Below are positions 1 through 37,794 of a stretch of DNA of 37,794 nucleotides, one piece after another. The position numbers were made by a program, and so were the translations under genes. Origin of the DNA: Deltaproteobacteria bacterium (GTDB lineage: Bacteria > Desulfobacterota > Desulfuromonadia > Desulfuromonadales > JAAYDE01); NCBI GenBank assembly GCA_016926265.1, contig JAFGOW010000118.1:1-37794 (forward strand), in the 5' to 3' direction. Position 1 is the first letter of the stretch, and every line of letters starts with the position of its first letter. The notes under the pieces were generated by a model. That model was not told the origin of the DNA. It saw only the letters and a list, made by a program, of their open reading frames with translations, and did not search any database.

Positions 1-465
1 GTTCTGGCCGGCAGACATTGCCGGATGAAATCGGGACTGCTCGCCTCGATGCTGAAACCCCCTTCCGAAAGGCGGGAGGAAGAGGAGGCGTTGCGTTTCG
101 CCCTCAAGGAACTGACCTTCGTCGGTCTCCAGGGGCAGGCGACCCAGAAGGCCGGCAGCCTCTCCTACGGCAACCAGCGGCTGCTGGAGATTGCCCGGGC
201 GCTGGCCACGGAACCACGGCTGCTGATACTGGATGAGCCGGCCGGGGGGATGAATGAACAGGAGACTGAGGCACTTCTTGGGCTGATCGGCAAACTGCGG
301 GAGCGGGGATTGACGATTCTGCTCATCGAGCATGATATGAGCCTGGTGATGCGGGCCTGCGAACAGTTGGTGGTGCTCGAATACGGCTGCAAGATCGCCC
401 AGGGGCCGCCGCAGGCGGTCAAGAGCGATCCGAGGGTCATCGAGGCCTATCTCGGAGTCGATTGA
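1..465 (+). CDS. livG: Branched-chain amino-acid ABC transporter ATP-binding protein LivG, 3' part
   Basis: This is the C-terminal ~154 residues of an ABC ATPase that energises high-affinity uptake of branched-chain amino acids at the inner membrane. The reading frame is open from the first base, so the start codon and Walker A motif lie outside the window. Visible parts are the ABC signature LSYGNQR, a Walker B ending in ILDEP followed by AGGMN, and the switch histidine in LIEHDM. The AGGMN and IEHDM sequences are typical of LivG rather than LivF. The stop codon is 48 bases before livF, in the usual livHMGF order. The LivH, LivM and LivJ/K partners would lie upstream. The family call is firm, but the substrate is inferred from the family. 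Confidence 0.93.
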   Translation, partial: VLAGRHCRMKSGLLASMLKPPSERREEEEALRFALKELTFVGLQGQATQKAGSLSYGNQRLLEIARALATEPRLLILDEPAGGMNEQETEALLGLIGKLRERGLTILLIEHDMSLVMRACEQLVVLEYGCKIAQGPPQAVKSDPRVIEAYLGVD

Positions 466-513
466 CAAACTTGCAACGGTTTTATAAACACCCTGCTTAA
501 ACGACCGGTTTTC

Positions 514-1233
514 ATGATTCTCAAGATCGACAAGCTGCGCGTCAAATACGGCCAGGTGGAGGTGCTGCACGGCATCCATCTCCAGGTGGGGAAGGGTGAG
601 ATCGTGGCCATACTCGGCGCCAATGGCGCCGGGAAATCCACCACCCTGCTGGCGGTCAGCGGCTTGGTCAAACCGAGCGTCGGTTCCATTTTCCTCAATG
701 ATGTCCCGCTCCATCAGTGCAGCGCCCACCGCATCGTGGAACTGGGGGTGGCTCAGGTTCCCGAGGGACGGCGGGTGTTCGGCACTCTCACCGTGATGGA
801 GAACCTGCGGCTCGGCGCTTTCACCAACCGCGATTCCGCCAAGATTGAGCGTACCCGGGATTGGATCTACGAGCTGTTTCCGGTGCTGGCTCAGCGCCGC
901 GATCAGCTGGCCGGCACCCTTTCCGGCGGCGAACAGCAGATGCTGGCCATCGGCAGGGCGCTGATGGCCGATCCCAAGGTGCTGCTGCTCGACGAGCCGA
1001 GCCTCGGGTTGGCGCCGATTTTGGTCAAGACGATCTTCAAGACCATTCAGGAGATCAACCGGGCCGGGGTCACTATCCTGCTGGTGGAGCAGAACGCCCG
1101 GGCGGCGCTGAAACTCGCCCACCGTGGCTACGTCTTTGAGGTCGGGAAGGTGGTGCTGGAGGATTCGGCGGCGGCGCTGCTGGAAAATCCCAACGTCCAG
1201 AACGCCTACCTCGGCGGTGGGCACCCGACCTGA
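514..1233 (+). CDS. livF: Branched-chain amino-acid ABC transporter ATP-binding protein LivF
   Basis: This is the second ATPase of the Liv importer, 239 residues and full length for LivF. It has Walker A GANGAGKS at residues 35-42, a Q-loop region around AQVPEGRRVF, the signature LSGGE at 136-140, and Walker B LLLDEP with D160 and E161. The switch region is LVEQN, which separates LivF from LivG (IEHDM). The ATG at 514 gives the usual LivF N-terminus, but no good Shine-Dalgarno sequence lies before it, so translation may depend on coupling with livG. No terminator is seen directly after the stop. The tRNA-Gln promoter begins about 50 bases downstream. Confidence 0.95.
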   Translation: MILKIDKLRVKYGQVEVLHGIHLQVGKGEIVAILGANGAGKSTTLLAVSGLVKPSVGSIFLNDVPLHQCSAHRIVELGVAQVPEGRRVFGTLTVMENLRLGAFTNRDSAKIERTRDWIYELFPVLAQRRDQLAGTLSGGEQQMLAIGRALMADPKVLLLDEPSLGLAPILVKTIFKTIQEINRAGVTILLVEQNARAALKLAHRGYVFEVGKVVLEDSAAALLENPNVQNAYLGGGHPT

Positions 1234-1284
1234 TCCCCGTGCTTTCCATGAGGGACCGGAAGGGTCTGAAATGGCGGTTCGGTG

Positions 1285-1313
1285 TTGACATCGGAGGGGA
1301 TTCTTGCTAAATT
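1285..1313 (+). promoter_or_regulatory. Sigma-70-type promoter of the tRNA-Gln gene
   Basis: A perfect -35 box TTGACA (1285-1290) is followed by 17 bases and a -10-like TAAATT (1308-1313). The expected transcription start is near 1320, a few bases before the mature tRNA end at 1328. Position and spacing support a dedicated tRNA promoter. The -10 box matches 4 of 6 consensus bases. Confidence 0.7.
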
Positions 1314-1327
1314 TTCCCCCGTTTCAA

Positions 1328-1401
1328 TGGGGGATCGTCTAGCGGCAGGACTACGGACTCTGACTCCGTCTACCAAGGTTCGAATCCTTGTCCCCCAGCC
1401 A
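1328..1401 (+). tRNA. tRNA-Gln (anticodon CUG)
   Basis: The sequence folds as a cloverleaf with the acceptor stem TGGGGGA/TCCCCCA and an encoded 3' CCA. The anticodon stem is ACGGA/TCCGT (1353-1357 with 1365-1369), with loop CTCTGAC and anticodon CTG at 1360-1362. The T-arm contains GGTTCGAATCC. The anticodon reads CAG glutamine codons. The first base pair (T-A) is the weak pair typical of bacterial tRNA-Gln. The gene stands alone between its own promoter and a strong terminator. Confidence 0.97.
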
Positions 1402-1411
1402 AAGAAAAACG

Positions 1412-1444
1412 GGCACCCGGGAGCTTGCTCCGGGTGCCTTTTTT
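1412..1444 (+). terminator. Intrinsic terminator after tRNA-Gln
   Basis: A nine-pair stem GGCACCCGG (1412-1420) with CCGGGTGCC (1430-1438) has a short inner helix, and a run of six T follows. It lies 10 bases after the CCA end of tRNA-Gln. Confidence 0.9.
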
Positions 1445-1622
1445 CGTGGCCGGCGGTGGCCGCACTGGAAAAGGGGGATAAAATTTCCCAGCAATTTGAA
1501 AAAATGTTTTATAAATTGTAAAATCCCGAGAGAAACCGCCACGGGAAAGGGGTCGTTGGGGAACTCCGGGATGAAAAGGTCACTGCTAGCTTGCGACTAT
1601 TTGAGATGAAAAGGTCCAATCC

Positions 1623-1850
1623 ATGGTCAAGGTTCATGTTCTAAGGGGAAACAACGCTCCCGCCACCCCATACCAGTTTCCCGAGGGTTACACCGTCGGG
1701 GAATTTTTCTGCAAGGACTTTGTTGCGTTTCCCATTTCACCCGTAAGGATTCTAGTCAACGGTCGCGCCCCCTCCCTCCAGGATTGTCTCAACGATGGGG
1801 ATGAAATCTGTTATCTCGTCGAGCCTGAAAAAACACCTTCCAACCACTGA
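1623..1850 (+). CDS. Small beta-grasp-like protein of unknown function
   Basis: The gene encodes 75 residues, MVKVHVLRGNNAP to EKTPSNH. The pattern TVGEFF, then VRILVNGRAP, then LNDGDEI is the strand-turn layout of ThiS/MoaD-type beta-grasp (ubiquitin-like) proteins. The C-terminal Gly-Gly needed for thiocarboxylation or conjugation is absent, because the chain ends SNH. No thiamine, molybdopterin or E1-like gene is adjacent. A weak AAAAGG precedes the ATG. It could be a binding or structural ubiquitin fold rather than a sulfur carrier. The fold is inferred from a few motif positions only, and the function is unknown. Confidence 0.6.
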   Translation: MVKVHVLRGNNAPATPYQFPEGYTVGEFFCKDFVAFPISPVRILVNGRAPSLQDCLNDGDEICYLVEPEKTPSNH

Positions 1851-2353
1851 CAGCCAGTCTTTTAGACCATCCTTTTTTCACCTTTTAAGGGTGGTAGTCC
1901 TTCAGAAACATCCTGCCTGTTTGGAATTATCCCGGATGTCTCCAGCGCACCGCGATAACACCTGAACCTGCCACGGCGATTTCTTTTCATTTTCTCTTTA
2001 TAACAGCTTAATTTTTTTAGTGACATGAATAATGATTTGGTACATTTTAAGATCCAAGCCTTCATCGTTCCCCCAACCCCTTGGAAGGGGGAGTTTCTTT
2101 TCTACGGCCGGGATTGGCAAGCCGCCGATAATTTTGTATCCATTTCTTAGGGCGCGTGGCTGGATCTTTTAAATATTCGAAATTTTATTGGGTCAGCTCT
2201 GCCCTATCCGGATGCCCTTCGCACCGGGGTCGATGGCGGCTTCCCAAGGATTGAGGAGAGACAAAAGACTGTTTGCACGGTTTTTGCTTTATGAATGAGG
2301 TTGTTTTTTTAATCGGGGAATTTTTTCCCAAATCCAATGACAGGAGGCTTTTT
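1851..2353. other. Intergenic region with no recognised gene
   Basis: This is about 500 bases between the beta-grasp protein and the outer-membrane protein, more AT-rich than its surroundings. It holds a small perfect hairpin CCCCTTGGAAGGGG (2077-2090) followed by a T-rich stretch, which may be a weak terminator. An upstream in-frame ATG at 2273 would extend the next gene, but it has no signal-peptide character. No convincing ORF, tRNA or known riboswitch is seen. Confidence 0.5.
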
Positions 2354-3007
2354 ATGAAGCGCGGATTCTTTTGTTGGGTGGTTGTTTTCTGTTGTGTTTT
2401 TTTGTCGGATTCCGCTGCACGGGCCGCGAACGGCGCTTTTTATTTCGGTCTGCACGGCGGCGGGGTGATATTGAGGGATCTCGAGGAAAACCTGACCAGC
2501 GAAATCGAGATGAAGGAGGGATACGGTCTCGGTGCGGTGGCCGGTTATACGCTGAAAAATTTCGACCGGGCCAACCTCCGTTTTGAAGGCGAAGTGACCT
2601 TTCGGAAGAACGACACCGATCGGGCTCGGGATTGGCCGACGGCCGGTGCTGATTCCAAAATTGACGGGGATGTCTCCTCCCTGGCGGTGATGTTCAACGT
2701 CGCCGTGGATTTCATTAACCAGACCCCCTTCACTCCTTACATCATGGGAGGGCTTGGCGGCGCCAGGGTGTCTTTCAATGATTTTGAGATCGATGGTTTG
2801 GGGCTCATTTTAGATGACCATGACACGGTTTTGGCCTACCAACTGGGCGCGGGCTGCGCTTTCACTCTGACCAACCACCTCTTTCTCGACCTGGGATACC
2901 GGTTTTTTGCCACCCGGGACGCGGATGTCACGGCTGCGGACGGCACCTCAGGGGGTATCAATTACCGCAGCCACAATGTCATGTTGGGGCTGCGTTTTTC
3001 TTTCTAA
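2354..3007 (+). CDS. Outer-membrane beta-barrel protein (OmpA/OmpW-like porin fold)
   Basis: The gene encodes 217 residues from the ATG at 2354, which follows AGGAGG at 2341-2346. This start gives a clear signal peptide (KRGFF, a hydrophobic core, then ARA|ANG). A longer frame from 2273 would bury the signal peptide. The mature chain alternates polar and hydrophobic residues and has glycine-rich turns such as MGGLGGARVSF. It contains LFLDLGYRFF and ends in RFSF, the terminal phenylalanine used for BAM-dependent insertion. It resembles 8-stranded barrels of the 'outer membrane protein beta-barrel domain' type. The gene is monocistronic and has its own terminator. The ligand or role is unknown. 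Confidence 0.85.
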   Translation: MKRGFFCWVVVFCCVFLSDSAARAANGAFYFGLHGGGVILRDLEENLTSEIEMKEGYGLGAVAGYTLKNFDRANLRFEGEVTFRKNDTDRARDWPTAGADSKIDGDVSSLAVMFNVAVDFINQTPFTPYIMGGLGGARVSFNDFEIDGLGLILDDHDTVLAYQLGAGCAFTLTNHLFLDLGYRFFATRDADVTAADGTSGGINYRSHNVMLGLRFSF

Positions 3008-3029
3008 GCCTGGCGCTTGGCCGTTTTTG

Positions 3030-3057
3030 GGCTGGGTCGAAAGACTCAGCCTTTTTT
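3030..3057 (+). terminator. Intrinsic terminator after the outer-membrane protein gene
   Basis: A nine-pair stem (3030-3038 with 3043-3051, one G-T pair) is closed by a GAAA tetraloop and followed by six T. Confidence 0.92.
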
Positions 3058-3202
3058 CTTGCAGAACTGCGCGCCTCGAAACAGGTCTGCCAGGCGGTTC
3101 CCCAGGTTTTTGAAAATTCGGTTGGAATTTCGCCTTGTCCGGCGGCGGATTATTCAATAAAATGATCCTTCTAAATATTGGAATATCTTTAAAGATGTCG
3201 GA

Positions 3203-4039
3203 ATGAAGGCCATTATCAAAGTTTTATTTGTATTCGTGGTCCTGGTTTGTGCCGGCTGCGGGGTGGGGAGCCTGTCGCGCAACCTGTCCCTGGCCATTCT
3301 GAACCAGGAGGATCCCGAAATCGTCCGTCTCGGGGCGCCTGCCTACCTGTTGCTGGTGGACGGTTTCATTGAAGGGGACCCCGATGACGAGGACCTGCTC
3401 TGCATGGGAGCGGCCCTTTACAGCATCTATACCACGGTTTTTGTCGATGATCCCGAGCGGGCTTCGAAGCTGGCCGCGCGGGCCGAGCACTACGGGGAGC
3501 GGGCCTTGTGTGAATGGAACAGTTCGGGCTGCGGTTTGAAACGCCGTTCCTATGAGGGTTTCGCCGCCGGCCTCAAGGAACTGGACGACGACGATGTGCC
3601 GGCCCTGTATGCCTTCGCCGTCAGTTGGCTGCTGGCGATCAAGGTCAACAGCTCCGATTGGAAGGCGCTGGCCGACCTTCCCAAGGTGGAACTGGCGTTG
3701 CGGCGTCTTATCGAACTGGATGAGACTTACGAGCGCGGCAGCGCCCACCTCTACATGGGGATGCTGCAGACGGTGCGGCCGCCGGCTTTGGGAGGCCAGC
3801 CGGAGGAGGGGCGACGCCATTTCGAACGGGCGCTTGAACTCTCCGGAGGGAAAGACCTCGCCGTCAAGGTGGAGTACGCCCGCAACTATGCCCGCCTTCT
3901 GTACGACCGCGAGTTGCATGACCGGCTCTTGAATGAGGTGCTGGACGCCGATCCCAGGGCGCCTGGACTGACTCTTTTCAATGTGCTGGCCCAGGACCAG
4001 GCCCGGAAGCTGCTGGAGAGCGGCAAGGATTATTTTTGA
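3203..4039 (+). CDS. TRAP transporter TatT component (TRAP-T) lipoprotein
   Basis: The gene encodes 278 residues. The N-terminus is a lipoprotein signal (hydrophobic stretch, then CAG|C with C19 as the lipid-anchored residue). The rest is alpha-helical with TPR-like repeats, including LYMGMLQTVRPPALGG and EEGRRHFERALELSGGKDLAVKVEYARNYA split over adjacent helices. It matches the TatT family first described as Treponema pallidum Tp0956, a periplasmic partner thought to work with the TRAP substrate-binding protein. It is the first gene of a four-gene TRAP operon, and its stop is 44 bases before the start of the DctP gene. The family call is strong. The role in substrate handling is from the family and is not visible here. 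Confidence 0.88.
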   Translation: MKAIIKVLFVFVVLVCAGCGVGSLSRNLSLAILNQEDPEIVRLGAPAYLLLVDGFIEGDPDDEDLLCMGAALYSIYTTVFVDDPERASKLAARAEHYGERALCEWNSSGCGLKRRSYEGFAAGLKELDDDDVPALYAFAVSWLLAIKVNSSDWKALADLPKVELALRRLIELDETYERGSAHLYMGMLQTVRPPALGGQPEEGRRHFERALELSGGKDLAVKVEYARNYARLLYDRELHDRLLNEVLDADPRAPGLTLFNVLAQDQARKLLESGKDYF

Positions 4040-4083
4040 CCGGGGGCGGAAAACCCGCTTTTTTACGATTCAGGGAGGTTGGA

Positions 4084-5088
4084 TTGAAGGGGAAAATAAT
4101 ACGGCTTTTGGCGGTTGCCGCCCTGGTTTCAATGGCTTCTGCAGGCGTGGGGCGGGCCGAGATCATCAAGCTGGCCACCATTGCCCCCGAAGGTTCCCTG
4201 TGGATGCAGGGGATGCGCAAAGGGGCCGACGAGATTAAACAGCGGACCGCAGGGCGGGTTCAGATCAAGCTCTTCGGCGGCGGCGTAATGGGAAGCGAAA
4301 ACAGCATGCTGCGCAAGATCCGTGTCGGGCAGCTCCACGGCGGCGCCTTCACCGCCGGCGGGTTGTCGGGGGTCTGTTCCGATTTGCGGATTTACGGCCT
4401 GCCGATGGTGTTTCGTTCCTTCGAGGAGGTCGATCAGGTCCGTTCCCGCATGGACAAGGCGCTACTGGCCGCATTGGAAACTGCCGGTTTTGTCAGCTTC
4501 GGTTTCGGGGAAGGGGGCTTTGCGCTGCTGATGTCCCATGAACCGGTCCGGACCCTTGAGGACATGAAAGGGAAAAAGGTCTGGATTCCCGCCGACGACC
4601 GCATCAGCGAAGTGGCGATGAAACATCTTGGTCTGTCGCCCGTGGTGCTCCCCATCACCGACGTTTTGACGGGGCTTCAGACCGGATTGCTCGATATCGT
4701 TGAAACCTCGCCCATCGGGGCCATCGCCTTCCAGTGGCACGTCAAGACCCGTTATATTACCGACGCGCCGCTGGCCTATCTGTTTGCTACCCTGGTGATC
4801 GACAAGAAAGTCTTCGATCGCCTCGCTGCCGCTGACCGGGATATCGTGCGGGAAGTGATGACCCGAATTTATGCCGGCTTCGACCGTCAGAACCGCGCCG
4901 ACAACCAGGCCGCTTTCGAGGCTCTGATCGCCCAGGGGCTCCAGGTGGTTCAGCCGCCCGCTTCCGAACTCTCCCGTTGGCGCGAGAAATCGGCCCTGGT
5001 GAACCGCAGCCTGGAAGAGGAAGGCGCTTTCAACGCGGCCCTCTACCGCCAGATGCAGGGGCATCTGGCGGAATTCCGCAAACGGTGA
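4084..5088 (+). CDS. dctP: TRAP transporter substrate-binding protein, DctP family
   Basis: This is the periplasmic solute receptor of the TRAP importer, 334 residues from a TTG start at 4084. GGGAGG at 4073-4078 sits five bases before that TTG, and the choice gives a clean signal peptide ending GVGRA|EII. An earlier TTG at 4036 would bury the signal. The mature protein shows DctP hallmarks: IKLATIAPEGS at the first strand, FGGGVMGSE, KGKKVWIP, and GLLDIVETSP. TRAP receptors usually bind carboxylates through a conserved arginine, but the exact substrate cannot be read from sequence. It is co-transcribed with tatT upstream and dctQ and dctM downstream. Confidence 0.93.
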   Translation: MKGKIIRLLAVAALVSMASAGVGRAEIIKLATIAPEGSLWMQGMRKGADEIKQRTAGRVQIKLFGGGVMGSENSMLRKIRVGQLHGGAFTAGGLSGVCSDLRIYGLPMVFRSFEEVDQVRSRMDKALLAALETAGFVSFGFGEGGFALLMSHEPVRTLEDMKGKKVWIPADDRISEVAMKHLGLSPVVLPITDVLTGLQTGLLDIVETSPIGAIAFQWHVKTRYITDAPLAYLFATLVIDKKVFDRLAAADRDIVREVMTRIYAGFDRQNRADNQAAFEALIAQGLQVVQPPASELSRWREKSALVNRSLEEEGAFNAALYRQMQGHLAEFRKR

Positions 5089-5140
5089 CAGCATCAGACA
5101 CTTTTCCATCGGATAATTGGAAAAAAAAAACAGACTTGCC

Positions 5141-5644
5141 ATGGAATTGCTGTCGCGACTGCGCCGCATCGGGACCCTGATCGAAGATGGGCTGCTGATT
5201 CTGTTTCTGGCCACCATGATCCTTTTGGCCTGCGGCCAGATTCTGCTGCGCAATCTGTTCAGCATCGGGCTGGTGTGGGCCGACGGCCTGCTCCAGATCT
5301 CGGTTTTGTGGCTTGGGCTGCTGGGGGCCATGGCGGCCAGCCGCGACGACAACCACATCAACATCGATGTCCTGACCCGATTTTTCCCGCCCCGCTGGCA
5401 AATACCTTTCCGCCTGGTGAGCCATCTCTTCACCGCCTTGGTCTGCGGCGTGATCGCCTGGCAGTCCTATCTGTTTGTGAAAAGTGAATTCATTTTCGGA
5501 ACCGCCGGAGTGGGGAACTGGCCGGTCTGGGTTTTCCAATCGATTCTTCCCCTGGGTTTCGGGCTGATCTCCTATCGCTATGTCCTCAATTTCTTCGTAC
5601 TGCTGGGCCGGTTCCGCAGCGCAGGGGAGGGGGGGGAAACCTGA
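5141..5644 (+). CDS. dctQ: TRAP transporter small permease subunit, DctQ family
   Basis: This is the small membrane subunit of the TRAP transporter, about 168 residues with four hydrophobic segments. The DctQ pattern is present: LLACGQILLRNLF, WADGLLQISVLWLGLLGAMAAS and DDNHINIDVL. The start is uncertain. ATG at 5141 and an in-frame TTG at 5117 both lack a clear Shine-Dalgarno sequence, and a ten-A run (5121-5130) lies between them. Its TGA shares one base with the ATG of dctM (TGATG), so the two membrane subunits are probably made by coupled translation. Confidence 0.9.
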   Translation: MELLSRLRRIGTLIEDGLLILFLATMILLACGQILLRNLFSIGLVWADGLLQISVLWLGLLGAMAASRDDNHINIDVLTRFFPPRWQIPFRLVSHLFTALVCGVIAWQSYLFVKSEFIFGTAGVGNWPVWVFQSILPLGFGLISYRYVLNFFVLLGRFRSAGEGGET

Positions 5645-6918
5645 TGTTGGCCGCCCTGCTGCTCCTGTTGCTGGCCTTGGTGGGCACACCGCTGTTTGTC
5701 ATTATCGCCGCGGCTGCGCTGTGGGGCTTTCATTCCAGCGGCGTCGATCTCAGTGTCGTTGCCATCGAAATCTACCGGATCGCGGAAACCCCGGTGCTGC
5801 TGGCCATCCCCCTCTTTACCTTCGCCGGCTATCTGCTGAGCGAAAGTCAGGCGCCGCAGCGGCTGATGCGGTTGACGCAATCCCTGATCGGGTGGCTGCC
5901 GGGGGGGCTGGCTATCGTTTCCCTGGGGGTGTGCGCCGTTTTCACCGCCTTCACCGGCGCTTCCGGCGTGACCATCATTGCCTTGGGTGCCCTGCTCTAT
6001 CCCGCCATGGAGGAAGCCGGTTATCCTCAAAAATTCAATCTCGGCCTGGTGACCACCTCCGGGAGCCTCGGTTTGCTGTTCGCTCCGTCGCTGCCGCTGA
6101 TCCTTTACGGGATCGTGGCGCAGCAGATGAACCTGGGGCAGCCGGTCGCCATCGAGGACCTCTTTCTGGCCGGGATTTTTCCGGGGCTGCTGATGCTGGT
6201 GATGCTGTCGGCCTGGAGTATCTGGACCAACCGCGGTCATCGCATCCCGCTCCGGGAATTCCGGTGGCGGGAGGTCGGGAACTCGGTGCGGGCCGCGGCG
6301 TGGGAATTGCCGTTGCCGGTTTTTGTCCTGGGGGGCATCTACGGCGGGTTTTTTGCGGTATCCGAGGCGGCGGCGATGACCGCTCTCTATGTGCTTATCG
6401 TCGAGGTCCTGATTCTGCGGGAGATTCCCCTGCGGCGCCTGCCCGCCGTGATGCGCAAATCGATGGTCCTGGTCGGCGGCATTCTGGTCATCCTGGCGGT
6501 TTCCCTCGCCTCCGCCAACTACATGATCGACGCAGGGATTCCGAACCGGCTGTTCGAAATCATCAACGCCCACGTCAGCAGCCGTCTTGCCTTCCTGGTG
6601 CTGCTCAACATCTTTCTGCTGGCGCTGGGGGCGTTGCTCGACATCTTCTCGGCCCTGGTGCTGGTCGTCCCCCTGATCTTGCCCGTGGCGGTGGGGTACG
6701 GCATTCACCCCGTCCACCTCGGGATTATCTTTCTGGCCAACATGCAGATCGGCTATCTGACCCCACCGGTGGGACTCAACCTTTTTATCTCTGGCTACCG
6801 TTTTAACAAACCGATCAGCGAGGTCTACTGGTCCACCCTCCCATTTTTTGTGATTCTGCTCTGCTCGGTGTTGGTGATCACCTACTGGCCGGCGCTCTCC
6901 CTGGTCCTTCTCGGGTGA
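5644..6918 (+). CDS. dctM: TRAP transporter large permease subunit, DctM family
   Basis: This is the ion-coupled transport subunit of the TRAP system, 424 residues and about 11-12 membrane segments, full length for DctM. Typical blocks are FTAFTGASGVTIIALGALLYPAM, GSLGLLFAPSLPLILYG, and near the end FLANMQIGYLTPPVGLNLF. It works with DctQ in the inner membrane, is fed by the DctP receptor, and is usually driven by a sodium gradient. The start overlaps the dctQ stop by one base. It ends the operon, and no T-rich terminator follows directly. Confidence 0.95.
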   Translation: MLAALLLLLLALVGTPLFVIIAAAALWGFHSSGVDLSVVAIEIYRIAETPVLLAIPLFTFAGYLLSESQAPQRLMRLTQSLIGWLPGGLAIVSLGVCAVFTAFTGASGVTIIALGALLYPAMEEAGYPQKFNLGLVTTSGSLGLLFAPSLPLILYGIVAQQMNLGQPVAIEDLFLAGIFPGLLMLVMLSAWSIWTNRGHRIPLREFRWREVGNSVRAAAWELPLPVFVLGGIYGGFFAVSEAAAMTALYVLIVEVLILREIPLRRLPAVMRKSMVLVGGILVILAVSLASANYMIDAGIPNRLFEIINAHVSSRLAFLVLLNIFLLALGALLDIFSALVLVVPLILPVAVGYGIHPVHLGIIFLANMQIGYLTPPVGLNLFISGYRFNKPISEVYWSTLPFFVILLCSVLVITYWPALSLVLLG

Positions 6919-6995
6919 CACCCACGCCGCTGTTCCCTGGTAAAATTGAATTCTGGTTTCGGCGGGATCTTCCCGACGGATCCGATCAAAGTCAT

Positions 6996-7020
6996 TTTCA
7001 TCCGGAACCTCCGGATGAAA
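6996..7020. promoter_or_regulatory. Perfect 11-bp inverted repeat before the deacetylase-family gene
   Basis: TTTCATCCGGA (6996-7006) and TCCGGATGAAA (7010-7020) are exact reverse complements separated by ACC. The repeat lies 16 bases before the ATG at 7037. There is no T-run, so it is not a normal intrinsic terminator. It could be a protein-binding operator or an RNA hairpin close to the ribosome-binding site. A smaller repeat CGGGA/TCCCG lies just upstream. Confidence 0.5.
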
Positions 7021-7036
7021 TCAAGGTTCGGTTGTT

Positions 7037-8191
7037 ATGACACCTCCCCCTGGTCTGCTGATTTATTCCCAGCGTTTCAGCGCCTACTCCTACGGGGACT
7101 TCCACCCCTTCAAGGTGCAGCGGTACCGCATGACCTTCGAGTTGATGCGGGCGCTTAGGTTGTGCGATCCGCCCCAGGTGCAGATGAGGGAGTGCCCTTT
7201 GGCGCGGGAAGAGGAGTTGCTGCGCTTCCATCGGGGTGATTACCTGACGGCGTTGGCCGGATTCAACGGCAGTGGGTGCGGCGGGGCCGATTTTTATTTC
7301 GGCCTCGGGGATGTTGAAAACCCGGTTTTCGAGGGGGTCTACGATTGGGCGCGGCTGGCCTGCGGCGGCACCTTGGAAGCGGTGCGGCGGGTTAACGACG
7401 GCTCCTGCCGCCTGGCTTTCAATATGGCGGGGGGTTGGCATCACGCCCAGGCGGCGCGGGCCGCCGGTTTCAGCTATCTCAACGATGCGGTGGTGGCCAT
7501 TAAGGAACTGGTGAGGCGCCGCAAGCGGGTCGCCTATGTCGATCTCGACGCCCATCACGGCGACGGGGTCCAGAATGCTTTTTACGACAGCAACCGGGTG
7601 CTGACGATTTCGATCCACGAAACGGGGCGGGATTTTTTCCCCCAGACCGGCATGGTTCGAGAGATGGGGCGGGGCAAAGGCTACGGCTATGCCGTCAATG
7701 TGCCGCTGCTTCCCCATTCCGACGATGTCATCCTGGAGCAAGCCCTGCGGCGGGTAGTGCTGCCGTTGGTGACGGCCTTTAAACCCGATCTGTTGATCAC
7801 TCAGATGGGCGCGGACTGCCTGCGAACCGACCCGTTGACCCGCCTGGAAGGGACCACCGGCTTTTTTGAACTGGCGGCCCGCTCCTTTCTGCGGACCGGC
7901 CTCCCCTGGGTGATCCTCGGTGGCGGCGGTTACGACTGGCTCAACGTGGCCCGCGCCTGGTCCCTGGTCTGGGGGACGGCGTTGGAGGTTCCGCTCCCGG
8001 ACGAACTGCCCGAGGCCTTCCAGGATTTGTTGGCCGAGCAGGGAATCAGGGCTTACCGTCTGCGGGATCTGCCCCACACCGCCTTGCCCAGCGATTTTTA
8101 CCCCGCCCAGCAATCGTTTGAAAAAGTTCTGGAGTTTCTGGAACGGAAGCTGTTTCCCCTCCACGGGCTGCAACCGGGGGAGGGCTTATGA
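7037..8191 (+). CDS. Histone-deacetylase-superfamily protein (AcuC-like)
   Basis: The gene encodes 384 residues of the arginase/deacetylase fold: zinc enzymes that remove acetyl groups from lysines or act on acetylpolyamines and related amides. The active-site residues are intact. They are the histidine pair in GGWHH (H135, H136), zinc ligands D171 and H173 in DLDAHHGDG, the third ligand D260 in QMGADCL, and the catalytic tyrosine Y299 in GGGGYDW. A weak AAGG lies about ten bases before the ATG. The stop overlaps the next gene by four bases (ATGA). In Bacillus, AcuC deacetylates acetyl-CoA synthetase. No acs gene is in this window, so the substrate is open. Confidence 0.9.
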   Translation: MTPPPGLLIYSQRFSAYSYGDFHPFKVQRYRMTFELMRALRLCDPPQVQMRECPLAREEELLRFHRGDYLTALAGFNGSGCGGADFYFGLGDVENPVFEGVYDWARLACGGTLEAVRRVNDGSCRLAFNMAGGWHHAQAARAAGFSYLNDAVVAIKELVRRRKRVAYVDLDAHHGDGVQNAFYDSNRVLTISIHETGRDFFPQTGMVREMGRGKGYGYAVNVPLLPHSDDVILEQALRRVVLPLVTAFKPDLLITQMGADCLRTDPLTRLEGTTGFFELAARSFLRTGLPWVILGGGGYDWLNVARAWSLVWGTALEVPLPDELPEAFQDLLAEQGIRAYRLRDLPHTALPSDFYPAQQSFEKVLEFLERKLFPLHGLQPGEGL

Positions 8192-9012
8192 CCCCACCGT
8201 CCTGCCTCGATGCCGGCACCCATACTCTCAATTCGCTCCTCGACATCAACCGCCTCGGCGCCGCAGAGAAAGAGGCATGCTATGCCGCTCTGCTCCCCGA
8301 GGGCATTTTTTCCGAGTTTGGCATCGACCCTGAAACTCTGTGCGGAACGGAGGATGGTCTGCGCAAGGTGGAAATAATCGCTCCCGAAGGGCTGGGACTG
8401 GTGAGAATCGAGGTGCGTCTGGCGCCGGCGGACCGCGATTGCCTCTTTTTCACCGAGCTGGCCGATACCCAGTATCTCCAGCTCGAACTCTCCTTTTTTC
8501 TCACCAACGATCCGGCCGCGCCCCGCTTCGACATCGACCGGGACGCTTCGGGGCGCGATAATCATTTCGGTTCCTGCCGCCGCAACATCGCTGAGGAGAT
8601 TCGGGCCTTCAATGCGGGCCTCGCCCCCCATCAGGTGCGGCGGGGGAAAGGGCTGTTCCGTCCCTTCCTCCCCAAACTGGAGGTTTTCTCCAAAGCCCTG
8701 GGGGCCGAGATGATCGTTACCGAGGCGCTCTGCTACGCCAATGCCATTCAATATGAAAGGCACGGTTTCGACTATGTCACTGGGAAAGCGCTGATGCGGT
8801 GGATTGATCGGGAATTCCAGCCCGGCGGCCTTCTTTTCCGGCGGCTGGACGGCTCCTCTCCGTTTCGGGCGCCGGGGATGGAGAAAACGGTCCGGGGGAG
8901 AAGCTGGGCGATCCATGACGGGATCATGGACCAGCCCTGGGATGAGGTCCGGATGTACAAGCGGCCTGGCGTCGAGGCCGGCATCGACACCTTTCCCGCC
9001 AGAATATATTGA
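8188..9012 (+). CDS. GNAT-like acetyltransferase-related protein, translationally coupled to the deacetylase
   Basis: The gene encodes 274 residues and starts inside the deacetylase stop (ATGA overlap), which implies coupled, near-equimolar synthesis. The middle section has the GNAT layout. RRGKGLFRPFL at 151-161 fits the acetyl-CoA pyrophosphate loop (x-x-G-x-G). EALCYANAIQYERHGF at 179-194 fits the strand 5/helix 4 region (N..AI..YE..GF). The flanks, residues 1-110 and 200-274, are not recognised and have no signal peptide or membrane segment. It could be an acetyltransferase opposing the deacetylase, or a non-catalytic GNAT fold. The gene call is firm and the fold is a moderate inference. 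Confidence 0.75.
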   Translation: MTPPSCLDAGTHTLNSLLDINRLGAAEKEACYAALLPEGIFSEFGIDPETLCGTEDGLRKVEIIAPEGLGLVRIEVRLAPADRDCLFFTELADTQYLQLELSFFLTNDPAAPRFDIDRDASGRDNHFGSCRRNIAEEIRAFNAGLAPHQVRRGKGLFRPFLPKLEVFSKALGAEMIVTEALCYANAIQYERHGFDYVTGKALMRWIDREFQPGGLLFRRLDGSSPFRAPGMEKTVRGRSWAIHDGIMDQPWDEVRMYKRPGVEAGIDTFPARIY

Positions 9013-9041
9013 TCTCTACACTTTCGAGAAGGAGCGCCGGG

Positions 9042-9140
9042 ATGCTGGGATTTAGAATCGGGGATATCGTTTTTATTGTTTTGATCTGTCTCCTGATTGC
9101 GGGGCTGGTGGCCCTTTCCAATCATTTCAAAAACCGTTGA
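9042..9140 (+). CDS. 32-residue single-pass membrane microprotein
   Basis: The ORF encodes MLGFRIGDIVFIVL, a continuing hydrophobic stretch of about 20 residues, and a basic tail HFKNR. A strong AAGGAG (9029-9034) sits seven bases before the ATG, better than the site of many larger genes here. It lies 29 bases after the GNAT-like gene on the same strand, so it is probably the last gene of that operon. The short length means coding potential rests on the ribosome-binding site, the membrane segment and the position. Function is unknown. It could be a membrane-bound regulator or an anchor for the upstream enzymes. Confidence 0.6.
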   Translation: MLGFRIGDIVFIVLICLLIAGLVALSNHFKNR

Positions 9141-9378
9141 AAGGCGGTTTGTCGAATGGCGGGTGTCGGGCCGGCCGTGGAACCGGGTTTTTCTGATTTT
9201 GGCGGGGCGAGGAGGGGAGGCCCTGCTCTTTCCCGAGTTGGAACCACGCCTGTCAAAAAAGAGTCTCTCCCCCGCAGCAGGGGATGCAAAGGGCTCTTGA
9301 AATCGGAACGCAAACCAAGGATAATCGGCCTCCCAAACTGTTTCAAAACCCCAATATGTCACAGAAGAGGATGAGAAG

Positions 9379-10683
9379 ATGAATCCCCTTGCCGTCGAGC
9401 TCAATTCCACCCTGGCCGCCCGCAGCCCCCATGTCTTGGAAATGCTTTCGCAGATGGGGAAGAATCTGTTCTTCCCCAAGGGGATCCTTTCCCAGTCGGC
9501 GGAGGCCAAGGCCAAGGCCCACCGGTTCAACGCCACCATCGGCATCGCCACCGAGGGGGACAAGCCGATGTACCTCCCCTGCATCCACAAACATTTTGCC
9601 GAGTACGACCCCTCCCAGCTCTACCCCTATGCGCCCCCCGCGGGCAAGCCCGAGCTGCGGCAACTGTGGCGCGAGAAGATGCTTCGGGAGAACCCGAGCC
9701 TCAAGGGCAAGCATTTCAGCCTGCCTATTGTCACCAACGCCCTGACTCACGGACTTTCCATGGTCGGGGATCTGTTTGTCGACCCCGGCGATCACCTGAT
9801 TCTTCCGGACCAGATCTGGGGCAATTACCGCCTCACCTACGGGGTGCGAAATCAGGGCGTGTTCAGGCAGTTCCCCTTTTTCAACAGCGCCGACGGCTTC
9901 AATGCCGACGGCTTTCGGACGGTGTTAACCGCCACCGCGCGGGAGAAGGGAAAAGCGGTGGTGATACTTAACTTTCCCAACAACCCCACCGGATACACCC
10001 CCACCGTCGCCGAGGGGGAGGCCATCGTGACGGTTATCCGCGAGGTGGCCGAGGCCGGCTGCAATATTGTCGCCGTAACCGACGACGCTTATTTCGGTCT
10101 CTTTTACGAGGATTCCCTCAGGGAATCGCTGTTCGGCCGGCTCGCCAACCTCCATCCCAGAATTCTGGCGGTCAAGATCGACGGCGCCACCAAGGAGGAG
10201 TTCGTCTGGGGTTTCCGGACCGGATTCATCACCTTTGCCGACGGCCATGGCGGGGAAGATCGGACGGCGGTGGAGATTCTGGAGAAAAAGGCGATGGGGC
10301 TGATCCGGGCCACCATCTCCAACTCCCCCCATCCCTCCCAGACCTTCGTTCTGGAGGCCCTGCGTTCTCCCGACTACCCCCGCGAAAAGGAGCAGAAGCT
10401 TCAAATCCTCAAGGCTCGCGCCATGGAGGTGAAACGGGTTCTGAGCCGGGATGAATTCCGGCAGGCCTGGGATTATTACCCTTTCAATTCCGGCTATTTC
10501 ATGTGCCTGAAGTTAAAGAAGGTGGATGCCGAGGCGTTGCGGGTCCATCTGCTGGAACGCTACGGCGTCGGTACCATCGCCAACAACGCCACCGATCTGC
10601 GGATCGCTTTTTCCTGCATCGCCAAGGAAAACATCGCGGAGCTGTTCGATCTGATCCACCAGGGGGTCAAGGATCTTTCCTGA
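9379..10683 (+). CDS. PLP-dependent aminotransferase, class I/II fold
   Basis: The gene encodes 434 residues of a fold-type I PLP enzyme. Seen in order are the small-domain segment YAPPAGKPELR near 84-94, NFPNNPTGY at 198-206 (substrate and cofactor loop), the D235/Y238 pair in TDDAY that contacts the pyridine ring, the Schiff-base lysine K272 in DGATKEEF, and R280 in GFRTGF. It is therefore likely catalytically competent. GAGG and GAGAAG stand just before the ATG. The amino-acid substrate cannot be determined. No biosynthetic genes flank it, and it seems to be a single-gene unit closed by a short hairpin. Confidence 0.87.
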   Translation: MNPLAVELNSTLAARSPHVLEMLSQMGKNLFFPKGILSQSAEAKAKAHRFNATIGIATEGDKPMYLPCIHKHFAEYDPSQLYPYAPPAGKPELRQLWREKMLRENPSLKGKHFSLPIVTNALTHGLSMVGDLFVDPGDHLILPDQIWGNYRLTYGVRNQGVFRQFPFFNSADGFNADGFRTVLTATAREKGKAVVILNFPNNPTGYTPTVAEGEAIVTVIREVAEAGCNIVAVTDDAYFGLFYEDSLRESLFGRLANLHPRILAVKIDGATKEEFVWGFRTGFITFADGHGGEDRTAVEILEKKAMGLIRATISNSPHPSQTFVLEALRSPDYPREKEQKLQILKARAMEVKRVLSRDEFRQAWDYYPFNSGYFMCLKLKKVDAEALRVHLLERYGVGTIANNATDLRIAFSCIAKENIAELFDLIHQGVKDLS

Positions 10684-10686
10684 ATC

Positions 10687-10709
10687 AAAGGCCGGCATTG
10701 CCGGCCTTT
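10687..10709 (+). terminator. Short perfect hairpin after the aminotransferase gene
   Basis: AAAGGCCGGC (10687-10696) pairs perfectly with GCCGGCCTTT (10700-10709) around a 3-base loop. Only three T end the stem, so it is a weak or bidirectional-type terminator. It lies three bases after the stop codon. Confidence 0.55.
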
Positions 10710-10739
10710 ATCGTCTGGGAATCACAGGGAGGCCGCGGG

Positions 10740-12047
10740 ATGAGAAACGACATCTCGGAGGGGCTTCGGGAATTTTTGGCCGGCAATCCAGCGTTGCTGG
10801 AACTGGGTGGATTGCTGGAGTCCGGCAACGAATGCTTTCTGGTCGGGGGCGCGGTGCGGGATCTGCTCTTGAGGAGGCCGGCCCCCGATATCGATTTGGC
10901 AACCCCTCGCGATCCCGCTCCGCTGGCGCGGCGTTTCGCAGTGGCGCTGCGGGGGACTTTTTTTTTCCTCGACCAGGAGCGTGGTCACAGCCGGGTGGTG
11001 GTGCGTAGGGAAGGAAGGGCGACCGCCTTCGATTTCGCTCCCTTCCGCGCCCCCGACCTGAAGGGGGACCTGGCGGCGCGGGACTTTACCATCAACGCCC
11101 TGGCGTGGCCGCTGCATCTGCCGCCGGAAGAGGCGGCTCTGGTTGACCCTCTCGGCGGTTGCCGGGATCTGGAAAGGGGGCTTCTGCGGTGCTGCGGCCC
11201 CGAAGTGCTCAGGGACGATCCTCTGCGGGTGCTGCGGGGAGTGCGGCTGGCCGTCTATTTCGATCTCGCCATCGAGGACCAGACCCGTGAGCTGATGGCG
11301 GCAGCGGTCCTTGGGCTGCACCGGGTCGCTTCGGAGCGTATCCTGGCGGAACTGGGAAAGGTCTTTTCCTTTCCCTGCGCCCTGCGCGGCGCGGAACTGC
11401 TCCGGGAGTTGGGGTGTTTTCCCGTCCTGTTCGGTCCGGCCGTGGGCGGGGCGGAGCGGATCGCCGCTGGTTTGGCTCTCCTGAGGGAGGTGGCGGCCTC
11501 TTTGGCCGCCGGTCGGTGGGATTGGCTCGGCACCGAAAAGGAAGCCGGCTGGGATGGCGCCGCTCTGCTGCGGTTGGCGGCGGTGCTGCGCGGCATCGGT
11601 GTTGCCTGGGAGGATGAAAAGCTCCGGGGGCTGCCCTCGGGGCGCGAAGCCCGACGGCTGATCCGGGAATTGTTGTCGGTTCCGGCCGATCTTCTTGCGT
11701 TTTATCGTTCTCTGGCCTGTTCGGAACGGGGCAAGGCGTTGTGGCTGGAGACCCTGGGGCGGTATCCCCGTGAGCAGCTGATTTTTTCGGGCATTCTTTC
11801 CGGCGAGGGGATGGGACTTTGCCAGGCGGCTTGGGAGGAGGCCCTTTCCCTCTGGGAGCGGTTTGCCGGAGAGGGGGCGATTCCACCTCTGATCAAAGCC
11901 GAGGAACTGGTCGCTGACTTTGGCGTCGCTCCCGGACCGGAAATCGGAAGGCTGCTGCGGGAACTGTCGCGGGAGGAGATTAGCGGAAGGGTAGCTGGCC
12001 GTCTGCAGGCCTTGAGATGGCTGCGCAAGCGGCTAGAAAGGGATTGA
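10740..12047 (+). CDS. CCA-adding-type tRNA nucleotidyltransferase / poly(A) polymerase family
   Basis: The gene encodes 435 residues and starts at the ATG at 10740 behind GGGAGG (10727-10732). Class II nucleotidyltransferase motifs are intact: GGAVRD at 36-41, the metal-binding pair in DIDLAT (D50, D52), ARDFTINAL, and DDPLRVLRGVR. The C-terminal helical body is divergent. The enzyme adds or repairs the 3' CCA end of tRNAs. Some bacteria split the work between CC-adding and A-adding enzymes, and this protein cannot be assigned to either by eye. A tRNA-Gly gene follows, and that tRNA's promoter overlaps this gene's stop codon. Confidence 0.88.
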   Translation: MRNDISEGLREFLAGNPALLELGGLLESGNECFLVGGAVRDLLLRRPAPDIDLATPRDPAPLARRFAVALRGTFFFLDQERGHSRVVVRREGRATAFDFAPFRAPDLKGDLAARDFTINALAWPLHLPPEEAALVDPLGGCRDLERGLLRCCGPEVLRDDPLRVLRGVRLAVYFDLAIEDQTRELMAAAVLGLHRVASERILAELGKVFSFPCALRGAELLRELGCFPVLFGPAVGGAERIAAGLALLREVAASLAAGRWDWLGTEKEAGWDGAALLRLAAVLRGIGVAWEDEKLRGLPSGREARRLIRELLSVPADLLAFYRSLACSERGKALWLETLGRYPREQLIFSGILSGEGMGLCQAAWEEALSLWERFAGEGAIPPLIKAEELVADFGVAPGPEIGRLLRELSREEISGRVAGRLQALRWLRKRLERD

Positions 12048-12073
12048 CAAAAAAAAGACCCCCCTCTTATAAT
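12044..12073 (+). promoter_or_regulatory. Consensus sigma-70 promoter of tRNA-Gly
   Basis: The -35 TTGACA (12044-12049) and -10 TATAAT (12068-12073) are both perfect consensus hexamers, 18 bases apart. The TGA stop of the nucleotidyltransferase gene (12045-12047) lies inside the -35 box. The tRNA begins 12 bases after the -10 box. Confidence 0.88.
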
Positions 12074-12084
12074 TTGTCCACGAC

Positions 12085-12159
<75 letters not shown>

Positions 12160-12168
12160 AATAATATC

Positions 12169-12199
12169 AAGGGGTTAGGCGATAACAGCCTAGCCCCTT
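12169..12199 (+). terminator. Hairpin terminator after tRNA-Gly
   Basis: A twelve-pair stem (12169-12180 with 12188-12199, one T-G pair) encloses a 7-base loop. The following tract, CCTTGTTTG, is only moderately T-rich. Confidence 0.7.
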
Positions 12200-12242
12200 C
12201 CTTGTTTGTAAACCGCTTCCCGGCTTGACCCCTATCCGGAAA

Positions 12243-13154
12243 ATGACCTTGAAAAACCAGAAAAAAGCCTTTTTGTTCGCTTTGGCCACGGTGCTGCTCT
12301 GGTCGACGGTCGCTTCGGCGTTTAAGGTTTCGCTTCGGTTTCTTTCGCCCCTCGAGCTGCTTCTTTACTCCAGCGGTGTCTCGACTCTGGTGCTGGGGGG
12401 TGCGGTGCTGACGACGGGAGGCTGGGAGGAACTCCGGAGTTGCCCCAAATCGGGCTGGGTCCGTTCCCTGCTGCTCGGTTTTCTCAACCCTTTTTTCTAC
12501 TACCTGATCCTCTTCAAAGCCTATGATCTGCTGCCTGCTCAGCAGGCGCAACCCATCAACTATACCTGGGCCTTGACGTTGACGCTTCTTTCCGTTCCGT
12601 TACTGGGACAACGGATCGGGGGCGGGGACGGTGGCGGTTTGTTGCTCGGCTATGCCGGTGTTCTGATCATCTCCACGGACGGGAACCTGCTCGGTCTCAA
12701 ATTTTCCAGCGTCTTCGGGGTTTCCCTGGCCCTGGTCAGCACCGTCATCTGGGCGTTGTACTGGATCTTTAACGCGCGTGACGAGAGAACTCCTACGGTA
12801 GCACTGTTCCAGAGTTTTCTTCTTGGGTTTTCCATGGTCTTGCTCTATTTCCTGATGGTGGGGGAACTCCGGGTTCCTGATCCGAGAGGAATCGCCGGTG
12901 CATTCTATGTCGGCATTTTTGAGATGAGCGTTACCTTCATCCTCTGGCTTTCGGCATTGAAATATGCGGAAAATACCGCCCGTGTAGGGAGCTTGATTTT
13001 TCTGTCGCCGCCCATCTCGTTGCTGTTCATCCATTTTGTGGTGAAAGAAAGTATCCGGTTTTCAACCTGTTTGGGGCTTTTTTTTATTCTCTTGGGTTTG
13101 TTTGTTCAGCAACGGTTTGGGGTGCGGCCGATCGTTGGGAAGGGTGAAAAATAA
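12243..13154 (+). CDS. EamA/DMT-superfamily membrane transporter
   Basis: The gene encodes about 303 residues with roughly ten hydrophobic segments arranged as two EamA repeats, typical of drug/metabolite exporters. LLWSTVASAFKVSLRFLSPLELL in the first repeat and YAENTARVGSLIFLSPPISLLF in the second are the usual conserved regions (split here across helices). The substrate is unknown; relatives export amino acids, sugars or other metabolites. The ATG at 12243 is preferred over a TTG at 12225 because the N-terminus is then the short basic segment expected before helix 1. The ribosome-binding site is weak for both. The stop is adjacent to or overlaps the start of the next gene. Confidence 0.87.
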   Translation: MTLKNQKKAFLFALATVLLWSTVASAFKVSLRFLSPLELLLYSSGVSTLVLGGAVLTTGGWEELRSCPKSGWVRSLLLGFLNPFFYYLILFKAYDLLPAQQAQPINYTWALTLTLLSVPLLGQRIGGGDGGGLLLGYAGVLIISTDGNLLGLKFSSVFGVSLALVSTVIWALYWIFNARDERTPTVALFQSFLLGFSMVLLYFLMVGELRVPDPRGIAGAFYVGIFEMSVTFILWLSALKYAENTARVGSLIFLSPPISLLFIHFVVKESIRFSTCLGLFFILLGLFVQQRFGVRPIVGKGEK

Positions 13155-13155
13155 A

Positions 13156-13917
13156 GTGGATAAAAAGGCTATATACCGGGAACTGGAAAAAGCTATCGCT
13201 TTTGGGATGGAAAGAAACCGCTTTGACACCCGTTGGGGGACACCGTTGGTGGCTTTCGCTGCCGCCGATGATCCCCTTTTCGCCGACCTGAAGGAGGCTG
13301 TTTCTGGGACCCATCTGTTGCCAGGCGATTTGCTCCCCGGCGCCCGGACCGTCGTCGCTTTTTTTCTCCCTTTGGCGCCTGCGGTGGCGGCCAGCAACTA
13401 TTCCGGTTTTTTGGCCTCGCAGGCCTGGGCGCAGGCCTACCTGGACGCCAATCTTCTGATCGGGGAAATTGGATGGCACCTGAAGGCCTTCTTGGAGGAC
13501 CACGGACATGCCGCCGCTCTGACGCAGGCCACCCATAATTTCGATCCTGATCGGCTGATAAGCGACTGGTCCCACAGGCATGTGGCGTTTATCGCCGGTT
13601 TGGGGCGTTTTGGCGTCAACCGGATGCTTATCACTGAAAGGGGCTGTTGCGGGCGGCTTGGCAGCCTGGTTACGTCGCTTCCGCTCGATCCGGATCCGAG
13701 GCCGGAAGAGGAATTCTGCCTTTTCCGGCGGGACGGGTCCTGTCTGAGATGTGTGGAACGGTGTGTGGGGAAGGCGCTTTCCCCTCAAGATTTGGATCGG
13801 CACACGTGCTACGCGGTCTGCTTGAAAAACGAGGCCGTTTTTCAGAATCTGGGCAAGGCCGATGTATGCGGCAAATGCTTGGTCGATGTTCCCTGCTCCG
13901 GAGCCAAACCGGGCTAG
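13156..13917 (+). CDS. QueG-like [4Fe-4S] double-cluster protein
   Basis: The gene encodes about 253 residues from GTG at 13156, with GGGAAGGG eleven bases upstream. A GTG at 13144, overlapping the EamA gene, is the alternative start. The core WSHRHVAFIAGLGRFGVNRMLIT resembles the epoxyqueuosine-reductase family. It is followed by C188, then CxxCxxxC (C196, C199, C203), C218, C222, and CxxC (C238, C241) plus C247. These are enough cysteines for two [4Fe-4S] clusters. It is shorter than QueG (about 350-380) and lacks its C-terminal repeats, so it is probably a relative rather than the tRNA queuosine enzyme. It is likely co-transcribed with the EamA gene. Confidence 0.75.
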   Translation: MDKKAIYRELEKAIAFGMERNRFDTRWGTPLVAFAAADDPLFADLKEAVSGTHLLPGDLLPGARTVVAFFLPLAPAVAASNYSGFLASQAWAQAYLDANLLIGEIGWHLKAFLEDHGHAAALTQATHNFDPDRLISDWSHRHVAFIAGLGRFGVNRMLITERGCCGRLGSLVTSLPLDPDPRPEEEFCLFRRDGSCLRCVERCVGKALSPQDLDRHTCYAVCLKNEAVFQNLGKADVCGKCLVDVPCSGAKPG

Positions 13918-14093
13918 CGTCGCTGCCAAATTGAGGCGGGAGGATATCGGCTGTTGGGAAAAGGTCCCTTTGGTTCCCATGCGGCATGACCAATTTCCGG
14001 ATGGAAACTCCCAAATTTCAGGATGGCGTGCGCTTCTCAAAAGCGCCGCGGCCTTGACCAGGGGATCTCTCGGGATCCTGTTAAATAGGGGGG

Positions 14094-14138
14094 AAAAACA
14101 GAGGCAGCACCCCTAATTGGGGTGCTGCCTCTGTTTTT
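14094..14138. terminator. Bidirectional intrinsic terminator between convergent operons
   Basis: A perfect 20-pair stem (14094-14113 with 14119-14138) closes a TAATT loop. It has five A before and five T after the GC-rich core, so it can stop transcription in both directions. It lies between the QueG-like gene (+) and the sensory operon (-). Confidence 0.95.
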
Positions 14139-14163
14139 GGGACGGGCTGCTGGTGGTGCGCCG

Positions 14164-15054
14164 CTATCGTCTGCTGAGGCGGGACATGGCCATCTTGAGG
14201 CTGACGCGGAGGCGTTCCAACACTTCGGCCAGTTTCCCGATCTCATCCTTGGAGGTGGAAACGATCGGCTGATCGACGTTGCCGTCGGCAAAATCCGAAG
14301 CGATCTTGGTGAATTCCTTGAGCGGTTTGAGCGCCTGGTTGACGACGACGAAGATCAGAAGGGCGCACAGTACCAGAATCGTGGCCATGATGGTCACCAG
14401 GGTGCCTTCCAGTTTCCGCTGGTCGGCGCGCAGATTCTCAAGAACGAAACCGACCCGGAAATTGCCCCAATGTTTACCGTTGACGAAGATCGGGGAGGCA
14501 ACGTCCCAAAGTGTCTTGCCGTCTTCGGTTTTGTAGGTCTGCTGGAAACCTTCAACCATGTTCCGGGCGGCGGCCAGGCCGACTTTGTCATTGAACAACC
14601 GTTTGGTCAGGTTTCCTTCCCGGTCCGCTCTCTTGTCCCCCGTCAACGGTTTCTGGAAGCGGGTGTTGTGGGTCGGAACGTAGCCATTGCGGTCCGCGGC
14701 GATGGCGTAGTGAATGCTTTTATCCTTGAGGAATTCATCGATGATGGAAAGGATCGCCTTGTCCAGATAAAAGTCGTATTGAGTATGGAATTTGGCCGGT
14801 TCGAAACCTTCAATCTCAAGGTAGTTGGTGTCGAAGGCCTCCCTTTCGGTCATGACTTCGTTGTCGATGGCTTCTTCAAGAACCTTTCCCACCAGTTTGG
14901 CGCCGATGACCGATTCAATCCGCCCCCGTTCCAGAAGTTGGGTCTCAAGGCTCTTACTCTGTTTCTGAATGATATAGAACGATCCTGCGGCCATGATGAG
15001 CAACAACACCAAGTTGACTTGGACCGCCACTTTGATACCGACTTTTTTAAACAT
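14164..15054 (-). CDS. Membrane cache-HAMP sensor protein without output domain
   Basis: The gene encodes 296 residues. TM1 spans about 11-30, followed by a periplasmic ligand-binding cache-type domain (31-215) containing NGYVPTHN, PLTGD and the RLFNDKVGLAAARN segment known from chemoreceptors. TM2 spans 217-239, followed by a HAMP domain at about 240-292 (ALKPLKEFT...DEIGKLAEVLERL). The chain stops right after HAMP, so no methyl-accepting, kinase or GGDEF output exists. AAGGAG precedes the ATG. It is the last gene of the operon. It may signal by HAMP contact with a separate cytoplasmic partner such as the kinase encoded at the operon's start. A frameshifted output domain was not found downstream. 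Confidence 0.85.
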   Translation of the reverse strand: MFKKVGIKVAVQVNLVLLLIMAAGSFYIIQKQSKSLETQLLERGRIESVIGAKLVGKVLEEAIDNEVMTEREAFDTNYLEIEGFEPAKFHTQYDFYLDKAILSIIDEFLKDKSIHYAIAADRNGYVPTHNTRFQKPLTGDKRADREGNLTKRLFNDKVGLAAARNMVEGFQQTYKTEDGKTLWDVASPIFVNGKHWGNFRVGFVLENLRADQRKLEGTLVTIMATILVLCALLIFVVVNQALKPLKEFTKIASDFADGNVDQPIVSTSKDEIGKLAEVLERLRVSLKMAMSRLSRR

Positions 15055-15120
15055 TTACCATCTCCTTTTTTCTATTTGATTGAAAGTCGATGAAGACTAT
15101 CAAGGTTTTTCAATGTTTGG

Positions 15121-15732
15121 CTAGTCACGGTATCCGATACGAACCGCACCCCAGTGGCGTTTTTTGACCATAATCGGAACCGCCATGTCAACGACGACCC
15201 TTCTTTCTTTGACGTAACGCGCTTGAACCAAATAGGGTTTGGTATTTTTTGCTGCGTTCAGGCCGGTCCGGTTACTGTACAAGCGCTTGCTCTGGTTCCA
15301 TTTGTAATCGTGGTCGGGGTCCCCTGTCAGCGGTTGTGAATACCTGCTGTTGTGGGTGGGAAGGTAACCATTTTGGTCCACCGCAACAACATAAATCAAC
15401 CGGGGATCTTTTGCCAGATATTTATCCAGGATCGGGCGGATGATTCCGGAAACCAACTCATCATAGCGGGTATGATATTTTTGAGGTTCGGTTTTCGGAA
15501 TCGGAACGTAAAAGGTGTCGAACAACTGCGCCACGTTGAGCTGGCCTGAATTCAGCAGCAGTTCATACTGTTCCACAATTTCCCGAGAGCAGTCTTCGGC
15601 CATGGCCTTGACTTTTTCATCCCATGGGGTGAGAGGTTCGGCGGCCTGCAACGGTGCCACCAAAAATGACGCCAGGAGGATGATTGAACTTATCAGCAGG
15701 AAACAGCGGTTCCTTGAGCGGTCTCTCTTCAT
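15121..15732 (-). CDS. Secreted cache-domain sensor protein
   Basis: The gene encodes 203 residues with a signal peptide ending APLQA|AEP near residue 30 and no other membrane segment, so it is predicted to be periplasmic. The mature domain is homologous to the periplasmic domain of the downstream membrane sensor: NGYLPTHNSRYSQPLTGD at 121-138 against NGYVPTHNTRFQKPLTGD at 123-140. Both also carry RLYSNRTGLNAAKN / RLFNDKVGLAAARN blocks and a HWGAVRIGYRD / HWGNFRVGFV end. The start shares one base with the stop of the roadblock gene upstream (TAATG). It might bind the same ligand class or act as a soluble co-receptor. Confidence 0.85.
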   Translation of the reverse strand: MKRDRSRNRCFLLISSIILLASFLVAPLQAAEPLTPWDEKVKAMAEDCSREIVEQYELLLNSGQLNVAQLFDTFYVPIPKTEPQKYHTRYDELVSGIIRPILDKYLAKDPRLIYVVAVDQNGYLPTHNSRYSQPLTGDPDHDYKWNQSKRLYSNRTGLNAAKNTKPYLVQARYVKERRVVVDMAVPIMVKKRHWGAVRIGYRD

Positions 15733-16109
15733 TATTCTTCCTCCTCTTTCGGGGAATTGCCGGGATTTCTTTTGACTTTAATCTTTACTAAAAATTTTGC
15801 TATGTCTTCAATAAGTTCCGCAAGGTTAAAGCCGGTTTTCGCCAAGATCCCGACGTAAAACTTGTCGAGGGTAAAAATAATCAGGCTCTGGTTGTGTTCC
15901 CGGGCGAAAACCAGGTAGCGGAAGGGGGTGAAGCCCATGGTCTTCTGGATGCTTTGGGCGCTGATGCCGGTGAGGGTGGCAAGTGAGGACATTTTTTCCG
16001 GCTGACTCATATTATGGGTCAGCATATGCCCGTCATGGCGAAGCACCATGAAATTTTCGACACCCTTGATCTGCCCGATATGCTGTGAAAAAAGATCGAC
16101 TCCGGTCAT
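15732..16109 (-). CDS. Roadblock/LC7-domain protein (short form)
   Basis: The gene encodes 125 residues with the roadblock pattern: an N-terminal helix, IKGVENFMVLRHDGHMLTHN (first strands), YLVFAREHNQSLIIFTL, FYVGILAKTGFNLAELIEDI and a C-terminal helix. Bacterial roadblock proteins, for example MglB, often act on Ras-like GTPases as GAPs or scaffolds. No GTPase gene is in the window. AGAGGAG stands ten bases before the ATG. The gene is 15 bases after the longer roadblock gene, and the two may form a heterodimer. Confidence 0.8.
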   Translation of the reverse strand: MTGVDLFSQHIGQIKGVENFMVLRHDGHMLTHNMSQPEKMSSLATLTGISAQSIQKTMGFTPFRYLVFAREHNQSLIIFTLDKFYVGILAKTGFNLAELIEDIAKFLVKIKVKRNPGNSPKEEEE

Positions 16110-16124
16110 TTGTCCGTCACTCCT

Positions 16125-16826
16125 CTATATCCCTGAAGAGGGCAGTTGCTCCCGAACCAACTCCCGGTAATGTTTCGATTTGTCCGGGTCGCCGATTTCC
16201 TGACACAGGCTGTCAAGCAAGGCGGGGAGATCCGATTTGGACGGGGTCCGGCCCTGCGACCAGAGATCGACAGCGTCGTCAAAAATGATCCGGGCCATGG
16301 GTCCGAGAAACTTGGACAGATTTTGGGCCATCACCTCGAGTTCATGGGAAATGTTTCCGACTGGGGACGGCGACGCTGGTGCCGCAGCCGGGGTGGCGAC
16401 AACGGGTTGCGGGGGGGCTGCCGGGGAGATAACCGGAGGCGCCAACGGGGCGGTTTTCGCGATCGGGGTGGATTTCAATTCCTGGGCGGCGATGCGGGAG
16501 TTGACTTCTTCCATGGCCAGGTTCAATGACATATTGACCACGTTGAAGTTGATCTCCGGATCGCAGACCACCACCAGAAAATTGGATCCGGTCAACTGAC
16601 GGCAGAGGATCGACGACTCCTCATAGCAGAGGAAGATTTCAGAGAGATCGTGAAAATTGTGACGTCCTGCGGCGGTAATCTTCATCAACCCCTTGGCCAT
16701 CTCCGAAATCCGTTCGTTTTTGAAGAGGGGGGGGAGGTTATTGGAGCGAACTCCCTCGGAGGGGTGGTAGACAAAGGCGCCGATAACACCGGGGATGGAT
16801 TTAAGGTCATCGATAAGTTGCTGCAT
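16125..16826 (-). CDS. Roadblock/LC7 protein with Ala/Pro linker and C-terminal helical domain
   Basis: The gene encodes 233 residues. Residues 1-118 form a roadblock-type domain (SIPGVIGAFVYHPSEGVRS, then SNFLVVVCD and a closing helix). Residues about 120-157 are an alanine/proline-rich linker. Residues about 160-233 form a small helical domain with LGPMARIIFDDAVDLW and LLDSLCQEIGD. That C-terminal unit recurs in signalling proteins of related bacteria, but I cannot name it with certainty. AAGGAG precedes the ATG. It lies between the response regulator and the short roadblock gene, suggesting a scaffold between regulator output and the other proteins of the cluster. Confidence 0.78.
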   Translation of the reverse strand: MQQLIDDLKSIPGVIGAFVYHPSEGVRSNNLPPLFKNERISEMAKGLMKITAAGRHNFHDLSEIFLCYEESSILCRQLTGSNFLVVVCDPEINFNVVNMSLNLAMEEVNSRIAAQELKSTPIAKTAPLAPPVISPAAPPQPVVATPAAAPASPSPVGNISHELEVMAQNLSKFLGPMARIIFDDAVDLWSQGRTPSKSDLPALLDSLCQEIGDPDKSKHYRELVREQLPSSGI

Positions 16827-16850
16827 GGGTCTCTCCTTACTTTCCTCGCA

Positions 16851-17963
16851 TCAGCTTTTTTCAAATAATGAAGGCGACAATTGCTCAATAATTTTATTCG
16901 GTTGAGCCCCTTTGTTCATTGTAAGGACGATTTGATGCTTGCCGCGCTGGAAAATCAGGGTCGCTTTGCGGCCGGCGGTACTCAATTGGAGAAACCGCAG
17001 CTCCCCTTTTTCGAAAAGATCTTCCAGCGGCTGGCATTCCTTGAGAAAAACTCCCGGGTTGACCTTGACCAGGGAACAGGGTTCGGGGCTATGGAATTTG
17101 AGACGCCCCTCATCGTCGAAAGCGGCGAATTCATGAACCATGGCCGATTTCTTCAGTAACGTGAGCAGTTTTTGATCCGCATCGACCGAAGCCGGTTTGG
17201 CGACCACCTTTGGCGCCGTGGTGGTTTTCGGAGGTTCGAAAAAAGGTTCCGGGATGAAGGCGCCCGCATCTGGCTGGGGGGGCGCCTGTTCAGCGTTCAT
17301 CTCATCTTTGATGCGAAAGGCCTCCAGCAGCAGGAATTCCAGGCCGGCGGCGATTTTCTTTTCCTTGCGGCGGCAAACGGTGTCCATCTCGATATCGGCA
17401 GCGTCCCAGGAAATGATTTCCATCGCCGCTTTTTCACCATCCAGGTCCGGGGTCTGGGCGTCGTAGAGCTCCCCTTTTTTGATGAAAAGGAAACCATTCT
17501 GGTCTCCCGAGCAGACCTTCAGCGTGCAGCTTTTCTTTTCCATGCTGACCAGTTGCAGGAAGGCCGAAAGGGTGATGCCCCGGATGTAGCTGCGGGGTTC
17601 GGCGGCCAGCGCTTTTTCCACCATCTGAGTCAGCGCGTCAAGATCCAGCGGTTTCTCAAGATAATGAAGCGGAGTCATTGCCGAGATTCGTTCTTCGATC
17701 TCGGGGGTGCCAAAAGCGGTCATGACGATGACCGGCAGATAGGGGTCGAGCCGCATGACCTCGGTGATGAGCTGGAACCCATCCATTACCGGCATTTTAA
17801 GGTCGGTCACCAAGAGGTCGATTTTGTGATTTTGAAAAAAATGCAACGCTTCTTCGCCGTTGCCGGCGCAGATCACATTGAAGCGGTCGCTGAATGCGGC
17901 CAGCCCCTCTTCCAGGCTAAGCAGAAAAGGTTTTTCATCATCAACAATAAGGACATTTTTCAT
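16851..17963 (-). CDS. Response regulator: receiver, PATAN (DUF4388) and C-terminal roadblock-like domain
   Basis: The gene encodes 370 residues. The receiver domain (1-120) is intact, with acidic pocket D8/D9, phospho-acceptor D54 in TDLKMP, T82 and K104 in YLEKP. Residues about 126-222 fit PATAN/DUF4388 (SAFLQLVSMEKKSCTLKV, then GFLFIKKGELYDA), a domain found in cyanobacterial PatA-type regulators and not DNA-binding. After a proline-rich linker, residues about 265-370 resemble a roadblock-like fold (VHEFAAFDDEGRL..., FLQLSTAGRKATLIF). It overlaps the kinase stop by four bases (ATGA), so it is its likely phosphorylation target. The output is probably protein-protein rather than transcriptional. 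Confidence 0.85.
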   Translation of the reverse strand: MKNVLIVDDEKPFLLSLEEGLAAFSDRFNVICAGNGEEALHFFQNHKIDLLVTDLKMPVMDGFQLITEVMRLDPYLPVIVMTAFGTPEIEERISAMTPLHYLEKPLDLDALTQMVEKALAAEPRSYIRGITLSAFLQLVSMEKKSCTLKVCSGDQNGFLFIKKGELYDAQTPDLDGEKAAMEIISWDAADIEMDTVCRRKEKKIAAGLEFLLLEAFRIKDEMNAEQAPPQPDAGAFIPEPFFEPPKTTTAPKVVAKPASVDADQKLLTLLKKSAMVHEFAAFDDEGRLKFHSPEPCSLVKVNPGVFLKECQPLEDLFEKGELRFLQLSTAGRKATLIFQRGKHQIVLTMNKGAQPNKIIEQLSPSLFEKS

Positions 17964-19129
17964 GCCGTGGTTTCTTTCCTAGCAAAAGCGGATTCTTTGA
18001 AAGTCTTTTTGGTCGTTTTGGAGGTCGTGGCTGTGGCCAGAGGAAAGACCATCTCGACAACAGTCCCAACTCCTTCCCAACTGCGAATGACGATGCTGGC
18101 GTTCATCTTGGCCAGAAGTTTTTGAGTGATCACCAACCCGAGGCCGTTGCCCTGGGTCTTGTTGGTGTAGAATGGATGAAAAAGATATTTCTGCTGTTCG
18201 TCGGACATGCCGCAACCGTTGTCCCTGATTTCCAGCCAGATGAATTTCTCATTCATGCGGGTGGCAAGGGTGATGGTGGGGAGCGCGCGCCCTTCTAGGG
18301 AATCTACCGCATTAGCCAAAATGTTCAACAACGCTTGGTTCAATGCCCGAGGATCGATCATCACCAATTTCCCCTCTGGGCTCGGTTCGAAATTCAGGGT
18401 GATGTTTCTTTGTTCGAAATCACGAAGCACCAGGTTCTGGAAATTTTCCAAAAACTTCACCAGATCGCAGGAACTGATTTCCAGTTTTTCAAACATACTG
18501 AAATTTTTGAGGGATTTCAGCATGTACTCCATTCTTGCCACTTCCGTGACCATCCGCTCGATGTATTTCGATATGGTATCACGGGAGAAGTATTCGATGT
18601 TTTTTTCCAGCACGCTGATGGTCATTTTGATGGAATTGAGGGGATTCCCCATTTCGTGCCGAATCCCGGAAAAAATCATCCCGATGTTATCCATGGTGTT
18701 GACTGCCTGGGCGATGGATTCCAGGCGGGTTTTTTCCGTAATGTCCCGAATCAGAATGCAGAGATGGGTTTCAGATACCGGATAAGTGGAATACCCCAGC
18801 ATGTGGTGGCCGAGTTGGACGGCCTGGGAGGTATAAGTCAGGGTTCCGAAGGTCTGTCTGCTTTGCACCGGGTGGAGGCATTTTTCGAGTTTCTGATAGT
18901 TCAGCGATTCCGATGAGAGGCCGAGAATATTCAAAGCCACGGCATTGCAGAACTCGAGGGTTTTAGTGGCCGGCTCGACCAGGATGACCCCCACGTCGAT
19001 CCCTCGCAGGACGTCCGCGAAAAGGCAGCCTTTATCGGAGCTGAAACACTCCGACATCTGCTCCGATCCCAGAAAAGGGGCGAGGTATTCAGATTCGTTA
19101 TTATTCATGGTGTCCAGTAGGGAATACAT
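17960..19129 (-). CDS. Soluble PAS-domain sensor histidine kinase
   Basis: The gene encodes 389 residues with no membrane segment. A PAS-like domain spans about 38-135 (GVILVEPATKTLEFCNAVALNILG, then ILIRDITEK). The phospho-accepting histidine is H158 in IRHEMGNPLNSIKM. The ATP-binding domain has the N-box NQALLNILANAVDS (N273), G1 DNGCGM (303-308), F-box FHPFYTNK, and G2 GNGLGL (327-332). All catalytic motifs are intact. ATG at 19129 or 19108 are both possible, and neither has a strong ribosome-binding site. It is the first gene of a six-gene operon. Its lack of a receptor domain and the output-less cache-HAMP protein in the same operon suggest they work together. Confidence 0.9.
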   Translation of the reverse strand: MYSLLDTMNNNESEYLAPFLGSEQMSECFSSDKGCLFADVLRGIDVGVILVEPATKTLEFCNAVALNILGLSSESLNYQKLEKCLHPVQSRQTFGTLTYTSQAVQLGHHMLGYSTYPVSETHLCILIRDITEKTRLESIAQAVNTMDNIGMIFSGIRHEMGNPLNSIKMTISVLEKNIEYFSRDTISKYIERMVTEVARMEYMLKSLKNFSMFEKLEISSCDLVKFLENFQNLVLRDFEQRNITLNFEPSPEGKLVMIDPRALNQALLNILANAVDSLEGRALPTITLATRMNEKFIWLEIRDNGCGMSDEQQKYLFHPFYTNKTQGNGLGLVITQKLLAKMNASIVIRSWEGVGTVVEMVFPLATATTSKTTKKTFKESAFARKETTA

Positions 19130-19730
19130 TACATCATTCTATAATAAAATTGTCTGAAAATTCCGGACATATTTATGTCCAAAAGGTTTATTTCCATTTT
19201 CATGCAATTAAAGTGCCTTCAAGAAAGAGGGAGGACTGGCCCCATTTTTTGTCAGGGGAGAATGCACAAGTTGAACCGGAGCGTAGAAAAAATGGAAAAT
19301 AATCGGAAAAAAATTTGCCAATTTTAAAAAATCTATTAATTTCAATAGGGTTTTTGAAAAAAGGGAAATGCAGAAAGGCTCCGGGGGATAATCGGGGGTA
19401 GGGCGGATGAGTCGGGAAAACCAAAAAAAGACGGAGAAGGGTTAAGGTTTTGACTCGTTTCCAAAGAAGTCGTACCGGTGATTGTAGTTTCCCAATTCTA
19501 TAATATTTTATTATATTAGACAGCCCATCGGAGTAAGGAGCGGGTGCTCGGGACGGGGGCCTGCGGAGTTGGAAAGCGGAAAAATATCCCAATAAAAATT
19601 CCTAATTTTTAAAAAATGGCTTGACTAGTGCATGCCATTCTTGGATATACGGTCTCAGATCAAATGCCGTTTTCGGTTTTACGGGAAATTGAATCTCTCT
19701 TTCTTATAAAATAATAAGGAGAACATGTTC
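19130..19730. other. Long AT-rich divergent intergenic region
   Basis: This is about 600 bases between the kinase operon (-) and a cache-like gene (+), clearly richer in A and T than neighbouring genes. It must hold promoters for both directions. A possible plus-strand promoter is TTGACT (19621-19626), 17 bases, then GATATA (19644-19649), about 80 bases before the next start codon. No ORF, tRNA or recognised riboswitch is seen. Confidence 0.5.
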
Positions 19731-20300
19731 ATGATCAGCAAAAAAGCGTGGTTGTCCGTGTTGTGCGCTTCCGTCGCCACCCTGCTGCTTGGCACCAACG
19801 TGACTTGGGCTGAGCCCGCTCCCAAAGCGCTTGTGGATCTGGCCAATACCAAACTCGCCCAAATAGGCACCGACCCGGTAATCATTGCCGCCGTGAAAGC
19901 GGAAAACGCCAAAGGGAAAACCCTGGCCCAAATCAAGGCGCGGGATCAAGAGTGGATCGCCGAAAAGGGTCTGGCTGGCTACATGACTGAGCTGATCAAT
20001 TCCGATGCCGGCAGACATCTCTCCAATATTATGTACAGCACCGAATACATTCTTGAGATTTTTGTCATGGACAACCAGGGCGCCAACGTTGCCATGACGG
20101 GGAAAACCTCGGATTATTGGCAGGGCGATGAGAGGAAATTCAAAAATTCATTCAAGGATGGTCAGGGTGGCGTTTATGTCGACGAAATTGAATTTGACAT
20201 GAGCTGCCAGGCTTTTGTCATCCAGGTTTCAGTGCCCGTCATGGAGGGAGGGAAAGCCATCGGCGCCATCACTTTCGGCGTTGACGTGGATAGAATCTAA
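19731..20300 (+). CDS. Secreted cache/PDC-like sensor protein
   Basis: The gene encodes 189 residues with a signal peptide ending NVTWA|EPA and no later membrane segment, so it is predicted to be periplasmic. The mature part starts with a long helix (VDLANTKLAQIGTDPVIIAAVKAEN split by a turn) and ends with strands VDEIEFDMSCQAFVIQVSVPV and GAITFGVDVDRI, the pattern of single cache/PDC domains. The ATG at 19731 sits nine bases after AAGGAG (19716-19721). The ATG at 19725 would leave only three, so 19731 is preferred. It is divergent from the kinase operon, and its function suggests membership of the same sensing system. It is a different cache subfamily from the two at 14-15.7 kb. Confidence 0.8.
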   Translation: MISKKAWLSVLCASVATLLLGTNVTWAEPAPKALVDLANTKLAQIGTDPVIIAAVKAENAKGKTLAQIKARDQEWIAEKGLAGYMTELINSDAGRHLSNIMYSTEYILEIFVMDNQGANVAMTGKTSDYWQGDERKFKNSFKDGQGGVYVDEIEFDMSCQAFVIQVSVPVMEGGKAIGAITFGVDVDRI

Positions 20301-20828
20301 TGATGACTTTAAAAAAATTGGCGTTGGCGGCCGGCCAAATTTCCTGAGCGGACCGGGAGAAAAAGATGGGTTTTTCAGGGTGCCGACAGAAGTGGGATAT
20401 CCCTGGAGCCGCTTTTCTTGACTCAGAGGTATTTTTTTGGTTCATGGCAGTGCCCAAAATGGTAACCGGTCTTGATCCGGAACCGGTTACAGGCGCCAGG
20501 GCGTTCACAACAAATGGTTCCGTTGCCGGCTTCCGCCAGGGAATGAATGCCGTGCTGCCCCGGCTGGAGAACCGCTCCACTTCTCTCCCACCCTCTTATT
20601 AAATTTCTCCTTCCGAACCACCCCCTTCCTTTTTTCTTTTTTCCGGGCTTGGCGTGATTTCCCCGTGGGGGAAAACCCTCTTAACGGCAGCCGGAAAAAA
20701 ACGAATTCTTCTTCGAGCCAGGGCTCTCGGATTTGGGAAAACACAAGCCCATACAATTGCATGTAAAAATTTAATAAATCTTTTTCCGGGCCGCGCAAGG
20801 AACAAGGGCGCAGTTTGTCAGCGCCCTG
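20301..20828. other. Intergenic region with a 9-bp inverted repeat, no convincing gene
   Basis: This is about 530 bases between the cache-like gene (+) and the deaminase gene (-), which converge. It contains GTAACCGGT (20462-20470) and its exact reverse complement ACCGGTTAC (20482-20490), 11 bases apart, without a T-run. A 78-codon frame (20366-20602) has atypical composition and is not accepted. No intrinsic terminator with a clear T-tract was found, although one is expected for convergent genes. Confidence 0.45.
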
Positions 20829-21452
20829 TTAGCGTTTGCCGTTTATTTCTTTGTCGGCAGCGGGAGGACGGGAGTTGTAGATTTTTCCTCCCTGCCGGGC
20901 ATAGCTTTTGAGAACCTCTACCGCCTGGGATCGAAGCACATCGCACTCCACCAGGATGCCCCGGCTGCTGAACGCTTTTTTCCAGTCGCAGGGTTTGGTT
21001 CCTTCATCGAAGCCGATGGCTCTGGCATCCTCGTCCCGGGCGGCGCAAAAAAGCCGGGAAATCCCGGACCAGGGGATGGCGCCCAGGCACATGGCACAAG
21101 GTTCGGTGGATGTAAATAACTGGAAATGCCTTTCCCCTCCCTGGCCCAGATCGAACCGTCCGACCGCTTTTTGGGCCAAGGCCAGGGCCACCATTTCGGC
21201 GTGGAGCAGGGAACATCCTTCGCTGAGAACCATGTTGACACCCGGCGCCACAAGGGTCCCCGATTCGTCAAAAACCGCAGCACCGAAAGGGCCGTTGACA
21301 CCGTTTTCGACATTCATTCGCGAAAGTTCGATGACCAGGCTCATGCGCTCGTCGCGGCTGCTCAGAAGCAGGGGAAAACCCTCAAGGAAGGGGCCGATCC
21401 AGCGGGGAAGACGAATGATCGCTTCAGGAAAATTTCTCTCCGGACCTTTCAA
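20829..21452 (-). CDS. Nucleoside/guanine deaminase-like zinc enzyme (CMP/dCMP deaminase fold)
   Basis: The gene encodes 207 residues of the zinc-dependent cytidine-deaminase fold. It shows the catalytic HAE (in LLHAEMVALA) and PCAMC (in STEPCAMCLGAI) zinc motifs plus NGPFGAAVFD, the layout of guanine deaminase and tRNA adenosine deaminase relatives. WSGISRLFCAARDEDARAIGFDEG favours the nucleoside/guanine deaminase branch over TadA. The likely reaction is hydrolytic deamination of a purine base or nucleoside. The start is probably TTG at 21452, with GAAAGG six bases upstream. ATG at 21344 would remove the N-terminal 36 residues that relatives keep. It lies 66 bases after the P-type ATPase gene on the same strand. 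Confidence 0.82.
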   Translation of the reverse strand: MKGPERNFPEAIIRLPRWIGPFLEGFPLLLSSRDERMSLVIELSRMNVENGVNGPFGAAVFDESGTLVAPGVNMVLSEGCSLLHAEMVALALAQKAVGRFDLGQGGERHFQLFTSTEPCAMCLGAIPWSGISRLFCAARDEDARAIGFDEGTKPCDWKKAFSSRGILVECDVLRSQAVEVLKSYARQGGKIYNSRPPAADKEINGKR

Positions 21453-21518
21453 ATTGGACCTTTCACAATAGGGGGCGACCGGTATCCCTGTTGTGGGATC
21501 GAGAACAACGCCGATTGT

Positions 21519-24245
21519 TCATTCATCCATTTGGGAGATTTTTTCCCTCCACAACAGTTTTTCAAGGCTTACCACAATCCACGTGATCACGGCGATTCCC
21601 AAGGCCCGCAGCCACGAACCCAGAGAGACCGGCCCGGAATGGAATACCCAGTTCAGGGAAGGGGCATAGGTGAAGAGCAATTGAAGCCCCAGGGCGGTAA
21701 AGATCCCGGCCCATATCCAGGGATTGGAAAAGATGCCGATTTTCAGGACCGATTTGGTCAGAGACCGGCATTTGAGCAGATAGCCGATCTGAACCAGCAC
21801 GAAGACATTGACCGCTACGGTGCGGGCCGCATCCGGGCTGCTGCCCTTGATCAACTCCCACTCGAACAAGCCGAAAGCTCCCAACAGCAAGAGGGTTCCC
21901 ACCACCACGATCCGGACCGTCAACTCGAAGGTGAGAATGGGGCTGTGGGGATCCCTGGGACGGCGGCGCATGATGTCGGGTTCCTTGGCTTCGAAGGCCA
22001 GGGTCAGGCCGAGCAGAACCGCCGTCACCATATTGAGCCACAGGATCTGGATTGGCAGAATCGGCAGGGTCACCCCCGCCAGCACCGCCACCATGATGAC
22101 CAGCCCTTGTCCGATATTGGTCGGCAAGGTCCAGATAATGAACTTGGTCAGGTTGTCGAAAACACCCCGTCCTTCTTCCACGGCGGCTTCTACGGTGGCG
22201 AAATTATCGTCGGTCAGGACAACATCGGCGGCATCCTTGGCCGCTTCGGTACCGGCTATCCCCAGAGCCACACCGATGTCGGCCTTTTTCAGGGCCGCGG
22301 CGTCATTGACGCTGCTTCCCGTCAAGGCCACAATGTGGCCGCGGCTCTGAATGGCTTTTACCAAGCGGAGCTTTTGCTCCGGAGAAACCCTGGAAAAAAC
22401 GACCGTTCGTTCCGCCAGTTCGGTGATTTCCCTGTCGGAAAGGGTGGCGAGGGTTTTGCCGGTCACCGGCGCCGTATCGACATGGTGCCCTTTCACGGGG
22501 CGGAAAAGACCAAGCTGGGCGGCAATGGCCGCTGCCGTACCGGGGTGGTCGCCCGTAATCATCTTGACCTGGATTCCGGCTGAATGGCAGCTTGCCAGCG
22601 CAGCGATGGCTTCGTTTCGCGGTGGATCAATCATCCCTTGCAGCCCCAGGAAGGTCAGGTCGGAACGAAGGTCGTTCAGGGCGAGGGAACGTTGTTCCGG
22701 CATCCCTTCCTTTCTGGCCAGGGCCAGGACCCGCAACCCCTTGGCGGTCATCTCTTCGATGGCTTGGGAAATCCTGGCGCGATCCAGGGAAAAGTGTTGA
22801 AAGTTCGAGTCGAGGGAATCGACGCAGGCATCGAGGATCACCTCCGCGGCGCCTTTGACGGAAATTACCGGAAGGGATTGGGGCCCGGATGAATGGAGAG
22901 TGGCCATGAACGGGCGGTGGGGTTCAAAAGGGATGGAATCGAGGCGGGGGAAATTTTTGCGCTCTTTTTCCGGGGACAGACCGGCCTTGGCGGCCGCTAC
23001 CAGAAGAGCTCCTTCGGTGGGATCCCCGTCGATGGTCCAGTGTTCGTCCTCAAGGCGAAGGTTGCTGTCGTTGCAAAGCAGCCCGGCGCGAAGGCATTCC
23101 TTCAGCCCCCGGTGGTTGTCCGGGGAGATCGGAACCCCGTGGCGGGTAAAATGCCCCGATGGAAGATAACCGGTTCCTGAGACCTCAAAAAGGTCTGCGC
23201 TGGCAAAGATCTCCCTCACCGTCATCTGATTTTTCGTCAAAGTGCCCGTTTTGTCCGAACAGAGCACCGTGGTGCTGCCCAGGGTTTCCACCACCGGAAG
23301 TCTGCGGACGATGGCCCGGCGTTGGGCCATCCGGGACACTCCGATGCCGAGGGCCATGGCCAAAACAGCGGGGAGACCTTCAGGGATGGCGGCTACGGCG
23401 AGGGAAACGGCGGCCAGGAAGGTGTCTTCCAGGGAATACCCACGGAGCAGGCCAGCCCCAAAGGTGACGGCGGACAGACCGACAATGACGTAAAGCAAAA
23501 CCCGGCTGAAGGTGGAGAATTTTCGGGCGAGAGGGGTTTCGAGGGAGGTGGTTCCGGAAATCAGTTCTGAAATGCGCCCGACCTCGGTCTTATTGCCGGT
23601 GGCGACTACGATTCCGGTGGCTTGCCCCGAGAGGACCGAGGTCGAGGCAAAGGCCATGTTGCACCGATCGGCCAGGACGGTCTCATCGGGAAGCTGCTCC
23701 TCCGTTTTCACTACGGGAGTCGAATTTCCGCTCAGCGACGATTGGTCCACCCGTAGATCGCGGCTCTGGCAGATTCTCAAGTCCGCCGGAATTTTGTCCC
23801 CCGCCTGCAGAATGACGATATCGCCGGGAACCAGCTCCTCGGCCCGGATGCGGGATTGTTCTCCGGACCGCAACACGGTTGATTCCATGACGTGGTTTCC
23901 GGGTGCCGACCCGTTGGTTTTAGCGATTTTAGAGGCCTGGAAGAATCCGATCACTGCGTTGAGAATGACAACGCCGAAAATGACCCCGGAATCAACCCAC
24001 TCATGGAGGACGGCGGTGATGGTTCCGGCGGCGATCAGGACGTAAACCAAAGGCTGATGGAATTGGGAAAAAAAGCGCGCCAGGGGGCCGCGTCCCCGCT
24101 TGAGACTGAGGAGATTGGAGCCGAAGCGTTTGCTCCGGTATTCCACCTCGAACAGGTCGAGGCCTTTTTTTAAATCGGTTTCGAGGAGTTTCGCGGCCTG
24201 TTCAGAGGATAAGGCATGCCAATGTTTTCCGAGCAGAATTTCCAT
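21519..24245 (-). CDS. P2-like cation-transporting P-type ATPase with altered catalytic motifs
   Basis: The gene encodes 908 residues with the full domain order: cation-ATPase N-domain, M1-M2, actuator, M3-M4 with IPEGLP (288-292), phosphorylation motif DKTGTLT with D331, nucleotide-binding domain with KGA (464-466), hinge, and M5-M10. Two usually invariant motifs are changed. The actuator TGES is SGNS at 172-175 (Glu to Asn). The hinge TGDGVND is TGSSVND at 642-648 (the Mg-binding Asp and the next Gly are both Ser). M5 reads TNIGQG, where relatives often have Glu for Gln. M6 reads LWLNMVTAVLLG, a class of unknown ion specificity. The protein is otherwise intact. It may be catalytically slow, locked as phosphoenzyme, or used as a sensor. 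Confidence 0.92.
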   Translation of the reverse strand: MEILLGKHWHALSSEQAAKLLETDLKKGLDLFEVEYRSKRFGSNLLSLKRGRGPLARFFSQFHQPLVYVLIAAGTITAVLHEWVDSGVIFGVVILNAVIGFFQASKIAKTNGSAPGNHVMESTVLRSGEQSRIRAEELVPGDIVILQAGDKIPADLRICQSRDLRVDQSSLSGNSTPVVKTEEQLPDETVLADRCNMAFASTSVLSGQATGIVVATGNKTEVGRISELISGTTSLETPLARKFSTFSRVLLYVIVGLSAVTFGAGLLRGYSLEDTFLAAVSLAVAAIPEGLPAVLAMALGIGVSRMAQRRAIVRRLPVVETLGSTTVLCSDKTGTLTKNQMTVREIFASADLFEVSGTGYLPSGHFTRHGVPISPDNHRGLKECLRAGLLCNDSNLRLEDEHWTIDGDPTEGALLVAAAKAGLSPEKERKNFPRLDSIPFEPHRPFMATLHSSGPQSLPVISVKGAAEVILDACVDSLDSNFQHFSLDRARISQAIEEMTAKGLRVLALARKEGMPEQRSLALNDLRSDLTFLGLQGMIDPPRNEAIAALASCHSAGIQVKMITGDHPGTAAAIAAQLGLFRPVKGHHVDTAPVTGKTLATLSDREITELAERTVVFSRVSPEQKLRLVKAIQSRGHIVALTGSSVNDAAALKKADIGVALGIAGTEAAKDAADVVLTDDNFATVEAAVEEGRGVFDNLTKFIIWTLPTNIGQGLVIMVAVLAGVTLPILPIQILWLNMVTAVLLGLTLAFEAKEPDIMRRRPRDPHSPILTFELTVRIVVVGTLLLLGAFGLFEWELIKGSSPDAARTVAVNVFVLVQIGYLLKCRSLTKSVLKIGIFSNPWIWAGIFTALGLQLLFTYAPSLNWVFHSGPVSLGSWLRALGIAVITWIVVSLEKLLWREKISQMDE

Positions 24246-24516
24246 AGATCCAGTCCAACCTGGTTCATTAAGGAGACGAAATCGATCCGAGTCGCGCCGG
24301 GATTTGACCGGGGAGACCGCTTGAACAGAAAAAATTTAACCATTTACTGCCTGAGGAGGCAAGAACACTTTTAGGTCCGTTGTTTTTGTCAGATATCCGT
24401 TGCCGAAAGGAGGCTCCCGGAAGAGGGGGTTCTTTTCTATTGGCATTACCTACCCAAATTGTTATAAAAGCAAGTTGGTTTCAAAAATAAAGTATAGCGG
24501 ATGGAGGAAAAAGCAG

Positions 24517-25416
24517 ATGAGAAGACCCCAAAAAATGGAGACCCGGTCGGGCCTGATTGCCAAGGAAGTCTTGAAGGAGTGCGGCAACGACTGGCTTTCA
24601 GCGGCTTTGAAGATGTTTCAGATGGCCAAGGACGACCATAACCTGATGCGTGAGATTGTCGACCCCATCATCGCGGATCGGGTTTATGAGGCGCTGGAGC
24701 GGATTTCCCCCATCAATTATGGTGGGAAAACGCTGCTGACCTGCCCCCTTACCACCAGTGAATTCGTGCTTTTGAGAGACGCGGGCAAGGAGGAACTGGA
24801 AAGGGAGATGTCTTTTTTCGAAGAGAACATGAAAAAATCCCTGGAAAGGGCTGCCTGGTTTCATCGGGTCATGGAATCGCTGGAGGAAAAAAAGAAAGTC
24901 CGGGATCAGTTTTCCGCCGAGGATATGACGGCATTGCGCCAAAAATTCGGGGAGGAATGGAAGGGGGAAGTCACCTTTTTCACCTCCGAGGCTTCCACCC
25001 CTATCAAAAAACTGACCATCGAGGCCATCCAAAAAAGCCAGGGAGATTGGATGCTGGCCTTGCAACTCTTGACCAAGCGGGTTTTGGAGGATCCCCTGGC
25101 GTTGTTTTCCCTCACCTCGCCGGTCTTCTTTTCAGCCTTGTGGCAGGTTTTTGGACAGGTTTCGGAACATTCCGTCGACATGTCTCCGCCCCTTAATTTT
25201 CCCTTAAGTTCCGGCTGGATTTTCGGCGATGCGACGCGGGAGGAATTGAAGCAGGAAGTGCTATTCTGGGAAGAAAACGCCCGCTTTCTGCTTCGCAAAC
25301 TGCGCTGGTTTTCCCTGATCCGCGACGCCGTGGGGGAAAATGGGCGGGTCTACAAGCTGCTCAGCGAACTGCATGTGAAAAAATTCTGGAATGATGCCTT
25401 CTTATCGGTCCGGTAG
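24517..25416 (+). CDS. Unknown protein built from two copies of one helical domain
   Basis: The gene encodes 299 residues from ATG at 24517, eight bases after GGAGG (24504-24508). No signal peptide or membrane segment is seen, so it is probably cytoplasmic. The two halves align. NDWLSAALKMFQMAKDD (24-40) corresponds to GDWMLALQLLTKRVLED (176-192), and DAGKEELEREMSFFEEN (88-104) corresponds to DATREELKQEVLFWEEN (238-254). The distance between the blocks is nearly the same in both halves (about 62 residues). Charged helices dominate. I do not recognise the family. The gene sits alone between the divergent ATPase gene and galE. Confidence 0.8.
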   Translation: MRRPQKMETRSGLIAKEVLKECGNDWLSAALKMFQMAKDDHNLMREIVDPIIADRVYEALERISPINYGGKTLLTCPLTTSEFVLLRDAGKEELEREMSFFEENMKKSLERAAWFHRVMESLEEKKKVRDQFSAEDMTALRQKFGEEWKGEVTFFTSEASTPIKKLTIEAIQKSQGDWMLALQLLTKRVLEDPLALFSLTSPVFFSALWQVFGQVSEHSVDMSPPLNFPLSSGWIFGDATREELKQEVLFWEENARFLLRKLRWFSLIRDAVGENGRVYKLLSELHVKKFWNDAFLSVR

Positions 25417-26520
<1,104 letters not shown>

Positions 26521-26548
26521 GGGGCTTTTTTGAGGGAGCAGACGCCAA

Positions 26549-27400
26549 GTGACGAATAAATTAGCTCGTTTTCGCACCCCATTTTGGCGGCACCTCGGTT
26601 CCAATCGGACGGCGTTGGTCGGCGGCGTCATCGTTTCAGGCATGTTTCTGCTGGCGCTCGTGGCGCCGCTGGCCGGTCACGATCCGGCTGCCATCGACAT
26701 CGCCGCGGCGCTGCTGCCGCCTACCTGGCAGCATCCCATGGGTACCGACGACCTGGGGCGAGATGTCCTGGCGCGGATCCTGTTCGGCGCCCGCATCTCC
26801 CTCCTGGTCGGTTTCGTCTCGGTGGGGATCGCCACCCTCATCGGGATCGTCCTCGGTTCCCTGGCCGGTTACTACGGCTCCTGGGTGGATGCGCTGATCA
26901 TGCGCTTTGTCGATGTCATGCTCTGTTTCCCCACCTTCTTCCTGATTCTGGCGGTCATCGCTTTCCTCGATCCCTCCATCTGGAACATCATGGCCGTGAT
27001 CGGGCTGACCGGCTGGATGGGAGTCGCCCGCCTGGTGCGGGCCGAGTTCCTGACGCTGCGCCAGCGGGATTTCGTGCTCGCGGCCCGGGCGTTGGGAGCC
27101 TTCGATGCCCGGATCATTTTCCGCCACATCCTTCCCAACGCCCTCTCCCCGGTGCTGGTATCGGCGACCCTGGGAGTGGCCGGGGCGATTCTCACCGAGA
27201 GCGCCCTTTCCTTTCTCGGCATCGGTGTCCAGCCCCCGACCCCTTCCTGGGGCAACATGCTGATTGTCGGCAAACAGACCCTCGGCTCCGCCTGGTGGCT
27301 CTCCGCCTTTCCGGGATTTGCCATCCTGCTGACGGTACTCGGCTACAACCTGCTGGGGGAGGGGATTCGCGACGCCCTCGATCCCCGTTTCCAGAGGTGA
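26549..27400 (+). CDS. Oligopeptide/dipeptide-type ABC transporter permease (DppC/OppC family)
   Basis: The gene encodes 283 residues from GTG at 26549, ten bases after GAGGGAG. It has the OppC/DppC N-terminal segment before TM1 and six hydrophobic segments. The cytoplasmic loop HPMGTDDLGRDVLARILFGAR follows TM1, and the ATPase-coupling EAA-like loop includes RALGAFDARIIFRHILPNA. GESALSF-type and PPTPSWGNML sequences near the end are also DppC hallmarks (here TESALSFLGIG). It would form a channel with a DppB-type subunit and two ATPases. None of these is in the window, so it is an orphan between galE and mutM. Transported peptides or nickel cannot be told apart from this subunit. Confidence 0.9.
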   Translation: MTNKLARFRTPFWRHLGSNRTALVGGVIVSGMFLLALVAPLAGHDPAAIDIAAALLPPTWQHPMGTDDLGRDVLARILFGARISLLVGFVSVGIATLIGIVLGSLAGYYGSWVDALIMRFVDVMLCFPTFFLILAVIAFLDPSIWNIMAVIGLTGWMGVARLVRAEFLTLRQRDFVLAARALGAFDARIIFRHILPNALSPVLVSATLGVAGAILTESALSFLGIGVQPPTPSWGNMLIVGKQTLGSAWWLSAFPGFAILLTVLGYNLLGEGIRDALDPRFQR

Positions 27401-27452
27401 AGGGTCGCCGCCTCATGGCTTCCCGATAGTGAACCCCCTTTGAGGACGCCGG

Positions 27453-28268
27453 ATGCCCGAACTGCCTGAGGTTGAGACCATCCGCCGAGGGATTTTGCCG
27501 CTCACCGGCGGGAAGAAGGTGGAGCGGCTCATCGTCCGGGTCCACGCGCTCCGCTACCCTCTCGATGGCCTCAAACTTGCCTGCCTGCGCGGCCAGAGGC
27601 TGGAGGATATCACCCGCCGCGGCAAATACCTTCTGTTCCATTTCTCCCGCGGGTGGCTGCTTCTTCACCTGGGGATGTCCGGTTCTCTCCGCTATCTTCC
27701 TGAGAGCAGGCCGCCCGCTGCCCACGATCATTTCGACATCCGATTTCAGGACGGTTCCTGCCTGCGGCTTCGCGATCCCCGCCGTTTCGGGCTGGTTCTC
27801 TTCCTGGAACAGGACCCCTTCACGCATCCGCTCCTGAAGGCCTTTGGGCCTGAACCGTTTTCGGAAGAGATGAACGGCGCCTATTTGCACCGGCGGTCGC
27901 GGGGAAAGCGCCTTCCGGTCAAGGAGTTGCTGCTCGATCAAAAAACCGTGGCCGGACTCGGCAACATCTATGTCAATGAAGCCCTTTTCGCTGCCGGCAT
28001 CGATCCCCGGAAAGCCGCTGGGAGCATTGGCTTGTCCCGCTACCAGAGGCTGGCGGCGGCGATCCGCGAAGTGCTCGGCCGAGCCCTGGCAGCGGGGGGC
28101 ACGACGTTGCGGGATTTCCGGGATGGGGTGGGGAATCCCGGTTATTTTTCGGTCCAGCTTCAGGTTTACGGACGGGCCGGGATGCCTTGTCCGCGGTGCG
28201 GGGCTTCCGTGGTGGGGGAGCGGTGCCATCAGCGCTCCATTTATTTTTGTCGGCGGTGCCAGAAATAG
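27453..28268 (+). CDS. mutM: Formamidopyrimidine-DNA glycosylase (Fpg/MutM)
   Basis: The gene encodes 271 residues. It removes oxidised purines such as 8-oxoguanine and cuts the abasic site in base-excision repair. The protein begins PELPEVETI, with catalytic P2 and E3. It also has K57-region RRGKYLLF, the void-filling MSGSLR loop, LLDQKTVAGLGNIYVNE (helix-two-turn-helix), and a C-terminal zinc finger with CPRCG and CRRCQK. All key residues are present and the length is normal. GAGGA stands before the ATG. It is followed at 35 bases by a nitroreductase gene on the same strand. Confidence 0.97.
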   Translation: MPELPEVETIRRGILPLTGGKKVERLIVRVHALRYPLDGLKLACLRGQRLEDITRRGKYLLFHFSRGWLLLHLGMSGSLRYLPESRPPAAHDHFDIRFQDGSCLRLRDPRRFGLVLFLEQDPFTHPLLKAFGPEPFSEEMNGAYLHRRSRGKRLPVKELLLDQKTVAGLGNIYVNEALFAAGIDPRKAAGSIGLSRYQRLAAAIREVLGRALAAGGTTLRDFRDGVGNPGYFSVQLQVYGRAGMPCPRCGASVVGERCHQRSIYFCRRCQK

Positions 28269-28303
28269 GATGAGGCCGGTGGGAGAAAGGAAAGGGAAAG
28301 GAT

Positions 28304-28807
28304 ATGGACCTGCTGGAAGGAATCATGACGCGGCGGAGCGTGCGGGAATTCTCTGAGCGGGAAGTCAGCGGGGAAGAACTGGAAAAAATCCTCGCTGCGA
28401 GCAGCCGTGCGCCGTCGGGTCTCAACAATCAACCCTGGAGGTTTGTAATCGTCCGTTCCGCTTCCACCCGCGGGCAATTGGCGGCACTGACCCGTTACGG
28501 CCCGATAATCCGCAATGCCTCTCTGTGTCTGGCGGTGTTCCTCGACGGCAACGCCGTCTATCATCATGTCAAGGATTGCCAGGCGATCGGAGCTTGCCTC
28601 CAGAATATGCTTCTGGCCGCCCATGGGTTGGGGCTGGGCGGGGTCTGGCTGGGGGAAATTCTTAAAAACGGCGCCGAGGTCCGGCGGCTGCTGGAGGTCG
28701 GGGAGGACCTGGAGCTGATGGCGGTTCTGGCCCTGGGGGAACCCAAGGGGAAGGGGGAAGAGACTGACAGGAAAAGACTTCAGGAGTTGGTGTTGAAGGA
28801 ATGGTAG
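28304..28807 (+). CDS. Nitroreductase-family flavoprotein
   Basis: The gene encodes 167 residues of the FMN-dependent nitroreductase fold. MTRRSVREFSEREVS and the RAPSGLNNQPWRFVIV phosphate/FMN-binding block are at the N-terminus. IGACLQNMLLAAHGLGLGGVWLG is the central helix and loop (split in the usual place). It is on the short side for the family. It reduces nitro compounds, quinones or other small molecules with NAD(P)H, and the natural substrate is unknown. AAAGG precedes the ATG. It probably shares a transcript with mutM. It converges with the GGDEF-like gene, and a GC-rich hairpin lies between them. Confidence 0.9.
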   Translation: MDLLEGIMTRRSVREFSEREVSGEELEKILAASSRAPSGLNNQPWRFVIVRSASTRGQLAALTRYGPIIRNASLCLAVFLDGNAVYHHVKDCQAIGACLQNMLLAAHGLGLGGVWLGEILKNGAEVRRLLEVGEDLELMAVLALGEPKGKGEETDRKRLQELVLKEW

Positions 28808-28844
28808 CGGTCCGGCCGCGGGCTGTTTTCCGCAACCGGACCGC
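28807..28844. terminator. GC-rich inverted repeat between convergent genes
   Basis: GCGGTCCGG (28807-28815) pairs exactly with CCGGACCGC (28836-28844), and an inner GCGG/CCGC can extend the helix. There is no T-run on either side, so it would be a Rho-assisted or weak terminator rather than a classic intrinsic one. Confidence 0.45.
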
Positions 28845-28859
28845 AAATAGGCGATGTTT

Positions 28860-29834
28860 TCAGGAGACGCTGGCGGAAGGGGGAACATCCGTTGAGGTGC
28901 CGCGCTTTTCCAGCGAAAGATGGACAATCCGGCGTTTGAGGTCTTCGTTGCCGGGATAAAATATTTCGCAACGGTCAACCCCCTTTTTGGATACGGCCTT
29001 CAGAGCCACATAGGCTTCGTCGACCATCCGTTTGGGGTTGGCGGGGTCGAGTTTGCTGGGGCCGCTGATGCCGATGCTGACCGTGACCGGGTTGCTCAGG
29101 GGCTGGCCCGATATCCGCTTGCGGATCCGTTCCGCAATGACATAAGCCTGCTGGACGTTGAGACCGGGCAGGAAAAACCCGAAGGCCTGGCTGTCCAGTC
29201 GGCAGATCAGGTCGTCTTTTCGGGACAGCTGGCTCAGGAATTTGCCGATTCCGACCACGGTCCGTTCCGCTGCCTGAGGACCGAGGGTCTCGGAAATGGA
29301 ACCGAGGTGGTCGGGGCGGATGACCAGGAAGGAACCCAATAGCCCTTCCATGTTTTTGGCCTTCTCTTTCAGGGCCGTTTCGAGATAGTCCCAGGTGTGG
29401 AGCCCTGTTGCGGCATCGGTGGTGGTTCTCCGAATCAGCTCCGCGTAGGCGCTCCGCAACCCATCGATGCGTTTTTTTCTCAGGATATGGGGTTGCACCA
29501 AGGCGTTGAGTTCCCTCGTGGCCATTTGTTCATCGAGACAATCGGCGGCTCCCATTTCCAGTGCCCGGATCCGTTTTTCCGGGGTCATTCCCGATGTGAC
29601 CAGGAATACCGGAATATCCTTCCAGATCTCGTTCTTTTCCAGGGCGCTGAAGATATCCCTGGGGTTGAACTGGATATTTTCCTCTTCGCAGAAGATGACA
29701 TCGACGGGGCGTTTTCCCAACAGGGCGGTCATTTCATGGGGGTTGATGCAATAGAAGGATTCACCCTGGTTCAGGATGGTTTCGCTTCTCCAGGGTCTGA
29801 AGCCGGTTTTCCCCACAAATAGTAATGTGATCAT
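28860..29834 (-). CDS. Degenerate receiver-GGDEF protein (likely non-catalytic)
   Basis: The gene encodes 324 residues from ATG at 29834 behind an excellent GGAAGGAGG. A longer frame to 29918 has no ribosome-binding site. Residues 1-118 have a receiver-like fold. The phospho-acceptor position reads FCEEEN (E50 instead of Asp), and the usual YLxKP lysine position is CLDEQ (E102). Residues 135-295 resemble a GGDEF domain, with TDAATGLHTWDYLETAL for the usual D-x-LT-GL-N region. The signature after R212 is DSQAF (214-218) instead of GGDEF, and VSIGIS is retained. It is unlikely to be phosphorylated or to make c-di-GMP. A regulatory or binding role is more likely. Confidence 0.85.
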   Translation of the reverse strand: MITLLFVGKTGFRPWRSETILNQGESFYCINPHEMTALLGKRPVDVIFCEEENIQFNPRDIFSALEKNEIWKDIPVFLVTSGMTPEKRIRALEMGAADCLDEQMATRELNALVQPHILRKKRIDGLRSAYAELIRRTTTDAATGLHTWDYLETALKEKAKNMEGLLGSFLVIRPDHLGSISETLGPQAAERTVVGIGKFLSQLSRKDDLICRLDSQAFGFFLPGLNVQQAYVIAERIRKRISGQPLSNPVTVSIGISGPSKLDPANPKRMVDEAYVALKAVSKKGVDRCEIFYPGNEDLKRRIVHLSLEKRGTSTDVPPSASVS

Positions 29835-30327
29835 GGATATCCTCCTTCCAATAAAAATTCCTGGCTGGGAAAAATTCTTCAACGGATATTTGGTCTGTTT
29901 AGCAAAAGGAAAGCCCATGTCCAGTCACTTCTTGTGGAGAAGGCCTTTCCAGTGCCATTCAATGGTTTTGAAGTAATTTTGAAATTATACAACATACTGA
30001 ATAATAAAAGGAATTAGACATTTTCAATTTTTTTTACAAATCAAAAAAATTTTCCCCTTTTTTTTCAACGACCCTCCGATCAGATCCATTTCGGTTGTCA
30101 GGATGGAAATTTGTCTCGGCGTTTTCTTTCCACGGTAATGCAAGTCAAGGAATTGACTGGTTCTTTCCCGGTGAATGGAATAAGATTTTGGCCCTGCGCC
30201 CCTTTTCGGGATTTTCTTCGTCCCTCTTCCCGATCTTATAATTGACAGAAATACTCAGGTATGATAAGAACACCCTGCTTTGGCCCTCACTTTTTTGGCG
30301 GGAGGCCACAAAGAACGGAGGTGTTCG
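29835..30327. other. AT-rich divergent intergenic region upstream of cysE-isc
   Basis: This is about 490 bases between the GGDEF-like gene (-) and cysE (+), with long A and T runs around 30000-30070. The right end carries the IscR-like operator and the promoter of the cysE-isc operon. No ORF with coding character or RNA gene is seen. Confidence 0.6.
30238..30270 (+). promoter_or_regulatory. Candidate IscR type-1 operator overlapping the cysE-isc promoter
   Basis: The 25 bases at 30238-30262 match the E. coli IscR type-1 consensus (ATASYYGACTRWWWYAGTCRRSTAT) at 22 positions. Mismatches are at positions 4, 10 and 17. It contains a perfect -35 TTGACA (30242-30247), with a possible -10 TAAGAA at 30265-30270 (17-base spacing) or TATGAT at 30260. 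The operon it precedes encodes IscR itself, so binding of cluster-loaded IscR would repress the operon. The consensus is from E. coli, and the local IscR could differ. Confidence 0.7.
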
Positions 30328-31032
30328 GTGCTGGCCCAATTGAAGGCAGATCTGAAGGCGGTTTTCGACCGTGATCCAGCGGTTCGCAGCGTGGCGGAGA
30401 TCTTCTTCTGTTACCCCGGCTTCCATGCCATCCTGTTTTATCGTCTGAGTCATTTCCTCTGGACCCATAAACTGTTTTTCCTGGGGCGGCTGGTATCCCA
30501 TCTGGGGCGCTTTTTCACCGGCATTGAAATTCACCCGGGCGCCAAAATCGGGCGCGGTTTCTTCATCGACCACGGCATGGGGGTGGTGATCGGGGAGACG
30601 GCCGAAATCGGGGATAACTGCACCCTGTATCACGGCGTGACTCTGGGGGGCACTTCCTGGGCCAAGGAAAAGCGGCATCCGACCCTCAAGGACAACGTGG
30701 TGGTGGGGGCCGGCGCCAAGATTCTCGGGCCCTTTACGGTGGGGGAAGATTGCCGGATCGGCGCCAATTCCGTGGTGGTCAAGGAGGTGCCGCCCCATTC
30801 CACCGTGGTCGGAGTACCGGGGCGGATCGTCATGACCGCCGGGGTTAAACAGGAACAGGAGCGGGCCGACCTCGAACACGGCAAACTGCCCGATCCCCAG
30901 GCCAAGGCCATCTCCTGTCTTTATGACCAGGTGGTTTCGCTGGAGAAGAAGATCAAAGAACTGACCCAAGAGGTCGAGGCGTTGCGGAGCCCGTCCCCGG
31001 TTCCGAAAAGGAGAAAGGGGGCCAAGGAATGA
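30328..31032 (+). CDS. cysE: Serine O-acetyltransferase
   Basis: The gene encodes 234 residues from GTG at 30328, with GGAGG six bases upstream. The enzyme acetylates L-serine with acetyl-CoA, the first step of cysteine synthesis. The left-handed beta-helix is clear: [19 protein letters not shown], then [23 protein letters not shown], then [25 protein letters not shown] (read as successive hexapeptide turns). Catalytic His are in DHGMG and YHGVT. It is the short bacterial form, with a C-terminal predicted coiled coil ([16 protein letters not shown]). It overlaps iscR by four bases, so cysteine supply and Fe-S assembly are co-expressed. Confidence 0.95.
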
Positions 31033-31496
31033 GGCTTTCCACCAAGGCACAATATGCGGTGCGGGCGATGGTGAGCCTCAACCTGCTCCATGACGGGCAG
31101 CCCGTCAACCTGCGCGATATCGCCAAACGGGAGGATCTTTCCCTTCCTTATCTGGAGCAGTTGTTTGTCATGCTGCGGCGCAACGAGATCGTCAAGAGCA
31201 TCCGGGGGCCTGGGGGAGGCTATATGCCGGCGCGCCCGGCCGCCGACATCCGGGTCGACGAGATCATCGACAGCGTTGAGGAAACCCTGGTGCCGGTGGC
31301 CTGCATGGAAAAAGGAGGGAAATGCCTCTGTTCGGAACAGTGCGTGACCCGATCGGTATGGCAGGGGCTGGGAGAGCGGATTCGTGATTTTTTGGCTTCC
31401 ATCACACTGGAGGAACTGTCCCGGGAGGCCCGCAAGAAACTGGAAGGGTTTTCCGGAGAGGAATCTTTGACTGTACGAAAGGGGAAAGAGGAGTGA
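31029..31496 (+). CDS. iscR: Rrf2-family Fe-S cluster regulator IscR
   Basis: The gene encodes 155 residues. An N-terminal winged helix ([24 protein letters not shown] recognition region, RGPGGGY wing) is followed by the cluster-binding cysteines C92, C99 and C105, with an extra C101. E. coli IscR uses C92, C98 and C104 plus H107. The cysteine loop here is one residue longer and residue 107 is Thr, so the fourth ligand may differ. The protein senses [2Fe-2S] status and controls Fe-S biogenesis genes. The start overlaps the cysE stop (ATGA) and its stop overlaps iscS (GTGA). A matching operator lies upstream of the operon. Confidence 0.94.
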
Positions 31497-32686
31497 GACG
31501 AATCTATCTGGACAACAACGCCACCACTGCGGTGCGTCCGGAAGTCCTGGAGGGGATGCTGCCTTTTTTCACCGAGGCCTTCGGAAATCCGTCGAGCCTC
31601 CACTGGGCCGGGCGGCAGGCCAGCCCCGCCATCGAACAGGCGCGGCGGGAGGTGGCGGCCCTGATCAACGCCAAAGAGGAGGAGATTGTCTTCACCTCCT
31701 GCGGCAGCGAAGGGGACAACCTGGCGTTGAAAGGAACGGTGGAGGCCCTTCAATCCCGCGGCAACCATATCATCACCACCGCCGTGGAACATCCCGCGGT
31801 ACTCGACACCTGCCGTTTCCTGGAGAAAAAGGGGGTGGAGGTCACCTATCTGCCGGTGGATCGGGAGGGGCTTCTCGATCTCGATCGGCTGGAAAGGGCG
31901 ATCACGTCCCGTACCATCCTCATCAGCGTCATGTGGGCCAACAATGAAACCGGGGTTCTGTTCCCGATCCGGGAAATCGGCGCCCTGGCCCGGAAGCACC
32001 AGGTCCGCTTCTTCACCGATGCCGTTCAGGCGGCGGGAAGGGTTCCCGTGGATGTTGAGGAGGCCCAGGTCGATCTGCTCTCCCTTTCCGGCCACAAGAT
32101 CGGGGCGCCCAAGGGAGTGGGGATTCTGTACATCCGCAAGGGCAATCCTCTGGCTCCTTTGATCCACGGCGGCCACCAGGAACGCCGGAGGCGTGCCGGC
32201 ACTCACAACGTGGCCGGGATCGTCGGCCTCGGCATCGCCTGCCGCAAGGCGGCCGAGGAACTGGAGACCGTTCCTACCAGGGTAACGGTTTTGCGGGATC
32301 GGCTGCAGAACGGGATCGTCTCCCTGATTCCCGAGATTAAAGTGAACGGCGCACTTGGCCTTCGCCTTCCCAACACCCTGAATCTCTGCTTTGCCGGCAT
32401 TGAAGGGGAAGCCCTGCTGCTGCGCCTCGACATGGAGGGGATCGCCGCTTCCAGCGGTTCCGCCTGCACCTCGGGGAGCCTGGGCATGTCCCATGTCCTG
32501 GAAGCGATGCAGGTCAATCCGCTGCTGGGACAGTCGAGCGTCCGTTTCAGTCTCGGCCGCAATACCACCTCCGAGGATATCGACCGGGTGCTGGAGGTGT
32601 TGCCGCCCAGCGTTCAGAAATTGAGGGACATGAGTCCGTTCTGGAAGGCCGGCAGCCGCTGCTGCGCCGTCTGTCTTTCCCAGTGA
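31493..32686 (+). CDS. iscS: Cysteine desulfurase IscS/NifS
   Basis: The gene encodes 397 residues from GTG at 31493, overlapping the iscR stop by four bases. It takes sulfur from cysteine as an enzyme persulfide and passes it to IscU, MnmA and others. The PLP lysine is K202 in SGHKIGAPKG, H100 stacks on PLP (AVEHPAVL), and the persulfide cysteine is C325 in SSGSACTSG. GTHNVAGIVGLG and NNETGVLFP are also diagnostic. The C-terminus adds GSRCCAVCLSQ, a cysteine-rich tail that could bind metal or take part in sulfur transfer. It is the central enzyme of the operon. Confidence 0.96.
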   Translation: MRRIYLDNNATTAVRPEVLEGMLPFFTEAFGNPSSLHWAGRQASPAIEQARREVAALINAKEEEIVFTSCGSEGDNLALKGTVEALQSRGNHIITTAVEHPAVLDTCRFLEKKGVEVTYLPVDREGLLDLDRLERAITSRTILISVMWANNETGVLFPIREIGALARKHQVRFFTDAVQAAGRVPVDVEEAQVDLLSLSGHKIGAPKGVGILYIRKGNPLAPLIHGGHQERRRRAGTHNVAGIVGLGIACRKAAEELETVPTRVTVLRDRLQNGIVSLIPEIKVNGALGLRLPNTLNLCFAGIEGEALLLRLDMEGIAASSGSACTSGSLGMSHVLEAMQVNPLLGQSSVRFSLGRNTTSEDIDRVLEVLPPSVQKLRDMSPFWKAGSRCCAVCLSQ

Positions 32687-32735
32687 CCCATCGACTTCCC
32701 GTCAGGGAGGCTAATTTTCACAAGGAGCGTTTTTT

Positions 32736-33104
32736 ATGTATTCTGAAAAAGTTCTGGATCATTTCAGCAATCCCCGCAACGTCGGCGAGATGGCCGACCC
32801 TGACGCCACCGGCGAATTTGGAAGCTCCCACTGCGGCGATACCATCAAGGTCTTTCTCAAGGTGGAGGACGGCGTTATCCAGGACATCAAATTCAAGACC
32901 TTCGGCTGCGCCGCGGCAATCGCCAGCTCTTCGATGATGACGGAAATGGTGCGGGGCATGACCATCGAAGAAGCCCTGCAACTGACCAACGAGATGGTGG
33001 CCGAGGCTCTCGACGGCCTGCCGCCGGAGAAAATGCACTGCTCCTGCCTGGCCGCGGACGGACTCCACAAGGCGATCAGCAATTATCGGGACGGGATCCG
33101 GTAG
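32736..33104 (+). CDS. iscU: Fe-S cluster scaffold protein IscU
   Basis: The gene encodes 122 residues. It is the scaffold on which Fe-S clusters are built from IscS sulfur before transfer to target proteins. Cluster ligands are C33 with D35 in SSHCGD, C58 in TFGCAAA, and H101/C102 in KMHCSCLA. An extra C104 is present. The Asp that makes clusters labile in IscU is retained. The chain stops at the end of the IscU domain, so the NifU C-terminal parts are absent. AAGGAG lies before the ATG. No hscA, hscB, fdx or iscA genes follow, so the operon is a minimal ISC set. Confidence 0.95.
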   Translation: MYSEKVLDHFSNPRNVGEMADPDATGEFGSSHCGDTIKVFLKVEDGVIQDIKFKTFGCAAAIASSSMMTEMVRGMTIEEALQLTNEMVAEALDGLPPEKMHCSCLAADGLHKAISNYRDGIR

Positions 33105-33155
33105 TTTGGCGGGCCCAGGCCGGAAAGCGGTCCTTGCTCCCGGGCAGGAGAGGTT

Positions 33156-34205
33156 ATGAGGGTCGGGAGGGAAAAGGTTTTCGTCGCCCTGAGCGGCGGC
33201 ATCGATTCGGCCGTGGCCGCGGCCTTGCTGCTTCGGCAGGGCTGGGAGGTGGAGGGAATCACCATGGCGGTGAAACCTTCTCCCCACAGAAACGACGGTT
33301 CCCTGTTCCTGAAGGAGGCGGCGGAGGTGGCCGCCGCGCTGGGCATCCCCCACCATGTTGTCCATCTGGAGGAGCCTTTCCGTTCCAGTGTTACGGAGCC
33401 CTTTCTCTCCGAATATCGCCTCGGGCGGACGCCCAATCCCTGCATTTGCTGCAACCGTTTTCTCAAATTCGGCTTGCTGCGGGAGGAAGCGCTGCGATGG
33501 GGCGCCGACCGGTTCGCCACCGGCCACTATGCCCGACTCATGGATCGCGGCGGCCTCTGGAGTTTGGCCAAAGGGGCGGATGGCTCCAAGGACCAGAGTT
33601 ATTTCCTGTTTCTCCTGACCCAGGAGCAGATGCGGCGGACCTTGTTTCCGCTTGGAGAGCTGACCAAAAACCAGGTTCGGGAGTGGTACCGGGAGCTGAA
33701 ACTGGATCTGCCGCTCCGCTCCGAAAGCCAGGACGTCTGCTTTGTCGGACCGGAAGGGTATGTGGAATTTCTGGAAAGCCGCGGCGTCACCGGGCAGGAA
33801 GGGCAAATCCGCCATTGCTCCGGCCAAGTTTTGGGGAAACACCTCGGGATCCACCGCTACACCATCGGTCAACGGCACGGTTTGGGGATTTCCTGGCCGG
33901 AGCCGTTGTATGTGATCCGTCTGGAGGCCGGAAACAACGAGGTCATCGTGGGGGAACGGGAGCATCTGGCCGTTTCCCGCCTCACGGCGGCGGATGTTCA
34001 CTGGATGGCCGTTAGACCGGAGCAGCCTTTTCGCTGCCGGTGCCGGATTCGCTACCGGCACCGTGAGGCGGAGGCTGAGGTGACTCCTTGCGGGGGAGAC
34101 CGGGCCGAGGTCTTTTTTTCGGAACCGCAGTTCGGGGTAACCCCCGGTCAGGCGGCGGTTTTCTACCAGGGCGACATCGTGATGGGTGGAGGATGGATCG
34201 TTTAG
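33156..34205 (+). CDS. mnmA: tRNA-specific 2-thiouridylase MnmA
   Basis: The gene encodes 349 residues. It thiolates U34 of the tRNAs for Lys, Glu and Gln, using ATP and persulfide sulfur that starts at IscS. The PP-loop is [12 protein letters not shown] (11-22). The two catalytic cysteines are C99 in NPCICCN and C195 in [19 protein letters not shown] and [13 protein letters not shown] complete the family pattern, and the C-terminal beta-barrel is present. AGGAGAGG precedes the ATG. Placement after iscS/iscU puts the sulfur donor and user in one operon. The next gene overlaps its end by 13 bases. Confidence 0.96.
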
Positions 34206-35500
34206 GAACCACCGCCGCCATCGTTACGCTCGGCTGCAAGACCAATCAGTTCGAGTCCCACCTGATGGAGCAACAGCTGAAGGCGGCCGGCTTGTCGGTA
34301 ATCCCTTTTGAGCAGGGCGCCGAACTGGTGGTGGTCAATACCTGCACCGTGACTTCCGCCACCGATGCCCAGTCGCGCAATCTGGTTCGGCGCTGCCGCA
34401 GGCTCAATCCCCGTTGCCGCATCGTGGTGACCGGCTGTTATGCCCAGGTTCGGCCCCAGGTCTTCAGCGATCTGCCGGGAGTGGCGCTGGTCCTTGGCAA
34501 CGAGGAAAAATCCTCTCTGGTGGAATTTCTGGCGGCCGGCGGCGAGAGCCGCGTCCAGGTCTCCGATATCCGTTCCGGTTGCGGCGGCCTTTCCTTCAAC
34601 TCGTTCCCCGCCACCGACCGCAGCCGTGCTTATCTCCAGATCCAGAACGGCTGCGATGCCTTCTGCACTTACTGCATCATCCCTTACGCACGGGGTCCGA
34701 GCCGTTCCCTGCCTTTGGACCAAGTGCTGGTCATGAGCGAAAAACTCGCCGCCCGGGGTTTTGCGGAAGTCATCCTGACCGGCATTCATATCGGTTGTTA
34801 CGGGCGCGATCTCGATCCGCCGCTGAGCCTCTGGGATCTGGTTCGCGCCCTGGAACAGCAACAGCTGATTCCCCGGCTGCGGCTGGGTTCCATCGAACCC
34901 CAGGAGATCCCCGAGAATCTGATCGCGGCCATGGCGCGCTCCCGGATCATTTGCCCCCATTTCCATATCCCCCTGCAATCGGGGGATGACGCCGTTTTAA
35001 AGCGGATGGGGCGCCACTACGGCAGGGAATTTTTCCATCGACTGGTCGCACGCATCCATGCCTTGGTTCCGGATGCCGCCATCGGTCTCGATGTCATGGC
35101 CGGATTTCCAGGGGAAACCGAGGCGGAATTCCGCAACAGCTGCGATCTGGTGGCGGCCTTGCCGGTCAGCTACCTGCACGTTTTCCCTTTCAGCCGCCGC
35201 CCCGGCACCCCGGCCGCCGCCATGGGCGGACAAATTCCCGCCGGCCTGATCCGGGAGCGCGCCGCGTTGTTGCGCGATCTTGGGGAACAAAAGCGGCAGG
35301 AGTTTTTGCGGCGCTTCGTGGGGAAGAGGCTTCAGGTGCTGGTCGAAGGGGAATCCGGTTCAGGGCTTCGGCATGGATTGTCCGGCAATTATCTTCCGGT
35401 TTTTTTCGTCGGCGGCGCCTGCCGGGAGCAACTGATCGAGGTCGATATTCTGAAAGTTTCGGGAACCGGTCTGGAGGGAGTGATCGCATCGGGAAACTGA
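34193..35500 (+). CDS. mtaB: tRNA t6A37 methylthiotransferase MtaB
   Basis: The gene encodes 435 residues. This radical-SAM enzyme adds a methylthio group to t6A at position 37 of ANN-reading tRNAs. The N-terminal UPF0004 domain holds auxiliary-cluster cysteines C15 (GCKTNQFES), C51 and C82. The SAM cluster is CDAFCTYC (C154, C158, C161), followed by IIPYARG, which is characteristic of MtaB and differs from MiaB and RimO. A TRAM-like end is present. The ATG at 34193 overlaps mnmA by 13 bases, and a GGTGGAGG stretch directly precedes it. An earlier frame start at 34088 is only an overlap with mnmA. It needs two Fe-S clusters, which fits the operon. Confidence 0.93.
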
Positions 35501-35553
35501 TCAGCCGTCGGGCCGTTTGGACAACGACAACGTCGTCAAACAAAGGCAAGGGA

Positions 35554-35913
35554 ATGAATACGATCATCACTGTGTTGCTGCATGGCGGTTTTATGCTGAG
35601 TTCTTTTGTGTTTTGCTCCTCCCTGGTGGTGACCTTGCTGAGCCGCTACCGCCTGGAAAAAGGACTCCCCGCCAACCGGGCCTGGCTGACGCCGAGTTGG
35701 CTGGCGGTTCTTTTCCTTGGTTTCGGTTCGCCGTTTTTCTTTCTCGGAGCCATGGTCTGGAATCGGGGCGAGACGAACATGGTCCTGATAACGGTCGGGG
35801 TGTCTTTGCTGCTGGGAATTTTTCTGGGGCGCAAGGTGGAAGAGGAACTGCGCGACTACGGGAAACCGAAAAACGCCGGAACCGGGAAGGGCAGGAAAAA
35901 AAACCGCCGCTGA
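35554..35913 (+). CDS. Small membrane protein of unknown function
   Basis: The gene encodes 119 residues with three likely membrane segments (about 5-28, 47-68 and 73-92) and a very basic C-terminal tail (GKPKNAGTGKGRKKNRR). AAGG lies before the ATG. The basic tail places the C-terminus in the cytoplasm. No family is recognised. It is the last plus-strand gene after mtaB and may share that transcript. It ends four bases from the stop of the convergent gene on the minus strand. Confidence 0.75.
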   Translation: MNTIITVLLHGGFMLSSFVFCSSLVVTLLSRYRLEKGLPANRAWLTPSWLAVLFLGFGSPFFFLGAMVWNRGETNMVLITVGVSLLLGIFLGRKVEEELRDYGKPKNAGTGKGRKKNRR

Positions 35914-35917
35914 CCGG

Positions 35918-36682
35918 TTAGTGGTTCTGATAGTAGATGGCTGAATGATCCAGGATGTCGTGAACCTGGATCGCCGTTTCCAGAAACTGCTCCATTTCCT
36001 GGGGCGGGATCCTTTTCAGGTGACGGTAGACGATGAGCGACTCCCCTTTGGCCTCCATGCAGAGGTCCCCCTCTTTTTCGCACAAAATGATGATCCCTGA
36101 GTTGAGGAAGATCCCCCGGATCTTTTCTTCGTCCGCTTTCTTCCCAAAGAGTCGGTAATTGGCGGCAAATTGCGGGAAGGAGCGGCACTCGATGGGCTGG
36201 TAGCCAAATTTGTTTTCCAGCTTTTCCACATAGGTGGCATCGAGGGAGGTTTCGGGGCGGAGGGAGAAGGGGGGAAGAAACAGGTTGTTGGTCTTGAAAC
36301 AGGCCATGGTCTGGACCCGAAAGGGGTTGGTTTCTTCTTCCTCCCAGTTCAGGGAAAGGTCCTTGGTTTTTTTGGTTGTGTAATCGAAAACCGCGATGAA
36401 GGCCTGATCCATGCCCCGGGTCAACAGATTTTCCTCAAACCCGCGCTGGCTGCCGCTGAACAGGGGAAGTGTTGAAAATTCATGGAGGATGGAACCGTCT
36501 CCGGCCTCCCGGAACGAAAAGGCCAGCTGCAGAGCGACCTGTTTCATTTCGGAGGTTCTCTTGCGGACGAAACGTTTGGCCAAAATCATGGCCAAACCCC
36601 AGAAAATAAGGGTGGCGCCCGAGGCCAGGGTGAGCACCTGATCGGTTCCCAAGGACTTGATCTTTTCCAGGATCGTGATCAT
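35918..36682 (-). CDS. Membrane-anchored protein of unknown function
   Basis: The gene encodes 254 residues. One membrane segment near the N-terminus (about 17-36, ending AKRFVRKR) is followed by a soluble part of about 210 residues that is predicted cytoplasmic because the residues after the segment are strongly basic. The soluble part has alternating strands and helices (AFIAVFDYTTKKTKD, FLNSGIIILCEKEGDLCMEA). AGGAAGGA precedes the ATG. The family is not recognised. It resembles other bacterial one-TM proteins of unknown function. It lies downstream of gdhA on the same strand but behind a strong hairpin, so it is probably transcribed separately. Confidence 0.78.
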   Translation of the reverse strand: MITILEKIKSLGTDQVLTLASGATLIFWGLAMILAKRFVRKRTSEMKQVALQLAFSFREAGDGSILHEFSTLPLFSGSQRGFEENLLTRGMDQAFIAVFDYTTKKTKDLSLNWEEEETNPFRVQTMACFKTNNLFLPPFSLRPETSLDATYVEKLENKFGYQPIECRSFPQFAANYRLFGKKADEEKIRGIFLNSGIIILCEKEGDLCMEAKGESLIVYRHLKRIPPQEMEQFLETAIQVHDILDHSAIYYQNH

Positions 36683-36773
36683 TTCCTTCCTTTCGTTGGG
36701 GGTTTTCCCCTCCCAAAGATCCGGGTCATTTTATCACAGAATTTCGCCGTTCCTCCCGCAAAATTAATGACAA

Positions 36774-36816
36774 AAGGGGCCGCTTGGGGATATGAACCAT
36801 CCCCAAGCGGCCCCTT
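36774..36816 (-). terminator. Intrinsic terminator after gdhA
   Basis: A perfect 18-pair GC-rich stem (36774-36791 with 36799-36816) has a 7-base loop. On the minus strand the stem ends in a run of four T. On the plus strand it is followed by CGTTTTT, so it may work both ways. It lies 23 bases after the gdhA stop. Confidence 0.88.
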
Positions 36817-36839
36817 CGTTTTTCCGATTCCCCAAAAAA

Positions 36840-37794
36840 CTATACCAGACCCTGGTCGATCATGGCGTCGGCCACCCGGATAAACCCGGCGACATTGGCG
36901 CCTTTGACGTAGTTGATGTAGCCGTCGGCTTCCTTGCCGTACTTCACGCAGTTGTTGTGGATGGCGACCATGATTTCGTGGAGGCGATGATCGACTTCTT
37001 CCCGCGTCCAGGAGAGGCGCATGCTGTTCTGACTCATTTCCAGGCCGGAGGTGGCCACGCCGCCGGCGTTGGATGCTTTGCCGGGGGCGAAGAGCAGCTT
37101 GGCTTTCTGGATGACCTGGACCGCTTTGGGGGTGCAGGGCATGTTGGCCCCTTCGCAGACGGCGATGCAGCCGTTGGCCACCAGCGTCTTGGCGTCTTCC
37201 TCATCCAACTCGTTCTGGGTGGCGCAGGGCAGGGCGATGTCGCACTTGACCTGCCAGGGACGCTTGTCCTTGAAAAAGTGCGCATGGGGGAAATCCCGGA
37301 CATAAGGTTCACAGATGTCCATGTTGGAGGCCCGGAGCTTGAGCATGCAGTCGATTTTCTCGCCGGAGATGCCGTCGGGGTCGTAGATGAAGCCGTCGGG
37401 ACCGGAAATCGTCACCACCTTGCCCCCCAACTGGGTGGCCTTCAGGGCGGAACCCCAAGCGACGTTGCCGAAGCCGGAGATGGCGACCGTTTTGCCTTCG
37501 AAGGATTCTTCCTTGCGTTTCAGCATCTCTTTTGCGAAATAGACGCATCCGAAGCCGGTGGCTTCCGGCCGGACCAGGCTGCCGCCCCAGTTGAGCCCCT
37601 TGCCGGTGAGGACGCCGGTGAACTCGTTGCGGAGTCTTTTGTACTGGCCGAACAGATAGCCGATTTCGCGGCCGCCGACGCCGATATCCCCGGCCGGCAC
37701 GTCGGTATCGGCGCCGATGTGGCGGAACAGCTCGGTCATGAAACTCTGGCAGAACCTCATGACTTCATTGTCGGTTTTCCCTTTGGGGTCGAAA
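36840..37794 (-). CDS. gdhA: NADP-type glutamate dehydrogenase, 3' part
   Basis: This is the C-terminal ~317 residues of the hexameric 50-kDa glutamate dehydrogenase, which makes glutamate from 2-oxoglutarate and ammonium. The frame is open to the window edge, so the start and the substrate lysine of the N-terminal domain are missing. Visible parts are FDPKGKTDNEVMRFCQSFM, ADTDVPAGDIGVGGREIG, TGKGLNWGGSL, the nucleotide-binding GFGNVAWG, and near the end SNAGGVATSGLEMSQNSMRL (blocks in family order). The P-A-G-D-I-G-V-G segment and spacing fit the NADP-dependent type. It is followed by a strong terminator. Confidence 0.96.
   Translation of the reverse strand, partial: FDPKGKTDNEVMRFCQSFMTELFRHIGADTDVPAGDIGVGGREIGYLFGQYKRLRNEFTGVLTGKGLNWGGSLVRPEATGFGCVYFAKEMLKRKEESFEGKTVAISGFGNVAWGSALKATQLGGKVVTISGPDGFIYDPDGISGEKIDCMLKLRASNMDICEPYVRDFPHAHFFKDKRPWQVKCDIALPCATQNELDEEDAKTLVANGCIAVCEGANMPCTPKAVQVIQKAKLLFAPGKASNAGGVATSGLEMSQNSMRLSWTREEVDHRLHEIMVAIHNNCVKYGKEADGYINYVKGANVAGFIRVADAMIDQGLV

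Follow-up and report, generated by a model that had tools for sequence, protein, structure and literature searches.

The window analysed here is a stretch of 37,794 nucleotides from a Deltaproteobacteria bacterium (draft assembly, 258 contigs, 84.65% complete). Its minus strand carries, at 21519-24245, an open reading frame of 908 codons with an ATG start; the plus strand of the same segment is interrupted by stops. This frame had been picked out in an earlier sequence-only reading, which left the strand unstated, and was confirmed at the same positions. Domain profiles and an AlphaFold2 model identify the product as a P2-type (PMR1/SERCA-like) ATPase, catalytically degenerate. It shows the full PF00690/PF00122/PF13246/PF00702/PF00689 architecture, with A, N, P and membrane domains in order, and judged by homology of sequence and predicted fold it is a member of the P-type ATPase superfamily (P2A-like). 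The model, built on 23 sequences, has a mean pLDDT of 81.7, and a fold search with it gave SPCA and SERCA structures matching over the whole length, the best solved relatives being human SPCA1 and Listeria LMCA1. The tripeptide 173-175, in the altered A-domain loop, is among the few stretches of the model with pLDDT below 50. Against TIGR01522 (PMR1-type Ca2+ ATPase) the protein scores 634.1 bits for a curated cut-off of 798.3, a value that intact bacterial relatives may also fail to reach.

Directly downstream of the ATPase gene, in an arrangement common to both species of the genus, lies a gene for a cytidine/adenosine-deaminase-like protein (PF00383; 20829-21452, minus strand), weakly similar to TadA (30 bits for a cut-off of 150). 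The divergent upstream neighbour, orf24400 (24400-25416, plus strand), has no Pfam or NCBIfam match; among the 39 genomes of the order that were searched, it occurs in all four that belong to the family and is absent from the other 35. In G003, a genome from another genus of the family, orf24400, permease and fpg genes are adjacent without the ATPase. The intergenic region between the ATPase gene and orf24400 contains a 17-base block, AAATTTAACCATTTACT (24332-24348), which is identical in both species and is possibly a shared promoter element. Around the ATPase gene, no sigma-70 consensus was obtained in a promoter scan, and Rfam and tRNA scans gave nothing relevant. An operon partner inferred from intact relatives was also considered and set aside: four neighbour proteins have no match near intact homologues. 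The neighbours of the ATPase give no firm hint of its role. Elsewhere the window carries tRNA-Gln(CTG) (1328-1401) and tRNA-Gly(CCC) (12085-12159) genes, and a gene for a histone-deacetylase-family protein (PF00850; 7037-8191) stands beside a TRAP transporter gene set (3203-6918); the two tRNA genes and the deacetylase-family gene are on the plus strand.

Catalytic motifs in two species of one genus

The window protein was compared with about 88 aligned P2 ATPase relatives. Its phosphorylation motif DKTGTLT (residues 331-337, 23235-23255; all gene positions in this section are on the minus strand) is intact. In the A domain, SGNS (172-175, 23721-23732) replaces TGES, with E168Q just before it, and at the P-domain hinge TGSSVND (642-648, 22302-22322) replaces TGDGVND. 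The Glu of TGES is thereby exchanged for Asn and the first Asp of GDGxND for Ser, at positions where the other aligned P2 ATPases have Glu (E174, 87/87) and Asp (D644, 88/88) without exception; D331 is likewise Asp in 87/87. From motif alignment and knowledge of SERCA, we take D644 to be the equivalent of SERCA D703. In the SERCA structure 1WPG, D703 binds Mg2+ together with D351 and T353 (PMC1851716), and the TGES loop is essential for dephosphorylation (PMC11977196). Conserved catalytic residues have been lost within an enzyme fold, the pattern by which a pseudoenzyme is recognised.

SGNS, TGSSVND, the intact DKTGTLT and the M5 motif NIGQG (710-714) all read as the sequence-only reading had reported them. 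That reading had also pointed to the Gln of NIGQG, where relatives often have Glu; Gln is found there in 8 of the 88 aligned relatives, these 8 having intact motifs, and we discarded it as a mark of inactivity. Beyond the changes already reported, we found E104A, E168Q, T172S, G645S and P650A. Position 104, in the M2-A linker (23934-23936), is Lys in the orthologue described below and Glu in 86/86 other sequences. Of the 110 alignment columns with an invariance of 97% or more, the window protein deviates in 13 and nearly all other sequences in 0-4; the three others that reach 11-14 belong to distant subfamilies and have intact motifs. The window protein keeps D331, K332, T333, TGD, D540, D566, K625, N647 and D648. 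The M4 cation-site motif PEGLP (288-292, 23370-23384) is intact in both species, and KGA of the N domain (464-466, 22848-22856) belongs, with E411 and R505, to a retained nucleotide-binding set.

The genus is sampled by two species, and the other one (G001) carries a 909-codon orthologue, G001:C175, 61% identical to the window protein. Gene order and sequence match in both species over a run comprising an EamA transporter, a response regulator, a histidine kinase, a Cache-like protein, the deaminase-like protein, the ATPase, orf24400, an epimerase, a permease, Fpg and Rrf2. Trees group the two ATPases as a fully supported clade, and they do so again when restricted to membrane-only or cytosol-only columns. 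The orthologue keeps TGES; its DKTGTLT has become EKTGILT, with loss of the phosphorylated Asp, and its hinge reads TGGNFHD, in which GGNFHD stands for GDGVND and the first Asp is Gly. Further losses affect M661, G665, D680 and N681. Both species have therefore lost the hinge Mg2+-binding Asp, and each has further lesions that the other does not share. It had been suggested that SGNS and TGSSVND might travel together in a clade; the orthologue, with its intact TGES and different hinge, does not share the combination, and we abandoned it as a clade signature. Judging from the two sequences, the hinge Asp may have been lost in one late ancestral event or in two separate ones.

The sister group of the degenerate pair is a clade of intact enzymes. 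The intact bacterial P2 clade (L003, L044-L046, L075-L091, L095-L105) is 52-59% identical to the window protein, its closest members (L095-L105) 55-59%; it has the M6 signature NMxTA in common with the window protein, whereas its catalytic motifs are all intact, as they are in every relative outside the genus. Searches of the class and phylum gave no further members outside the genus. In the incomplete genome of the window, a single further gene is picked up by the P-type A-domain profile; it encodes an intact paralogue (G000:C202) 49% identical to the window protein. This paralogue is present in the genomes of both species, and could supply pumping or be a partner.

Regional constraint and timing of the loss

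The alignment of the genes from the two species spans 907 codons and has one gap, a single residue long; neither frame contains stops or frameshifts. The pairwise maximum-likelihood omega is 0.113 (dS 2.6), with omega 1 rejected by a 2 delta lnL of 391, which indicates purifying selection when averaged over the gene; the corresponding values are 0.056-0.145 for syntenic neighbours and 0.062 for the intact paralogue. Several domain-wise omegas of the main pair are uninformative because synonymous sites are saturated. In neutral simulations of the window gene, 0.05 substitutions per site produced 3.2 stops on average, with a probability of 0.035 of no stop, and at 0.1 substitutions per site none of 200 runs was free of stops.

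Conservation is distributed unevenly along the protein. Relative to intact pairs of equal overall identity, a reference not matched for time, identity between the two species is low in the hinge (640-690, 0.47 vs 0.87+-0.04) and in the phosphorylation segment (0.61 vs 0.89+-0.06) and high in M7-M10 (0.70 vs 0.53+-0.04); by the same measure conservation is reduced in the A domain and M3-M4 and raised in the N-terminus. Hence a second reference was taken, the intact paralogue pair from the two genomes. Rates exceed those of the paralogue pair 9-fold in the A domain, 7.6-fold in M3-M4, 6.6-fold in the catalytic loops and 4.5-fold in M5-M6, then 3.3-fold in M1-M2, 2.2-fold in the N domain and 1.6-fold in M7-M10, and the N-terminus evolves at 0.7 times the paralogue rate. 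The best-kept part between the two species is M5-M10 (701-908, 21522-22145, minus strand), identical at 151/208 positions (73%) compared with 240/420 for A, M3-M4 and P together (p = 1.7e-4). In the N domain, 11/11 invariant columns are kept in both proteins, as are K464, E411 and R505, which, from SERCA, we presume to contact ATP.

On the stem branch preceding the species split, the catalytic loops evolved no faster than M7-M10, so that most of their release dates from the split or later; for that reason, selection after the loss is not proven by the low average omega. The intact clade has 271 invariant columns; of these, the window protein deviates at 30 and the orthologue at 47. The two sets overlap in 17 columns for 5.2 expected, with the same residue in five, an overlap that site heterogeneity could explain.

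A probable pseudo-pump and its relation to known systems

We consider it fairly probable, from these sequence comparisons, that the gene encodes a pseudo-pump, that is a PMR1/SERCA-like P2 ATPase that would have given up the phosphorylation-dephosphorylation cycle and been kept as a folded membrane protein. The strongest competitor, though an unlikely one, is relaxed or neutral decay, by which a gene redundant with the intact paralogue has been caught in both species as a pseudogene before stops or frameshifts appeared. Decay accommodates the presence of that paralogue, the lesions that differ between species, the acceleration mostly on tip branches and an overall rate higher than that of the paralogue. 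It sits badly with about 908 codons free of stops and frameshifts in either species, which is improbable under neutrality at this divergence, as well as with the omega of 0.11, the unequal domain rates with M5-M10 kept, and the 11 retained N-domain columns. Neutral decay would thus appear to fit poorly, given the absence of stops and frameshifts, the omega and the uneven acceleration.

Slightly less plausible again is a crippled pump, in which the window protein would still cycle, being phosphorylated slowly and dephosphorylated very slowly, and the orthologue would have lost activity separately. With D331, T333, D540, D566, K625, N647 and D648 kept, some phosphorylation may be possible for the window protein alone; K332, TGD and PEGLP are intact as well, and in the window lineage the phosphorylation segment has lost little of the conservation seen in intact relatives. 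However, E174 and D644 are both invariant elsewhere, and the orthologue, although devoid of the phosphorylated Asp, has likewise been kept. A role common to both proteins cannot depend on a phosphoenzyme, since the orthologue lacks this Asp. The sequence-only reading had left three options, and with such an orthologue a pump stalled as phosphoenzyme and a very slow pump are disfavoured, whereas a sensor or regulator is favoured. An assembly or sequencing artefact is hardly credible: the assembly is an incomplete draft, but several changes (among them E174N and D644S, relative to the usual codons) need two base changes each, so that single read errors are no explanation, the frame is open, and a degenerate syntenic copy exists in the separate assembly of another species.

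Along the sequence, constraint has been relaxed over the A domain, M3-M4 and the catalytic loops, and it persists over the N-terminus, the N domain with its nucleotide-binding site, and the membrane half at the C-terminal end. As a pseudo-pump, the protein would still use its N domain to bind ATP, and perhaps M4/M6, where PEGLP is intact, to bind a cation, in both cases without turnover. Through its conserved N-terminus and through M5-M10, it might then serve as a sensor, a regulator or a partner protein that does not pump.

The window protein is homologous over its full length to the P2A-type Ca2+-ATPases PMR1/SPCA and Listeria LMCA1 (34% identity to hSPCA1 and to LMCA1 in the fold search), with which it has in common the domain order, PEGLP and the N-domain ATP residues; it differs from them in lacking TGES and GDGVND. 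Pseudo-kinases and pseudo-phosphatases are well known. In a literature search with most subscription journals outside its range, we found no description of a bacterial pseudo-P-type ATPase and no paper joining the terms 'P-type ATPase' and 'pseudoenzyme'. The nearest described case, TMEM94/ERMA, resembles the window protein in having a P-type-like fold without the TGES motif; it is eukaryotic and no close sequence relative. The structure of this human protein, whose P-type-like fold lacks TGES, argued against a P-type cycle (PMC12134183), and its status is disputed, a 2026 paper holding it to be a Mg2+ pump (PMC13322241). In KdpB, likewise a P-type ATPase, inhibitory phosphorylation of the TGES serine shuts the protein down at this loop (PMC9651954, PMC10654040), but KdpB is an intact enzyme under regulation, whereas the window protein has lost residues. 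The window protein would seem to be a pseudoenzyme within an enzyme family for which bacterial examples seem undescribed. If this is true, the phosphorylation machinery can be shed while the pump scaffold stays, and the gene offers a natural experiment on which regions of a pump have uses other than pumping.

A second degenerate P2 ATPase in the family

In G003, a second P2 ATPase frame (G003:C59, L130; 1-2505, minus strand) is open to the contig edge. Its motifs are more strongly altered, with SGNS for TGES, GKTGTLT for DKTGTLT, SAD for TGD, QGSRADD for TGDGVND and PAVLP for PEGLP, and the protein deviates at 170 of the 359 columns in which 14 intact relatives never vary. We had considered it as a more diverged orthologue of the window gene. 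This was rejected, since trees place it in another P2 subfamily, and it is accordingly independent of the window gene; its closest match is an intact G001 gene (46%). Judged from these alignments and trees, G003:C59 is an independent and more extreme case than the window gene. We tentatively raise the possibility that, on two or more occasions and starting from different subfamilies (the window gene and G003:C59), P2 ATPases of this bacterial family have become non-pumping, ATP-binding membrane proteins with a role as sensors or regulatory partners, and would make up a bacterial pseudo-pump class.

The codon omega for G003:C59 is uninformative, synonymous sites being saturated. Its neighbours on the contig are putative mutL-like and KefB-like genes, named from their translations.
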